From a bacterium (GTDB lineage Bacteria > CLD3 > SB21): 53,501 bases of DNA. A program made the translations under genes and the position numbers. Positions 1 through 53,501 of the stretch are shown here, piece after piece (position 1 is the first letter of the stretch; every line of letters begins with the position of its first letter). Below the pieces are notes generated by a model. That model was not told where the DNA came from and searched no databases. It worked only from the letters and a program-made list of their open reading frames with translations. Location: contig JAIBAF010000021.1 of assembly GCA_019695335.1 (NCBI GenBank), positions 1 to 53,501 of the forward strand, in the 5' to 3' direction.

Positions 1-200
1 CCATGTGTTCTTTTCTTTGTCTTGATACAAAGAAAAGAACCAAAAGAAAAATCAAGGCTGTGATAAAACCGCTGGAATCCGAGTTCGCTTGCTGGTGGCG
101 GAAAACAGTTCCTCGCTGAGAGTATTCAAAATTGATTGGATTCATTCCACGTTTTCCGCAGGTATGATGTCGCGAACTCGAATTCTCTGATCGGCGGTTT
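1..200. repeat. Interspersed repeat, copy 1 (about 200 bp)
   Basis: This block is nearly identical to 320-522 and resembles 53399-53501. It opens with a self-complementary stretch, TTCTTTTCTTTG then CAAAGAAAAGAA, and continues into a shared core with ATCCGAGTTCGCTTG and GGCGGAAAACAGTTC. The two left copies agree except for scattered substitutions and short indels, then diverge after the shared CGGCGGTTT at 192-200. No transposase is encoded. It looks like a dispersed non-coding repeat; the open frame through copy 2 (322-555) is not a credible gene. Confidence 0.85.
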
Positions 201-266
201 TATCAAGGCCGAATGAATGCGTGTAAAGGGAGTGTCATTCCCATTTCGACTTTCTATCCAGATGTC

Positions 267-286
267 ATTCCCGCGAAAGCGGGAAT
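267..286. repeat. 20-bp inverted repeat of the form ATTCCC-N8-GGGAAT
   Basis: ATTCCC, eight bases, GGGAAT, within the longer shared string GTCATTCCCGCGAAAGCGGG and followed by AATCCAG. The same form recurs at 53312-53331 and 53366-53385, and a left half-site is near 235-243. The pattern is the one described for neisserial dRS3 elements; the shared form does not prove a shared origin. Confidence 0.75.
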
Positions 287-319
287 CCAGTGAATGAAAT
301 ATAAAATGAATCGGCTACG

Positions 320-522
320 CCATGTATTCTTTTCTTTGTCTTGATACAAAGAAAAGAACCAAAAGAAAAATCAAGGCTGTGATAAAACCGCCGGAATCCG
401 AGTTCGCTTGTTTTGGTGGCGGAAAACAGTTCCTCGCTGAGAGCATTCGAAAATTGATTGGATTCATTCCACGTTTTCCGCAGGTATGGCGTCGCGAACT
501 CGTATTCTCTGATCGGCGGTTT
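320..522. repeat. Interspersed repeat, copy 2
   Basis: Second direct copy of the 1-200 repeat, same orientation, about 120 bp downstream. It ends at the same CGGCGGTTT (514-522), one base before the stop codon of the minus-strand gene at 524, so the repeat abuts that gene's 3' end. Between the copies lie the 20-bp ATTCCC element and nothing else recognisable. Confidence 0.85.
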
Positions 523-523
523 G

Positions 524-1141
524 TTATTGGGAACTCCCCGTATTTTTCTCTTTAGTAATAATTTTAATATCAGGTTTTAGTATCTCACAAAATCTTGTTG
601 CTATTTCCTTGATTCTTTCATGTGCCGTTAATTCAGGTAACTTCGGCACGCGTAATACGAAAAATTTGTAGTCAACTCTCATTCTATCTTTAACTTGTTC
701 TTCATACCACTTCAAGGCATTCGTCATTCCAATCTGATGATCACTGGTAATAAAAGCTACAAGAATACTTCGCTCAAATGGAACCATTAAACGATTGTAT
801 TGGGAGAAAAGCTGATAGCGATAGTCTCTCAATATGTGATAGTAATTTCCCAAAGGATCAACAACTCCAACGGTACAGTACTTGATAATGGCCAAATCCT
901 TGTTATCACCTGAATATTCAATAAATTCTCCTTCGTGCAAGAACTTTTTGAATTTCTGAACTCGAAGAGAGATCATGAATTCAATCACAAAATCAGGAGG
1001 CAATGGAAGGATTGTCTTAACGCTTTTTTTGAAGATGTCTGCATAATTATCAATTGTTTGTTTTGAGGGTCGTTCACACTCATCCCAATAAACTAATATC
1101 CTTAACAAGTCATTACTATTGTCTGTATTATTCGTTGTCAT
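524..1141 (-). CDS. Hypothetical protein, 205 aa
   Basis: I do not recognise this protein. It has no signal peptide or membrane segment and looks soluble and cytoplasmic. The middle (residues about 60-150) mixes hydrophobic strands with basic and aromatic patches (HILRDYRYQLFSQYNR), and the C-terminus is Lys-rich. Composition and ORF length support a real gene. The ATG at 1141 has no clear Shine-Dalgarno sequence, so the start is uncertain. Its 3' end abuts an interspersed repeat copy, which leaves open a slightly altered C-terminus. It lies 66 bp downstream of the lipoprotein gene at 1208-1795 on the same strand and could be cotranscribed with it. Confidence 0.6.
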   Translation of the reverse strand: MTTNNTDNSNDLLRILVYWDECERPSKQTIDNYADIFKKSVKTILPLPPDFVIEFMISLRVQKFKKFLHEGEFIEYSGDNKDLAIIKYCTVGVVDPLGNYYHILRDYRYQLFSQYNRLMVPFERSILVAFITSDHQIGMTNALKWYEEQVKDRMRVDYKFFVLRVPKLPELTAHERIKEIATRFCEILKPDIKIITKEKNTGSSQ

Positions 1142-1207
1142 ATATACTTATGATACATCTGCGGAACTAAATGAAGCTAGACAAGACTTAAAACAAAAAA
1201 GAATTAG

Positions 1208-1795
1208 TTATTTCGGTGCGTGAAATTTTGTCTTGAATACTCCAATTCCAGCTGTAGACCAAAAATCGGCTGTGCCAACTCGAGCGAAGTAGTATGAACC
1301 ATCCTTATCTCTCTCATAGAGCGGTGCTTTGGCACTTGTATTCATTATGAGTATCATTTCTATATGATATTCATGCCTCGGCTCAAGCAAGCCATGAAAT
1401 GAAAAAATGGCGTTTTTTTTCGGTGGAATAATTACAAAAGGTATCAAATAATTTCCGAAAGGAAAAAATTTAACATCGGCATCAATTGATGCTAACAATG
1501 TAGAATCGCCTGAGGTGATGTTGCATTGATATTCCACGTAATCTGGAAAGTCCAACCTAATTAAATCATTGTCTAAATAAAAATTGCAAGGTTTAACTAA
1601 ATATGGAAGGATAAGTGTGTCTGGCGATTTATTATCGATCATTACCTCGATATTGTAAATGCCCAAGTCAAGTTTGTTGACAAATAGTCTTATCGACGCA
1701 GGCTCTTCTTTGCTTGCAACATAATGATAGATTAGTGATTTTGTTGAACAACTGGTGAGTGCTAGAACAGATATTAAGAGTAATTTTTTGATCAT
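1208..1795 (-). CDS. Putative lipoprotein, 195 aa
   Basis: The N-terminus MIKKLLLISVLALTSCS is a short lipoprotein signal peptide with an LTSC lipobox, so Cys16 should be lipidated and the protein exported. The mature part is rich in beta-forming residues, with pairs of charged turns (DLGIYNIEVMIDNKS), suggesting an Ig-like or other beta-sandwich fold. No family or catalytic motif was recognised. It precedes the 205-aa unknown gene on the same strand. Its upstream region contains a perfect 25-bp palindrome (1901-1925) and then the 21-bp dyad array. The function is unknown. Confidence 0.65.
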   Translation of the reverse strand: MIKKLLLISVLALTSCSTKSLIYHYVASKEEPASIRLFVNKLDLGIYNIEVMIDNKSPDTLILPYLVKPCNFYLDNDLIRLDFPDYVEYQCNITSGDSTLLASIDADVKFFPFGNYLIPFVIIPPKKNAIFSFHGLLEPRHEYHIEMILIMNTSAKAPLYERDKDGSYYFARVGTADFWSTAGIGVFKTKFHAPK

Positions 1796-1900
1796 ACTAC
1801 CGTTTTCAATTCTTACTTGAGAATTTTCAGAAAAGCCATTTCGAAGAGCACCTCCGCACTAAAATTACGTCCCGACCCAAGCAAAGTCAAATCAATTTTC

Positions 1901-1925
1901 AATTGACAATCGTCGATTGTCAATT
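1901..1925. promoter_or_regulatory. Perfect 25-bp palindrome
   Basis: AATTGACAATCG, one T, CGATTGTCAATT: both 12-base arms match without a mismatch. It lies about 105 bp upstream of the minus-strand lipoprotein start (1795) and directly beside the 21-bp dyad array. It could be a protein-binding site or the boundary of a repeat; a related AATTGACAAT string occurs upstream of pepT. Confidence 0.6.
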
Positions 1926-2475
1926 AAGACGATTCCTACCGAACATAGGAACGTTCCTTGCTACCTGTCCTAAGAAACTTTCCTTCAATCCGAAGCAATG
2001 TTCCTAAAAAATTATGGAAAGTTTCATCAATGATATAGAAACATTCCTCAGGTAGTGATGAGACATTCCTTACAAGCTATGGAAGTTTTCATAGGTGTGG
2101 TAGGAACTTTCCTTAAGATCGAAGAGACTTTGCTAAGCGGTTGTAGCAATCGCGCAAGCGCAGCAAGGAAATGTTCTATCGATCCGAAGCATCATTCTAT
2201 TCGCCGATAGGGAGATTCCTTCATTCCGAAGGAAAGTTCCTTCAGATCATAGCATCATTGCTATCGCGGATAGGACCGTTCCTTCATTTTGAAGGAAAAT
2301 TGCTTCAATCGGAAGGACTATTCCTTCGAACGGATAGCATCATTCCTTGCGCCGATAGGAAGATTCCTTCATTCTGAAGGAATGTTGCTTGTGCCGGAAG
2401 GAATGTTCCTTCGGATGGTAGCATCGCTGCCATCGCGGATAGGATCGTTCCTTCGTACGATAGGCCAATCCTATT
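1924..2475. repeat. Array of about 26 short dyads spaced 21 bp apart
   Basis: Each unit is an imperfect palindrome close to GAAGGAA-NN-TTCCTTC followed by about 5 variable bases. Dyad centres fall near 1931, 1952, 1978, 1999, 2020, 2042, 2064, 2085, 2107, 2128, 2151, 2172, 2193, 2214, 2235, 2256, 2277, 2298, 2319, 2341, 2362, 2383, 2404, 2425 and 2446, with a weak one near 2467. Spacing is exactly 21 bp over 2151-2319 and 2341-2446. Arm changes are often compensated, for example AGGAA/TTCCT becoming AGCAT/TTGCT. Because 21 is divisible by 3, every frame gives a 7-residue repeat, which explains open frames here without any protein being implied. The region 2476-2588 shows nothing further. Confidence 0.85.
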
Positions 2476-2588
2476 AAATTAAGAAAATATGGCAGTTAAA
2501 TACATGAATCAGAGTCAATTTTGTCATGAAAATTGTCTTTGGATCATGCTTGGTCTGCTTCTGAAGATGATTTAATCGGCTTTGGAAT

Positions 2589-2620
2589 CACCAAAATACA
2601 CAAATTTTTGTGTATTGGTG
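2589..2620. repeat. Inverted repeat AATACACA / TGTGTATT
   Basis: Arms AATACACA (2595-2602) and TGTGTATT (2609-2616) extend outward as CACCA and GGTG. The same 8-base arms recur at 53247-53267 near the other end of the window, so this is a small dispersed palindromic element. Confidence 0.6.
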
Positions 2621-2658
2621 TTTGTTTGGGGATATATGTAGAATGACATTGTGGTGGC

Positions 2659-2688
2659 GTCACGTCGAGTCCTAAGCTCGAACTGACA
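2659..2688. repeat. REP-like inverted repeat
   Basis: GTCACGTCGAG, a short loop, then CTCGAACTGAC. The TCGAACTGACA end recurs at 2718-2728 and at 7779-7790, marking a small family of intergenic palindromes in this genome. Confidence 0.55.
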
Positions 2689-2732
2689 TTTTATTTGAAT
2701 CGCGTTGTAAATAACGATCGAACTGACAGAAT

Positions 2733-2769
2733 AAAAAAAAACCGAATCCTTGCGAATTCGGTTTTTTAT
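2733..2769. terminator. Bidirectional Rho-independent terminator
   Basis: Stem ACCGAAT (2741-2747) / ATTCGGT (2756-2762) flanked by an A-run on the left and a T-run on the right. It lies just downstream of the minus-strand BNR-repeat gene ending at 2787 and should terminate it. Confidence 0.8.
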
Positions 2770-2786
2770 TGGACGAGAATTAAATT

Positions 2787-5700
2787 CTAGTTTTTCTTCC
2801 AGTCGGGCAATCGGTTAGGCGTGTATGGCGCGCCGTATTTTTCCAAAGTCGCTTCGACTTGTTTGATATCCGCGTCGATGGATTTCAGCGACGTCAATAT
2901 CGTACCGAATTGCGCCGACGCTACATCATACAATTGATAAAATGTATTCGTCGCTGCGGAAGTTGTCGACCACAGACTGGAGGTGATCGTTTCCACGCGC
3001 GCTTTCACGGATGTCGGGCCGGTACTTTCGTAGATATTACGCAAAGCGTCGCCATTGAGCTGGCGATTGAGTTCCTTCAGGCGGTCTTCGATCGCAAGCA
3101 GCGTCTTGTAAGTATCGTTGGGCAGATTGCTGGATTCGAAAACGGCTTGCTTCAGGAAGGGCACGCGCTCGGCTAATTCACCGCGGTAGGTTTCCGCCGC
3201 GTTGACAGCGCGGATCAGTTCAGCCGTTTTTTTATTGAACGCATCGAGCGCTTTGTAATCCGTGACCGGTAACGTTCCCGGGTTCAGCGGCACGCAATTA
3301 AATTCCTGAGCCGGAACGAGCTCGGTAAATTGTCCGTTCTCAAATTTACTTAATGTTACTTTGTATTTTCCGGGAGGCGCCATGTAGCCGACGTCGGGAG
3401 TGATCCACGGAACGGAGTAATCGAACGGCGTCAGAGAAATCGGCGAGAATGCGCTATACCGGAAATCCCAGACGATGCGATTGACGCCTTTGCTGACGTC
3501 CGCCTTGATTTTTCTAACGACGTTGCCTTGTTCGTCCGATACTGTAAAAAGCAGATAAGGCGTTAATTCGTCCGCTTCTTTTCGTAATGTATTGAAAGGA
3601 GGGAATTCGATTTCTTCGCCTTTTTTCTGTTTTTCTTTTTCAGCGTCTCTTCTTTTTTTCTTGAGCGATTTGAAATCGTCCCGCAGATAATAAGTAAAGA
3701 CGGCGCCCACGTCAGGATTGGGCGTCGAGAAGAAACTGCCGCCCTGGAATCCGACGCCGGGATAACCGAATGGCGAGGCTTGCACGAACATCTGAGCGTC
3801 TTTGATGGGGAATATCGCTGCATCTTTCTGAGCGATTTTTTCGGAGATATTGCGCAGTGGCGTATAGTCATCGAGAATAAATATGCCGCGTCCGAATGTC
3901 GCCACGACAAGGTCGTTTTCGCGTTTCTGAATCTGCAGGTCCGTGATGGCTGCGGGCGGCAATCCGTTATTGAACGAGACCCAATCTTTACCGCCGGTAT
4001 TGGAAACGTAAAGCCCGAACAGAGTTCCGGCGAAAAGTAAATTCGGATCAACATGATCTTCTGCGACGGAGAAGGTGGAACCTTTGACGGGCAGATTGGC
4101 ATTGAGCATCGACCATGTTTTCCCGCCGTCGACGGTTTTCATTAAGTAAGGTTTGTAATCGCCTTCGGCGAAGTTATGACATGCCGCGTACGCGACGAGT
4201 TTATTATGATTGGATGCAGCGATACTCTGAACGCGCGCATATTCCGGCAAACCCGGTGTCGAGGCTTTCGTCCAGGTTTTACCGCCATCGGCGCTGTAAT
4301 GGATCAATCCGTCACCGGATCCGGCGAATAAAATATTGGCGTCGATCGGGGATTCGGCAATCGAGGTAATCTGTGCCATCGAGCCTTTGGAAGCGTATTC
4401 ATCGTAGCTCCAGAATTTGCCCTGCATTTTCAAAATCTTTTGCGGAACGCCGCGCGTGAGATCGCCGCTGATGATCGTCCAGCTATTACCCTGATCGTCG
4501 GTGCGGAAGATTTTTTGTGCGCCGAAATACAAACGTTTATTGTCGTGACCGGAAATAAGGAGCGGGGAATCCCAATCGAAACGATAACCGGTGTCGGCGG
4601 TGTCAGTCGGCCTGATAAATAATTGCTCGCGCGTTTTCCGGTCATACCTTACGAGTCCGCCGTTTTGCGATTGCACATATAATAAATCGGGATTTTTCCA
4701 ATCGGCTTGGGTTTCGAAACCGTCGCCGCCGAGTGTGAAAAGCCAATCCTGGTTGGTAATGCCGCTGGTATTGATCGTGCGGGAAGGGCCGGTAAAACTG
4801 TTGTTGTCTTGCGTACCGGCGTAGACATTGTAAAACGGCAGAGCATTATCCGTCGAAACTTTGTATATCTCGGATAAACTGAGATTGGCTTTGAAGTCCC
4901 AGTTTTGGCCTTGATCCCACGTTTCGTACACGCCGCCGTCGTTGCCGGAAAGCAAGTGACGGTTATTGGTCGGATCGATCCACAGCGCATGATTGTCGAC
5001 GTGTTTATTTTTCTCGCCAAGTTTTTTCCACGTGGCGCCACCGTCATAACTCACTTGATTGAAAACATCCATGCTGTAAAGCATGTTTTCATTTTCGGTA
5101 TCGCAGAATAATTCCTGGAAATAAAAAGCATACGTTGAAACGTAGCTGCTTTGTTTGGACCAACTCGCGCCGCGATCTTTGCTGCGGTATACGCCGCCGT
5201 TTGATTTAGCCTGGACAATGGCGTACAGCACGTCGGGGTTGGCCGGTGAAATAGCCATGCCGATGCGTCCGACGTCTGCCGTCGGCAATCCGGTCATAAT
5301 GCGGTTCCACGTTGCGCCGCCATCGGTCGTTTTGTAAATAGCGCTTTCCGGTCCGCCGCTGACCGTCGAGTACAATTTTTTGAATCGCTGATGCGCGACG
5401 GCGTAGAGGACATTGGAGTTGCGAGGATCCATGTGGATCTGATAACATCCGGTGTAGTCGCTGATAAATAAAACGCGTTGCCATGTTTTACCGCCGTCGG
5501 TGGTTTTATACACGCCGCGTTCGCCGCCTTCAGTACGGAACGGGCCGTAAGCGGCAACGTATACGACGTTGGAGTTATTCGGATCGATGGCAATGCCGCC
5601 GATGTATTCGGACGTGCTCAATCCCATGTTCTTCCAGCTTTTGCCGCCGTCTTCGGTTTTATAAACGCCGTCGCCGAAGATAACATTGGTCTGGTTATTA

Positions 5701-6041
5701 CTTTCACCGGTACCGGCCCAGACTACATTAGTATTCGAAGGGTCGATCGCCACGCACGCCATCGAATATGATTTTTGATCGTCAAAAACAGGCGAAAAAG
5801 TGACTCCGCCGTTCGATGTCTTCCACAAAGAACCGTGACCCGACGCGACGTAGTATTCGCTGTGATCGTTGGGATTAACCGCAATATCGACCACGCGGCC
5901 TCCCGTGAAGCCCGGCCCGATACTGCGAAAACTCAAACCGGATAATGAAAGGCTTTTAAGGGAATCGTTTTTTTGTGCAACCGCTGAACACGCCAGCAAT
6001 GCTGCCAATAAACCGTAAATGATCAGACGTCTCCTCTCCAT
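2787..6041 (-). CDS. Secreted BNR/Asp-box repeat (sortilin/VPS10-like) protein, 1084 aa
   Basis: The protein begins with a signal peptide (MERRRLIIYGLLAALLACSA) and is probably exported. It then carries at least ten Asp-box turns spaced through residues about 75-740 (SNGGVTF, EDGGKSW, TDGGKTW, TDGGATW, KDRGASW, YDGGATW, DDQGNSW, ADGGKTW, VDGGKTW, TGGKDW), typical of the beta-propeller fold of sialidase- and VPS10-like proteins usually annotated as glycosyl hydrolases. Residues about 850-960 look like a FlgD-type Ig domain (KADVSKGVNRIVWDFRY, PPGKYKVTL). The C-terminus is helical. I chose the ATG at 6041 over one 39 bp upstream because AAAGGA lies 8 bases before it and the signal peptide starts there. 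The ligand or substrate cannot be told from sequence; binding rather than hydrolysis is possible. Confidence 0.85.
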   Translation of the reverse strand: MERRRLIIYGLLAALLACSAVAQKNDSLKSLSLSGLSFRSIGPGFTGGRVVDIAVNPNDHSEYYVASGHGSLWKTSNGGVTFSPVFDDQKSYSMACVAIDPSNTNVVWAGTGESNNQTNVIFGDGVYKTEDGGKSWKNMGLSTSEYIGGIAIDPNNSNVVYVAAYGPFRTEGGERGVYKTTDGGKTWQRVLFISDYTGCYQIHMDPRNSNVLYAVAHQRFKKLYSTVSGGPESAIYKTTDGGATWNRIMTGLPTADVGRIGMAISPANPDVLYAIVQAKSNGGVYRSKDRGASWSKQSSYVSTYAFYFQELFCDTENENMLYSMDVFNQVSYDGGATWKKLGEKNKHVDNHALWIDPTNNRHLLSGNDGGVYETWDQGQNWDFKANLSLSEIYKVSTDNALPFYNVYAGTQDNNSFTGPSRTINTSGITNQDWLFTLGGDGFETQADWKNPDLLYVQSQNGGLVRYDRKTREQLFIRPTDTADTGYRFDWDSPLLISGHDNKRLYFGAQKIFRTDDQGNSWTIISGDLTRGVPQKILKMQGKFWSYDEYASKGSMAQITSIAESPIDANILFAGSGDGLIHYSADGGKTWTKASTPGLPEYARVQSIAASNHNKLVAYAACHNFAEGDYKPYLMKTVDGGKTWSMLNANLPVKGSTFSVAEDHVDPNLLFAGTLFGLYVSNTGGKDWVSFNNGLPPAAITDLQIQKRENDLVVATFGRGIFILDDYTPLRNISEKIAQKDAAIFPIKDAQMFVQASPFGYPGVGFQGGSFFSTPNPDVGAVFTYYLRDDFKSLKKKRRDAEKEKQKKGEEIEFPPFNTLRKEADELTPYLLFTVSDEQGNVVRKIKADVSKGVNRIVWDFRYSAFSPISLTPFDYSVPWITPDVGYMAPPGKYKVTLSKFENGQFTELVPAQEFNCVPLNPGTLPVTDYKALDAFNKKTAELIRAVNAAETYRGELAERVPFLKQAVFESSNLPNDTYKTLLAIEDRLKELNRQLNGDALRNIYESTGPTSVKARVETITSSLWSTTSAATNTFYQLYDVASAQFGTILTSLKSIDADIKQVEATLEKYGAPYTPNRLPDWKKN

Positions 6042-6173
6042 GGTAATGATCCTTTCTTTGCAAAGTAGAAGATGATTCATATTTGAAATGGCGTGGAATT
6101 TTATCCAAGCAGAATTTTCTGCAGAATGGCAAAGCTTGTAACGATAGTTATAGTAAAAGGTTGCACCAATCTT

Positions 6174-7019
6174 TTATTTATCCTCAGGTTCGTCTTTCAT
6201 AAGGTCAGGATATAATATTTTGATACAATCCGGGCAGATCGTGTGCGTCATCTTGACATCAATGTGATGTGAAATGTATTCTTCCACTTGTTTCCAATAG
6301 CCGTTGTCGTCGCGAATTTTTTTGCAGCTCGCGCAAATGGGAAGAAATGCTTCGATCGTTATCAGTTCTTTTTCCAGCCATTGAGCGTGAATGGATACAA
6401 GCCCTGCGTATGTGAGAATGCTGGCTGCATTGAACGTCATGACCGTCGCACTTTGAATAATGCTGGATTGCATAAAGTCTTCGATCGACGGTTCAAATGT
6501 AAACGTCAATATAACCCGTACAACATCCCAAATGCCCAGTGTCACAAAAACAGTGATCAAAAGCCCGGTTTTCCCCAGAACAAGAGGCTTGATATGTTTA
6601 AATGTGTACCAAGCAAGGCGAAAACAATAAAACGAGACGGCGCCTGAGATGACGGCGATCCGCATATTCAGATTCAGATCATAAAAAGTGAAATAAACGA
6701 ACGCGGCGGCAATCAGTACGGATGTTAAGCCGTACAATAGAAAAGCAGGCCGTTCACCGGCAAAACGTTTAAGACCCATATCGACGAGAGCAAACGATCC
6801 AATGAAACACACATTGCCCACGACGATCGAAATACTATCGTGCCAAACTCCGCGGAAACTGATAGCCGTCATGCCCAGAAACAGAGAAAACGCCGACCAA
6901 ATCCACTCGTTCAAACCGGGATGTTTCTTACCGCGAGTAAAGGTACTCAACAGCCATAAGAAAAGCATGAAAGCATTGAGCGCGGCGACAAATGAGACAG
7001 TTCTAACGTCGAAATACAT
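6174..7019 (-). CDS. Membrane sensor-like protein with C-terminal CxxC...CPxC motif, 281 aa
   Basis: Residues about 10-215 contain about seven hydrophobic segments, resembling the membrane sensing modules placed before GGDEF domains (opening MYFDVRTVSFVAALNAFMLF). In place of an output enzyme it ends in a short cytoplasmic segment with ICASCKKIRDDNGYWKQVEE, then about 16 residues, then HTICPDCIKILYP. This Cys motif is known at the C-termini of many bacterial PAS and response-regulator proteins, where its role is unclear; two CxxC pairs could bind a metal. It lies 132 bp upstream of the BNR gene on the same strand. No strong ribosome binding site precedes the ATG. A signalling role is inferred. 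Confidence 0.7.
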   Translation of the reverse strand: MYFDVRTVSFVAALNAFMLFLWLLSTFTRGKKHPGLNEWIWSAFSLFLGMTAISFRGVWHDSISIVVGNVCFIGSFALVDMGLKRFAGERPAFLLYGLTSVLIAAAFVYFTFYDLNLNMRIAVISGAVSFYCFRLAWYTFKHIKPLVLGKTGLLITVFVTLGIWDVVRVILTFTFEPSIEDFMQSSIIQSATVMTFNAASILTYAGLVSIHAQWLEKELITIEAFLPICASCKKIRDDNGYWKQVEEYISHHIDVKMTHTICPDCIKILYPDLMKDEPEDK

Positions 7020-7095
7020 TGGAGTAATGGTTCAGGGAAAGGGTCACTTATAGTAAGTGATTAAATTTACCGATGTTTTAAAATGAAAGAAAGAG

Positions 7096-7689
7096 TTATT
7101 TTTGAGAGAGTTCAGTTGAAGGTAGTGCATCTTTAATTCCGTCTAATGCAAGACGCCATTTGCGCATACCATAAAGACAGATAATCAAAAACGTAAAATA
7201 TAATCCGGAAGTCACGTAAAGTTCTTTCACGGAATACACAACGATGGCCACGACGTCAACGGCAATCCAAAAATACCAATTTTCGATTTTCTTTTTCGCC
7301 ATCAGCCATTGTCCGATCAGGCTCATGGCGATGATGAAGGCGTCGGGATACGGCAAAGCCGCGTCGGTGTACGTATGCATGACCGTGCCCCAAATGCCTG
7401 CAGCGATGATGCCGATGATGATCCAATTCACGAGCATCGGCATGGACAAACGCGTGACGACCGCCTGATGATGGTTATTGCCGTGAAGCCAGTAGTACCA
7501 TCCGTACACTTGCAGGATGACGTAAATAATGTGGAGGATCACATCGGAGTATAATTTGGCTTCGTAGAAAACGATGATATACAAAGAAACCTGGATGAGC
7601 CCTGCCGGCCAGCAATAAATGCTTTGGCGTGTCGTCAGATAGACGCAGATAAATCCAAAAATAGCGGCTGTGAGTTCGATAGGGTCCAT
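7096..7689 (-). CDS. pnuC: PnuC-family nicotinamide riboside/mononucleotide transporter
   Basis: A 197-aa membrane protein with about seven hydrophobic segments and the PnuC signature in its first 70 residues: aromatic YCWPAGLIQVSLYIIVFY, LYSDVILHIIYVILQVYGWY and a following WLHG. A later WYFWIAVDVVAIVVYSVKEL also matches the family. PnuC proteins let vitamin B3 nucleosides cross the inner membrane by facilitated diffusion, with trapping by NadR-type kinases; no such kinase lies nearby. Length is near the family norm. Substrate (nicotinamide riboside rather than thiamine or another vitamin) is assumed from family membership. No riboswitch was identified upstream. Confidence 0.87.
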   Translation of the reverse strand: MDPIELTAAIFGFICVYLTTRQSIYCWPAGLIQVSLYIIVFYEAKLYSDVILHIIYVILQVYGWYYWLHGNNHHQAVVTRLSMPMLVNWIIIGIIAAGIWGTVMHTYTDAALPYPDAFIIAMSLIGQWLMAKKKIENWYFWIAVDVVAIVVYSVKELYVTSGLYFTFLIICLYGMRKWRLALDGIKDALPSTELSQK

Positions 7690-7712
7690 GATGATAAATG
7701 TTTTTTTTGGCT

Positions 7713-7790
7713 GTCACTTCGAGCTCGTCGAGAAGTGAACTAACGAATTTCAGTAATACTGTACCAGTTCTCGACAGGCTCGAACTGACA
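7713..7790. repeat. Pair of REP-like palindromes in opposite orientation
   Basis: The first element (about 7713-7738) holds CACTTCGAGCTCGTCGAGAA; the second (about 7766-7790) holds AGTTCTCGACAGGCTCGAAC then TGACA. Read on the opposite strand, the first gives TTCTCGACGAGCTCGAAGTG, so the two copies face each other around about 27 bp. This resembles a REP doublet. It fills part of the gap between pnuC and the small gene at 7831. Confidence 0.6.
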
Positions 7791-7830
7791 TGTGAGAATT
7801 TTACGTTGTCACTTCAAGGCTGAGTCGATT

Positions 7831-7992
7831 CTAAAATTTGATTTTCATTTTCTTCATCGTTTGAGCGAGTTTTTCGGGAATGGGGCGGCACGAACAATTT
7901 TTTTGGTGAGCCAGATGCCATTCCACACGTTGCTGCAGTGTAGCGTTTTTCGGCATGCGGTTTTTCTGATGCCATTCGGCGTTGATTTTCAT
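7831..7992 (-). CDS. Small protein, 53 aa, basic, with CSC motif
   Basis: This reading frame is short but has a good ribosome binding site: CGGAGG lies about 7 bases before the ATG at 7992. The product starts MKINAEWHQKNRMPKNATLQ, continues QRVEWHLAHQKNCSCRPIPE and ends in a Lys-rich tail KMKIKF. Two WH pairs, a CSC and a PIPEKL segment look conserved rather than random, and I have a general impression of similar short proteins in other bacteria, which a search should test. Function is unknown. It is transcribed away from the DUF1028 gene, whose start at 8157 leaves 164 bp for divergent promoters. Confidence 0.65.
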   Translation of the reverse strand: MKINAEWHQKNRMPKNATLQQRVEWHLAHQKNCSCRPIPEKLAQTMKKMKIKF

Positions 7993-8156
7993 TGTGATTC
8001 CTCCGATATGAACGCAATCATTCTATGAAATCCCGATGGATCAAACAAGGTAATTTTTATCACTCATACAAAGTTCGGATTTTTAAATTGCACTTCATTT
8101 GGCAATGCTTTAAACTTAGCAGCATTCCACGCAATTAATACACAAGGATTGAGTAT

Positions 8157-9143
8157 ATGAAAACACTAATCGTTTGGTTGACTCTAATCGTTGTTTTTTC
8201 ATTGAACGCACAGGTTTCGCAAATCCGCCCCGTTCATACCTATTCAATTGTCGCTCGGGACACGGTAACCGGCGAAATGGGCGTTGCCGTCCAGTCGCAT
8301 TGGTTTTCAGTGGGCACGACGGTGACGTGGGCGGAGGCGGGCGTTGGCGCGGTAGCTACGCAATCATTCGTCGATCCGGCGTACGGACCACTGGGATTAG
8401 CGCTCATGCGGGCGGGTAAAACCGCTAAACAGGCTTTGGAATCGATTCTTGCCACCGATCCCGGAAAAGATGTCCGGCAGGTCGCAATGATCGACGCCAA
8501 AGGGAACGTTGCCACGCATACAGGCTCCAAATGTATTCAGGGTGCAGGTCACGTCACGGGAAATAATTATTCCGTTCAGGCTAACCTGATGTCGAACGAT
8601 AAAATCTGGGGAGCGATGTCGAAAGCGTATGAGTCATCGAAAGGTGATTTAGCAGACCGAATGCTGGCGGCACTGGAAGCGGCGGAAGCTGTCGGCGGTG
8701 ATATTCGTGGAAAACAATCGGCGGCGATTTTAATTGTCAAACCGCAATCGACCGGACGTTCATGGGCCGATCGCGTGATGGAATTGCGTATTGAAGATCA
8801 TCCTGAGCCGCTCAAAGAATTGCGTCGATTGATCAAAGTACATCGGGCGTATGAATATATGAATCGCGGCGACCTTGCGGTCGAGCACGGAGACATCGAC
8901 GGCGCTCTTAAAGAATACAGCGCTGCCGAAACAATGTTTCCGGATAATCTTGAAATGAAATTTTGGCATGCCATTTCACTGGTCAATGCCGGACGCGTCG
9001 ATGAATCGCTTCCGATCTTCAAAGAAGTATTTCAGAAAGATATGAACTGGGCGACGCTCATTCCACGGTTGCCACAATCCGGCGTCCTGGTTGATGATAA
9101 TGCGGTTATTAAAAAAATCTTATCGGTTGCACCCAAAAAATAA
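8157..9143 (+). CDS. DUF1028 family exported protein, 328 aa
   Basis: A signal peptide (MKTLIVWLTLIVVFSLNAQV) precedes the DUF1028 domain, recognisable by HTYSIVARDTVTGEMGVAVQ, SHWFSVG and the later RSWADRVMELRIEDHPEPLK. This family has an Ntn-hydrolase-like fold, but its reaction is not established. Residues about 230-310 form a short TPR-like helical tail (YEYMNRGDLAVEHGDIDGAL), a known extension in the family. The protein probably acts in the periplasm. A small membrane protein follows after 6 bp, suggesting translational coupling or one operon. Confidence 0.85.
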   Translation: MKTLIVWLTLIVVFSLNAQVSQIRPVHTYSIVARDTVTGEMGVAVQSHWFSVGTTVTWAEAGVGAVATQSFVDPAYGPLGLALMRAGKTAKQALESILATDPGKDVRQVAMIDAKGNVATHTGSKCIQGAGHVTGNNYSVQANLMSNDKIWGAMSKAYESSKGDLADRMLAALEAAEAVGGDIRGKQSAAILIVKPQSTGRSWADRVMELRIEDHPEPLKELRRLIKVHRAYEYMNRGDLAVEHGDIDGALKEYSAAETMFPDNLEMKFWHAISLVNAGRVDESLPIFKEVFQKDMNWATLIPRLPQSGVLVDDNAVIKKILSVAPKK

Positions 9144-9149
9144 TTAAAC

Positions 9150-9428
9150 ATGGTTACACAATATCTTTCACAAGGCGGAGCCTGGAATTATTTTATTCTC
9201 ATCATGTTCGTACTGCTTCTGATGAGCGGACTTATTTTGCTGCTTGTTTCCAAAAATAAACGCCTGTTTTTGGTGTATAGCATTCTGGCGTTTATTCCGC
9301 TGCTGATAGGCTTTTACGGTGATTTTATCCCGGATTCGCCGATGGCGTGGCGTCCGATGCATGTCGGAGTGGTTTCAAGTTTACCGCTGTTGCTTATCGG
9401 ACTATTTGGAATGATCAGGAAAAATTAA
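9150..9428 (+). CDS. Small membrane protein, 92 aa
   Basis: Three hydrophobic segments (about residues 13-33, 38-55, 70-88) separated by short charged loops, with a basic C-terminus MIRKN. It starts 6 bp after the DUF1028 stop, which supports a two-gene operon. I do not recognise a family. The layout fits an integral inner-membrane protein. Confidence 0.65.
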   Translation: MVTQYLSQGGAWNYFILIMFVLLLMSGLILLLVSKNKRLFLVYSILAFIPLLIGFYGDFIPDSPMAWRPMHVGVVSSLPLLLIGLFGMIRKN

Positions 9429-9504
9429 ATACTGGTGATTCGTTGAAATAGTTACCTGAACTTGGTTCAGCGTTTGCCGATATTTACAGTATAATGATTT
9501 CCAT

Positions 9505-9525
9505 ACTCCGAACCGAGTTCGGAGT
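9505..9525. repeat. Perfect 21-bp palindrome, REP-like
   Basis: ACTCCGAAC, CGA, GTTCGGAGT followed by GACATGA. Both 9-base arms match exactly. It lies between the small membrane protein and terC; the GTTCGGAGTGACA end resembles the other intergenic REP-like elements in this window. It has no T-run and is not a typical terminator. Confidence 0.6.
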
Positions 9526-9580
9526 GACATGAACAAATTCGTCATTCAAAATTCGAAATTAAATATGAGGAGGAATTTTT

Positions 9581-10321
9581 GTGGAATGGATCAATGATCC
9601 CCAAGCGTGGATTGCATTGGTTACTTTAACAGCGCTCGAAATAGTTTTGGGCATCGATAATATTATTTTCATTTCGATTTTGTCGAGTAAGCTGCCGCAA
9701 GAACAGCAGAAAAATGCCCGCATGACAGGATTGTCGCTGGCCATGATCACCCGCGTCGGTTTGCTATTCTCATTAACGCTTATTATGCGGCTCACGGCGC
9801 CGGTATTCGTTGTTTTCAGTCAGGAGATTTCAGGTCGTGATATTATTTTGATTGTCGGCGGATTGTTTTTGTTGGCCAAATCCACCCATGAAATCCACGA
9901 AAAACTCGAAGGAGCAGAAGGCGAAGGCACTCACAGAGCCGCGCCGTCGTTCGTGTCGACGATTATTCAAATTCTATTGCTCGACATCGTTTTTTCTTTG
10001 GATTCGGTGATTACAGCCGTTGGTATGGCCAATAATATTCAAATCATGATCGCCGCTGTAGTCATTGCCGTTATTTTTATGATGTTTTTTGCGGGTGCAA
10101 TCAGTGATTTTGTGCATCGCCATCCGACGGTCAAAATGCTGGCGTTGAGTTTTCTTTTATTGATCGGCGTGACACTCATTGCCGAAGGTTTTGATCAGCA
10201 TATTTCGAAAGGATACATTTATTTTGCCATGGCATTCTCGGTATTTGTTGAAATGTTGAATTTGAAATTACGAAAGAAACCCGCTGAGCCGATTCAGTTG
10301 AGAGAAGCATACAAGAATTAA
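9581..10321 (+). CDS. TerC family integral membrane protein, 246 aa
   Basis: About seven membrane segments with the TerC hallmarks: LEIVLGIDNIIFISILSSKL near residue 20-40 and LLDIVFSLDSVITAVGMANN near residue 130-150, each with an acidic residue inside the membrane. TerC-type proteins are linked to tellurite resistance and, in several bacteria, to Mn(II) export that supports metal loading of secreted enzymes. I chose a GTG start at 9581 because AGGAGG lies 7 bases upstream; no in-frame ATG fits as well. No tellurite genes are nearby, so a housekeeping metal role is more likely than resistance. Confidence 0.85.
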   Translation: MEWINDPQAWIALVTLTALEIVLGIDNIIFISILSSKLPQEQQKNARMTGLSLAMITRVGLLFSLTLIMRLTAPVFVVFSQEISGRDIILIVGGLFLLAKSTHEIHEKLEGAEGEGTHRAAPSFVSTIIQILLLDIVFSLDSVITAVGMANNIQIMIAAVVIAVIFMMFFAGAISDFVHRHPTVKMLALSFLLLIGVTLIAEGFDQHISKGYIYFAMAFSVFVEMLNLKLRKKPAEPIQLREAYKN

Positions 10322-10326
10322 TTGAA

Positions 10327-12465
10327 ATGAGGAATCAGAACCAAAAATTCTGGAGTTCTATGCGATTATCTGTTTTGTTTTTATATGTGTTGTTATCGTC
10401 GACTTTAGTCTCGGCGCAAACGACGTCTTTTCTGAATGATAATGAAATCGATATGTTTGTGAATGAATTGTCCGGCGACCGGGCGTTTGAGCACATTCGT
10501 GCGTTGAGCCGATGGCATCGCGATTCCGGTATGGAAGGTTTTTTCAAAGCCGCCGATTATGTTACGCAGGCGGCCAAACAAGCCGGATTGGAAGACGTAA
10601 AGTTTATCGAACAGATCATGGATAGGCCGGCGTATACGGCGAAATCGGCCGAACTTTGGATGGTCGAGCCGGTCGAGATCAAGCTGGCCGATATCGGCGA
10701 TCATGCTGTATATCTTGCTGACGGTAGTTACGATGCCGATCTTACGGCCGAATTGGTTTGGATAGGTTCCGGTAAAGACGGAGAAATTGACAACTTAAAA
10801 TTAAAAAATAAAATCGTATTGACGGACGGAGATCTGGCAATAGTATCCAAAACTGTGTGGCAATATGATGCAGCCGGAATTGTGGCGTTTAGTCCTTCCG
10901 AAAGCCGTTCCGAATTGGATTTTCCGGATCAGGTTTCTTGGAAGCGTCTTCCGCCTGTTCCCGAAGGAAAGAAAGGAACCTTTGCGTTCAGTTTACCGCC
11001 ACGTAAAGGCGAGGTCTTGAAAAAAATTCTCATGTCCAATGATTCGGAGGATTGGTTTGCGACTGGCAAGAAAACCCGCGGTGGAAAAGTTGTATTAAAA
11101 GTCAAAGTCGATACGGAATTCAGTACCAAAAACGGCCGGACAGGCTTTGTGGAAGCCTGGATTCGCGGTTCGAAATACCATGATTCTCAAATTGTCATGA
11201 CCGCACATTTGCAGGAAGAGCAAGGTTCGGCCAATGACGACGGAAGCGGTTGTGCCAACTTGCTGGAATTCGGCCGTACGTTTATGAAATTGATCAGTGA
11301 AGGAAAAATGAAACGGCCGTTGCGCGATATTCGTTTGTGGTGGACGGATGAAATTTATTCCGAGTACGAATATTTCAAAGCCAATCCGAATGAGCCGCAT
11401 AAATTTTTGGCCAATCTGCATCAGGACATGGTTGGAGCGAAACAATCGCTTGGGAGCAGAGTTCAACATCTGATTTTTGCGCCGTATTCACGGATGTCAT
11501 ATCTTGATGCGATGTTTGAAAATATTACAACCTACGTTATTGAAACCAATAACGGATTTCTTTCCGCCAGCCGAACCAATAAACTTCCCCGCCCGCATAC
11601 ACGTCCGATTTACTCGACGCGTGGCAGCCGCGAAGGCTACAATGCGGCGTATGTTCCGTATTTCGGCCAATCCGATCACATGTGTTTTGTCGACGGCGCG
11701 GTGGGTGTGCCTTCAGTCGCGATGATCAATTGGGATGATCCGTACATTCATTCGTCCGATGATGATCTGTGGCAAGTCGACCAGACACAACTCAAACGAA
11801 ATAATTTTATTTACGCAACCATGGCGTATGTGCTCGGATCGGCGGAAAATGAAATTGTTCCGCTTCTGGCGGGCGAGACTTTGGCCCAAAGTCAAAAACG
11901 GCTGGCAAATGATTTGAAAATCGCAAACGAGATTTTGGTGAGTTCCAACGACCGAAACCAGGTATGGAAAGACATGTCGATGGTGATCGAGCAGGGTTTT
12001 GAAAGGGAATTTCGTGCCATCGAATCCGTTCATGTGTTTGTAAGTAACCGGCAGTACAATCAACCGATCGATGCGGCCAGGAAAGCACTGGAGGCGCAGA
12101 AAGTGCAAACGATGCAGTTGATCAATGATTTATTCAAAGCACATTTCGGAGCATCGCCTTTAATTAACTTGAACGAGGCCGAAACAGCCGCTACAAAAAA
12201 AATTCCATACAATGCTTCTGAATTTAAAGATTATTTCAGCTGCCGCGATTCTGTGAAGTATAAAGGCGATTTGCATAAAATCATGCGGGAAGAAGTATTC
12301 AATTTTGTTGATGGTAAGCGCAGCTACCATGATATTTACAAAGCCGTTCGTGCCGAGGCACTAACCGTAGGCGAGTGGTATTATGGCCGTGTGGAATTGA
12401 ACGATGTAACGAGCCTGCTGGATGAGGGTGTTGAGAAAAAAGCTTTGGGATTAAAATCGAAGTAA
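10327..12465 (+). CDS. Exported M28-family metallopeptidase with PA-like insert, 712 aa
   Basis: A signal peptide ends near SAQ at residue 31. A PA-like insert (residues about 130-210) precedes the catalytic domain. Zinc-ligand motifs of M28 aminopeptidases appear in order: TAHLQEEQGSANDDGSG (His and bridging Asp), WWTDEIYSEYEYF (Asp-Glu in place of the usual Glu-Glu), LHQDMVG and DPYIHSSDDDLWQVD (last His). The C-terminal about 170 residues form a helical extension not usual in short M28 enzymes. It probably degrades peptides in the periplasm or outside the cell. It begins 5 bp after terC and ends 5 bp before the DCC gene. Confidence 0.8.
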   Translation: MRNQNQKFWSSMRLSVLFLYVLLSSTLVSAQTTSFLNDNEIDMFVNELSGDRAFEHIRALSRWHRDSGMEGFFKAADYVTQAAKQAGLEDVKFIEQIMDRPAYTAKSAELWMVEPVEIKLADIGDHAVYLADGSYDADLTAELVWIGSGKDGEIDNLKLKNKIVLTDGDLAIVSKTVWQYDAAGIVAFSPSESRSELDFPDQVSWKRLPPVPEGKKGTFAFSLPPRKGEVLKKILMSNDSEDWFATGKKTRGGKVVLKVKVDTEFSTKNGRTGFVEAWIRGSKYHDSQIVMTAHLQEEQGSANDDGSGCANLLEFGRTFMKLISEGKMKRPLRDIRLWWTDEIYSEYEYFKANPNEPHKFLANLHQDMVGAKQSLGSRVQHLIFAPYSRMSYLDAMFENITTYVIETNNGFLSASRTNKLPRPHTRPIYSTRGSREGYNAAYVPYFGQSDHMCFVDGAVGVPSVAMINWDDPYIHSSDDDLWQVDQTQLKRNNFIYATMAYVLGSAENEIVPLLAGETLAQSQKRLANDLKIANEILVSSNDRNQVWKDMSMVIEQGFEREFRAIESVHVFVSNRQYNQPIDAARKALEAQKVQTMQLINDLFKAHFGASPLINLNEAETAATKKIPYNASEFKDYFSCRDSVKYKGDLHKIMREEVFNFVDGKRSYHDIYKAVRAEALTVGEWYYGRVELNDVTSLLDEGVEKKALGLKSK

Positions 12466-12470
12466 ATTTC

Positions 12471-12869
12471 ATGGAATACCCGATCATTCTATTCGACGGC
12501 GTGTGCAACTTGTGCAACGGTTCCGTTTTGTTCATTATTAAACGCGATCCCAAAGCGCAGTTTCGATTCGCATCGCTGCAGTCGGCGTATGGCGAGAATT
12601 TTTTAAAAGAAAAAAACCTTTCAACGAAAGAATACGACTCTATTGTATTGATCGAAGGGGACAGATTTTATACTCAATCATCGGCAGCGCTCCGGATCGC
12701 TAAACGTCTCAATGGCGCTTGGCCGCTCTTCTATATCGGAATTATTATACCGAAATTTCTTCGTGATGCCGTATATAATTTCATCGCAAAAAACCGCTAT
12801 CGCTGGTTCGGCAAGAAAGATGCGTGCATGATTCCCACGCCTGAGCTCCGTTCACGATTTATGGAGTAA
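12471..12869 (+). CDS. DCC family thiol-disulfide oxidoreductase-like protein (DUF393)
   Basis: The N-terminal YPIILFDGVCNLCNGSVLFI holds the family-defining D-G-V-C-x-x-C motif, with Cys12 and Cys15. The fold is thioredoxin-like, and members are predicted to be thiol redox proteins, though the physiological substrate is not known. The 132-aa length is typical. The C-terminus keeps the family's aromatic region (YNFIAKNRYRWFGKKDACM) with one further Cys. The gene starts 5 bp after the M28 peptidase and is followed 2 bp later by the DUF2071 gene, so the three are probably cotranscribed. Confidence 0.88.
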   Translation: MEYPIILFDGVCNLCNGSVLFIIKRDPKAQFRFASLQSAYGENFLKEKNLSTKEYDSIVLIEGDRFYTQSSAALRIAKRLNGAWPLFYIGIIIPKFLRDAVYNFIAKNRYRWFGKKDACMIPTPELRSRFME

Positions 12870-12871
12870 CG

Positions 12872-13582
12872 ATGTCCGTATTTCTAACCGCGCAATGGCT
12901 ACGGCTGATCAATATCACGTACGCCGTTTCACCTGAAATACTCAAACCGCATCTGCCGTCGGGACTGGAATTGGATTTGCGGGACGGCAAAGCTTTTGTA
13001 AGTTTCGTAGCTTTTGATTTTGCTGACACCAGAGTGCTGAGTTTTAAAATTCCGTATCACGTCAATTTTCCCGAAGTGAATCTTCGTTATTATGCCAATT
13101 ATAAAGGTAGACGCGGTGTTGTTTTTTTGCGCGAATTTGTGCCGCGTTTCTGGATTGCGTTCGTCGCTGATCGGATCTACAACGAGCCGTATCAGGCTAT
13201 TGCCATGCATTCGACGTTCGATGAGACCAGCGACAGTTTGTCCATTAGTCATCGTTTAATAAAAAATAAAAAAACTTCATCAGTTGAAGTTAAAGCAGAT
13301 AAAAATACTTTTATTCCGTCGGATAACTCTGTCGAGCATTTTTTTAAAGAGCATGATGTGGGTTTCGGTCGAACAAAAAAAGGCGAGACATTGTGGTATC
13401 GCGTGGAACATCCTGTGTGGGAAGTACATCCGATTAGCGAAATGCGGATCGAAGTTGATTTTGAGAATCTGTATGGAACTGAATGGAAGTTTTTAAAAGA
13501 TGCAGAACCTTACTGTGCTTTACTGGCCAAAGGATCCGGCATTAAAGTATTTGGGGCCGAATCACTTTCATCATTGAAGTGA
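12872..13582 (+). CDS. DUF2071 (YqjF-like) family protein, 236 aa
   Basis: Matches the DUF2071 family by AQWLRLINITYAVSPEILKP and HLPSGLELDLRDGKAFVSFV near the start, NFPEVNLRYYANYKGRRGV in the middle and a conserved YHVNFPEV element. The fold is thought to be acetoacetate-decarboxylase-like, but activity is not established for the family. No membrane segment or signal peptide is seen. The start is 2 bp after the DCC stop, implying translational coupling. It converges on the thioredoxin gene, whose stop is only 8 bp away, and no terminator is visible between them. Confidence 0.8.
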   Translation: MSVFLTAQWLRLINITYAVSPEILKPHLPSGLELDLRDGKAFVSFVAFDFADTRVLSFKIPYHVNFPEVNLRYYANYKGRRGVVFLREFVPRFWIAFVADRIYNEPYQAIAMHSTFDETSDSLSISHRLIKNKKTSSVEVKADKNTFIPSDNSVEHFFKEHDVGFGRTKKGETLWYRVEHPVWEVHPISEMRIEVDFENLYGTEWKFLKDAEPYCALLAKGSGIKVFGAESLSSLK

Positions 13583-13590
13583 TCGGATGA

Positions 13591-14391
13591 TTAGTATAAA
13601 GCCATGCCAAATCGCGGCCGCCATGCGAGCGTGATAGGGTGGTCGTCTCCTAAGAATTGAAAAATGCCAATGCAAGCTTTACGTGCCGCTTCATTGAAGT
13701 AAGTTTTGTCAATGATGATCGTCTGGACTAAGACTTCGAGTGCTGCCTCAAAATCTTTTTTTCGTAGTGCGTTTAATCCGCGTATCAATCCTTCCTTTAT
13801 CGAACTTTCAGGGAAAGTTGAAATTTCCGTCATCAACAAAGAAGTTATGAAACGGATATTTTGTACGACATCATACATCGGAGCGTTTTCATCACAATCT
13901 TTGATGATTTCTGCGGCACGTTCCGGTTCGTCGAAGACCAAAAGCTTTGCCAAAAGGATTTGCGCTTCAGGGATCCTTGCCGTCGCTAAAGTTTCGAGAA
14001 CGGTTTTCGCCTGATCGTGATTGCCCTCTTCGAGTAACCGGGAGGCGTGTTGCAGCAATGTTTTTTCTTCTGATGGAAGATTATCTTTAAGCCATTGGCG
14101 AATCATCGGTTCCGGTAGCGCTCCAACAAATTCGTTGATCACGCGGCCTTTATCGAAAAGCTTAACGGCCGGAATACTTTGAATGCCAAATTGGGCCGCA
14201 ACATCCTGATGCTGTTCTACGTTCAGTTTTACGAGTTTCCATTTTCCATCTGACTCACCGGCCAATCGCTCTAAAACAGGTCCAATTACGCGGCACGGTC
14301 CGCACCATTCCGCCCAAAAATCAACCAAAACCGGAATCTGTAAACTTGCTTCAATGACTTCCTTATGAAAATCGTTGATTTCGAAAGGCAT
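13591..14391 (-). CDS. Thioredoxin-domain co-chaperone, CnoX/YbbN-like, 266 aa
   Basis: Residues 1-105 are a thioredoxin domain with the active site WAEWCGPC (Cys30, Cys33) and a cis-proline loop QSIPAVKLF. Residues 110-266 are helical TPR-like repeats (LLEEGNHDQAKTVLETLATA), the architecture of CnoX/YbbN. Those proteins protect clients against oxidative damage and hand them to chaperones. CnoX from Escherichia coli lacks an active CGPC (it has SxxC), whereas this protein keeps both cysteines, so it may also be a redox enzyme. No signal peptide, so cytoplasmic. Confidence 0.85.
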   Translation of the reverse strand: MPFEINDFHKEVIEASLQIPVLVDFWAEWCGPCRVIGPVLERLAGESDGKWKLVKLNVEQHQDVAAQFGIQSIPAVKLFDKGRVINEFVGALPEPMIRQWLKDNLPSEEKTLLQHASRLLEEGNHDQAKTVLETLATARIPEAQILLAKLLVFDEPERAAEIIKDCDENAPMYDVVQNIRFITSLLMTEISTFPESSIKEGLIRGLNALRKKDFEAALEVLVQTIIIDKTYFNEAARKACIGIFQFLGDDHPITLAWRPRFGMALY

Positions 14392-14429
14392 AGTTGTCTT
14401 TTTAAAAAAGGGTGATAAAATAGGGGGGA

Positions 14430-15047
14430 TTACAAACTGATCTTTCGGATGACGGTGAGAACTTTAGCTATTACAGTGAAATGATCCAGAGGCATATCCG
14501 GAAATTCCGGATTGTCGGCGGATGTTATTTTTCCGGTTTCCGTATCCTGAATTCGCCTGATACTCAATACATCATACGGATCTTTGAGGAGTACTGAATC
14601 GCCGTGCTTTCCCTTATCGGTGCGGATCATGATGACCAGGTCATCTTTTTTCAATTTCCAATGCAGTTCATTATTTTCTACGGATAATGCGATAGAACCG
14701 GGATCCAATTCCGGTAATGATAACGATCCGATAATCAGGTTGCTAGGCAATTTGTTCCAGTTAGACGGTATTGAATGAACAATCGGAATCGTTTTGTTGG
14801 CATAATACATGATCTCCGGTTCGCTGACAATCGAAGATTCGCGAAACATTTTACCATTGCCGAAGAGAAGCCAGCTGACATCGACGCCTTTTTTGTATAA
14901 GCTATTAAGAAAATCAATCGGTAAATCGCCTTCGCCCGATTCATAGCGGCTTACATACTGCTGCCGGAGATTGAATTTCCTGGCAAATTCATTTTGAGTC
15001 AATTGCAAAGTTTCGCGTATCTGTTTTAAGCGGTTGCCCCGGTGCAT
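14430..15047 (-). CDS. XRE-type repressor with S24/LexA-like C-terminal domain lacking catalytic residues
   Basis: Residues 5-60 form a Cro/C1-type helix-turn-helix (LKQIRETLQLTQNEFARKFN, then LRQQYVSRYESGEGDLP). The C-terminal half aligns with the S24 peptidase-like dimer domain of phage repressors and LexA, with KKDDLVIMI, GDSVLLKD and VLSIRRI in the expected order. At the place of the usual G-D-S-M, the sequence reads N-N-E-L, and the expected lysine is Arg, so self-cleavage is unlikely. A palindrome sits directly upstream (15054-15067), fitting autoregulation. A small HTH gene diverges from it. This pair may be a phage-derived or stand-alone switch; the target genes are unknown. Confidence 0.75.
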   Translation of the reverse strand: MHRGNRLKQIRETLQLTQNEFARKFNLRQQYVSRYESGEGDLPIDFLNSLYKKGVDVSWLLFGNGKMFRESSIVSEPEIMYYANKTIPIVHSIPSNWNKLPSNLIIGSLSLPELDPGSIALSVENNELHWKLKKDDLVIMIRTDKGKHGDSVLLKDPYDVLSIRRIQDTETGKITSADNPEFPDMPLDHFTVIAKVLTVIRKISL

Positions 15048-15053
15048 AAAAGT

Positions 15054-15067
15054 TTAAACACGTTTAA
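15054..15067. promoter_or_regulatory. Candidate operator palindrome upstream of the XRE repressor
   Basis: TTAAAC-AC-GTTTAA, a 6+2+6 palindrome starting 7 bases upstream of the repressor's ATG (15047). Its place suits a repressor blocking its own transcription or translation initiation. No second copy was noted in the divergent region. Confidence 0.5.
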
Positions 15068-15082
15068 TGTGTGATAATTTTC

Positions 15083-15111
15083 TTGACAATACAGATTTAT
15101 TGTGTTAGATT
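15083..15111 (+). promoter_or_regulatory. Candidate sigma-70-type promoter for the small HTH gene
   Basis: TTGACA (15083-15088), 17-base spacer, TAGATT (15106-15111). It points to the HTH gene at 15249 and would give a leader of about 130 bases. The operator palindrome at 15054-15067 is 16 bases upstream, close enough for the divergent repressor to affect it. Confidence 0.55.
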
Positions 15112-15248
15112 CTAATCCGAAATTAAAGGCTAAAGTACGTCAGATTCAGTCGTTCGAAACATTTTCTAAAAGATACCAACGCATCAAATCGGCTTGCAAG
15201 TTATTCGTTTTTACGAACTAACGCAAGAGTTAATTATCAATACATACA

Positions 15249-15470
15249 ATGAAGCGTCAAGTCAAGTTGACGGAAGCAGCGTTTGAAACATTAAAACGAA
15301 TCCGGGTCAGGCTCTATGAGCACAAGATCGGTCAAAAAAAATTGGCCAATGCAATGCGGTGTTCGGTCGACTATATTAATCGGGTGCTCAATGGCCGGAC
15401 ACATGTTTCTGATGAACAAATCGCCAAAATTAACCGGTTAGTCCAACGCCTAATCAATGATAAAAATTGA
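15249..15470 (+). CDS. Small helix-turn-helix protein, 73 aa
   Basis: A short basic protein whose centre, IGQKKLANAMRCSVDYINRV then LNGRTHVSD, reads as a helix-turn-helix of the XRE kind. No other domain fits in the length. It diverges from the S24-like repressor gene at 14430-15047 and has its own candidate promoter and a strong terminator just downstream (15503-15536), so it is probably a single-gene transcript. It could be a Cro-like partner of the repressor. No clear ribosome binding site is seen. Confidence 0.65.
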   Translation: MKRQVKLTEAAFETLKRIRVRLYEHKIGQKKLANAMRCSVDYINRVLNGRTHVSDEQIAKINRLVQRLINDKN

Positions 15471-15502
15471 GAGTCCCAATGCTTCGGCATTTAGGATGAT
15501 CG

Positions 15503-15536
15503 CCACGAGTGTCCCCCCCGCTCGTGGTTTTTTTTT
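15503..15536 (+). terminator. Rho-independent terminator after the small HTH gene
   Basis: Stem CCACGAG (15503-15509) / CTCGTGG (15521-15527), C-rich loop, then nine Ts. A longer open frame runs through it into the next gene from 15457, but that N-terminus is implausible because it would be encoded across this hairpin. Confidence 0.85.
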
Positions 15537-15597
15537 CCGTTATAGTGGCTTTTTATTTGAAACTCAATCGGACATTTCTTACAATGGTGCCTATAAT

Positions 15598-16497
15598 ATG
15601 CGATCCAAAATTTACATCGTCATAGTCGGACTGCTTTTAATGGGGGGCAGCAGTGTTGCAGTCTGGTTTTACCAGAATGAGGAATATGTTCGGCCGGCAA
15701 TTGACCGCCGTATCGAAGCCGAGGTAGAATTAAAAATGGCGCGGGACAGTATCCGGATGCAGCAGGGCATTAATGAGAGGCTTTCGGAGGAAAACAAATG
15801 GTATCAATTGATCATACCTCCGGAAAGTGGCGTTTACTACCCCGCTGAATTTTCGCATCAGTTTTACATCTATGGCCAGCAAAAAGGAAAATATCTCGAA
15901 CTTGCATTCAGCGCGAATAAGTATTTTGCGCATCATCGTAGAAAACAAGGCAATGGCTTACAGCGTGTGATCGATGCATCGACGCCGCACGAGACATTTT
16001 TGTATGAAATTCTGGATAGCCTCAGAATTGTTCCCAATGACTCAGTTCATTTTGACGAGAATGCACAGAAAATTTTATATTTCGTCAATAGCATTCCATA
16101 TCACGAGAAGAAAGAATATTATGTCAAAATGCCGATTGAGACGCTGGCGGAAGGTCGTGGTAATTGTGCTGATCTGGCTGTTTTGATGCATTCGCTCATG
16201 ATCACCGCCGGCCTCGATGCGATGATTGTTTTTCCAACTCAAGGCGACAGCCTGGATCACGCCATGGTCGGTGTGTACGGCGATTTTAATGAAGATCGTA
16301 CCCGGACTTATTTTACTTATCCCGACAGCAATGGGAAAAAATATTATCTCTGCCAGCCAACGGGTACCGACGACATGCGGTATCCTATCCTGCATAAAGT
16401 AGGCTATTCCAAACGCTATCCATACACCGTTATCTTCAAAGATTCAATCTCCGTCGTGGAAAATAAAAAAGAATGGCTGAAACACGGCCGCCGGTAA
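15598..16497 (+). CDS. Membrane-anchored transglutaminase-like protein, about 299 aa
   Basis: From the ATG at 15598 the protein starts with a membrane anchor (KIYIVIVGLLLMGGSSVAVW), then a short coiled-coil segment. The rest resembles a transglutaminase-like fold: the Cys nucleophile in GRGNCADLAVL and the His in LDHAMVGVYG are in family order. Such bacterial proteins are often exported cysteine proteases or protein cross-linkers; the substrate here is unknown. I reject the longer frame starting at 15457 because it crosses a terminator hairpin and overlaps the HTH gene. No clear Shine-Dalgarno sequence precedes 15598, so the exact start remains open. Confidence 0.7.
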   Translation: MRSKIYIVIVGLLLMGGSSVAVWFYQNEEYVRPAIDRRIEAEVELKMARDSIRMQQGINERLSEENKWYQLIIPPESGVYYPAEFSHQFYIYGQQKGKYLELAFSANKYFAHHRRKQGNGLQRVIDASTPHETFLYEILDSLRIVPNDSVHFDENAQKILYFVNSIPYHEKKEYYVKMPIETLAEGRGNCADLAVLMHSLMITAGLDAMIVFPTQGDSLDHAMVGVYGDFNEDRTRTYFTYPDSNGKKYYLCQPTGTDDMRYPILHKVGYSKRYPYTVIFKDSISVVENKKEWLKHGRR

Positions 16498-16606
16498 TAT
16501 TGAATTCCTTCCTGTTTTATCGTTCGACGACTAGTATCATTATTCCCCAAAACATGACAACCGTCATTTTCTATTATAATCAGTAGGTTATATTTCAGAA
16601 GGTGAA

Positions 16607-16674
16607 GGTCAAGACATCCTCATAAATCAGACCAAAAACGTCAAAAAATCAACATGCGGATGTCGTGCCTGACC
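16607..16674 (+). promoter_or_regulatory. Possible leader RNA stem upstream of nifJ
   Basis: GGTCA (16607-16611) and GACATCC (16613-16619) can pair with GGATGTC (16658-16664) and TGACC (16670-16674), with an internal bulge and a loop of about 38 bases. It ends about 12 bases before the GGAGG of nifJ. A TATAAT at 16575-16580 could be the -10 element of the nifJ promoter, but the best -35 (ATGACA) is only 15 bases upstream. Confidence 0.4.
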
Positions 16675-16699
16675 GGATTTAATCACGGAGGTATAGTCG

Positions 16700-19600
16700 A
16701 TGAAACGCCCGATGGTTACGATTGACGGGAACGAAGCGGCCGCATATGTGGCGCATAAAGTAAGCGAAGTCATAGCGATTTATCCCATTACACCCTCTTC
16801 GGCAATGGGTGAGTGGTCGGACGAATGGTCCTCCCGGGGACAAAAAAACATCTGGGGAACCGTTCCGTCCGTTATGGAAATGCAGTCAGAAGGCGGTGCT
16901 GCCGGAGCCGTACACGGTGCTTTACAGACGGGAGCGCTGACAACCACGTTTACTTCCTCCCAAGGTCTTCTTTTGATGGTGCCTAATATGTTTAAAATTG
17001 CCGGCGAATTGACCTCGACGGTATTCCATATCGCCGCACGCTCGGTCGCAACCCATGCATTGTCCATTTTTGGCGATCATTCCGATGTGATGGCCGTCCG
17101 TGCTACGGGATTTGCACAACTTTGTGCGTTTTCAGTTCAGGAAACGATGGATATGGCCTTGATCGCCCACGCTGCGACGCTCGAAGGACGCGTTCCGGTC
17201 ATGCATTTTTTTGACGGTTTTCGCACTTCGCACGAAGTCATGAAGGTGGAGCAATTGACTGAAGACGATCTGCGCACAATGATTACTGACGACCTTGTGA
17301 GGAAGTTCCGTTCTCGAGCACTTTCGCCTGAAAATCCGGTAATGCGCGGTTCGGCACAAAATCCGGATGTGTTTTTCCAGGCGCGTGAGACAGTCAATCC
17401 GTTTTATCAAAATTTTCCGGCAATTGTTCAAAAAGCTATGGATAAATTTGGGCAACTTACTGGGCGGCAATATCATTTATTCGATTATTACGGTGCGCCG
17501 GATGCCGAACGTGTGATTGTCATGATGGGGTCGGGTGCATTGACGGCGCAGGAAACAGCTGAATTCCTTATGAAGCAAGGCGAGAAAGTCGGAGTCGTCA
17601 AAATTCATCTTTACCGGCCGTTCGCTAAGGAAGCTTTTCTTAAAGTTTTACCGAAGACCGTAAAATCTATCGCCGTTCTCGATCGCACAAAAGAGCCTGG
17701 CAGTTCAGGCGAGCCGTTATATCAGGACGTCATGACGACGCTGAGCGAGGCGATGAATGATAATGCAATGCCACTCGCACAATTTCCGAAAGTCATTGGC
17801 GGGCGATACGGATTATCCTCCAAAGAATTTACACCGGCGATGGTCAAAGCCGTGTTTGACGAATTGAAACAATCGAAGCCGAAAAATCATTTTACCGTTG
17901 GTATTCACGATGATGTCACCATGTCCAGTTTGAAATACGATCCGGCGTTTTCGATCGAACCCAACGACGTCGTGCGTTCGTTATTTTACGGGCTGGGTGC
18001 GGACGGCACGGTCGGAGCTAATAAAAATTCGATCAAAATTATCGGCGAGGATACGGATAATTACGCACAGGGATATTTTGTATACGATTCAAAAAAATCC
18101 GGTTCGGTGACCATTTCTCACTTACGATTCGGTCCGAGAGAAATTAATGCGCCTTATCTTGTCGACTCGGCCAATTTCATCGCGTGCCATCAAATCAGTT
18201 TTCTTGAGAAATACGACATGCTGAAGCCGGCAGTCGAAGGTGCGACGTTTCTGTTAAATAGTCCCTACGGAGCGAACGACGTTTGGAATCAATTACCGAA
18301 ACGGATGCAACAACAGATTATCGCTAAAAAACTAAAATTTTATGTCATTGACGGTTATCGCGTAGCGAAGGAAACCGGTATGGGCGGCCGTTTTAATACG
18401 ATCATGCAAACTTGTTTCTTCGCCATTTCAGGCATTCTCCCTCGCGACAAAGCCATTGAAGCGATCAAACATTCTATCGAAAAAACATACGGCAAAAAAG
18501 GCGAAGAAATTGTCCGGATGAATTTCAATGCCGTCGATCAAACCTTGGCCAATCTATTCCAAGTCGATGTTCCGAAAGCAGTCAGCAGCCAAATTGAAAT
18601 TGCCGCAGCGGTATCATCGAAAGCGCCGGAATTTGTCAGAAACGTTACGGCTAAAATTATTGCCGGAGACGGAGATGAATTGCCCGTGAGCGCGATGCCG
18701 ATTGATGGAACTTTTCCAACGGATACGGCACGATGGGAAAAACGCAATATTGCAATGGAAATTCCCGTGTGGGATCCGAATGTATGCATTCAATGTAATA
18801 AATGTGCGTTGGTTTGTCCTCATGCCACCATTCGCGTTAAGGTATTTGATAATGGTGACTTGAAAAACAAACCGGAAACTTTCAAAGCTGTTCCGTACAA
18901 AGGTAAAGAATTCCCAAATATGATGTATTCAATACAGGTTGCACCGGAAGACTGCACGGGTTGTGGAATTTGCGTCGACGTATGTCCGGCCAAAAATAAA
19001 TCGGAAACGCGCTTGAAAGCGATCAATATGATGCCGCAGGCGCCTTTGCGCGATCAGGAACGGATTAACTGGGATTATTTCCTCGACATTCCGGAAATAG
19101 ATCGTCGTCAGGTTGCCATGAATACTGTCAAAGGTTCGCAATTTTTACAGCCGCTGTTTGAATTTTCAGGCGCGTGTTCCGGATGCGGAGAAACGCCTTA
19201 TTTAAAATTAGTCAGCCAGCTTTTTGGCGATCGCGCTGTGATCGCTAATGCTACCGGCTGTTCCTCTATATACGGTGGCAATTTACCAACGACACCGTGG
19301 GCTAAAAATAAAGACGGACGCGGGCCGGCGTGGGCCAATTCGTTATTTGAAGACAATGCCGAATTCGGACTCGGATTCCGCCTGTCAATTGATAAACAAA
19401 CCGGTTTTGCGCGGGAGATGTTGATGAAACTGGCTACTCAGGTTGGCGGAAATTTAGCCGAATCGATTCTCAATGCCACTCAAAAAACCGAATCGGATAT
19501 CATCGATCAGCGTGAACGCGTGATGGAATTGAAAAAGAAATTAGGATCCATACGCCAGCCTGAAGCCGAAAGTCTTTTGGCCGTTGCCGATATGTTGGTT

Positions 19601-20269
19601 CGTAAAAGTGTGTGGATTATCGGCGGTGACGGTTGGGCCTATGACATCGGTTATGGAGGTCTCGATCACGTGCTGGCATCCGGGCGCAATGTCAATATTC
19701 TCGTTCTTGACACGGAAGTCTATTCCAATACCGGCGGACAAGCTTCTAAATCCACCAACCGCGCAGCCGTTGCGAAATTTGCAGCCAGCGGTAAACGCGT
19801 TTCGAAAAAAGATCTCGGATTGATGGCCATGAGCGCCGGTCACGTGTATGTGGCGCAGGTAGCGATGGGCTCGAGCGATCAGCAAACCGTGAAAGCTTTT
19901 CTTGAAGCAGAAGCGTACGACGGGCCGTCACTGATCATAGCCTACAGCCACTGTATCGCGCACGGTATCAACATGGGACAGGGCATGCGGCAGCAAAAAG
20001 CTGCGGTGGACTGCGGGCATTGGCCGTTGTACCGTTACAATCCGGACTTGGTCTTGGAAGGGCAAAACCCGATGATCCTCGATTCCAAAGCGCCGTCGCT
20101 TGGATTTAAAGATTATGCGTATGCGGAAACACGCTATAAAATGCTGACCAAGAGCGATCCCGACGTGGCTATGCAATTGGCTACTCTTGCACAGGACGAC
20201 ATCAATAAGCGTTGGCATTTTTATGAGCAACTGGCCAAGCTTGATTTTCACACGAATGGAAAAAATTAA
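16700..20269 (+). CDS. nifJ: Pyruvate:ferredoxin (flavodoxin) oxidoreductase, single chain
   Basis: At 1189 aa it has the full fused PFOR architecture. Domain I begins with AIYPITPSSAMGEWSDEWSS; the gamma-like domain lies near 410-630. Two 4Fe-4S motifs, CIQCNKCALVCP (about residue 697) and CTGCGICVDVCP (about 753), form the ferredoxin-like domain. A further Cys pair, CSGCGE, and the thiamine diphosphate site (GDGWAYDIGYGGLDHV; VYSNTGGQASKST) follow. The enzyme oxidises pyruvate with CoA to acetyl-CoA and CO2, passing electrons to ferredoxin or flavodoxin, and can run in reverse. CACGGAGG precedes the ATG. A DHOD-like gene follows 73 bp later. The enzyme is usually oxygen-sensitive, suggesting anaerobic or microaerobic metabolism. 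Confidence 0.96.
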   Translation: MKRPMVTIDGNEAAAYVAHKVSEVIAIYPITPSSAMGEWSDEWSSRGQKNIWGTVPSVMEMQSEGGAAGAVHGALQTGALTTTFTSSQGLLLMVPNMFKIAGELTSTVFHIAARSVATHALSIFGDHSDVMAVRATGFAQLCAFSVQETMDMALIAHAATLEGRVPVMHFFDGFRTSHEVMKVEQLTEDDLRTMITDDLVRKFRSRALSPENPVMRGSAQNPDVFFQARETVNPFYQNFPAIVQKAMDKFGQLTGRQYHLFDYYGAPDAERVIVMMGSGALTAQETAEFLMKQGEKVGVVKIHLYRPFAKEAFLKVLPKTVKSIAVLDRTKEPGSSGEPLYQDVMTTLSEAMNDNAMPLAQFPKVIGGRYGLSSKEFTPAMVKAVFDELKQSKPKNHFTVGIHDDVTMSSLKYDPAFSIEPNDVVRSLFYGLGADGTVGANKNSIKIIGEDTDNYAQGYFVYDSKKSGSVTISHLRFGPREINAPYLVDSANFIACHQISFLEKYDMLKPAVEGATFLLNSPYGANDVWNQLPKRMQQQIIAKKLKFYVIDGYRVAKETGMGGRFNTIMQTCFFAISGILPRDKAIEAIKHSIEKTYGKKGEEIVRMNFNAVDQTLANLFQVDVPKAVSSQIEIAAAVSSKAPEFVRNVTAKIIAGDGDELPVSAMPIDGTFPTDTARWEKRNIAMEIPVWDPNVCIQCNKCALVCPHATIRVKVFDNGDLKNKPETFKAVPYKGKEFPNMMYSIQVAPEDCTGCGICVDVCPAKNKSETRLKAINMMPQAPLRDQERINWDYFLDIPEIDRRQVAMNTVKGSQFLQPLFEFSGACSGCGETPYLKLVSQLFGDRAVIANATGCSSIYGGNLPTTPWAKNKDGRGPAWANSLFEDNAEFGLGFRLSIDKQTGFAREMLMKLATQVGGNLAESILNATQKTESDIIDQRERVMELKKKLGSIRQPEAESLLAVADMLVRKSVWIIGGDGWAYDIGYGGLDHVLASGRNVNILVLDTEVYSNTGGQASKSTNRAAVAKFAASGKRVSKKDLGLMAMSAGHVYVAQVAMGSSDQQTVKAFLEAEAYDGPSLIIAYSHCIAHGINMGQGMRQQKAAVDCGHWPLYRYNPDLVLEGQNPMILDSKAPSLGFKDYAYAETRYKMLTKSDPDVAMQLATLAQDDINKRWHFYEQLAKLDFHTNGKN

Positions 20270-20342
20270 ATTCACTCAAAAGCCAAAAGTAAAAATTTGA
20301 TTTCACTTTGACTTTTGAATTTAATATGAAAGGACTGAAGCG

Positions 20343-21356
20343 ATGGATCTCTCCACAACGTACATGGGCATGAAATTAAAAAACCCAATCGTACCCTCAG
20401 CGTCTCCTTTATCCAAAGATATCGGTAATATCAAACGGATGGAAGATGCAGGCGCCGCCGCCGTCGTCATGTACTCGCTTTTTGAGGAACAAATTGTCCA
20501 TGAATCAATGGAAATGTTTTATCACACTATGCACGGTACGGAGAGTTTTCCGGAAGCATTAAGCTACTTTCCTGAATTGGATAACTATAATCACGGACCT
20601 GAAGAATATCTTGAACACTTACGCAAAGCGCGGGAAGCCGTCGACATTCCAATTATCGCCAGTCTAAACGGGAGTTCGCTCGGCGGTTGGCTTAAATATG
20701 CCAAAAAAATCGAACAAACTGGCGTGGACGGACTGGAACTCAATATGTATTACGTTGCGGCCGATCCGGATAAAAGCGCGGAGGAATTGGAAAATCAATA
20801 TGTCGCTGTGGTGAAATCGTTACAGGATTTAAGTATTCCATTGGCCGTTAAATTGAGTCCGTTCTTTACTTCATTTGGGCATTTTGCCCGACGGCTGGAC
20901 GATGCTGGAGCAGACGGATTGGTGCTTTTCAATCGATTCTATCAACCTGACATCAATCTCGAAACGCTCGAAGTTACTCCTAATGTCGTACTGAGTTCGC
21001 CTTCGGAAATGCGGCTACCGTTGCGATGGATTGCTATTTTATACGGCCACGTAAAAACGAGTTTGGCGGCTACGGGGGGAATTCACACGGCTGAAGATGC
21101 GTTAAAGATGATCATGGCCGGTGCGGATGTAACAATGCTTTGCTCAGTTCTGCTGAAATATGGTATTGATCAGATTGCTGAGATTTTGAAAAGGCTGGAA
21201 TGGTGGTTATCGGAACATGAATACGAATCTCTGCAGCAGATGCGGGGAAGCATGAGCCAAAAATCATACGAAAATCCGGCTGCGTTTGAGAGAGCGAATT
21301 ATATGAAAGCATTAGCGAGTTTTGTCCTGACTGAAGATTTAAAATATCATAACTGA
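20343..21356 (+). CDS. Dihydroorotate dehydrogenase-like flavoprotein, 337 aa
   Basis: The start ([20 protein letters not shown]) and the beta/alpha barrel pattern, including [36 protein letters not shown] and the phosphate-binding [20 protein letters not shown], place it in the DHOD superfamily. The catalytic surroundings differ from true PyrD, so it belongs to the group annotated DHOD-like, often found next to NifJ. Its reaction is not established; proximity suggests a flavin enzyme linked to ferredoxin metabolism. AAAGGA lies upstream of the ATG. It is probably cotranscribed with nifJ. Confidence 0.85.
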
Positions 21357-21634
21357 AAACTTTCGTAGTGTGTATCATTAAACAAAATCCTGCCTAGCTA
21401 ATCTAAGTCATACAGCGATGAAAACGGGTCTATTGCCCGTACTTTAGTTTTACAAAAAAAAATTGTGAAAAATGGAACTTAATCGCAATCTTAGGCGTTA
21501 AATGAAAGCAAGTAAGGATTTTTTTATTGTAAATAAAGGGCTTAACATCGAAAATTTTGATAAAAAAGTTCCCATAATAAATTTTAAAAATTAATATTTT
21601 TTAACGTAAATCATCTATAGGAAGGTTAGTAAGA

Positions 21635-22492
21635 ATGGCAAGAATCAAGATGCGAATTAATAGTCGGGAGGATCAATCGATTGAAAGATATTTGGAGGAA
21701 ATCAACAAAGTCCCTTTGTTGAAACCGGAAGAAGAAATCGAGCTCGCCAAGCGCATCAAAAAGAATGATAAATTTGCTCTCAAACATCTGGTCGAAGCAA
21801 ATCTTCGTTTCGTCGTCAGTGTTGCGAAAGACTATCAGAATCAGGGATTGCCGCTGAGCGATTTGATCAACGAGGGTAATTTAGGATTGATGAAGGCGGC
21901 CGAACGTTTTGACGAAACGCGTGGATTCAAATTCATTTCCTATGCCGTGTGGTGGATTCGGCAGTCGATTTTGCAAGCGATTGCAGAACATTCACGCATA
22001 GTACGCCTACCGCTCAATCGCGTCGGTATGTTGAATAAAATCGGTAAAGCCTATAATGAACTCGAGCAAGAATTTGAGCGCGAGCCTAGCACGGAAGAAA
22101 TCGCTCACGAACTCGAAATCAAAGATTACGACGTTTCCGATGCATTGCGTATTTCCAAACGACACTTATCGCTGGATGCACCGTTGCAGGAAGACGAAAA
22201 AAGCGTTTTGATGGACACGGTGCCGGACAAAGTGAATCCTTTGCCGGATGATGTGCTCTTGCAAGAGTCCCTCAAAAAAGACATTGAAAATACATTGTCG
22301 TCGTTGAGCGATCGTGAAGCGAAAATCATCAAGCTGTATTTCGGGCTTGGTATCGAGCGATCGTTGACTCTGGAAGAAATTGGCGAAGAATTTAAACTCA
22401 CGCGCGAGCGCGTTCGCCAAATAAAAGAAAAGGCGATCAACAGGCTGCGCCATAAGTCTCGGAGCAAATCGCTTCGGGCGTATCTCGGATAA
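21635..22492 (+). CDS. rpoD: Primary-type RNA polymerase sigma factor, 285 aa
   Basis: Regions 1.2 to 4.2 are present: [20 protein letters not shown] (1.2), [20 protein letters not shown] with [20 protein letters not shown] (2.2-2.4), region 3, and [20 protein letters not shown] (4.2, -35 recognition). Region 1.1 is absent, as in the short primary sigma factors of Bacteroidota and Chlorobiota. A housekeeping role is inferred from completeness of region 2 and this resemblance. AGGAAGG precedes the start. The 278-bp upstream gap is AT-rich and holds no promoter I can call. A strong terminator follows. Confidence 0.92.
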
Positions 22493-22500
22493 AAAAAACT

Positions 22501-22532
22501 AAATAAGCCCCGTTTTTCGGGGCTTATTTTTT
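22501..22532 (+). terminator. Rho-independent terminator after rpoD
   Basis: An 11-bp stem, AAATAAGCCCC (22501-22511) / GGGGCTTATTT (22519-22529), closes a GTTTTTC loop and runs into a T-tract. It separates rpoD from the dGTPase-like gene. Confidence 0.92.
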
Positions 22533-22554
22533 ACTTGAATGAAATCATGGAATC

Positions 22555-23889
22555 ATGGAAAAAGTCGATAATAAAGTGAATAATATTTTTATAGATCGCG
22601 GGCGGCAATTTGTCGAAGAGTGGGAAGAAAAGTATCTCTCCCCGTATGCTTGCAAAAGCAAGGCCCGTCATCATACACGTGTATTTGAGGAAATCGACGA
22701 TGCTCATCGTACGGCCTTCCAGCGCGACCGCGACCGAATTATTTATTCCAATTCTTTTCGCAATTTGAGTGACAAACGGCAGGTTCTGATCGAACGCAAC
22801 AGCGAACGCAATCGCAGCCGTCTGACCAATACCGTCGAAGTAGTGCAGGTGTCGAAAGCCATAGCGCAGGCTATGGGACTCAATGAGGACCTGACCGAGG
22901 CCATTGCACTCGGGCATGATCTGGGCCATCCGCCGTTCGGTTTTATGGGCGAAGAAATACTGGATGAAATTCTCAGCGGCGATGATCGTGTGGACAACGT
23001 ATTAAGCGGCCAGGATTTCGGCGGATTCAAACACAATTACCAAAGTCTGCGTGTCGTCGATAAGCTCGAAAAGAAATACGGGTACGAAGGACTTAATCTT
23101 ACGGCGGTGGTACGCGAAGGCATTCTTAAACACACCAGCACACGATGCGAGAAATATAATTATCCCGATACCAATCTCGACGGATTGCATTATGAACATC
23201 TGATGTCGCTGACTTTGGAAGGGCAGGTTGCGGCGATAGCCGATCAGATCGCACAACGAACGTATGATCTCGAAGATATTGTGCGAGCCAATTACATTTC
23301 TCTGAAAGATTTGCGTGGCATTAAAATCATCCAGGAAGTCGAACAAGAATACAAGATTGAACCGTTATGGAATACCAATACAGACGAGTATATCAATTTG
23401 CTGGTAAGCGCACTTGTTCGTATGATGGTCAGTGATGTGATCGACAATACGATTCGCCGCATAGAAGATTTTTGCCGGAGGAAAAACCGGCTATCGGATT
23501 TTGACGAATGGTTGGTTATTTTCAGTCTCGAAGTCAATCGCAAGCAAAAAGAACTTGATATGTTTATCCAGAAAGAACTCGGCAATAATTTTCAGGTCAA
23601 CCGTGCCAATAGTAAAAGCCAAAAAGTTGTGCGCAAACTTTTTAAAGCTTATTATACCAACCCATTGCAAATGGATGACAAATTTCTCGGAAGATACACG
23701 TCAAAAAAAGTTGACGTCCAGTTTGATCTGAGAAAATTACCTCCGAAATTGGTGCGCGAGAAAATAAAAGAATTTCAACAAGATCCGTTGTATGCCCGTC
23801 ATATTGCTGATTATGTTGCCAGCATGACTGACAGTTTTGCGATCCAGGAATACAAAGCGATTTATATTCCGGAAATTACACATCTCTAA
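22555..23889 (+). CDS. dGTPase-like HD protein with altered active site, 444 aa
   Basis: Clearly homologous to dNTP triphosphohydrolases along its length: RTAFQRDRDRIIYSNSFRNL, LGHDLGHPPFG, GLNLTAVVREGILKH and a C-terminal IADYVASMTDSFAIQEY. Canonical enzymes hydrolyse dGTP/dNTP to the nucleoside and triphosphate with a metal held by H...HD...D. Here the first metal His is Asn92 (RLTNTVEV instead of RLTHSxEV) and the catalytic His after PPFG is Phe130 (GFMGE instead of GHAGE); His121-Asp122, Glu133 and Asp230 remain. The paralog at 47545-48852 keeps all of these. It is followed 5 bp later by the YbbR gene and may be a regulatory or ligand-binding protein. Confidence 0.85.
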   Translation: MEKVDNKVNNIFIDRGRQFVEEWEEKYLSPYACKSKARHHTRVFEEIDDAHRTAFQRDRDRIIYSNSFRNLSDKRQVLIERNSERNRSRLTNTVEVVQVSKAIAQAMGLNEDLTEAIALGHDLGHPPFGFMGEEILDEILSGDDRVDNVLSGQDFGGFKHNYQSLRVVDKLEKKYGYEGLNLTAVVREGILKHTSTRCEKYNYPDTNLDGLHYEHLMSLTLEGQVAAIADQIAQRTYDLEDIVRANYISLKDLRGIKIIQEVEQEYKIEPLWNTNTDEYINLLVSALVRMMVSDVIDNTIRRIEDFCRRKNRLSDFDEWLVIFSLEVNRKQKELDMFIQKELGNNFQVNRANSKSQKVVRKLFKAYYTNPLQMDDKFLGRYTSKKVDVQFDLRKLPPKLVREKIKEFQQDPLYARHIADYVASMTDSFAIQEYKAIYIPEITHL

Positions 23890-23894
23890 GCGTT

Positions 23895-24836
23895 ATGAAA
23901 TTGCTACGCAGCTATCGTATTTTTTTTGTGTCTATCGCCATTGCATTTTTGATGTGGTTTTACGTCAAACTCACATCGAACTTTACCCATACCATTGACA
24001 TTCCGTTTCAGGTCATTAATGTCAAACCGGGTTTTGGAATTGTTTCCGACTTACCCGAAACCATTCCCGTTGTTTTTGAAGCCGATGGTAAAACGCTATT
24101 AGGCATCAAGTTTTTTTACGATGTTCGCTACCAACTGGATCTGGCGCAATTCAAAGATAATCCGGTAATTTATCCGGCTAATTTTGTACAGAACATTAAA
24201 ATGCCGGTTAAAACCAATGTTAAAATTGTAGAAATTGCCTATCACGATACGGTGGCGATCCACTCTGAAAACCTGGTAACCAAAAAAGTTCCCATCATTC
24301 CAGCAGTCGACGTGTCGTGCGCTCCCGGATACATCTGGGTGGGAGGATTTCGTGTACATCCCGATTCAGTGGTTGTCGAATGTCCGGTGAGCTTTGCCGA
24401 ACAGTTGACTGAAATAAAGGCAACAGCCGAACCTATTTACAATCTGACTGAAGATCACACGATCACACTGGAATCGATGCCAACTAAAAATAAATTCATT
24501 CATGTGGAATCGGTGGATAAAATAACAGCGACTCTGGATATTCAGCCGTTGGGAGAAACCGTATTGGAGAATCTTCCGGTGCGTCTGATTAATGTTCCTC
24601 ATGATATTAATATCATTGTACAACCGTCAACATTTTCTATTCGTGTCCGAAGCGGAGTCGATTTCCTGTCGAACCTTTCCAAAGACAGCATTCGCGGCGT
24701 GATTGATTATGCGTTGGAACAGTCGTTGAATCGTGTCGAACCGCAGTTGACCATTCAGGTTCCGCGTGATGTTGCGTGGAGTCAGGTTACTCCTTCCCGA
24801 TTTAAACTGGTCATTCTGAATGAATCCATCCCATGA
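23895..24836 (+). CDS. YbbR/CdaR-like domain protein, 313 aa
   Basis: One N-terminal membrane segment (YRIFFVSIAIAFLMWFYVKL) anchors a series of YbbR-like beta domains, about three repeats of some 80 residues, visible as recurring pairs such as VPIIPAVDVSCAPGYIW and RVHPDSVVVECP. In Firmicutes the related CdaR regulates the diadenylate cyclase CdaA; no cyclase gene is present here, so that role is not shown. The domain faces the periplasm. The gene starts 5 bp after the dGTPase-like gene and overlaps tsaD by 17 bp, indicating one operon. Confidence 0.75.
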   Translation: MKLLRSYRIFFVSIAIAFLMWFYVKLTSNFTHTIDIPFQVINVKPGFGIVSDLPETIPVVFEADGKTLLGIKFFYDVRYQLDLAQFKDNPVIYPANFVQNIKMPVKTNVKIVEIAYHDTVAIHSENLVTKKVPIIPAVDVSCAPGYIWVGGFRVHPDSVVVECPVSFAEQLTEIKATAEPIYNLTEDHTITLESMPTKNKFIHVESVDKITATLDIQPLGETVLENLPVRLINVPHDINIIVQPSTFSIRVRSGVDFLSNLSKDSIRGVIDYALEQSLNRVEPQLTIQVPRDVAWSQVTPSRFKLVILNESIP

Positions 24837-25848
24837 TCATTTGATCACATTGGCGATCGAAACTTCCTGTGACGATACATCCGTTGCGGTACTGCGTGGG
24901 CAAACAGTCATTTCCAATCTCGTTTCCTCGCAGATCAATCGGCGTTTTGGCGGTATTGTACCGGAGTTGGCTGCGCGGGCACATCAAGCTGGTATCTTGC
25001 CGGTATTACGATCTGCTCTTGATGAAGCACATCTTGCAAAAAAGGATATTAACTTAATTGCCGTGACCTATGGCCCCGGATTAATCGGAAGTTTATTGGT
25101 TGGATTGAATGTAGCAAAAGGCTTGGCGTTCGGACTTAAGAAGCCGTTAATCGGAGTCAATCATATCGAAGCTCACATACTCGCATCGTTTCTGGAGAAA
25201 GAAACCCCGACTTTACCGGTAGTCGCTCTCGTAGTGTCAGGCGGTCATACGTTGCTCGTACTGGTCAAAGCCATCGGTGATTATCAGTTGCTCGGATCGA
25301 CGGTAGATGATGCTGCTGGAGAATGTTTTGACAAAGTGGCCAGATTGCTCGGCTTGCAACCGGCTGAAGACAGTATGATGGGAGGGCCTTTGATTGACCA
25401 GTTGGCGAAACACGGAAACGCATCTAAATTTACCTTTCCAAGACCACTGCTAAAAGATCGGAATTTGAATTTCAGTTTCAGTGGCCTTAAAACTTCCGTA
25501 ATGAATTTTCTCAAACCACGTTCGTCCAATGAGATTGAAAATGATTTGAGCGATATTTGTGCCGGATTTCAGGAAGCGGTAGTGGATGTATTAGTGGAAA
25601 AATCGATACGTGCTTGTCTTGATTACGGCGTTTCGGAGTTGGTCATTACCGGCGGTGTGGCGGCCAATTCACGACTGCGCGTACGAATGAAAGAACGATC
25701 CGATCGTGAAGGAATTAAGCTCTTCGTTCCTTCTCCGGCCTGGTGTACGGACAATGCGGCGATGATTGGAATTACCGGCTGGCTCAAATATAAAAAAGGC
25801 GTTATTTCAACGATGGAATTGTCGCCGCAACCCGCGCTACAGTGGTGA
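24820..25848 (+). CDS. tsaD: tRNA N6-adenosine threonylcarbamoyltransferase TsaD
   Basis: A 342-aa ASKHA-fold enzyme with LAIETSCDDTSVAVL at the N-terminus, the GPGLIGSLLVGLNVAKG motif, the metal-binding HIEAH (NHIEAHILAS), VVSGGHTLL, and VITGGVAANSRLR near the C-terminus. It transfers the threonylcarbamoyl group to A37 of ANN-decoding tRNAs in the t6A complex with TsaB and TsaE; neither is in this window. The start lies 17 bp inside the YbbR gene, which is translational coupling, and no better start is seen. Length and motifs are complete. Confidence 0.95.
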   Translation: MNPSHDHLITLAIETSCDDTSVAVLRGQTVISNLVSSQINRRFGGIVPELAARAHQAGILPVLRSALDEAHLAKKDINLIAVTYGPGLIGSLLVGLNVAKGLAFGLKKPLIGVNHIEAHILASFLEKETPTLPVVALVVSGGHTLLVLVKAIGDYQLLGSTVDDAAGECFDKVARLLGLQPAEDSMMGGPLIDQLAKHGNASKFTFPRPLLKDRNLNFSFSGLKTSVMNFLKPRSSNEIENDLSDICAGFQEAVVDVLVEKSIRACLDYGVSELVITGGVAANSRLRVRMKERSDREGIKLFVPSPAWCTDNAAMIGITGWLKYKKGVISTMELSPQPALQW

Positions 25849-25865
25849 TTGCCACAAAAATAGTA

Positions 25866-25895
25866 TTGACTTTTTAAAATTTTTTAGCATATATT
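25866..25895 (+). promoter_or_regulatory. Candidate promoter of the exbB-exbD-exbD-tonB operon
   Basis: TTGACT (25866-25871), an 18-base AT-rich spacer, TATATT (25890-25895). It lies just after the tsaD stop and would give a leader of about 140 bases before the exbB ATG at 26041. Confidence 0.55.
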
Positions 25896-26040
25896 GACCC
25901 GCTTTTTTAAGGCAATTCTGTAAACAACACTATTCTGATATCCAATCTTATTTTACTTGTCACATACATACTTTTTCACCAAAAAAATTGAGATTTAGTA
26001 ATTTAACTCACACATCTTTTAAAATGGAGGATCCTTTTTT

Positions 26041-26667
26041 ATGGAGAAAACATTAATTGATTACTACTGGGATGGTGGCGGATTTATGCATCCGATTCTT
26101 TTTTGTTGGGTCGTCGGTTTAGCCATTTGTATTGAACGATTTATAACGTTAACCCGTTCTGGCATCAATACGCGTCAATTTTTAAACAAGATTAAAGGTG
26201 CTTTAGATGAAGGTGGCGTTCAACGTGCCGTTGAAGTATGTGCTAACCAAAAGGGTTCAGTCGCTTCGATATTTCATGCCGGTTTGATGCGTATGGATAA
26301 AGGAATCGATCAGGTTGAAAAAGCGATTGTCAATGCCGGTGCGATTGAAATGGCTTTCCTCGAAAGAGGTATGATCTGGATTGCATTCTTTATTGCCATG
26401 GCTCCAATGCTCGGTTTCACCGGTACGGTGCAGGGTATGATTTTAGCATTCGAAGCTATCGCTAAAGCTAATGATATTTCTCCCAGCATCGTTGCGACCG
26501 GTATCGGCGTTGCTCTTTTGACAACCTTATTCGGTCTTGTAGTCGCTATGAATCTTCAATTTTTCCATAACTATTTTACAGCTAAAATCAATCGCTTGAT
26601 CGTTGACATGGAAGACAGTTCAGCTGCACTCGTGGAAGCGCTTGTCGAAATCGAACAAAAGAAGTAA
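26041..26667 (+). CDS. exbB: ExbB/TolQ/MotA-family proton channel subunit
   Basis: 208 aa with three membrane segments (residues about 15-32, 113-135, 155-180) and the family core MIWIAFFIAMAPMLGFTGTV then QGMILAFEAIAKAND, followed by ISPSIVATGIGVALLTTLFG. It forms the pentameric stator that, with ExbD, uses the proton gradient to drive TonB. GGAGG lies a few bases before the ATG. Two exbD genes and tonB follow on the same strand with gaps of 18, 15 and 69 bp. Confidence 0.92.
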   Translation: MEKTLIDYYWDGGGFMHPILFCWVVGLAICIERFITLTRSGINTRQFLNKIKGALDEGGVQRAVEVCANQKGSVASIFHAGLMRMDKGIDQVEKAIVNAGAIEMAFLERGMIWIAFFIAMAPMLGFTGTVQGMILAFEAIAKANDISPSIVATGIGVALLTTLFGLVVAMNLQFFHNYFTAKINRLIVDMEDSSAALVEALVEIEQKK

Positions 26668-26685
26668 TTCAACCAAGGAAAAGCC

Positions 26686-27087
26686 ATGTTAGTTGAAAAA
26701 CGTAAAACAAGTTCGGCTGAAATTCCAACAGGTTCCTTAGCCGATATGGCATTCTTGCTTTTGATCTTCTTTCTGGTCGTGACAACTATCGGAAGCGATA
26801 AAGGTATTGACTTAGTATTACCGCCTGAAGGTGATGTCAAGCCAATTCCGATGAAAAATATCATGAATATTCTGCTTAATGATAACGGCGATATTCTTAT
26901 TGATGAAGAACCACGGCTTCTTAATCAGGTTAAAGATATTGTAAAGGACCGTGTGGCAAAAAATGATAAATTAATCGTTTCTGTCAAGACGACTCGTGTA
27001 ACCCCTTATAGAGTTTTCATAGCGGTATTGGATCAATTGAAACAAGCCGATGCCAGAAAGATTTCAATAGCTGAACCGGACAAATAA
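26686..27087 (+). CDS. exbD: ExbD-family biopolymer transport protein (first copy)
   Basis: 133 aa with one N-terminal membrane helix containing the essential Asp: PTGSLADMAFLLLIFFLVVT. The periplasmic part ends in RVTPYRVFIAVLDQLKQADA, which matches the ExbD domain. AAGGA precedes the ATG. With exbB it forms the proton-driven motor. Its helix is the canonical one of the two ExbD copies here. Confidence 0.9.
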   Translation: MLVEKRKTSSAEIPTGSLADMAFLLLIFFLVVTTIGSDKGIDLVLPPEGDVKPIPMKNIMNILLNDNGDILIDEEPRLLNQVKDIVKDRVAKNDKLIVSVKTTRVTPYRVFIAVLDQLKQADARKISIAEPDK

Positions 27088-27102
27088 CCATCTGGAGATT
27101 GT

Positions 27103-27525
27103 ATGAAATTTGCACGCAAAAAAGCGCCACCTCCGGTTATTCCGAGCGCTTCAATGTCAGATATCGTTTTTACACTGTTGTTGTTTTTTATGGTGGCGAC
27201 CGTCATTAAAAAATTTGCCGGGTTGCCAGTTGATGAGCCAGAAGCGTATCAAATTGAAAAATTAACGACTAAAACCCATACGTCTTATATCTGGATTGAT
27301 GATACGGAAAATATCACTTTTGATGATTTTCCTATTGGTTCGATGGCTGATGTTTATACTATAGCTCGTGATAAAATAGAAAAAGACGTTCAGTTATTGA
27401 TTTTCTTACGCGTCGACAAAAACAGTAAAATGGGTCTGTTAAGTGATGTACAACAGGAACTTCGCAAAGCAGGCTGTCTCCGCGTTTATTACGGTACCAA
27501 GTCTAAACCGTCGGCCAATTACTAA
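27103..27525 (+). CDS. ExbD-family biopolymer transport protein (second copy)
   Basis: 140 aa with a membrane helix containing the conserved Asp (SASMSDIVFTLLLFFMVATV) and a periplasmic domain more divergent than that of the first copy (IWIDDTENITFDDFPIGSMA, ending in a Ser/Pro-rich tail). Two consecutive ExbD genes are common in FCB TonB operons; the copies may form a heterodimer in the channel. GGAG precedes the start, and the preceding gene stops 15 bp upstream. Confidence 0.88.
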   Translation: MKFARKKAPPPVIPSASMSDIVFTLLLFFMVATVIKKFAGLPVDEPEAYQIEKLTTKTHTSYIWIDDTENITFDDFPIGSMADVYTIARDKIEKDVQLLIFLRVDKNSKMGLLSDVQQELRKAGCLRVYYGTKSKPSANY

Positions 27526-27594
27526 CTGTGACAACAGGTATCATTGCTGCAAGGGAGTAATGATAGAACAAAGCCAATTTGAAAGGACGCCTCA

Positions 27595-28230
27595 ATGAAG
27601 GTGTTTGAACTTAGAAAGCAATATAAAGTAGTTTTTGAGATTTCGCTGATTGCTTCGTTATTGTTTGTGACCATTTTGTTTCAGATTATCGGATTTGGTA
27701 AAATTACCGGCGAAATTGAAAAACCGACTTTTCAACTCGAAGTTGCCAAAATTGATTTGACACAACAGATTAAACGTCCACCTCCGCCGGCTCGTCCGGC
27801 TGTTCCGATCGCTTCTGAGCAGGAGACGCTTTTAGGCGATGAAACGATCGACGATACGGACATTGATCTGGAAGAAATTCCGCCACCGCCACCGCCACCG
27901 CCGAAAAAAGATGAAAATGAAGAAGCGGATGTGTTTGTTGCATACGATACTGCTCCGGAACTCAAAGGTGGATATGATTTTATCCGCAAGAACCTGAAAT
28001 ATCCGGACATGGCGCGTCAAGCCGGTATCGAAGGCAAGGTGCTGATTAAAGCAGTTATCGATGAAAACGGCAGTGTGATGCGCGCCGAAGTTTTGAAAGA
28101 AGATGGAAATGTAGGTTTCGGTCAGGCCGCTATTGATGTAGTAATGAAATGTAAGTTCAGTCCTGCCAAACAACGCGATAAATCAGTCAAGGTAGCTATT
28201 ACGCTTCCGATCACTTTCAAACTTAAGTAA
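27595..28230 (+). CDS. tonB: TonB family energy transducer, 211 aa
   Basis: An N-terminal membrane helix (residues about 14-35, VVFEISLIASLLFVTILFQI) is followed by a Pro-rich periplasmic linker with PPPPARPAVPIA and PPPPPPPP, then a TonB C-terminal domain (residues about 120-211) with PELKGGYDFIRKNLKYPDMA and RQAGIEGKVLIKAVIDENGS. It passes energy from ExbB/ExbD to outer membrane receptors such as the one at 36477-38603. AAAGGA precedes the ATG. A bidirectional terminator follows at 28255. Confidence 0.92.
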   Translation: MKVFELRKQYKVVFEISLIASLLFVTILFQIIGFGKITGEIEKPTFQLEVAKIDLTQQIKRPPPPARPAVPIASEQETLLGDETIDDTDIDLEEIPPPPPPPPKKDENEEADVFVAYDTAPELKGGYDFIRKNLKYPDMARQAGIEGKVLIKAVIDENGSVMRAEVLKEDGNVGFGQAAIDVVMKCKFSPAKQRDKSVKVAITLPITFKLK

Positions 28231-28254
28231 TCAGTTTAGAAAATTTGTGTTAAC

Positions 28255-28292
28255 AAAAAAGCTCACAGTTTTGACTGTGAGCTTTTGTTTTT
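28255..28292. terminator. Bidirectional terminator between tonB and the Cys-rich gene
   Basis: Stem GCTCACAG (28261-28268) / CTGTGAGC (28275-28282) with an A-run before and T-rich tail after. It serves the plus-strand tonB operon and the converging minus-strand gene that ends at 28307. Confidence 0.92.
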
Positions 28293-28306
28293 TAGCACGA
28301 CTGCTA

Positions 28307-29668
28307 CTACACAAATTCCGTTCTGCATTCAGGGCACACTCTGTCTTTTTTCTTCAGTTTATCTACATAGCCTTTTGAATATACTTTCCTGCAGGTTTTG
28401 CAGATGACACGATGCTCGAAACAGATTGACTGATTGGTTGCCGAGCAATGAAACGCGTGCTCATTGCATAATTTTTTTCCACATTCACTGCATGAGGTGA
28501 GACATTGATCGCACATGATTTCATGCCCGACATCGCATGCATGGGAGTGCTCTTCACAGGAAGCGTGGCCGCATTGACTGCATGTGATGGCACAATCATG
28601 GCATACTGTAGCATCGCAAATGTGGCAATTGAAAGCCTGGCTAGTATCGGTATAAGTTTTTTTGCATGTTTTGCAGATGAAAATACAATCTGAACAGCCG
28701 ATCTTTCCGTCACTTGAAAGAATAATTTTATCCATCTCGTGATGACATCCCGGGCAAGGGCCGTAATCGATTTCACCGGTATAATGATCGAAAATAACCG
28801 GTAATTCGACTTCTATATCGAGATGATCGGGTTTTAATTTCAATAAAACGTCCGTCTCAGCGCGTTCGACGACGTGGTAACTGAGCAATTTTATAACGAT
28901 TCTTAGTTTATGATTATTAATTTCTTCTTTCAGTTTATGATCGAGCTCACGTTGTAAAAGTAAACGTTTTTCTTCGTAGCTGGGTTGATTGCGATGTAAT
29001 TCCTGCATCTGGGCTGTATAAAATCCTTTGATTCTGGAAACATTATGGTGCAAGCGCTTATGAATATCATTCTGGAGTAACTTACCTTGATCTTGTGCAC
29101 GTTGAGATACCGCTTTGAGACAATGGCGAAATTGCAGTTCAATATCTTTACGCGAAAGTTCAATCGCCCCTTTTTGAGAAAGCGAAGTCAGCGCGTTCGA
29201 TAGCACTTCATCGGTATAGTAAGTTGCGGCATCAAACACGGTGTCTCGCTGATCAATGCCGAGAGAAAAAAGCTCTTCCGATTTTTCATCGGATAAAAAA
29301 GTTACTTTAAAATTAAAGACAACATCAACGGCCCGGTCTTTCTTTAACTTCATGGAAAGAACGGTTCCATTGTCGATATGAAGCAATTGATCAATGCGAT
29401 CTTTGGTTGGTTTATGATGTTCTTCAAGCTTACTGACAATTTTGACACCGCGATCCTGAAGCAAATTGTACACTGTATTAAGGACATAACTGCCATGAGT
29501 GACCAATTCGGCATCTTCATTGACGTCTTCGGCATCAAAAACTAATTTGAGAGCGTCTTGTCCAAATACCTCTTTCAAATTATCGGATAAAAGAACCGAT
29601 AAATGTTGGCCATGCTCTTCGACCGGAGATCGATTAATTTCAAAAAATTTTTTTATAAATTGTTTCAT
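28307..29668 (-). CDS. Unknown protein with a 25-cysteine zinc-ribbon-like C-terminus, 453 aa
   Basis: I do not recognise a named family. Residues 1-300 are soluble and mixed alpha/beta, with a likely coiled coil around 195-260 (QNDIHKRLHHNVSRIKGFYT; EEKRLLLQRELDHKLKEEIN). Residues 305-448 carry 25 Cys in about 145 residues, mostly as CxxC pairs: CPGC, CSDC, CKTC, CHIC, CHDC, CSQC, CDQC, CSEC, CKTC, CPEC, interspersed with His (CEEHSHAC, CNEHAFHC, CFEH). That pattern suggests a chain of treble-clef or RING/B-box-like zinc modules. No signal peptide or membrane segment. It converges on tonB. The first gene of the heavy-metal lipoprotein group lies upstream but a terminator intervenes. Confidence 0.75.
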   Translation of the reverse strand: MKQFIKKFFEINRSPVEEHGQHLSVLLSDNLKEVFGQDALKLVFDAEDVNEDAELVTHGSYVLNTVYNLLQDRGVKIVSKLEEHHKPTKDRIDQLLHIDNGTVLSMKLKKDRAVDVVFNFKVTFLSDEKSEELFSLGIDQRDTVFDAATYYTDEVLSNALTSLSQKGAIELSRKDIELQFRHCLKAVSQRAQDQGKLLQNDIHKRLHHNVSRIKGFYTAQMQELHRNQPSYEEKRLLLQRELDHKLKEEINNHKLRIVIKLLSYHVVERAETDVLLKLKPDHLDIEVELPVIFDHYTGEIDYGPCPGCHHEMDKIILSSDGKIGCSDCIFICKTCKKTYTDTSQAFNCHICDATVCHDCAITCSQCGHASCEEHSHACDVGHEIMCDQCLTSCSECGKKLCNEHAFHCSATNQSICFEHRVICKTCRKVYSKGYVDKLKKKDRVCPECRTEFV

Positions 29669-29675
29669 AATGATA

Positions 29676-29712
29676 AAAAAAGAGAATTCCGGAAACAGAA
29701 TTCTCTTTTAAT
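29676..29712 (-). terminator. Terminator downstream of the HMA lipoprotein gene
   Basis: Stem AGAGAATTC (29681-29689) / GAATTCTCT (29698-29706) with A and T flanks, so it can work in both directions. It ends the minus-strand transcript coming from mqnE through the HMA lipoprotein and separates it from the Cys-rich gene. Confidence 0.82.
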
Positions 29713-29731
29713 AAAAAAAATGTCGATTAAT

Positions 29732-30076
29732 TTACTTTTTGCAGCAATCCGGTAATTTTTCAAACGCAGTGGCATCGGCTTTCTTATCGTTTGCATCATA
29801 GCCGGCCATAACGATTGCTTGCTCGATGTCCGAAACTTTGGCCATTGCAGGAATAAATTCTACAGTCGCCAGTTTTGTATCGGTGTCAACCATTATTGAA
29901 TTCACGCCGTTTACTTTTTTGACAGCGGTCGTGATTGTATTTGCGCATTCTCCACAAATAGCCGACGGGAGCTTAATGACAGCCTTCTCGGCAAGGACAT
30001 CTTTCTTTTCGTCGGATTTTCCACAGGCTGATACCATTAAACACAATAAAGCTACAGAAATTAATAAACGAATCAT
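29732..30076 (-). CDS. Exported lipoprotein with heavy-metal-associated domain, 114 aa
   Basis: The N-terminus MIRLLISVALLCLMVSACGK is a lipoprotein signal with VSAC lipobox. Residues about 33-100 form an HMA fold with the metal motif GECAN, read as AICGEC (CxxC), and typical VNGVNSIMVDTDTKLATVEF. The C-terminus ends DCCKK, giving extra thiols. HMA domains bind Cu(I), Zn(II) or Hg(II); here the location is outside the cytoplasm. It is last in the mqnE-mqnB-mqnD-DUF3098 run on the minus strand, 8 bp after DUF3098. A direct link to quinone biosynthesis is not obvious. Confidence 0.8.
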   Translation of the reverse strand: MIRLLISVALLCLMVSACGKSDEKKDVLAEKAVIKLPSAICGECANTITTAVKKVNGVNSIMVDTDTKLATVEFIPAMAKVSDIEQAIVMAGYDANDKKADATAFEKLPDCCKK

Positions 30077-30084
30077 AGAACCCC

Positions 30085-30351
30085 TTACGGTTGTGGATTA
30101 GTCAGGTTTTCTTTTTTTCTATAAAGAATAGACAACGGGATAAGTACTAAATATCCGATACTGACAAGAATTGGCGCAATAGTCATAGAAATAGCGCCGT
30201 AAACCGGACCGGTATTCATGCAAATATAACCGATAATAATCACTAAAATTCCGGCAAAAAATATGTAATAATTTTCAGCTGTGAAAGGGAGCGCTGATTT
30301 TTTGGCGGTTTGTTTTTTTACCGTTGAAGTCTTCTTTAAATTAGTAGTCAT
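30085..30351 (-). CDS. DUF3098 family small membrane protein, 88 aa
   Basis: A Lys/Thr-rich cytoplasmic start precedes LPFTAENYYIFFAGILVIII and GYICMNTGPVYGAISMTIAP, the DUF3098 signature, with two membrane segments and a basic C-terminus. The family is known mainly from Bacteroidota and relatives, which supports placing the organism in that group. Its function is unknown. It lies between mqnD (69 bp away) and the HMA lipoprotein (8 bp). Confidence 0.85.
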   Translation of the reverse strand: MTTNLKKTSTVKKQTAKKSALPFTAENYYIFFAGILVIIIGYICMNTGPVYGAISMTIAPILVSIGYLVLIPLSILYRKKENLTNPQP

Positions 30352-30419
30352 AAATTCCTGTGAATTTAAAATTAAACGATGGCAATATAGAAAAATCGAA
30401 TCCGAATGTCAATTGCGAT

Positions 30420-31250
30420 TTAATGAGCAAAAAGCTCAGCTTCGGGGAATTGAATGCTATTGAGTTCGCACGCTGTTTTTATAAAAAACCGGATCGCTTC
30501 TTCGCCAGTTTCACCTAAGTTGATACTAAAACGATTTACATACAATCGAATATGACTTTCGATTACTGAGTCATCAAGTTCTTGCGCATGACGTTTGACA
30601 TACATGCGGGAAGATTCAGGATTGGCAAAGGCGAATTCGATACTTCGACGCAAAATCCGGTCGATTTTTTGAATGGTTGATTGCCCCAGTCGTCGTTGCG
30701 CAACAATGCCGCCGAGCGGGATTGGTAGTCGGGTTTGATTTTCCCAGAATTCGCCCAGATCGCGAATCTTGATCAATCCTTTGCTTTCATAGGTAAAACG
30801 GTTTTCGTGAATGATCACGCCAGCTTTAATATCTTCATTGAGCAATGCCGATTCAATATCGGAAAAAATCATTGGGCGGGCCTGAGCTTTTCTTCCTAAA
30901 AAATATTGAAGCAGAAAATTTGCTGTTGTGAATGGTCCGGGAATACCAATGTCGTTATCAGCAATTGAGGCAATGTCGATCGGGCGTTTACTGATCAGTA
31001 ACGGACCACAATTATGACCAAGTGCACTGCCTGAATGCAGCAAACTGTAATCGTTCAGTACGTGAATTAACGCGTGATAACTGATTTTTGTGACGTCGAG
31101 TTCGGAACGAAATGTTTTCTGATTAAGCTTTTCGACGTCAGCCAGTATGGGCTCAAATTGTATTCCTTCCGTATCCACTTTGTTGTGAACCAAAGCGTCA
31201 AACATGAACGTGTCGTTGGGACAAGGAGAATAGCCGATGGTAAGCGTCAT
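30420..31250 (-). CDS. mqnD: 1,4-dihydroxy-6-naphthoate synthase (futalosine pathway)
   Basis: The N-terminal MTLTIGYSPCPNDTFMFDAL is the MqnD hallmark, followed by the periplasmic-binding-like fold with SALGHNCGPLLISKRP. MqnD converts cyclic dehypoxanthine futalosine to 1,4-dihydroxy-6-naphthoate during menaquinone synthesis. MqnD is distinguished from the homologous MqnA by the SPCPNDTF motif. The 276-aa length is normal. It overlaps mqnB by 4 bp (ATGA-type coupling). Confidence 0.93.
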   Translation of the reverse strand: MTLTIGYSPCPNDTFMFDALVHNKVDTEGIQFEPILADVEKLNQKTFRSELDVTKISYHALIHVLNDYSLLHSGSALGHNCGPLLISKRPIDIASIADNDIGIPGPFTTANFLLQYFLGRKAQARPMIFSDIESALLNEDIKAGVIIHENRFTYESKGLIKIRDLGEFWENQTRLPIPLGGIVAQRRLGQSTIQKIDRILRRSIEFAFANPESSRMYVKRHAQELDDSVIESHIRLYVNRFSINLGETGEEAIRFFIKTACELNSIQFPEAELFAH

Positions 31251-31942
31251 GGATTTCGGGCTGTTATTAAATTTAATATAAAATTTTGAACATTTTGGCT
31301 GGCCAATCTGATTTGCCAGTTATCGGTGTTACGAGGCTCGACGTAATTGGAGATACTGCGGAATTCCAGATAGGGGATGGATTCCTGCAAGCAAACGAAT
31401 GCCACTGCGCCGCCTTCCATGTTCTCGAAATCAGGATCGTAACGTTTTCGAGCGTCGGCGATTCGTTGCTCATCGCCATTGACAGTATTGACAGTCAGAC
31501 TGCGTCCAACAATAACCGGTTCTGCATTCTTGAAGAATTGAGACGGCTGATGAGCATTCAGAATATGATTGAAAATCGAATGCCCGTTCTTTTCAAAAAA
31601 CTTGAATCCTAGTTTTTGCAAATCGATGAAATTGCCCTGTGCATCGGTAGCGCCCAATTCTGAAAAAATTTCTTCGCGAATCTCTACTACGCTTCCAAGA
31701 GCCGTGGTTCTGTGATAAGCTCCGCAAATTCCGATATTCAGGACAAGGTCGTACCGGTGGTTTATCAACGCTTTCGTGAGGTGATACGCGGTATTGATCA
31801 TACCGATGCCGGTATGCAATATCGAGACAGCGTGAGAGCCCAGATGGCCGATAGTGACATTTCCATCGGGATTTGATGAAGTCAAACGGCTCATTAAGAG
31901 TTCGGATTCAAAAGCAGTTGCGGTCACGATCAAAATATTCAT
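31247..31942 (-). CDS. mqnB: Futalosine hydrolase
   Basis: 231 aa with the nucleoside phosphorylase-like fold: TATAFESELL at the start, LVLNIGICGAYHRTTALGSV, and the catalytic region DFENMEGGAVAFVCLQESIP. The enzyme removes hypoxanthine from futalosine; its position between mqnE and mqnD distinguishes it from general MTA/SAH nucleosidase. In bacteria with MqnE the substrate is aminofutalosine, so the true substrate could be 6-amino-6-deoxyfutalosine, or an upstream deaminase could make futalosine. Confidence 0.9.
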   Translation of the reverse strand: MNILIVTATAFESELLMSRLTSSNPDGNVTIGHLGSHAVSILHTGIGMINTAYHLTKALINHRYDLVLNIGICGAYHRTTALGSVVEIREEIFSELGATDAQGNFIDLQKLGFKFFEKNGHSIFNHILNAHQPSQFFKNAEPVIVGRSLTVNTVNGDEQRIADARKRYDPDFENMEGGAVAFVCLQESIPYLEFRSISNYVEPRNTDNWQIRLASQNVQNFILNLITARNP

Positions 31943-31984
31943 AGGCGGGCGACGATGCAGCTTCAGAAGCTCCGAAGCTAAAAT

Positions 31985-33187
31985 TTAATTTAAAACGGGG
32001 AGCGAGAGGTTTTTATCGATCAATTGATCCAATTCACCGTCTTCATACGTTCTCAAAACATGATACAAAGCGTCACGCTCGACAGGTTTGCGCCCGGCGT
32101 CTTTGATCAATTTGATCAATTCTCGTTCAGTCATGCCGTGCGCGCTGTCCGTACCGGCCATGCTCATAATCCGTTCTTCGAGAATAGTACCTTCGATCTC
32201 GTTGGCGCCATAACTTAATGCCATCTGGGCAAGACGTTTGCCGATCACGACCCAATAAGCTTTAACGGTCGGAAAATTGTCCAGCATAAGTCTCGGAACA
32301 GCGACCATTTTTAAGTCTTCAATCGCACTTACTTCAGGTAAATTTTTCAGCCGGTTGTTCTCATGTTGATATTTGAGAGGAATGAATGTGTTGAATGAGC
32401 CTTTAGCATTCTTGGCTTTGCTGGCATCCTGAAGATCACGGAGCTTCATCAGGTGATCGACGCGTTCTTCATAGCGTTCGATGTGGCCATACAACATGGT
32501 GGCATTGGTCAGTAAGCCGAGTTCATGTGCCATCGAATGCACGGCAAGCCAGCCTTCAGCCGTTGATTTTTCATCGCAGATTTTTTTACGCACGCGGTCG
32601 GCGAAAATCTCTGCGCCGCCTCCGGGCATTGCTTCAAGGCCTGCCGACATCAGTTCCGATAACACCTGGCGGATCGTCATATTGTAATGGTGCGCATAAT
32701 ATTCGATTTCGACCGCTGTAAACCCTTTAATGTGAAGGTGAGGCGCGGTTTCTTTAATGGTTCGCAGCATGTCGGTATAATAACTGAACGGCAGATTCGG
32801 ATGCAATCCGGAGGTAATATGGATTTCCTGAATGCCATGGTTCATTCCCTCCCGGACACGACGGGCGATTTCATCCATCGTCATCGTATAACCGCCTTCT
32901 TCACCTTCGCGGCGATAAAACGAACAAAACATGCATGAATATTCGCAGATATTGGTTGGGTTCAATTGGCGATTGCGAACAAAGAAAGACCGGTCGCCGT
33001 GCAAACGTTCCCGCACAATATTGGCCAGGTAGCCCACGGTTGTCAGATCTCGTGTTTCGAAAAGCTTCATGCCATCCTCAAAGCTCAGACGTTCGCTATC
33101 CATCACTTTCTGGTAAATGTTTTCCAGACCGGACTGGCGCACCATCGAACGGATCAAGTTGGGATTAAGCGTATCTGAGTTCGGCAT
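31985..33187 (-). CDS. mqnE: Aminofutalosine synthase, radical SAM
   Basis: 400 aa. The radical SAM motif CEYSCMFC (CxxxCxxC) sits in LNPTNICEYSCMFCSFYRRE. MqnE-type signatures follow: HITSGLHPNLPFSYYTDMLR, EAMPGGGAEIFADRVRKKIC, NATMLYGHIERYEERVDHLM, and RLMLDNFPTVKAYWVVIGKR. The enzyme joins S-adenosylmethionine to 3-[(1-carboxyvinyl)oxy]benzoate to give aminofutalosine, an early step of the alternative menaquinone pathway. AGTAGGA precedes the ATG at 33187. MqnA and MqnC are not in the window. Confidence 0.94.
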   Translation of the reverse strand: MPNSDTLNPNLIRSMVRQSGLENIYQKVMDSERLSFEDGMKLFETRDLTTVGYLANIVRERLHGDRSFFVRNRQLNPTNICEYSCMFCSFYRREGEEGGYTMTMDEIARRVREGMNHGIQEIHITSGLHPNLPFSYYTDMLRTIKETAPHLHIKGFTAVEIEYYAHHYNMTIRQVLSELMSAGLEAMPGGGAEIFADRVRKKICDEKSTAEGWLAVHSMAHELGLLTNATMLYGHIERYEERVDHLMKLRDLQDASKAKNAKGSFNTFIPLKYQHENNRLKNLPEVSAIEDLKMVAVPRLMLDNFPTVKAYWVVIGKRLAQMALSYGANEIEGTILEERIMSMAGTDSAHGMTERELIKLIKDAGRKPVERDALYHVLRTYEDGELDQLIDKNLSLPVLN

Positions 33188-33308
33188 ATATTTTCCTACT
33201 GATTCGGTAATACAATAAACTTTCAGAAAAATTTGAAACTTTATGGCGTAATAATATTCAACTCGCGTTTGAATTACAAGTGAAATTTAGATTCGGAATT
33301 CTTTGGGA

Positions 33309-34379
33309 TTAACTTGCTTTGAGCAGTTCTTCGTTTTCGGCCAGCTGGAGTTTTTCGATCACGTCGTCGAGTTTACCACCCATGACGCCATCGAGATCAT
33401 AAATGGTCAAACCGATCCTGTGGTCTGTTAAACGGTTCTGAGGAAAGTTGTATGTCCGTATTTTTTCGCTGCGATCGCCGGAGCCGACCATCGATTTCCG
33501 TTGAGATGCGATTTTAGCATCCTGCTCTTGTTTGCGCTTTTCGTAAAGCCTTGACTTGAGAACTTTCATCGCTTTTTCGCGGTTTTTTAGCTGCGAACGT
33601 TCTTCCTGGCATTGTACGACGATGCCGGTGGGTAAGTGGGTAAGCCGCACGGCCGTTTCGACTTTGTTGACGTTCTGTCCGCCTTTTCCGCCGGAACGGT
33701 AGATATCGACTCGCAGATCGTTCGGATGGATCACGATATCTTTATCGACTTCTTCGATGATAGGAAGAACGGCTACCGATGAGGCTGAAGTATGGACGCG
33801 TCCTTGAGTTTCGGTTTTTGGTACACGTTGAACACGATGAACGCCGCTTTCGAATTTTAATTTTCCAAAAGCGCCGTCGCCTTTGACTTCAAAAATAATT
33901 TCTTTGAATCCGCCTTGATTGGCTTCGGTGAGATCGATCACTTCGATGCCCCAGCCCTGTTTTTCGATATAATAACGGTACATACCGAAGAGATCCCCGG
34001 CAAAAATACCCGCTTCATCGCCGCCCGTACCGGCTCTGATTTCCATAATGCAATCGCCGATATCGTGCGGATCTTTTGGAATCAGCAGGTATTTCAGCTC
34101 GCTTTCAAGCTGATCACGCTGACTTTCCAAATCGTTCATCTCCGCTTTGGCCATATCGCGGAGTTCGGATTCAGCGGAATTGAAAATAATTTCTTTATTG
34201 CCTTCAATATCAACCAGCACCTTTCGATAGATCGATGATTTTTGAACGATCGGTTCAATCGCGCGACGTTCTTTGTTCAGGCTTTTTGAAACATCGGGAT
34301 TAGACAACGTATCAGGACTGAGCAGTAAATGATCAATTTCCTGCAGACGTGCTTCGATTTTTTCTAACTGATCTAGCAT
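33309..34379 (-). CDS. prfA: Peptide chain release factor 1
   Basis: 356 aa with the catalytic GGQ in [20 protein letters not shown] and the codon-recognition PxT motif as PKT in [17 protein letters not shown], which marks RF1 (UAA/UAG) rather than RF2. The factor releases completed peptides from the ribosome. It is 15 bp downstream of the DUF1385 gene, and rpmE lies farther upstream. The usual next gene in many bacteria, prmC, which methylates the GGQ glutamine, is missing from this spot; mqnE follows instead. Confidence 0.96.
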
Positions 34380-34394
34380 GTATTTAAGTTCGAT

Positions 34395-35378
34395 TTAATT
34401 GGCGACGTTTTCAACGCGGCATTCGTGAACGCTCATCGCGCCGCTGATACGTCCTTCATTATATTCGCGCATCAGGTCGTCACCCAAAGCGGCTTTAAGC
34501 GCCGCGATAGCAACTTCCAATTGTTTTTCATCTGGTTTTTTAGTTGTAATTTTCTGAAGCCAAAGACCGGGGTACATAAAAATCCGTGCAAGTGGAAACT
34601 TATAATATTTTCCTGATAACTTAATCAATTCATACGACACACCGGCGATAACGGGAATAAACGGAAGATGCAGAGCGAGCCGCATACCGAATGTAATCGG
34701 TCCATTTATCATCATATAGATGCTGTCGATCACGGCAAAACATATAATCGAAGTAATCATTACAAACATTAGAAAACTCGTTCCGCAACGCGGGTGCAAA
34801 GTTGTATACGTGATAGCGTTCGCGGGTAATAACTCTTTTTGATCTTCAAAAGCGTATATCGATTGATGTTCCGCGCCGTGATATTGGAACAAACGTTTGA
34901 TGTCACCCATGAAACTGATCGCGATCAGGTACGCCAGAAACATTACAACTCTGAATAATCCTGAGATAAGATTAAATTGCCAGGCGTTGGCATCCATCGG
35001 TAAAACTTTTGACGAGATGAAAAGGGGACCTACGAAGAATATTCCGATGCCAATACCCAGCGCCACTACGGTCGTCAGGATCAATGAAATTTTTGATTTC
35101 TTTTTTGCGGTCTGCCCCTCCGTATCTTCCATCATCATATCGGCCGAATACTGAAGCGACTGCGTGCCGATGATCAGCATTTCAATCAAGGCAACAGCGC
35201 CGCGGACAATAGGGACGTTGAGAAATTTATATTTTTCAAGTTTCGATTGAAAGGGTTCTGTTTTGACGACGATGTCGCCATTGGAACGGCGAACGGCGGT
35301 CGCGATGGCATACGGGGCGCGCATCATCACGCCTTCGATCACCGCTTGGCCGCCAACGGTTATGGTTTTACGATTCAT
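34395..35378 (-). CDS. DUF1385 (YqhQ-like) membrane protein, 327 aa
   Basis: The start VGGQAVIEGVMMRAPYAIAT defines DUF1385, and four or so membrane segments follow (residues about 105-130, 145-165, 215-240, 245-265). A cytoplasmic YQYHGAEHQSIYAFE-type element appears as FQYHGAEHQSIYAFEDQKEL, and HPRCGTSFLMFV is also conserved. Its function is unknown. The rpmE-DUF1385-prfA order is conserved in many bacteria. It runs into prfA with a 15-bp gap and is separated from rpmE by a terminator. Confidence 0.9.
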   Translation of the reverse strand: MNRKTITVGGQAVIEGVMMRAPYAIATAVRRSNGDIVVKTEPFQSKLEKYKFLNVPIVRGAVALIEMLIIGTQSLQYSADMMMEDTEGQTAKKKSKISLILTTVVALGIGIGIFFVGPLFISSKVLPMDANAWQFNLISGLFRVVMFLAYLIAISFMGDIKRLFQYHGAEHQSIYAFEDQKELLPANAITYTTLHPRCGTSFLMFVMITSIICFAVIDSIYMMINGPITFGMRLALHLPFIPVIAGVSYELIKLSGKYYKFPLARIFMYPGLWLQKITTKKPDEKQLEVAIAALKAALGDDLMREYNEGRISGAMSVHECRVENVAN

Positions 35379-35397
35379 ACGCTTTTAAAATTTATAA

Positions 35398-35450
35398 AAT
35401 AAAAAAGGAATATGTTCTATCGTATTGATAGAAATCCATATTCCTTTGTT
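35398..35450 (-). terminator. Terminator between rpmE and the DUF1385 gene
   Basis: A long stem, AAAGGAATATG (35404-35414) / CATATTCCTTT (35437-35447), with an inner TTCTATC/GATAGAA pairing and an A-run on the plus strand that becomes a U-run on the minus transcript. It lies directly downstream of rpmE and so would end, or attenuate, its transcript before DUF1385-prfA. Confidence 0.85.
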
Positions 35451-35465
35451 TTAGAATTCTTTCAG

Positions 35466-35690
35466 CTAAGCCTGTTGGCCTTTTGCTTCCTTATATTTTG
35501 CAAATTTCTTATTAAATTTCTCAACACGGCCTGCCGTATCGATCAATTTTTGTGTACCCGTAAAAAACGGATGGCATTGCGAGCAAATTTCCACGCGAAT
35601 ATCGCCGACAGTGGAACGCGTTTGGAAAATATTGCCGCATGAGCATGTCACTGTGGACAGCGGATATGCGGGATGAATTCCTTCTTTCAT
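35466..35690 (-). CDS. rpmE: 50S ribosomal protein L31
   Basis: 74 aa, [20 protein letters not shown] at the start with the zinc-binding pattern CSC and CSQC (so the C+ form of L31), and the conserved [20 protein letters not shown]. It sits on the large subunit near the central protuberance. AAGGAG is 6 bases from the ATG. The C+ form needs zinc; the zinc-free paralog is not in the window. Confidence 0.96.
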
Positions 35691-35715
35691 TCGAATCTCC
35701 TTAGTCTATGTATTT

Positions 35716-35744
35716 TATTAATAAAATTTATCGAGTTACGTCAA
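35716..35744 (-). promoter_or_regulatory. Candidate rpmE promoter
   Basis: On the minus strand TTGACG (35744-35739), a 17-base spacer and TTAATA (35721-35716). The start of transcription would be near 35709, giving a leader of about 20 bases. The -10 is weak. Confidence 0.42.
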
Positions 35745-35951
35745 ATGTCTAACGAAGCTTATCCGTTATTTATTCCCAACTTATATCCAAACTTGGGAGC
35801 GAAATATAGAGACTGAGTATGCGAATTGCAAGCATTTTTTATCATTTTTAGTTGAGGTGGTTTGGCAGCGGCATAGTCTCTGTAACTATTGATTATAATT
35901 GATTAAGAACGTTTTTTTCATTACGATTGAGCATACTATAACAACCTTGCT

Positions 35952-36362
35952 ATGATCCGACAACTTCGTAATTCAATCAGTTTTAAATTTTTTGTCTGGA
36001 CGTATGGGATTACGCTCTTATGCGTTAGTAATCCTTATTGTTATTTCAGTGTGATGATGCATCCGTTGCGCGTGACACTTTTTCTGGACATTCCCGATCG
36101 CGATGAAGATATTTTTGTCAACACGTGTGCGGAAGAGTGTACCGATGATGAATGTTACGGTTATGAATACAAAGAAGAATCCAGGCGCGACGGGGAAAGC
36201 AAAAACAAATTGTCCTTTAAAATCAAATTAGATACGACGATTCCGATCGTATCATTTTTACCCCTGCCGGATGCGTATACTATTTTAGAAACGCAAACTT
36301 TGATGGTGTACGCTTTTTCCATTACTTCTTCGCTTTTCCATCCACCCAATCTCCTTTCGTAA
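35952..36362 (+). CDS. Hypothetical small exported protein with acidic Cys cluster, 136 aa
   Basis: I do not recognise the family. The N-terminal hydrophobic stretch (FKFFVWTYGITLLCV) could be a signal or anchor. The middle has an acidic stretch with three Cys, NTCAEECTDDECYGYEYKEE, a plausible metal-binding segment, and the C-terminus ends FHPPNLLS. The gene lies 114 bp upstream of a TonB-dependent receptor on the same strand. Small exported Cys-containing proteins before metal-related receptors are a layout I recall from Bacteroidota, but sequence similarity is not claimed. The ATG lacks a Shine-Dalgarno sequence; a start at 36054 is possible. Confidence 0.5.
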   Translation: MIRQLRNSISFKFFVWTYGITLLCVSNPYCYFSVMMHPLRVTLFLDIPDRDEDIFVNTCAEECTDDECYGYEYKEESRRDGESKNKLSFKIKLDTTIPIVSFLPLPDAYTILETQTLMVYAFSITSSLFHPPNLLS

Positions 36363-36476
36363 AATCACACTTGCATTGATAATGGCCATTCTGATCGTTC
36401 ATCGATCAGGGCGGCAGAGTATCCTATTGGATTAAATTATTCGGGATGCTCGGTCAATTTACTACAGGAGAGAAGC

Positions 36477-38603
36477 ATGCTTCGAACAATATTAGTGTGT
36501 TTTTTAATAAGCGTCGTGTCTGCATTTGGACAGGATTCAACGGATACGGACAGTATTGCCTTTGAATTTCTTGGTGTGACGATCACAGCGACGCGTGTGC
36601 CGGAACCGATTTTTGAAGTGCCGCTGGCCGTGAGCGTTTTGTCGGCCAAACAACTTCAGATCGGGAGAGGATATGGATTGAACGACGCGCTGGCATTTGT
36701 GCCGGGTGTTTTAGCGCAATCACGGTACGGTAATCAAGACGTGCGGATTTCGATCCGTGGTTTTGGCGTGCGCGGCGCCGGCGATCGATCCAATGCCGGA
36801 ACATCGCGCGGTATCCGTGTACTTGTCGACGGCATTCCAGAGACGGAACCGGATGGACGAACATCATTTGATCTGGTTGATCCGGATCTATCTGAAACGA
36901 TGGAAATCGTACGATCCAATTCGTCCGCGATCTGGGGCAATGCCGGCGGCGGCGTATTGAGTCTCAGTACGGTGCCGTCACTCGATCAATCATTTATCGC
37001 CTTGCAAGGCAAAGCCGGAAGTTTCGGACTCATGGAAAATTCCATCAAAGTAGGATCGGTGGTCAATAATACGAAATTCTACATGGCTTTGTCGCACACG
37101 CAGTTTGACGGCTGGCGTGTCAATTCGAACAGCGATCGATGGCTGTTCAATTTTGGCGCCGTGTCGCAGATCGCTCCGACCACCAAACTCGGACTCCACT
37201 TAACCGCTGCCAATAATCTCTTTAATATCCCGGGGCCGTTGACGCAGGCTCAATTCGACTCGGCTGCTAAACAGGCGAACCCGACCTATTTGAGCCGTAA
37301 CGAACGGCGTCATAACAAATTAGGGCGAATCGGTTTCACGGTCGATCATGATTTCGACGACCATCATGGCGTTTCGGCGATGAGTTATCTTAATCCGAAA
37401 TACCTTCAGCGCTCTGAACGCGGCACGTTCCGTGACTTCACGCGGTATCATTTTGGAGGGAATGTGATGTACAAATATAACCGCAAATGGAATGATCGCG
37501 TCAAAGGTATCACGCTGATTGGAGCCGATGAGGCGTACCAAGACGGCGCGATTTTATTTTATTCATTGACCAACGGTCAGCGCGGTGATGTTTTGGCGGA
37601 CAATAAACGCGAAGGCGCCAATAATTTCGGCGCGTTTTTCCAGCAGGAAATATCCGTGAATGAACAATGGGCGTTTATTGCGGGATTTCGTTACGACAAC
37701 GTTACGTACTACAGCGAAAACTTTGTCGATCACTCACTGGGGCTTCAGAAAAAATCCTTTACAGGATTAACGCCTAAAGCCGGCATCACGTATTTATTCT
37801 CGCCGAAACATAGCATTTACGCCAACCTTGGCGGTGGTGTTGAAGTTCCTGCCGGTAACGAAACTGATCCGGCTGGAACGTTCGGACAAGATACGGTGTA
37901 CGCCATTAACCCGCTGTTGGATCCAATTCGTTCCACCACAGTGGAAGTCGGAACGAAGCACCTGATTCCATTCGACGATGATTTGATGAAAGCGCTTTCA
38001 TATGACATCGCTTTATATGCGATCGAGGTGCGCAATGACATTATCCCTTATCGCGGTGGACGGTTTTACTTTACGGCCGGAAAGACGCGGAGGATAGGCG
38101 CTGAATTAGGAGGACAACTGGATTTGCAAAACGGTTTATCCCTAAAAAATGCCTTGACCTATTCTCACAATGAATTTGTCAAATACGTCGTTGATTCAGC
38201 CCACTATGGCAACGCCGGACATTTTGCGGATTACGGAGATAATAAAGTTCCGGGATTGCCGGATTATTATTTCACAACGGCTGTCCGTTACACTCCGCAG
38301 TTTTTCAGCAGCGTTTACGTGGAAGGTGTGCTGCAAGGAACCGGCAAATTCTTTGTTGATGATGCCAATACCTACAGTGTTCCGTCTTTTACAGTGGTCA
38401 ATGTGTCCATCGGTTCATCCGAAGCGATGAAGCTGGGTGAGCATATGCTGGTGCGTTGGTCAGCCGGTATTAACAATCTCGCCGACAAAAAATATGCGGG
38501 TTCGGCGTTTATCAATCCTGATCTCGTCGGGGGAAGACCAGTTTATCTCGAACCCGGATTGCCGCGTAATTATGTGTTGTCGCTTTCAGTTTTGTGGAAG
38601 TGA
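36477..38603 (+). CDS. TonB-dependent outer membrane receptor, 708 aa
   Basis: A signal peptide (MLRTILVCFLISVVSAFGQD) is followed by a plug domain: EVPLAVSVLSAKQLQIGRGY, then FVPGVLAQSRYGNQDVRISI, RGFGVRG, VDGIPETEPDGRTSF and IVRSNSSAIWGNAGGGVLSL. The remaining about 500 residues form the barrel, ending in GGRPVYLEPGLPRNYVLSLS then VLWK with a terminal aromatic-rich strand. A TonB-box-like stretch (VTITATR) lies before the plug. It imports a large ligand, perhaps a siderophore or a metal complex, energised by the TonB system at 26041-28230. AGGAGAG precedes the ATG. The ligand cannot be told from sequence. Confidence 0.92.
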   Translation: MLRTILVCFLISVVSAFGQDSTDTDSIAFEFLGVTITATRVPEPIFEVPLAVSVLSAKQLQIGRGYGLNDALAFVPGVLAQSRYGNQDVRISIRGFGVRGAGDRSNAGTSRGIRVLVDGIPETEPDGRTSFDLVDPDLSETMEIVRSNSSAIWGNAGGGVLSLSTVPSLDQSFIALQGKAGSFGLMENSIKVGSVVNNTKFYMALSHTQFDGWRVNSNSDRWLFNFGAVSQIAPTTKLGLHLTAANNLFNIPGPLTQAQFDSAAKQANPTYLSRNERRHNKLGRIGFTVDHDFDDHHGVSAMSYLNPKYLQRSERGTFRDFTRYHFGGNVMYKYNRKWNDRVKGITLIGADEAYQDGAILFYSLTNGQRGDVLADNKREGANNFGAFFQQEISVNEQWAFIAGFRYDNVTYYSENFVDHSLGLQKKSFTGLTPKAGITYLFSPKHSIYANLGGGVEVPAGNETDPAGTFGQDTVYAINPLLDPIRSTTVEVGTKHLIPFDDDLMKALSYDIALYAIEVRNDIIPYRGGRFYFTAGKTRRIGAELGGQLDLQNGLSLKNALTYSHNEFVKYVVDSAHYGNAGHFADYGDNKVPGLPDYYFTTAVRYTPQFFSSVYVEGVLQGTGKFFVDDANTYSVPSFTVVNVSIGSSEAMKLGEHMLVRWSAGINNLADKKYAGSAFINPDLVGGRPVYLEPGLPRNYVLSLSVLWK

Positions 38604-38614
38604 GCTAATATCTC

Positions 38615-38653
38615 AAAAAATCCCGTGAGTTTATCAATCACGGGATTTTTTTT
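38615..38653 (+). terminator. Terminator after the TonB-dependent receptor
   Basis: Stem AAAAAATCCCGTGA (38615-38628) / TCACGGGATTTTTT (38638-38651), 9-base loop, with a further T-run. It can also act in reverse. Confidence 0.92.
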
Positions 38654-38784
38654 TCGTTGCTAGGAGACTAACTTCTTGCAAAAGAAAAATTAAATCTCTA
38701 ATTTTAGCGGCCTTTAAAGCATCCCTGAACAATCTTCAGTATTAATAATAACTTTCTACCAGCATTTTTTAAAATGGAGTCTTT

Positions 38785-40101
38785 ATGGACAGATTCATAG
38801 GACTTTTGGGCATCGTCACAATTTTTGGCATTGCTTATCTTGTCTCGAACAATAAAAAACGAATTAATTGGCGATTGGTCGGGATGGGAATGGTGATTCA
38901 GGTTGTATTTGGAATTCTGATCATCAAAGGCAGAGAGCTTGGTGAACTTTTCGCTCCGCTGGGATGGTTTTTTCAATTGTTCCAATTGCTGGGGGCAGGA
39001 ATCGTTAAGTTGCTGGGATTTACGACTGAAGGCGCGAAATTTGTTTTTGGTAATTTGGCCATAAGTCCTGGTGTGACGGACAGTCTTGGTTTTTTCTTTG
39101 TTTTCCAGGTATTGCCTACAATTATTTTCTTTTCATCGTTGATGTCGGTTTTATATTATCTAGGCCTGATGCAAAAAGTCGTTCAGGGCATGGCGTGGGT
39201 GATGGCTAAATTGATGGGAACGAGCGGAGCGGAGTCGTTGTCGAATACGGCAAATATTTTTGTCGGGCAAACGGAAGCGCCTCTGATGATTCGGCCGTTT
39301 ATTAAAACAATGACGCAATCAGAATTGCTTACCATTATGGTAGGAGGCATGGCAACAATTGCCGGCGGTGTGATGGCGGCGTATATTCAAATGCTGGGCG
39401 AATCGTTTGCGACGGCGCACAATCTGCAATTGCTGGATGCTCAGATCAAATTTGCTACGCAGTTAATGGGCGCCAGTATTATGGCGGCCCCAGCCGGGCT
39501 GGCTATTTCTAAAATAATGTATCCTGAAGTGGATGAACCTGTTACCCGCGGTACGGTAAAACTGAGCGTTGAAAAAAATGCATCCAACGTTATTGAAGCG
39601 GCCGCGAGCGGTGCGTCTGACGGCGTGCAACTGGCGCTTAACGTTGCCGGTATGTTACTGGCCTTCATTGCGTTGATAGCATTATTTAATGCTATTATCG
39701 GATCTTTAGGCAATCTGGTGGGTATCGAGAATTTATCGCTGCAGATGATTTTTGGATATGTGCTTGCACCGCTTGCTTTCATTGTCGGTGTGCCATGGAA
39801 TGAAGCCTTTGCTGTTGGCACTTTGTTGGGCACCAAAGTTACGCTGAATGAATTTGTCGCCTATTTGCAATTAGCCGATTTCATCAAAGATCAAACATTG
39901 AACTCTGAGAAATCGATCATGATTTCAACGTTTGCCTTGTGCGGTTTTGCTAATTTTTCGTCTATTGCAATTCAGATAGGCGGTATTGCACCGCTGGCGC
40001 CTGAAAGGCGTAAAGATATCGCTTCACTGGGCATACGTGCAGTTTTGGGAGGGATGTTGGCAACGTTGTTGACGGGAACGGTTGCCGGAATTATTTTGTA
40101 G
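38785..40101 (+). CDS. Concentrative nucleoside transporter (CNT/NupC family)
   Basis: 438 aa with about ten hydrophobic segments, including the CNT signatures FVGQTEAPLMIRPFIKTMTQ and SGASDGVQLALNVAGMLLAF, and a C-terminal GFANFSSIAIQIGGIAPLAP. Such proteins import nucleosides with a cation, sodium or proton, across the inner membrane. GGAG precedes the ATG. It is 2 bp upstream of the transglycosylase gene, implying coupling, though the functional link is not obvious. Confidence 0.93.
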   Translation: MDRFIGLLGIVTIFGIAYLVSNNKKRINWRLVGMGMVIQVVFGILIIKGRELGELFAPLGWFFQLFQLLGAGIVKLLGFTTEGAKFVFGNLAISPGVTDSLGFFFVFQVLPTIIFFSSLMSVLYYLGLMQKVVQGMAWVMAKLMGTSGAESLSNTANIFVGQTEAPLMIRPFIKTMTQSELLTIMVGGMATIAGGVMAAYIQMLGESFATAHNLQLLDAQIKFATQLMGASIMAAPAGLAISKIMYPEVDEPVTRGTVKLSVEKNASNVIEAAASGASDGVQLALNVAGMLLAFIALIALFNAIIGSLGNLVGIENLSLQMIFGYVLAPLAFIVGVPWNEAFAVGTLLGTKVTLNEFVAYLQLADFIKDQTLNSEKSIMISTFALCGFANFSSIAIQIGGIAPLAPERRKDIASLGIRAVLGGMLATLLTGTVAGIIL

Positions 40102-40103
40102 TA

Positions 40104-42236
40104 ATGAAAAATTTTTTTCTTACATATTGGAAAATTCTATCGGCTGTAATAGCGGCGATGCTGGTGCTTATTGTTTTTGCCGGACCGCCTTTGGCCCATA
40201 TGATCATTCGTGATAAAATCGATGCAGCTCTACGTCGTATTGAGAATAAGACCCATACGACTATTTCGCTTACTTCAATTGATTTTCCTTCTGCGACGTC
40301 GATGACCTTACGTGATTTTTCGATCCGGCTGGCTTGGGATTCCAGTTATGCGGATTATGTTCCTAGCAATGAAGCCAATCCCGATTCCCTTGCGCAACTT
40401 CTCAATTTGGTCACCATTAAAAATATGATGGTTGATTTTTATTTGTTCGGATTTCTGAGCGGTAATTACATCCGGGCGGTTTCAGTTGATTCCGTTGTTG
40501 TTAACCTGTTCCGCAAAGCTGAACATTCTTATAATTTTACTTCCTTTATCGAAGGGCTCAAAGCCAAAACCGATTCGGCGGCCATGCCAACTTCCGTTTC
40601 CGACCAGAACAAAAATAAAATAGCTGATTTTATTCAGCGTTATCTGGACAAGAGATTGCCGTCAGTTGCAGTGCAGGGTATAACCCTCCGATACGTTGAC
40701 TTCGATGGTTCGAGGATACACAATAAAAAAACCAAACGGATTCGCCCCACGTACGTTGCTTCTTTGAATAATGGAAGGTTGGAACTTCATGAGAGTATGT
40801 TTCGCGATGCGCAATTTGAATTAAGCGGCGAAGTTACGCAACCCGGTCAAACGAATACCTTTACAATTAATGGAACTCTCAATCACAGTCAGCACCAACT
40901 TTATGTCAACGGGCTTTTTGATGCCGGTTTTAAAATACCTTTTGTGGAAACGGTCACCGACGCCAAAATTTATCTGAAAAATTTCGATGCGCAATTGCTC
41001 AGTCTTGAAGAAAACTCAGATTACGATCGTCTTCATGCGACGCTGAATATTTACGATCTTGGTATTCATTCCGATGCTGTTGCCGATGAAAAACTGACCA
41101 ATATGAGCGTTGGCTTCGATCTGAATCTGGACCTTGCCCGTGACAAGATCATTATCAATCCGCAAACACGTTTCTATCTGAATAAAATTAATTTTAATGT
41201 CGACGGTGAAATGGCTAATCTGCATGATCAACCGATGTATCAGTTTCATGTAGTGATGCCAGAAATTGCAATCAATGATTTCATGTTTTCCATTCCGACC
41301 GCGCTGAAACGTAAACTCGACGGTTTTAATGCAAAAGGCTCAATGGCCTATGCTTTTGATTTAAAAATCGATATGGCGCACCTCGACAGTATTCGTTTTG
41401 ATCCTGAATTTATGCTCAGTAATGATTTCAAACTCTATAATCTTGGCGATTCGATCAATGTCCGGAAATTGCTTGATACAACCTTTTCGCACTCAGTGAT
41501 TACGGAAGACGGCGACGACAGCGTGATAGTCGTCGGCAAAAGCAATAAATATTTCACTCCGCTTGACAGCATACCGCCGTATCTGGTCAAGGCAGTGCTT
41601 TTCTGCGAGGATGTTTCTTTTTTTAAAAACGACGGGTTTAATTTATTGCAGATACAAAAATCGATTGCCGACAATATTCGTTCCAAACGTTTTGCACGAG
41701 GCGCCAGCACGATTTCAATGCAATTTATCAAAAACATCTACCTGTCACGTGAAAAAACCATCTCCAGAAAATTTCAAGAATTAATTTTAACGTGGCTGAT
41801 TAACCGCGAAAAAATGCTCGACAGGAACAAGATTAAAGAAAATCATAAAAAAAGATTGCTGGAAATTTACCTGAATATTATCGAGTGGGGTCCGGATGTG
41901 TACGGTATCGGCCGGGCGTCGGAATTTTATTTTAAAAAAAACCCGGTTAAACTAACCGTGCAGGAATCAGTTTTTCTGGCTACGATTATTCCCAATCCTA
42001 AAAAATACGGCCGGTATTTTGACAACGGCGTACCGAAAAATGTTCAGGTCAATCTCATGAATCTCATGGTCAAATTACTTTATGAAGACTCGGTGATCAC
42101 AAAAGAGCAGATGGAAAAATTTACGCCTGTACAAGTACGTATTACCGGCGAAGCGGCCAAATATATTGATGGCTACGCAGCTGATAGCACGGATGTGTTT
42201 GACGAATTGGATCTCCCTACGAGGCAACGTCCGTAA
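40104..42236 (+). CDS. GT51 peptidoglycan transglycosylase with large N-terminal AsmA-like region, 710 aa
   Basis: One membrane segment (residues about 10-32) is followed by about 430 residues of beta-rich sequence with AsmA-like character (SLTSIDFPSATSMTLRDFSI). The C-terminal part (about 480-690) is GT51: first catalytic Glu in LFCEDVSFFKNDGFNL, substrate-binding ARGASTISMQFIKNIYLSRE, second Glu in RLLEIYLNIIEWGPDVYGIG, and ATIIPNPKKYGRYF. It would polymerise lipid II into glycan chains; there is no penicillin-binding domain, so it is monofunctional. It begins 2 bp after the NupC gene. Confidence 0.85.
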   Translation: MKNFFLTYWKILSAVIAAMLVLIVFAGPPLAHMIIRDKIDAALRRIENKTHTTISLTSIDFPSATSMTLRDFSIRLAWDSSYADYVPSNEANPDSLAQLLNLVTIKNMMVDFYLFGFLSGNYIRAVSVDSVVVNLFRKAEHSYNFTSFIEGLKAKTDSAAMPTSVSDQNKNKIADFIQRYLDKRLPSVAVQGITLRYVDFDGSRIHNKKTKRIRPTYVASLNNGRLELHESMFRDAQFELSGEVTQPGQTNTFTINGTLNHSQHQLYVNGLFDAGFKIPFVETVTDAKIYLKNFDAQLLSLEENSDYDRLHATLNIYDLGIHSDAVADEKLTNMSVGFDLNLDLARDKIIINPQTRFYLNKINFNVDGEMANLHDQPMYQFHVVMPEIAINDFMFSIPTALKRKLDGFNAKGSMAYAFDLKIDMAHLDSIRFDPEFMLSNDFKLYNLGDSINVRKLLDTTFSHSVITEDGDDSVIVVGKSNKYFTPLDSIPPYLVKAVLFCEDVSFFKNDGFNLLQIQKSIADNIRSKRFARGASTISMQFIKNIYLSREKTISRKFQELILTWLINREKMLDRNKIKENHKKRLLEIYLNIIEWGPDVYGIGRASEFYFKKNPVKLTVQESVFLATIIPNPKKYGRYFDNGVPKNVQVNLMNLMVKLLYEDSVITKEQMEKFTPVQVRITGEAAKYIDGYAADSTDVFDELDLPTRQRP

Positions 42237-42248
42237 CTAAGAAAATCT

Positions 42249-43223
42249 ATGGCACATTTTGCATCAATTTTTCTCAATGAAATTTATCAACTCAAATGGT
42301 ATTGGCGCGTTCTTTTCTTTTTTGTCTTGTTATTTACAACGACTAATTTAGTTTTTTCCAAACTAGTTGCGCAATTTTTTATTGATACAAAGGACTTTCA
42401 ACGAGATGGTTATCAACTGATCATTTGGATCGGACTCCTGATCATTACGTTTGCATACACATGGCTGTCATTAAAAATTCTGGATAAGCGTAAATTCAAA
42501 TCGATCGGATTAGCTTTTCATAGCGAATGGAAACGGGAATTGATGTTCGGACTGTTGTTGGGAGCTATTTTTACATTATCACTTGTTTTCTTTTTATGGA
42601 TTGGCCAATACGTAACTATTCAAACGACTTCCTCTGACCTAATGACGGCCGCTTCCGGTACAATCTTGTCCATTACTTTGTGGATTTGCGTGTCTTTGTT
42701 CAGCGAGCTTATTTTCCGCGGGTACATCATGCAAACGATGTCGGAAGGACTAGGCAATATCGCCGCGACGATTTTTATGTCCATTTGCTACGGCGTTTTT
42801 CAAGGATTGACTTCGCAGGGGAATATATTGCCGGTTATCAATACGGCATTGTTCGGTTTTATTTTTTGCATTATATATTTCCGGACACGTTCATTATGGA
42901 TACCGGTAGGCCTCCATTTCAGTTATCAATTTATTCAAAGTTATATGTTAGGTGCGCCCGTGAGCGGAATCGTGACGACTTTTTCGTTGTTTAAAACTAT
43001 CGAGGGAACACCGGAATGGATTACGGGCGGGCGCTATGGTCTCGAAGGCGGTGGCGTAGCGACAGTGCTGCTTCTGGGGTTGTTGTATTATGTGAGTCAA
43101 TCCAAACAATTACGTATAACGGAAACGATGCGTAAAATAAAATACGAAGCGTTGACGACGCCGTTTTATTTGCCGAAAGCGCAACAAACCGAGCCTTCCG
43201 ACTTAGGAGATTCTTCAAATTAA
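42249..43223 (+). CDS. CPBP family membrane protein with altered catalytic motifs, 324 aa
   Basis: About eight hydrophobic segments with the CPBP/ABI arrangement: SELIFRGYIMQTMSEG (motif 1), SICYGVFQGLTSQGN (motif 2) and IPVGLHFSYQFIQS (motif 3). Family enzymes cleave or process prenylated or other membrane-embedded substrates with a zinc-like site formed by EExxxR and two His. Here motif 1 reads SE rather than EE, and motif 2 has Gln where His is expected; only the motif 3 His remains. The protein may therefore be inactive or use an alternative arrangement. It lies 12 bp after the transglycosylase. Confidence 0.75.
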   Translation: MAHFASIFLNEIYQLKWYWRVLFFFVLLFTTTNLVFSKLVAQFFIDTKDFQRDGYQLIIWIGLLIITFAYTWLSLKILDKRKFKSIGLAFHSEWKRELMFGLLLGAIFTLSLVFFLWIGQYVTIQTTSSDLMTAASGTILSITLWICVSLFSELIFRGYIMQTMSEGLGNIAATIFMSICYGVFQGLTSQGNILPVINTALFGFIFCIIYFRTRSLWIPVGLHFSYQFIQSYMLGAPVSGIVTTFSLFKTIEGTPEWITGGRYGLEGGGVATVLLLGLLYYVSQSKQLRITETMRKIKYEALTTPFYLPKAQQTEPSDLGDSSN

Positions 43224-43279
43224 AAAATAAACGAGACTAACTCTTTAGTTCTATATTCAAGGACCAAAAGGAGATGATT

Positions 43280-43849
43280 ATGAAAACGTATACATGGCTA
43301 CTGACTCTTTGTTTCATCGTTGCAATAGGGTGTTCCGGTCAAAAATCGGCCGCCAAAACGGATCATCATGATGAAAAAATGGAAGAGAAAAAAGCAAAAG
43401 AAGAGTCGTTAAAGCAAATGGAGGAAGAAAAGAAAGCCAAGCAAAAAGAAGAACAAATGCTGAAAGAAGAAGTTGAAAAGAAAAAAAATCTGAGCGATAA
43501 AGACCGTCAGGAAATGAAGAATGTCAAGGAACGGCTTAAGAAAATGGGTTTGGCCGCGATGTACGTGCCGATGAAACGCGATAATGAGTTTTTTGTTTAT
43601 CAGGATAATACTTTGATGCGGATCAAAGGCGATGTGGTAAGCCAAGGGATTCTGAATGCATTGAACGATATTCTCAAAAAAGAAAAAGACCGCGATAACG
43701 AGGCGGCGCATCTGATGGAAGTTTGTTCCGGTGGATTTGAAACGTGTTTTGAAAATCATTTTTACGTGTATTACATGGAGAAAAAAGAAGTCAACAAAGT
43801 TTGGACCTGCGAAAGCAAATGGTATGAAGTTGATGCGGAATGTAAATAA
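43280..43849 (+). CDS. Putative lipoprotein with charged coiled coil, 189 aa
   Basis: The signal MKTYTWLLTLCFIVAIGCSG has an IGCS lipobox. Residues about 30-80 are extremely rich in Lys and Glu, a coiled coil (KKAKEESLKQMEEEKKAKQK). The C-terminal about 90 residues carry four Cys (EVCSGGFETCFENHF, WTCESKWYEVDAECK), possibly two disulfides. I do not recognise a family. I chose 43280 over 43274 because AAGGAG gives a proper 7-base spacing to it. The stop codon overlaps the next start by one base. Confidence 0.7.
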   Translation: MKTYTWLLTLCFIVAIGCSGQKSAAKTDHHDEKMEEKKAKEESLKQMEEEKKAKQKEEQMLKEEVEKKKNLSDKDRQEMKNVKERLKKMGLAAMYVPMKRDNEFFVYQDNTLMRIKGDVVSQGILNALNDILKKEKDRDNEAAHLMEVCSGGFETCFENHFYVYYMEKKEVNKVWTCESKWYEVDAECK

Positions 43850-44142
43850 TGACAGCAATTCAAAAGACGATTTTATTAGCAATCTCGTTATTCGGATTAT
43901 TGATCCCTAACGGAATTTTTCTCTATTATGTGGCTGTCGAATTCCGTTCTCTGTCGGAAGTAATGAATAACTCTCTGGCCGTGGCATTTATGGTCGATGC
44001 ATTGATGGCTACTGCATTCATTACGTTTTGGTACTCCCAAAATCCACTAGGCCGTCATTCGTGGAAACTCTTTGTAGTATTGAGTCTGATCGGAGGGCTA
44101 GGATTTTCCTTGCCGTTTTTTTACTATTTAAACAAGAAATAA
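43849..44142 (+). CDS. Small membrane protein, DUF2834-like, 97 aa
   Basis: Three hydrophobic segments: TILLAISLFGLLIPNGIFLY, a second around residues 45-62 with VAFMVDALMATAFITFW, and a third with LFVVLSLIGGLGFSLPFFYY. The FMVDALMA and GFSLPFFYYL strings resemble DUF2834 proteins; the assignment is tentative. Its ATG shares a base with the TAA of the preceding lipoprotein gene, showing translational coupling. Function unknown. Confidence 0.6.
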   Translation: MTAIQKTILLAISLFGLLIPNGIFLYYVAVEFRSLSEVMNNSLAVAFMVDALMATAFITFWYSQNPLGRHSWKLFVVLSLIGGLGFSLPFFYYLNKK

Positions 44143-44294
44143 TTGTACCGTCACGCCGGATTTTTAAAAATAATCCGTGCGAAAATTCCCGATTAGAATT
44201 ATATTGTTTGTATGAACGGCATTCAAGCCGGTTAATGGAACCGAATAACGCATAAAAGTACCAATCGGCTTAAAAACAATTGGAGTTAGAATTT

Positions 44295-45683
44295 ATGGAA
44301 TATCGCATTGAAACCGACAGTATGGGTGAAGTGAAAGTGCCGAATGATAAATATTACGGCGCTCAGACGGCGCGATCGCTCATGAATTTTAAAATTGGCG
44401 GCGACCGTTTTCCCCGCGAATTGATTCGCGCTTTAGGCGTTTTGAAAAGAGCCGCCGCGATGACCAATAAAGAACTCGGAACACTTCCGGCAGATAAAGC
44501 CGATCTGATCATTCGCGCAGCCGATGAAGTGATCGAAGGTAAACTCGATGAGCACTTTCCTCTCGTGGTTTGGCAGACGGGCAGCGGTACACAGACGAAC
44601 ATGAATGCCAACGAAGTTATTTCCAATCGAGCGATTGAAATGGCCGGCGGACAGCTTGGCAGCAAAAAACCTATTCATCCGAACGATGATGTCAACAAAG
44701 CACAGTCATCGAATGATACGTTTCCGACGGCGATGCACATTGCAGCTGCAGAACAAATCAAACATCGTCTGATTCCGATGGTGAAGAAATTACGTAAGAC
44801 GTTGGACGATAAAGCCAAGTCTTTCAAAGATATTATTAAAATCGGCCGGACACACTTGATGGACGCCGTCCCACTGACTCTGGGTCAGGAATTTTCAGGC
44901 TACGTTCAACAATTGGATAACGATCTTAAGCGGATTGAATTTGCGTTAGACGGATTATATGACTTGGCTTTGGGCGGCACAGCGGTTGGCACGGGTCTGA
45001 ATACGCATCCTGAGTTTGCTGTTAAAGCTGCTAAACATATTGCGACTATTACCAATTTACCCTTCCGTTCTGCGCCAAACAAATTTGAAGCGCTCGCGGC
45101 GCATGACGCTATTGTTTTTGCCAGCGGCGCGGCAAAGACACTTGCAGCTTCGTTCATGAAAATTGCCAACGATGTCCGATGGTTGGCATCCGGTCCGCGA
45201 TGCGGAATCGGCGAAATTCATATTCCTGACAATGAGCCCGGCAGTTCCATTATGCCGGGTAAAGTCAATCCGACGCAGAGTGAAGCAATGACCATGGTCT
45301 GCGTGCAGGTGATGGGCAACGATGCTGCGATCAATTTTGCCGGGGCGTCCGGGAATTTTGAATTAAACGTATTTAAACCTGTGCTGATTTTTAATTTGCT
45401 GAACTCTGTTCGTCTGCTGGCGGATGCGTGCGATTCTTTCGATGAACATTGTGCTACCGGAATCGAACCGAATGCCGATCAGGTCAAGAAGCATTTAGAC
45501 AATTCACTCATGCTGGTAACCGCGCTTAATCCCCACATCGGTTATGATAATGCCGCAAAAGTGGCCAAAAAAGCTCACGCTGAAAATATTACTTTACGCG
45601 AAGCAGCCATAAAATTAGGCCTATTGACCGGTGAAAAATTTGATGAGGTGGTTCGCCCGGAAAAAATGATCAGCCCGAAATAA
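44295..45683 (+). CDS. fumC: Class II fumarate hydratase
   Basis: 462 aa from ATG 44295. The signature [20 protein letters not shown] is present (catalytic Ser in SS loop), along with [20 protein letters not shown] and [20 protein letters not shown]. The enzyme interconverts fumarate and malate in the citric acid cycle. Family relatives are aspartase and argininosuccinate lyase; the N-terminus and loop favour fumarase. I chose 44295 because GGAG lies 9 bases upstream; a TTG at 44280 would have none. Confidence 0.94.
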
Positions 45684-45714
45684 ATTAAAAATTCTAAAAT
45701 TAAGAATTGAAACT

Positions 45715-45750
45715 AAACACGCGATTATAGCCGCGTGTTTTTTATTTTCC
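45715..45750 (+). terminator. Terminator after fumC
   Basis: Stem AAACACGCG (45715-45723) / CGCGTGTTT (45732-45740), then TTTATTTTCC. Confidence 0.85.
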
Positions 45751-45886
45751 ATACGCTACGATCATCTACAATTACCATAAATTCAAATTGCAAATTCGGG
45801 ATAACTTTTGAATATTACCTCGCGTTACGATCATATCCATCAAAATAACCGGCGATTATAATCATCATTCTTAATAGGAGTTGTGC

Positions 45887-47554
45887 ATGAAACGATTTTT
45901 TATGGTACTGGCAGTGTGTCTGGCGACGGCTTGCAGTAAACCTGTCGATCATGGAAATGTGAATGAAAAACAATTGGATCAGTACTTATCGCAATATGCG
46001 CCTTATCCGATGTCGTTTGATGCCAGCGGGTATAATGAAAAGGATAAAACGATTTTGAAGAAATTGGTACAAGCAGCCGATTATCTTGATACGATCTATT
46101 GGCTTCAAACATCACACTATGCGATGCATCTTCGCGATAGCCTGTCGCAAATCAAAAATAACCGTGTAGCCGATAAACTTTTGACTTTGATCAAGCGCAA
46201 TGCCGGTCCTTGGGAAGCATTAAACAACGACACAACGTTTTACGGAGTTAGAAATTTTTACCCTGGTCATGAATATTATCCTTATGGAATGACGGCCGAA
46301 AAGTTTGATCAATATTTTGCGACATTGTCCGAAGATCAAAAAAGAGAATTCATGAATCCTTATACGGTCATTCGTGAAGACGGTAAAGGAGGATACAAGG
46401 CCATGCCTTATCATGAAGAATTCAAGCCTTATGTCGAAAAAATTGCGTCTCTACTCAATGAAAGCGCTGATTTATCGGACGATCCGTCCTTTGCGAAAGT
46501 GCTGCGTCTAAAAGCTCAGTCACTGCTTACCGATAATTATTACGATGCCGATGTGGCCTGGATTGATATGAATAGCTCGAAATTTGATCTTGTTTTTGGC
46601 CCGTATGAAACCTATGCCGACGGCATAAAGGGCGTTAAAGCTAACTATGAAGCGTATATTGAAATCATCGATCAGGAGGAATCGGCTAAATTAGAAGTGT
46701 ATAAAAAATATCTCAAAGAGATGGAAGAGAATCTTCCGGTTCCGAATGAATACAAGTCGGTGGTCGAAGGACTGACGGCCAAATTCGTCATTGTCCGGGA
46801 TATCTATCGCGCCGGAGAGGGGATTATTGCATATCAGGCGGTGGCGACCAATCTGCCCAATGATGCGGAAGTTCATGCAAAAAAAGGAACCAAGAAAACG
46901 TTTTGGAAAAATATGCTAGAAGCACGTTTCAATACGATCATTCGTCCGGTCAGCATGCGTTTGATCGATACGGCGCAAACTCAATATCTTTCCGAGCAGG
47001 GCTTTTTTCAATTTGTGGTCATGCATGAAATTTGCCATGCCGTCGGGCCGAGGGTTGTAAAAATAGGTTCCAATAAAGGCATGCCGGTGAACGCTGCCAT
47101 CGGGCCTGATTATAATGCATTGGAAGAAGCCAAAGCCGACATTGCCGGGATGCATTCGCTGGTCTATCTCATGGATAAAGGCGTCATCGAAAAAGAAAAA
47201 GAAAAATATTTTTACGTTTCGTATCTTGGTACGCTGTTCCGTTCAATTCGTTTCGGTACCAATCAGGCTCACGGAAAAGCGGCTTTACTGTCATTAAACT
47301 ATTTAACCCAAAAAGGCGCGGTTCGTTACGATGAATCAGGCAAACGCTGGTCGGTTGAATTCAGTAAGATGCGTGCCGGCGCAAAGGATCTGGCCGCTGA
47401 CCTGGTAAAACTTTTAGGCGACGGCGATACGAAAAAAGTTCAAGCGTTTTTCGATCAATGGACTTATACTTCTCCGCAACTGCAAACAAGCCTCGATGCT
47501 GTCAAAGACATTGCGGTAGATGTTTTACCGACTTATTCGATTAAATGGGATTAA
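45887..47554 (+). CDS. Lipoprotein metallopeptidase, M49 (dipeptidyl peptidase III)-like, 555 aa
   Basis: The N-terminus MKRFFMVLAVCLATACSKPV has an ATAC lipobox, so it is exported and lipidated. The metal site reads VVMHEICHAVGPRV (HEICH) then about 55 residues later EEAKADIAGMHSLVYLMDKG, matching the second zinc ligand of the M49-like group. Classical M49 has HExxxH; this one has the shorter HExxH, as in related bacterial zinc hydrolases. It may remove dipeptides or other short peptides. AGGAG precedes the ATG at 45887. A dGTPase gene overlaps its end by 10 bp. Confidence 0.8.
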   Translation: MKRFFMVLAVCLATACSKPVDHGNVNEKQLDQYLSQYAPYPMSFDASGYNEKDKTILKKLVQAADYLDTIYWLQTSHYAMHLRDSLSQIKNNRVADKLLTLIKRNAGPWEALNNDTTFYGVRNFYPGHEYYPYGMTAEKFDQYFATLSEDQKREFMNPYTVIREDGKGGYKAMPYHEEFKPYVEKIASLLNESADLSDDPSFAKVLRLKAQSLLTDNYYDADVAWIDMNSSKFDLVFGPYETYADGIKGVKANYEAYIEIIDQEESAKLEVYKKYLKEMEENLPVPNEYKSVVEGLTAKFVIVRDIYRAGEGIIAYQAVATNLPNDAEVHAKKGTKKTFWKNMLEARFNTIIRPVSMRLIDTAQTQYLSEQGFFQFVVMHEICHAVGPRVVKIGSNKGMPVNAAIGPDYNALEEAKADIAGMHSLVYLMDKGVIEKEKEKYFYVSYLGTLFRSIRFGTNQAHGKAALLSLNYLTQKGAVRYDESGKRWSVEFSKMRAGAKDLAADLVKLLGDGDTKKVQAFFDQWTYTSPQLQTSLDAVKDIAVDVLPTYSIKWD

Positions 47555-48852
47555 TGAAACCGGTTAGACCAATGGCACATAATACGTTCTACAATGAATT
47601 CGATATGGAATTGGTTCATCCTGATGAGCCGCGGTCGCAGCACGTGCGCACGGCATTTCAGCAGGATCGCGACCGGATTATTTATACGTCGTCGTTTCGC
47701 CGGTTGCAGGCCAAAACGCAGGTCTTTTTTTCCGGCGAATATGATTTCTATCGTACGCGACTGACGCACTCCATCGAAGTCGCTCAGATCGGGCGCTCCA
47801 TTTGCAACTATCTTAAACATGAAAGCGATTTTCTTGATGAGAATTGCTTTATCGATTCCGATTTGGTTGAAGCCATATGCCTGGCGCACGATATCGGGCA
47901 TCCGCCGTTCGGGCATGCCGGGGAAGCGACGATCAATCAATTAATGGAATCGTACGGCGGATTTGAGGGCAATGCTCAGACTTTGCGCATTATTACGGAG
48001 TCCATTTATTCGGGAGAAAACGGACGCGAAGGGATGAATCCCACGCGGGCGTTTGTCGATGGCGTCATGAAATACAAGAAACTCTATTCTGAAATGAAAA
48101 CTGACGGGCGCCCGCCAAAGAATCATTTTTTATATGATGAACAGCAAAGCTATCTCAGTTTTATTTTTTCAGATTCATCCGTGCCTGCGCTATTAAAACC
48201 GCAGCTGAATAAATTTCGCAGTATTGAATGTCAGATTATGGATTGGGCGGACGATACGGCATACTCGCTCAACGATCTGGTTGATGGGATTACCTCAGGG
48301 CTCATTACTATCGAAAAGGTCGAAAAATGGGCGCAGGAAAAAAATCTGACCGGGGATCGCGCACGAAATATTGCAGATCTGGCTCAAGCCGTCAAGACAC
48401 GTAAACTCAGCAGGGTTTTCAGCCGTAAGATCGGCGAGTTTATCAAAGCCTGTCGCCTCGTTGAAGATCATAATTTTATGAGCGCGCGTACAAAACGGTA
48501 TGCCTACCGGCTTGATATTCAACCGGAAGTGCGGGAAGAATCGGATTTGTACGGTGCTATTTCAAGAGAACTGGTTTTCTGGTCACCTCAGATTTATCAG
48601 TTGGAATATAAAGCGGATTATATGATTCGTAAACTTTTTCAGTCGTTTGCCGAACATTATCTCGTAAATCCTGACTCCAATACCGTCCTTCTGCCAAGTC
48701 ACACTGAAAAAAATGTTCGCGCCGAAAAAGATATTCGTAAACGTGCCCGTCTTATTTGCGATTACATCGCCGGTATGACTGACGGCTTTGCCGTTCGCAC
48801 CTATAAACGTCTTTTCGACCCTGACTTCGGTTCCATAATGGACTTGATATGA
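47545..48852 (+). CDS. Deoxyguanosinetriphosphate triphosphohydrolase-like protein (intact active site), 435 aa
   Basis: Carries the full dGTPase set: RTAFQQDRDRIIYTSSFRRL, RTRLTHSIEVAQIGRSI (metal His75), AHDIGHPPFGHAGEATI (His115-Asp116 metal; catalytic His124; Glu127) and a later DWADDTAYSLNDLVDG. The enzyme hydrolyses dNTPs to nucleoside and triphosphate, which affects dNTP pools. It overlaps the M49-like gene by 10 bp. The start is either 47545 or the ATG at 47554. Compare the altered paralog at 22555-23889. Confidence 0.92.
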   Translation: MGLMKPVRPMAHNTFYNEFDMELVHPDEPRSQHVRTAFQQDRDRIIYTSSFRRLQAKTQVFFSGEYDFYRTRLTHSIEVAQIGRSICNYLKHESDFLDENCFIDSDLVEAICLAHDIGHPPFGHAGEATINQLMESYGGFEGNAQTLRIITESIYSGENGREGMNPTRAFVDGVMKYKKLYSEMKTDGRPPKNHFLYDEQQSYLSFIFSDSSVPALLKPQLNKFRSIECQIMDWADDTAYSLNDLVDGITSGLITIEKVEKWAQEKNLTGDRARNIADLAQAVKTRKLSRVFSRKIGEFIKACRLVEDHNFMSARTKRYAYRLDIQPEVREESDLYGAISRELVFWSPQIYQLEYKADYMIRKLFQSFAEHYLVNPDSNTVLLPSHTEKNVRAEKDIRKRARLICDYIAGMTDGFAVRTYKRLFDPDFGSIMDLI

Positions 48853-48884
48853 TGCCCCTCATTATGCCGCAGTATAAGATAATA

Positions 48885-49006
48885 CAGTAGAATCTTTCTA
48901 TCCAATCCCGACAAGTCCGGATTCTCACCGTGAGAAATGTTCAATACGTACAAAAAAAATACGGTTGAATCTTTCGATCCAACCGTATTGGTTCTCACTA
49001 TAAGAA
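48885..49006. repeat. Two copies of a hairpin-bearing intergenic repeat
   Basis: GAATCTTTCTATCCAA near 48892 and GAATCTTTCGATCCAA near 48966 begin similar units that end in TTCTCACCGTGAGAA (48922-48936) and TTCTCACTATAAGAA (about 48992-49006). The first terminal palindrome is perfect, 7+1+7. The second copy contains the terminator of the response regulator. Confidence 0.6.
48951..48989 (-). terminator. Terminator of the response regulator gene
   Basis: Stem AATACGGTTG (48958-48967) / CAACCGTATT (48980-48989) with an eight-A run at 48952-48959 that becomes the U-tract on the minus strand. It lies 41 bp beyond the response regulator's stop at 49030. Confidence 0.82.
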
Positions 49007-49029
49007 AGGGGAAAGGGAGGGCAGAGTAG

Positions 49030-49500
49030 TTACGCCGGTTGAGTCGGCGTATTTTTTTTTGCGAAAGGCTCAACTTCAGCAAGCAAATCCTTCATGCGAA
49101 TCGGCTTTAAGAGAACTTTATTGATTCCCAGTTTTTCGACCCGATCGCTGCATTCCAAAACCGTCAACTCCGCCGAGGCTGTAAGGAGAAGTATCGGAAT
49201 ATCACTCGAACGTTTTCTCAATTCTTCAATCAATTCCCAACCGGACATCCTGGGCATAGCCAGATCGGTGAGTACCATATCCACCGGCGATTCATCGAAT
49301 ATTTTGAGAGCTTCAAAAGCATTCGATGCACTGATCACTTCGTAATTGGCCGTTTTGAGCATCAATCCAATCGTCATACCTGATGCATCGTCATCATCAA
49401 CGACCAGAATACGGACTAAATTTTTGTTTTCAAAGTTGGTTTGCGAAATCCGCCCCATGTCCGGGCCATGCACACCATTTCCCTCAACGGGTAACTTCAT
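49030..49500 (-). CDS. Single-domain response regulator, about 156 aa
   Basis: A receiver domain only: acidic pocket ILVVDDDDASG, phospho-acceptor Asp in VLTDLAMPRMSGWELIEELR, conserved LLTAS and the LLKP Lys. No output domain follows, so it may act by protein contact or be part of a phosphorelay; no histidine kinase lies in the window. The 30 or so N-terminal residues are a variable tail. A GTG at about 49473 with GAGGG before it is an alternative start; the longer frame from 49581 is less likely. Three GTCA-type sites sit upstream (49664-49709). Confidence 0.85.
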   Translation of the reverse strand: MKLPVEGNGVHGPDMGRISQTNFENKNLVRILVVDDDDASGMTIGLMLKTANYEVISASNAFEALKIFDESPVDMVLTDLAMPRMSGWELIEELRKRSSDIPILLLTASAELTVLECSDRVEKLGINKVLLKPIRMKDLLAEVEPFAKKNTPTQPA

Positions 49501-49663
49501 TTTAAGCAAGGTTACAGAGTTACAGAAATGAATAAAAATTGAAAAGTGAGAATCGAAAAGTTCATAATATACCGATAACAAAACATAGCAATGGATATGC
49601 CCACATATATATGCTGCATTCGCATTGAAAATAAAGTATTTAAATTACTTAAAATTGCGTCTT

Positions 49664-49709
49664 GTCAAAATAATGACGTCAAATTATTGACGATTGTCTT
49701 TATTTTGAC
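49664..49709. promoter_or_regulatory. Three 14-bp GTCA-N6-TGAC-type dyads
   Basis: GTCAAAATAATGAC (49664-49677), GTCAAATTATTGAC (49678-49691) and GTCTTTATTTTGAC (49696-49709). The first two are contiguous, meeting at GACGTC; the third starts 18 bases after the second start. They lie 160-210 bp upstream of the minus-strand response regulator start and directly after the M1 peptidase stop, so they probably serve as operators for the former. Confidence 0.6.
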
Positions 49710-49749
49710 GTATTGCAAAATTAAGAAGAGCTATCTTATTTTGATTTTC

Positions 49750-51603
49750 TTATGTTTTCCACTTCAGCAGTTCATCGATAGTGGAGGTTGAAACGGCATG
49801 ATACGTCGGACGAGCTTTAGTGTAGATTCTTTTGGCCATTTGCAGCCCGTCTTGCGTTTCGGCCAATTTTTGATACAAAGGTTTCAAAAATTTCCGACGT
49901 CCCATAGTTGTCAGAAAAGATTCCAATTGCGGATAACCAGCTTCATACTTATTAACGATAACGTGATTCAGCCATTCAAAAATAATTTCTGAATTGCCGG
50001 TTTTTGAAAATTTAAACGCCGCATCGAGTTCATCCATTTGTGAACGTGTCATCGTTTTGGGCAAGTTCCTGAGAAAATGTCTCCACTCGGCTGTCGACCA
50101 GTTGGCTGTCGTTAATTCCTTGGCGGGTTTGCCTTTTGTCCAATTCTGCACCTGTTCTTCTACTTTCGCAAATGCATTCGATTGCGGTTTCGGAAAATTA
50201 TCCGGCAAGCCCGTTTGATACACCCATTCATCGATGCGGATTTTCTTTTCTAATTCCTGATCGCCTTTGATCAATTCGGCACGCAGATAGGCGACAAATT
50301 TTTTAGTGGTCATCGACTGAAATGCAAACGTGTTGAAATATTTTTTGAGGAACTGATCAAATTGCTCGCGTCCGACGGTTTCTTCGATCAACCGCAGAAA
50401 GGAATATCCTTTCTCGTAGGCAATATCGGATCCGGCTTCATCGGGACTGCGTCCGTGCAGATTGATCTGAAGCCGCGTATCGGCGCTGTCAGGACCGAAT
50501 TCTTTAATTTGTTCCAGCAACTCATGTTCGCCTAATTTTGCTTCCATTTCGGCAAACTCTTTCCCAAATACAACTTCGTCGATTCGGCGTTCAAAATAGC
50601 AGGTAAATCCTTCGTTGAGCCAGAAATCGTTCCATGTAGCATTCGTTACCAAATTACCCGACCACGAATGTGCCAGTTCATGAGCCACCAAAGACACGAG
50701 CGAGCGGTCGCCGGCGAGGATCGTCGGCGTGGCGAACGTGAGGCGTGGATTTTCCATGCCGCCGAATGGAAAACTCGGCGGGAGCACGATCAGATCATAA
50801 CGCCCCCAACGGTAAGCGCCGTATAAACTTTCAGCGGCTTCGATCATTTTTTCCGTGTCACCCAATTCATACGCGGCGCGTGCCATCACGGACGGCTCCG
50901 TATACACGCCGCTTCGTTTCCCAAGCGATTGAAACCGGAGATCGCCGACCGCGAGTGCGAGAAGATAAGCCGGAATAGGATTGGTCATTTTGAATGTGTA
51001 TAGGCCTTGGTCGTTTTTTACCGTATCGTTTTCAGCGCTCATCACGGCCCAGAGTTCTTTGGGGCATTCGACTTTCGCCGTATACGTCATGCGAATTCCG
51101 GGACTGTCCTGGCATGGCACCCATGTGCGCGCCAAAATCGCCTGCGACTGCGTAAAAAGAAACGGATGTTTTTTACCCGCCGTCTGAGCCGGCTCTAACC
51201 ATTGCAAAGCGTCCGCTTCCGCGCCCGTGCTGTAATAAACGTTGACCAGATCCGTCGTCGATTCTATGTCCACGGTCAATTCCTGGCCATGATCTGGGAC
51301 AGGATTACCCATTTGAAAAGCGGTCGTTTTTTCTTCCTTGCCTAACGTAATTTTATGAATGGTCAGTCCGCGCGTATCAAGATGTAATTGATGGAAATTG
51401 TTTTTGTTCTTGATCGAAAGAGCGGCTTTGCCGGTGAGTTCTTTTTTAACGAAATCGACTTTTATGTCCAAATCAAGGTGCGTGACGACCACTTCTTCAG
51501 GACGGGCAAACGAATGTTCATCATGATCCATAAGCTCCGGCTCGATTGCAGAGGAACAGGATATCCATAACATAATACTTGGAAGGAGTAACAGTTTTTT
51601 CAT
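49750..51603 (-). CDS. M1 family aminopeptidase lipoprotein, 617 aa
   Basis: A lipoprotein signal (MKKLLLLPSIMLWISCSSAI) gives export. The catalytic domain has GGMENPRLTF (exopeptidase GxMEN), VAHELAHSWSGNLVTNATWN (HExxH) and NEGFTCYFERRIDEVVFG with the third ligand Glu, as in leukotriene A4 hydrolase-like M1 enzymes. The C-terminal helical domain follows, about 460-617. It removes N-terminal residues from peptides in the periplasm or outside. It fits the window's other peptidases (M28, M49, PepT). Confidence 0.93.
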   Translation of the reverse strand: MKKLLLLPSIMLWISCSSAIEPELMDHDEHSFARPEEVVVTHLDLDIKVDFVKKELTGKAALSIKNKNNFHQLHLDTRGLTIHKITLGKEEKTTAFQMGNPVPDHGQELTVDIESTTDLVNVYYSTGAEADALQWLEPAQTAGKKHPFLFTQSQAILARTWVPCQDSPGIRMTYTAKVECPKELWAVMSAENDTVKNDQGLYTFKMTNPIPAYLLALAVGDLRFQSLGKRSGVYTEPSVMARAAYELGDTEKMIEAAESLYGAYRWGRYDLIVLPPSFPFGGMENPRLTFATPTILAGDRSLVSLVAHELAHSWSGNLVTNATWNDFWLNEGFTCYFERRIDEVVFGKEFAEMEAKLGEHELLEQIKEFGPDSADTRLQINLHGRSPDEAGSDIAYEKGYSFLRLIEETVGREQFDQFLKKYFNTFAFQSMTTKKFVAYLRAELIKGDQELEKKIRIDEWVYQTGLPDNFPKPQSNAFAKVEEQVQNWTKGKPAKELTTANWSTAEWRHFLRNLPKTMTRSQMDELDAAFKFSKTGNSEIIFEWLNHVIVNKYEAGYPQLESFLTTMGRRKFLKPLYQKLAETQDGLQMAKRIYTKARPTYHAVSTSTIDELLKWKT

Positions 51604-51857
51604 GACAATTCCTTGAATAGAAGTTGGGAAAAGCGCTCTGAAAGCGCGGTTTCAGGCCATAATGTTGATTTTTTGAACAGCGGCAAGTTAGGGTTTGCTT
51701 CTGAATTACGCAAGAGAATTAACGGGTCAAAATCTTTGATCAATGCTCAGGAAAAAAATCCGTCATTGAGTTTCTTTTCCTGAAAGGATACCTTTTACGT
51801 ACCAATGACCAATGTCATAGTTCAATCGGCAAAAACATGCGATATTAGCTGATTGAA

Positions 51858-51886
51858 AATTGGCAATTGAAAATTGACAATTAGAA
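51858..51886. repeat. Tandem 14-bp repeat before pepT
   Basis: GATTGAAAATTGGC then AATTGAAAATTGAC then AATT, just upstream of the pepT ribosome binding site CCGGAGG. It shares AATTGACAATT-like strings with the palindrome at 1901-1925. The rest of 51604-51857 shows no feature I can support. Confidence 0.45.
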
Positions 51887-51899
51887 ACCGGAGGTTGTT

Positions 51900-53150
51900 A
51901 TGTTCGATCCGAAATACCCATTCACCTGCGTCGATCGTTTTTTGAAATACGTTAAATACGATACGCAATCCGACGATGAATCCACCACATTTCCCAGCAC
52001 GGCCAAACAAAAAATCCTATCCCGCGATCTGGCGAAAGATCTCAAAAAAATGGGATTGAAAGACGCCGCCATGGATAAATGGGGATACGTGATGGCGACC
52101 CTGCCGTCGAATACGAAGAAAAAAGTTTCCCCGATCGCTTTCATTGCCCACGTCGACACATCGCCGGCCGTGACGGGCGCGAAAGTCAAACCGATCATAC
52201 ACAAAAATTATCAAGGCGGAGATATACCGCTTCCTAAAGATCCACACCAAATCATTGAAGCCAAAAATAATCCCGATCTGCAAAATATGATCGGATACGA
52301 TATCATTACGGCCGACGGCACGACCTTGCTTGGGGCGGATAACAAAGCCGGTGTTGCGGAGATCATGGACGCGGTCAACTATCTGCTCAAACATCCGGAA
52401 ATCAAACACGGCCCCATTAAAATATGCTTCACGCCGGATGAAGAAGTCGGACGCGGCACGGAGAAAATCAATCTGAAAAAGCTCGGCGCGAAGTACGCCT
52501 ATACGGTGGACGGACAAAGCCGGGGAGAAGTCGAGACGGAGACCTTCAGCGCCGACATGATGATCGTCAAATTTCACGGTAAAAACATTCATCCCGGTTA
52601 TGCCAAAAACAAAATGGTCAATGCCGTCAAAGTCGCCGCGCGATTTATCGAAAGCCTTCCCAAAGATCATCTTTCACCGGAAACGACCGAAGGCAAAGAA
52701 GGATTCGTCCATTGTGTATCGTTTACAGCCAATGAAGAATTAGCGACGTTAAAATTCATCATCCGCGATTTTGTCACGGAGAAACTCAAAGATCACGAAG
52801 GAGTCGTGAAAGATCTGGCCGAAAAAGCGGCGATGCAATTTCCCGGCGCCCGCGCCGAATGCGAAGCGAAAGAACAATACCGCAATATGAAATATATCTT
52901 GGATAAACATCCTGAAGTCGGGGAAAATGCCATCGAAGCCATGAAGCGGCTGAATATCGAGCCCATTTTGAGTCCGATCCGCGGCGGTACCGACGGTTCG
53001 CGCCTTTCCTTCATGGGATTGCCGTGCCCCAATATTTTTGCCGGCGAACACAGCTTTCATTCGAAGTTGGAATGGGTTGCCGTGCAGGATATGGAGATGG
53101 CGGTGCGTGTGATCGTGACGATTGCACAGATTTGGGAAGAACGGGCTTAA
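51900..53150 (+). CDS. pepT: Peptidase T (tripeptide aminopeptidase)
   Basis: 416 aa, M20B. Metal ligands appear in order: HVDTSP (His, Asp), GADNKAG (bridging Asp), PDEEVGRGT (Glu pair, catalytic base), VDGQSRGEVE (Asp) and AGEHSFHS (His), with GGTDGSRLSFMGLPCPNIFA. The enzyme cuts the N-terminal residue from tripeptides in the cytoplasm. A strong CCGGAGG precedes the ATG. It is transcribed away from the M1 aminopeptidase. No terminator was seen after it. Confidence 0.95.
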   Translation: MFDPKYPFTCVDRFLKYVKYDTQSDDESTTFPSTAKQKILSRDLAKDLKKMGLKDAAMDKWGYVMATLPSNTKKKVSPIAFIAHVDTSPAVTGAKVKPIIHKNYQGGDIPLPKDPHQIIEAKNNPDLQNMIGYDIITADGTTLLGADNKAGVAEIMDAVNYLLKHPEIKHGPIKICFTPDEEVGRGTEKINLKKLGAKYAYTVDGQSRGEVETETFSADMMIVKFHGKNIHPGYAKNKMVNAVKVAARFIESLPKDHLSPETTEGKEGFVHCVSFTANEELATLKFIIRDFVTEKLKDHEGVVKDLAEKAAMQFPGARAECEAKEQYRNMKYILDKHPEVGENAIEAMKRLNIEPILSPIRGGTDGSRLSFMGLPCPNIFAGEHSFHSKLEWVAVQDMEMAVRVIVTIAQIWEERA

Positions 53151-53311
53151 GCCAAAATCCAAATTAATCTATATTGTTGTCCTGCTCAGCCTTTGTACGG
53201 TGCGGAGGACCTTGCTTCAGTCTTTACACAAAAATCGTGTATTCAAAATACACATTTTTTGTGTATTGCGCAACGGCCGTTACACTGAATGGGTGAGGAT
53301 GTTGAATTGTC
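53151..53311. other. Non-coding tail, hairpin AATACACA / TGTGTATT
   Basis: The hairpin arms AATACACA (53247-53254) and TGTGTATT (53260-53267) match those at 2595-2616. No credible gene is seen in the remaining sequence up to the window end; the open frame 53122-53394 overlaps pepT and crosses repeats. Confidence 0.6.
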
Positions 53312-53385
53312 ATTCCCGCGTACGCGGGAATCCAGAGCGATCAATGCATGTCCTCAGCCGATGTCATTCCCATGAAAACGGGAAT
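53312..53385. repeat. Two ATTCCC-N8-GGGAAT elements
   Basis: ATTCCCGCGTACGCGGGAAT (53312-53331) and ATTCCCATGAAAACGGGAAT (53366-53385), each with the AATCCAG flank shared with 267-290. The central eight bases differ between copies, as expected of a dRS3-like family. Confidence 0.75.
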
Positions 53386-53398
53386 CCAGAGTAATCCA

Positions 53399-53501
53399 CT
53401 TTCTTTTGGCACCGCGCCAAAAGAAAGTTGCAAAGAAAAGCGCTGCGGCTGCGACAAAACGCCTGAATCCGAGTTCGCTTGCATGAGGCGGAAAATAGTT
53501 C
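53399..53501. repeat. Interspersed repeat, copy 3 (partial, cut by window end)
   Basis: CTTTCTTTTGGCACCGCGCC, then AAAAGAAAG, is a palindrome analogous to the TTCTTTTCTTTG palindrome of copies 1 and 2. It is followed by the shared core ATCCGAGTTCGCTTGC and GGCGGAAAATAGTTC. Same orientation as the copies at the left end. Confidence 0.75.

Follow-up and report, generated by a model that had tools for sequence, protein, structure and literature searches.

An intergenic array in which about 25 imperfect dyads of 16 bp follow each other with a period of 21 bp (positions 1930-2475, no strand assigned) was found in the stretch of DNA analysed here (the window, 53,501 nucleotides), i.e., contig C21 of a 3.76-Mb genome which is assembled in 130 contigs and whose phylum contributes nine genomes to the searched set. 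Judged from its sequence, the array is suggested to be a non-coding DNA platform built from alternately inverted half-sites for a dimeric protein, a reading to which we assign a probability of roughly 0.58. The half-sites are GAAGGA or ATAGGA together with their reverse complements. On one side the array is flanked by a putative lipoprotein gene of no family (1208-1795, minus strand), for which no relative was found in any of the other eight genomes of its class, and on the other by a gene encoding Sortilin-Vps10/BNR repeats (2787-6080, minus strand), which is conserved in the family. At the left edge of the array lies the perfect palindrome AATTGACAATCG-T-CGATTGTCAATT (1901-1925, no strand assigned), which is terminator-like on the minus strand with a weak T-tail, and a strong terminator-like hairpin of 14 pairs with a T-tail (2736-2767) follows the Sortilin-type gene and is conserved in the sister species (L060, about 4912-4950). 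At the contig end (window 1-522), two copies of an element of about 200 bp lie about 320 bp apart, with parts being 95-98% identical; the element carries a perfect 14-bp hairpin (GTTCTTTTCTTTGT...ACAAAGAAAAGAAC) and is probably a dispersed repeat at which the assembly broke off.

About 25 units were written out from 1945 to 2475. They take the form RWAGGAA-NN-TTCCTWY and comprise the dyad types GAAGGAA-NN-TTCCTTC and ATAGGA-NNNN-TCCTAT, whereby GAAGGAAAGTTCCTTC at 2228 and GAAGGAATGTTCCTTC at 2397 are perfect dyads of the first type and ATAGCATCATTGCTAT at 2249 is an almost perfect alternative dyad; many units are distant from the consensus. The best-preserved block (2186-2475) holds 14 units, all steps of which are 21 bp except for one of 22 bp, and the left part (1945-2163) consists of 10 more degenerate units with a 21-bp autocorrelation of 0.46 (shuffle maximum 0.39). 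For the entire array, the autocorrelation at lag 21 amounts to 0.50 (right part 0.53), with echoes at lags 42/43, 63/64 and 85, and the highest 21-bp value among 1000 dinucleotide shuffles was 0.34 (up to 0.39 for the parts); the period is hence not reproduced by shuffled sequence, a check that had been attached to the original prediction. That prediction had counted about 26 dyads at a spacing of 21 bp, of which the approximate number and the periodicity were borne out and the uniform spacing was not: 17 of the 24 steps measure 21 bp, five measure 22 bp and the others 23 and 26 bp, resulting in a mean of about 21.1-21.3 bp, i.e., two helical turns. Register slips of +1 are frequent along the array and as a consequence a rigid 21-bp phase score did not reach significance. 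The excess of individual good dyads in the right part is only moderate (7, as compared to a shuffle mean of 2.0 and a maximum of 8). As had been proposed, the array lacks coding sense, since stops interrupt all six frames, and no family matches it, the Rfam search having yielded nothing above gathering scores (best chance matches with E values of 0.26 and 0.89).

The base frequencies of unit columns 1-16 are mirrored between left and right arm (r = 0.94, a value that no column shuffle out of 5000 attained), and this extends to minor variants, with C in column 5 and G in column 12 each being present in six units. Thus, the two arms represent one half-site in opposite orientations. Pairwise comparison of the units revealed an identity of 0.58-0.62 for the arms at every lag as compared to 0.27-0.35 for the 5-nt linkers, composition alone giving an expectation of 0.255. 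Unit starts were placed partly by eye on the arms, which leaves the exact-spacing blocks unaffected, and in exact 21-bp blocks, where there is no freedom of unit placement, the arms reach 0.66-0.76 versus 0.31-0.33 for linker and centre combined. Within the array, a block of 85 bp is duplicated (four units; copies at 2249-2333 and 2334-2418, no strand assigned), which allowed the divergence of both kinds of position to be compared: 50 of 56 arm positions and 17 of 29 other positions are identical, so that 6 and 12 positions, respectively, have diverged, about four times less in the arms (Fisher P = 0.0018), whereby the arm positions were derived from the whole array, so that the test depends to some extent on the column profile. 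These patterns point to selection acting on independent symmetric half-sites, and the simplest reading would be that units were born via duplications of three to four units, after which selection holds the half-sites and the linkers drift.

The genome-wide search for dyad arrays that had been proposed for following up the original prediction, carried out as a pattern search and with a covariance model (R1) built from units of both arrays, uncovered a second array on contig C76 (5590-5955, locus L005), which shares the core of the first. Its commonest dyad is GATAGG-N5-CCTATC, its 21-bp autocorrelation is 0.45 (shuffle maximum 0.36) and, as in the C21 array, arms are conserved and centres and linkers are free. 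The 16-mer GAAGGAAAGTTCCTTC recurs identically at 5790 of the C76 array, and the common core together with the common 16-mer suggests that both arrays have the same reader. An ECF sigma factor gene and a likely anti-sigma gene locate about 4 kb from this array (L005, 550-1697). Scanning roughly two thirds of the genome (2.46 Mb) without a preset motif revealed a third non-coding 21-bp array on contig C37 (3031-3310, locus L110), which comprises 12-13 units of the type AATGAGGTTYNRAACGTRARY in steps of 21/22 bp, possesses a different motif (AATGAGGTTTCAAACGTGAGT-like) with a weak dyad, contains a near-perfect 64-bp repeat of three units and sits between two paralogous genes. The C37 array may either stand apart from the other two as a repeat that is perhaps neutral, or hint at a wider class. 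At the edges of all three arrays, AT-rich tandem motifs of heptamer-like type (TCAATTG/ATTGACA and AATGAAT/ATTCATT) were observed (window 1891-1927; L110 2910-2940 and 3340-3385; L005 5995-6025), and such motifs likewise directly precede the gene that starts at 51900 of the window (51852-51887).

In the sister species both neighbouring genes are kept, i.e., the Sortilin-type gene (90% identical over the compared part) and the YCII-like gene neighbouring the C76 array (82% identical), and no array is present beside either of them; for the C76 site this absence rests on the model search and on the approximately 340 bp between the YCII-like gene and the end of the sister contig. Related genomes had also been proposed as the place to look for a decayed protein gene, and at the site of the C21 array the sister species harbours neither such a gene nor any array. 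For the gene downstream of the C76 array, too, the remaining eight genomes of the class contain no relative. From neighbouring genes without relatives and arrays missing in the sister species, both arrays are concluded to sit at variable, probably acquired segments. The array is missing from those relatives in which purifying selection could be read off directly. When 386 genomes from the whole domain were searched with the covariance model, no additional copy emerged; exact-pattern scans of about 85,000 species genomes (four contig matches represent one or two dyads or unrelated repeats) and of viral contigs (again one or two dyads or unrelated repeats) yielded no array, nor did BLAST in plasmid and phage collections, whereby all of these searches are bound to the C21/C76 motif and a like architecture with other motifs would escape them. 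Weak covariance-model matches in genomes G001, G003, G124 and G356 and the match in G135 were rejected as chance or coding repeats. A true coding 21-bp repeat in G135 (L071, 1420-1570; SAPSAQSA-type heptads) imitates the array period and serves as a useful negative control. In the open-access literature, no description of tandem palindromic 21-bp arrays was found.

The original prediction had assumed compensatory changes in the arms and had offered a protein-binding platform or a chain of small RNA hairpins as explanations. Compensation was not confirmed: within the C21 dyads 95 of 150 cells are paired, no better than with randomly dealt right arms (90.3 ± 4.4, P = 0.17), and the same holds for the right part (P = 0.25) and for the C76 array (P = 0.67). 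Another alignment, based on 18 three-unit tiles and including both strands, gave 64.5% paired cells as compared to 67.5% in shuffles, and mixed dyads such as ATAGG...CCTTC are frequent. A symmetry centred on the linker was tried and rejected, as the arms of neighbouring units slightly exceed chance only in the C76 array (P = 0.03; C21 P = 0.08; right part P = 0.45). Wobble bias was sought in the dyads and G-T mismatches (11) equal A-C mismatches (9), which, along with the lack of arm covariation, fits independent half-sites and not RNA stems. That the array is transcribed into hairpins or into a large structured RNA is therefore considered quite unlikely, even though both strands fold far better than shuffles (z = -9.1 and -5.6 for C21, -7.3 and -9.8 for C76). 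Stable folding follows trivially from numerous mutually complementary arms and occurs on both strands, the structures predicted are long-range pairings instead of a chain of hairpins, and an Rfam family is lacking. Of the two explanations offered, the platform is thus the one retained, in line with half-sites that mirror each other, arms that are conserved next to freely varying centres and linkers, and helical phasing.

The main rival to a protein-binding platform assumes a tandem repeat free of selection, in which a palindromic seed was multiplied by slippage or unequal exchange in steps of three to four units and drifted afterwards, arm conservation then being due to a recent origin or to homogenisation of short tracts among inverted copies. 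We regard it as improbable, albeit a serious possibility. In its favour, higher-order duplications exist (85 bp in C21, 64 bp in the C37 array), the orthologous site in the sister species lacks the array, degenerate units are numerous, and the C37 array with its other motif and near-identical 64-bp repeat indicates that some 21-bp arrays of this genome may be simple duplications. Slippage, however, copies linkers as well as arms, yet the linkers have fallen to 0.27-0.35 with the arms at about 0.6, and the 85-bp duplication likewise diverged less in its arms, an argument behind which few units stand; homogenisation of inverted arms should moreover yield the within-dyad covariation that was not found. 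Intrinsically curved DNA, phased at 21 bp for bending and not for a sequence-specific protein, is very unlikely to be the explanation. In a wedge model, the mean predicted curvature of the arrays falls into the 87th-90th percentile of sampled genome windows and the maxima into the 98th-99th, but curvature is not significantly above that of column-permuted versions (C21 P = 0.16; C76 P = 0.08) and can follow from periodicity alone, and bending needs no mirrored half-site profiles. Finally, 21 bp correspond to seven codons and genuine heptad repeats are encoded in this genome as well as in others, which would be compatible with the decayed gene of a seven-residue-repeat protein. This origin was rejected and is extremely improbable, as stops occur in each of the six frames, the period resumes after spacings of 22, 23 and 26 bp, the units are palindromic and no intact relative was found.

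Several known systems share features with the arrays. Replication iterons of plasmids and phages, including the dyad iterons of lambda ori, measure 19-22 bp and are bound by initiators. The C21 array resembles them in layout, being directly repeated at 21-22 bp or about two helical turns, and differs from them in possessing about 25 units, where a handful is usual, and in arms that flip orientation every turn. ArgR recognises pairs of ARG boxes, i.e., 18-bp palindromes that are separated by 3-bp spacers and hence repeated at 21 bp, in the promoters of arginine genes. Palindromic sites 21 bp apart on one helix face are common to both, but ARG boxes come in pairs as opposed to the 25 units of C21, have a different consensus and reside in arginine gene promoters. 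With CRISPR the arrays share conserved palindromic repeats and variable spacers, yet degenerate 16-bp units with linkers of about 5 bp are far too short when compared to CRISPR repeats of about 23-47 bp and spacers of about 26-72 bp, and no cas genes were found among the neighbours examined; the original prediction had likewise argued against CRISPR. A conventional operator would be dispersed over several promoters, whereas dyad matches outside both arrays are near the control level in the genome, which speaks against a dispersed regulon that could back a known factor; REP, BIME or MITE elements would be present in many dispersed copies, whereas only two arrays of this motif and singletons at chance level were found. 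The partition centromere sopC/parS of plasmid F consists of twelve 43-bp repeats holding ParB sites (PMC8465637). Here the likeness, as judged from the sequence, would lie in tandem dimer-type sites at near-integral helical turns with room for many dimers, and the difference in a period of 21 instead of 43 bp, degenerate sites and two arrays in the genome. Among the genes around both arrays neither a ParA/ParB family member nor a replication initiator was found, and no DNA-binding gene is directly adjacent to either array; as the defining neighbour genes of these systems are missing, the C21 array was filed neither as a centromere nor as an iteron array. As heptamer-like repeats flank the arrays, the intergenic TAACTGA direct repeats of Beggiatoaceae were compared as well (PMC4679880); they resemble the arrays in being intergenic tandem short motifs upstream of genes, and differ from them in being direct 7-bp repeats and not 21-bp dyads.

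Given the platform reading, it is proposed that one dimeric (or polymerising) sequence-specific protein would recognise the half-site RWAGGA, i.e., GAAGGA or ATAGGA, reading it in alternating orientation about every 10.5 bp. Thus, 20-25 dimers would line up on one helix face along some 540 bp to build a nucleoprotein complex of cooperative nature, whereby protein binding as such, the dimeric state and cooperativity are all inferred from the arrangement of the sites. As for its role, our guess would be that the complex acts locally to mark, silence or tether DNA that has been acquired or, alternatively, that the array is what a mobile element has left of its platform for partition or replication. 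The further idea that the arrays at two strain-specific loci represent a platform of a kind not described before, centromere-like or silencing and lacking neighbouring protein genes, on which one dimeric protein coats acquired DNA, is regarded as doubtful. The comparison of arm and linker divergence provides a way to recognise such arrays where relatives are lacking, and the C21 and C76 arrays are a ready bait for the protein. If a protein does bind, one array would accommodate about 25 dimers on a single face of the DNA and would hence be an unusually dense natural platform.
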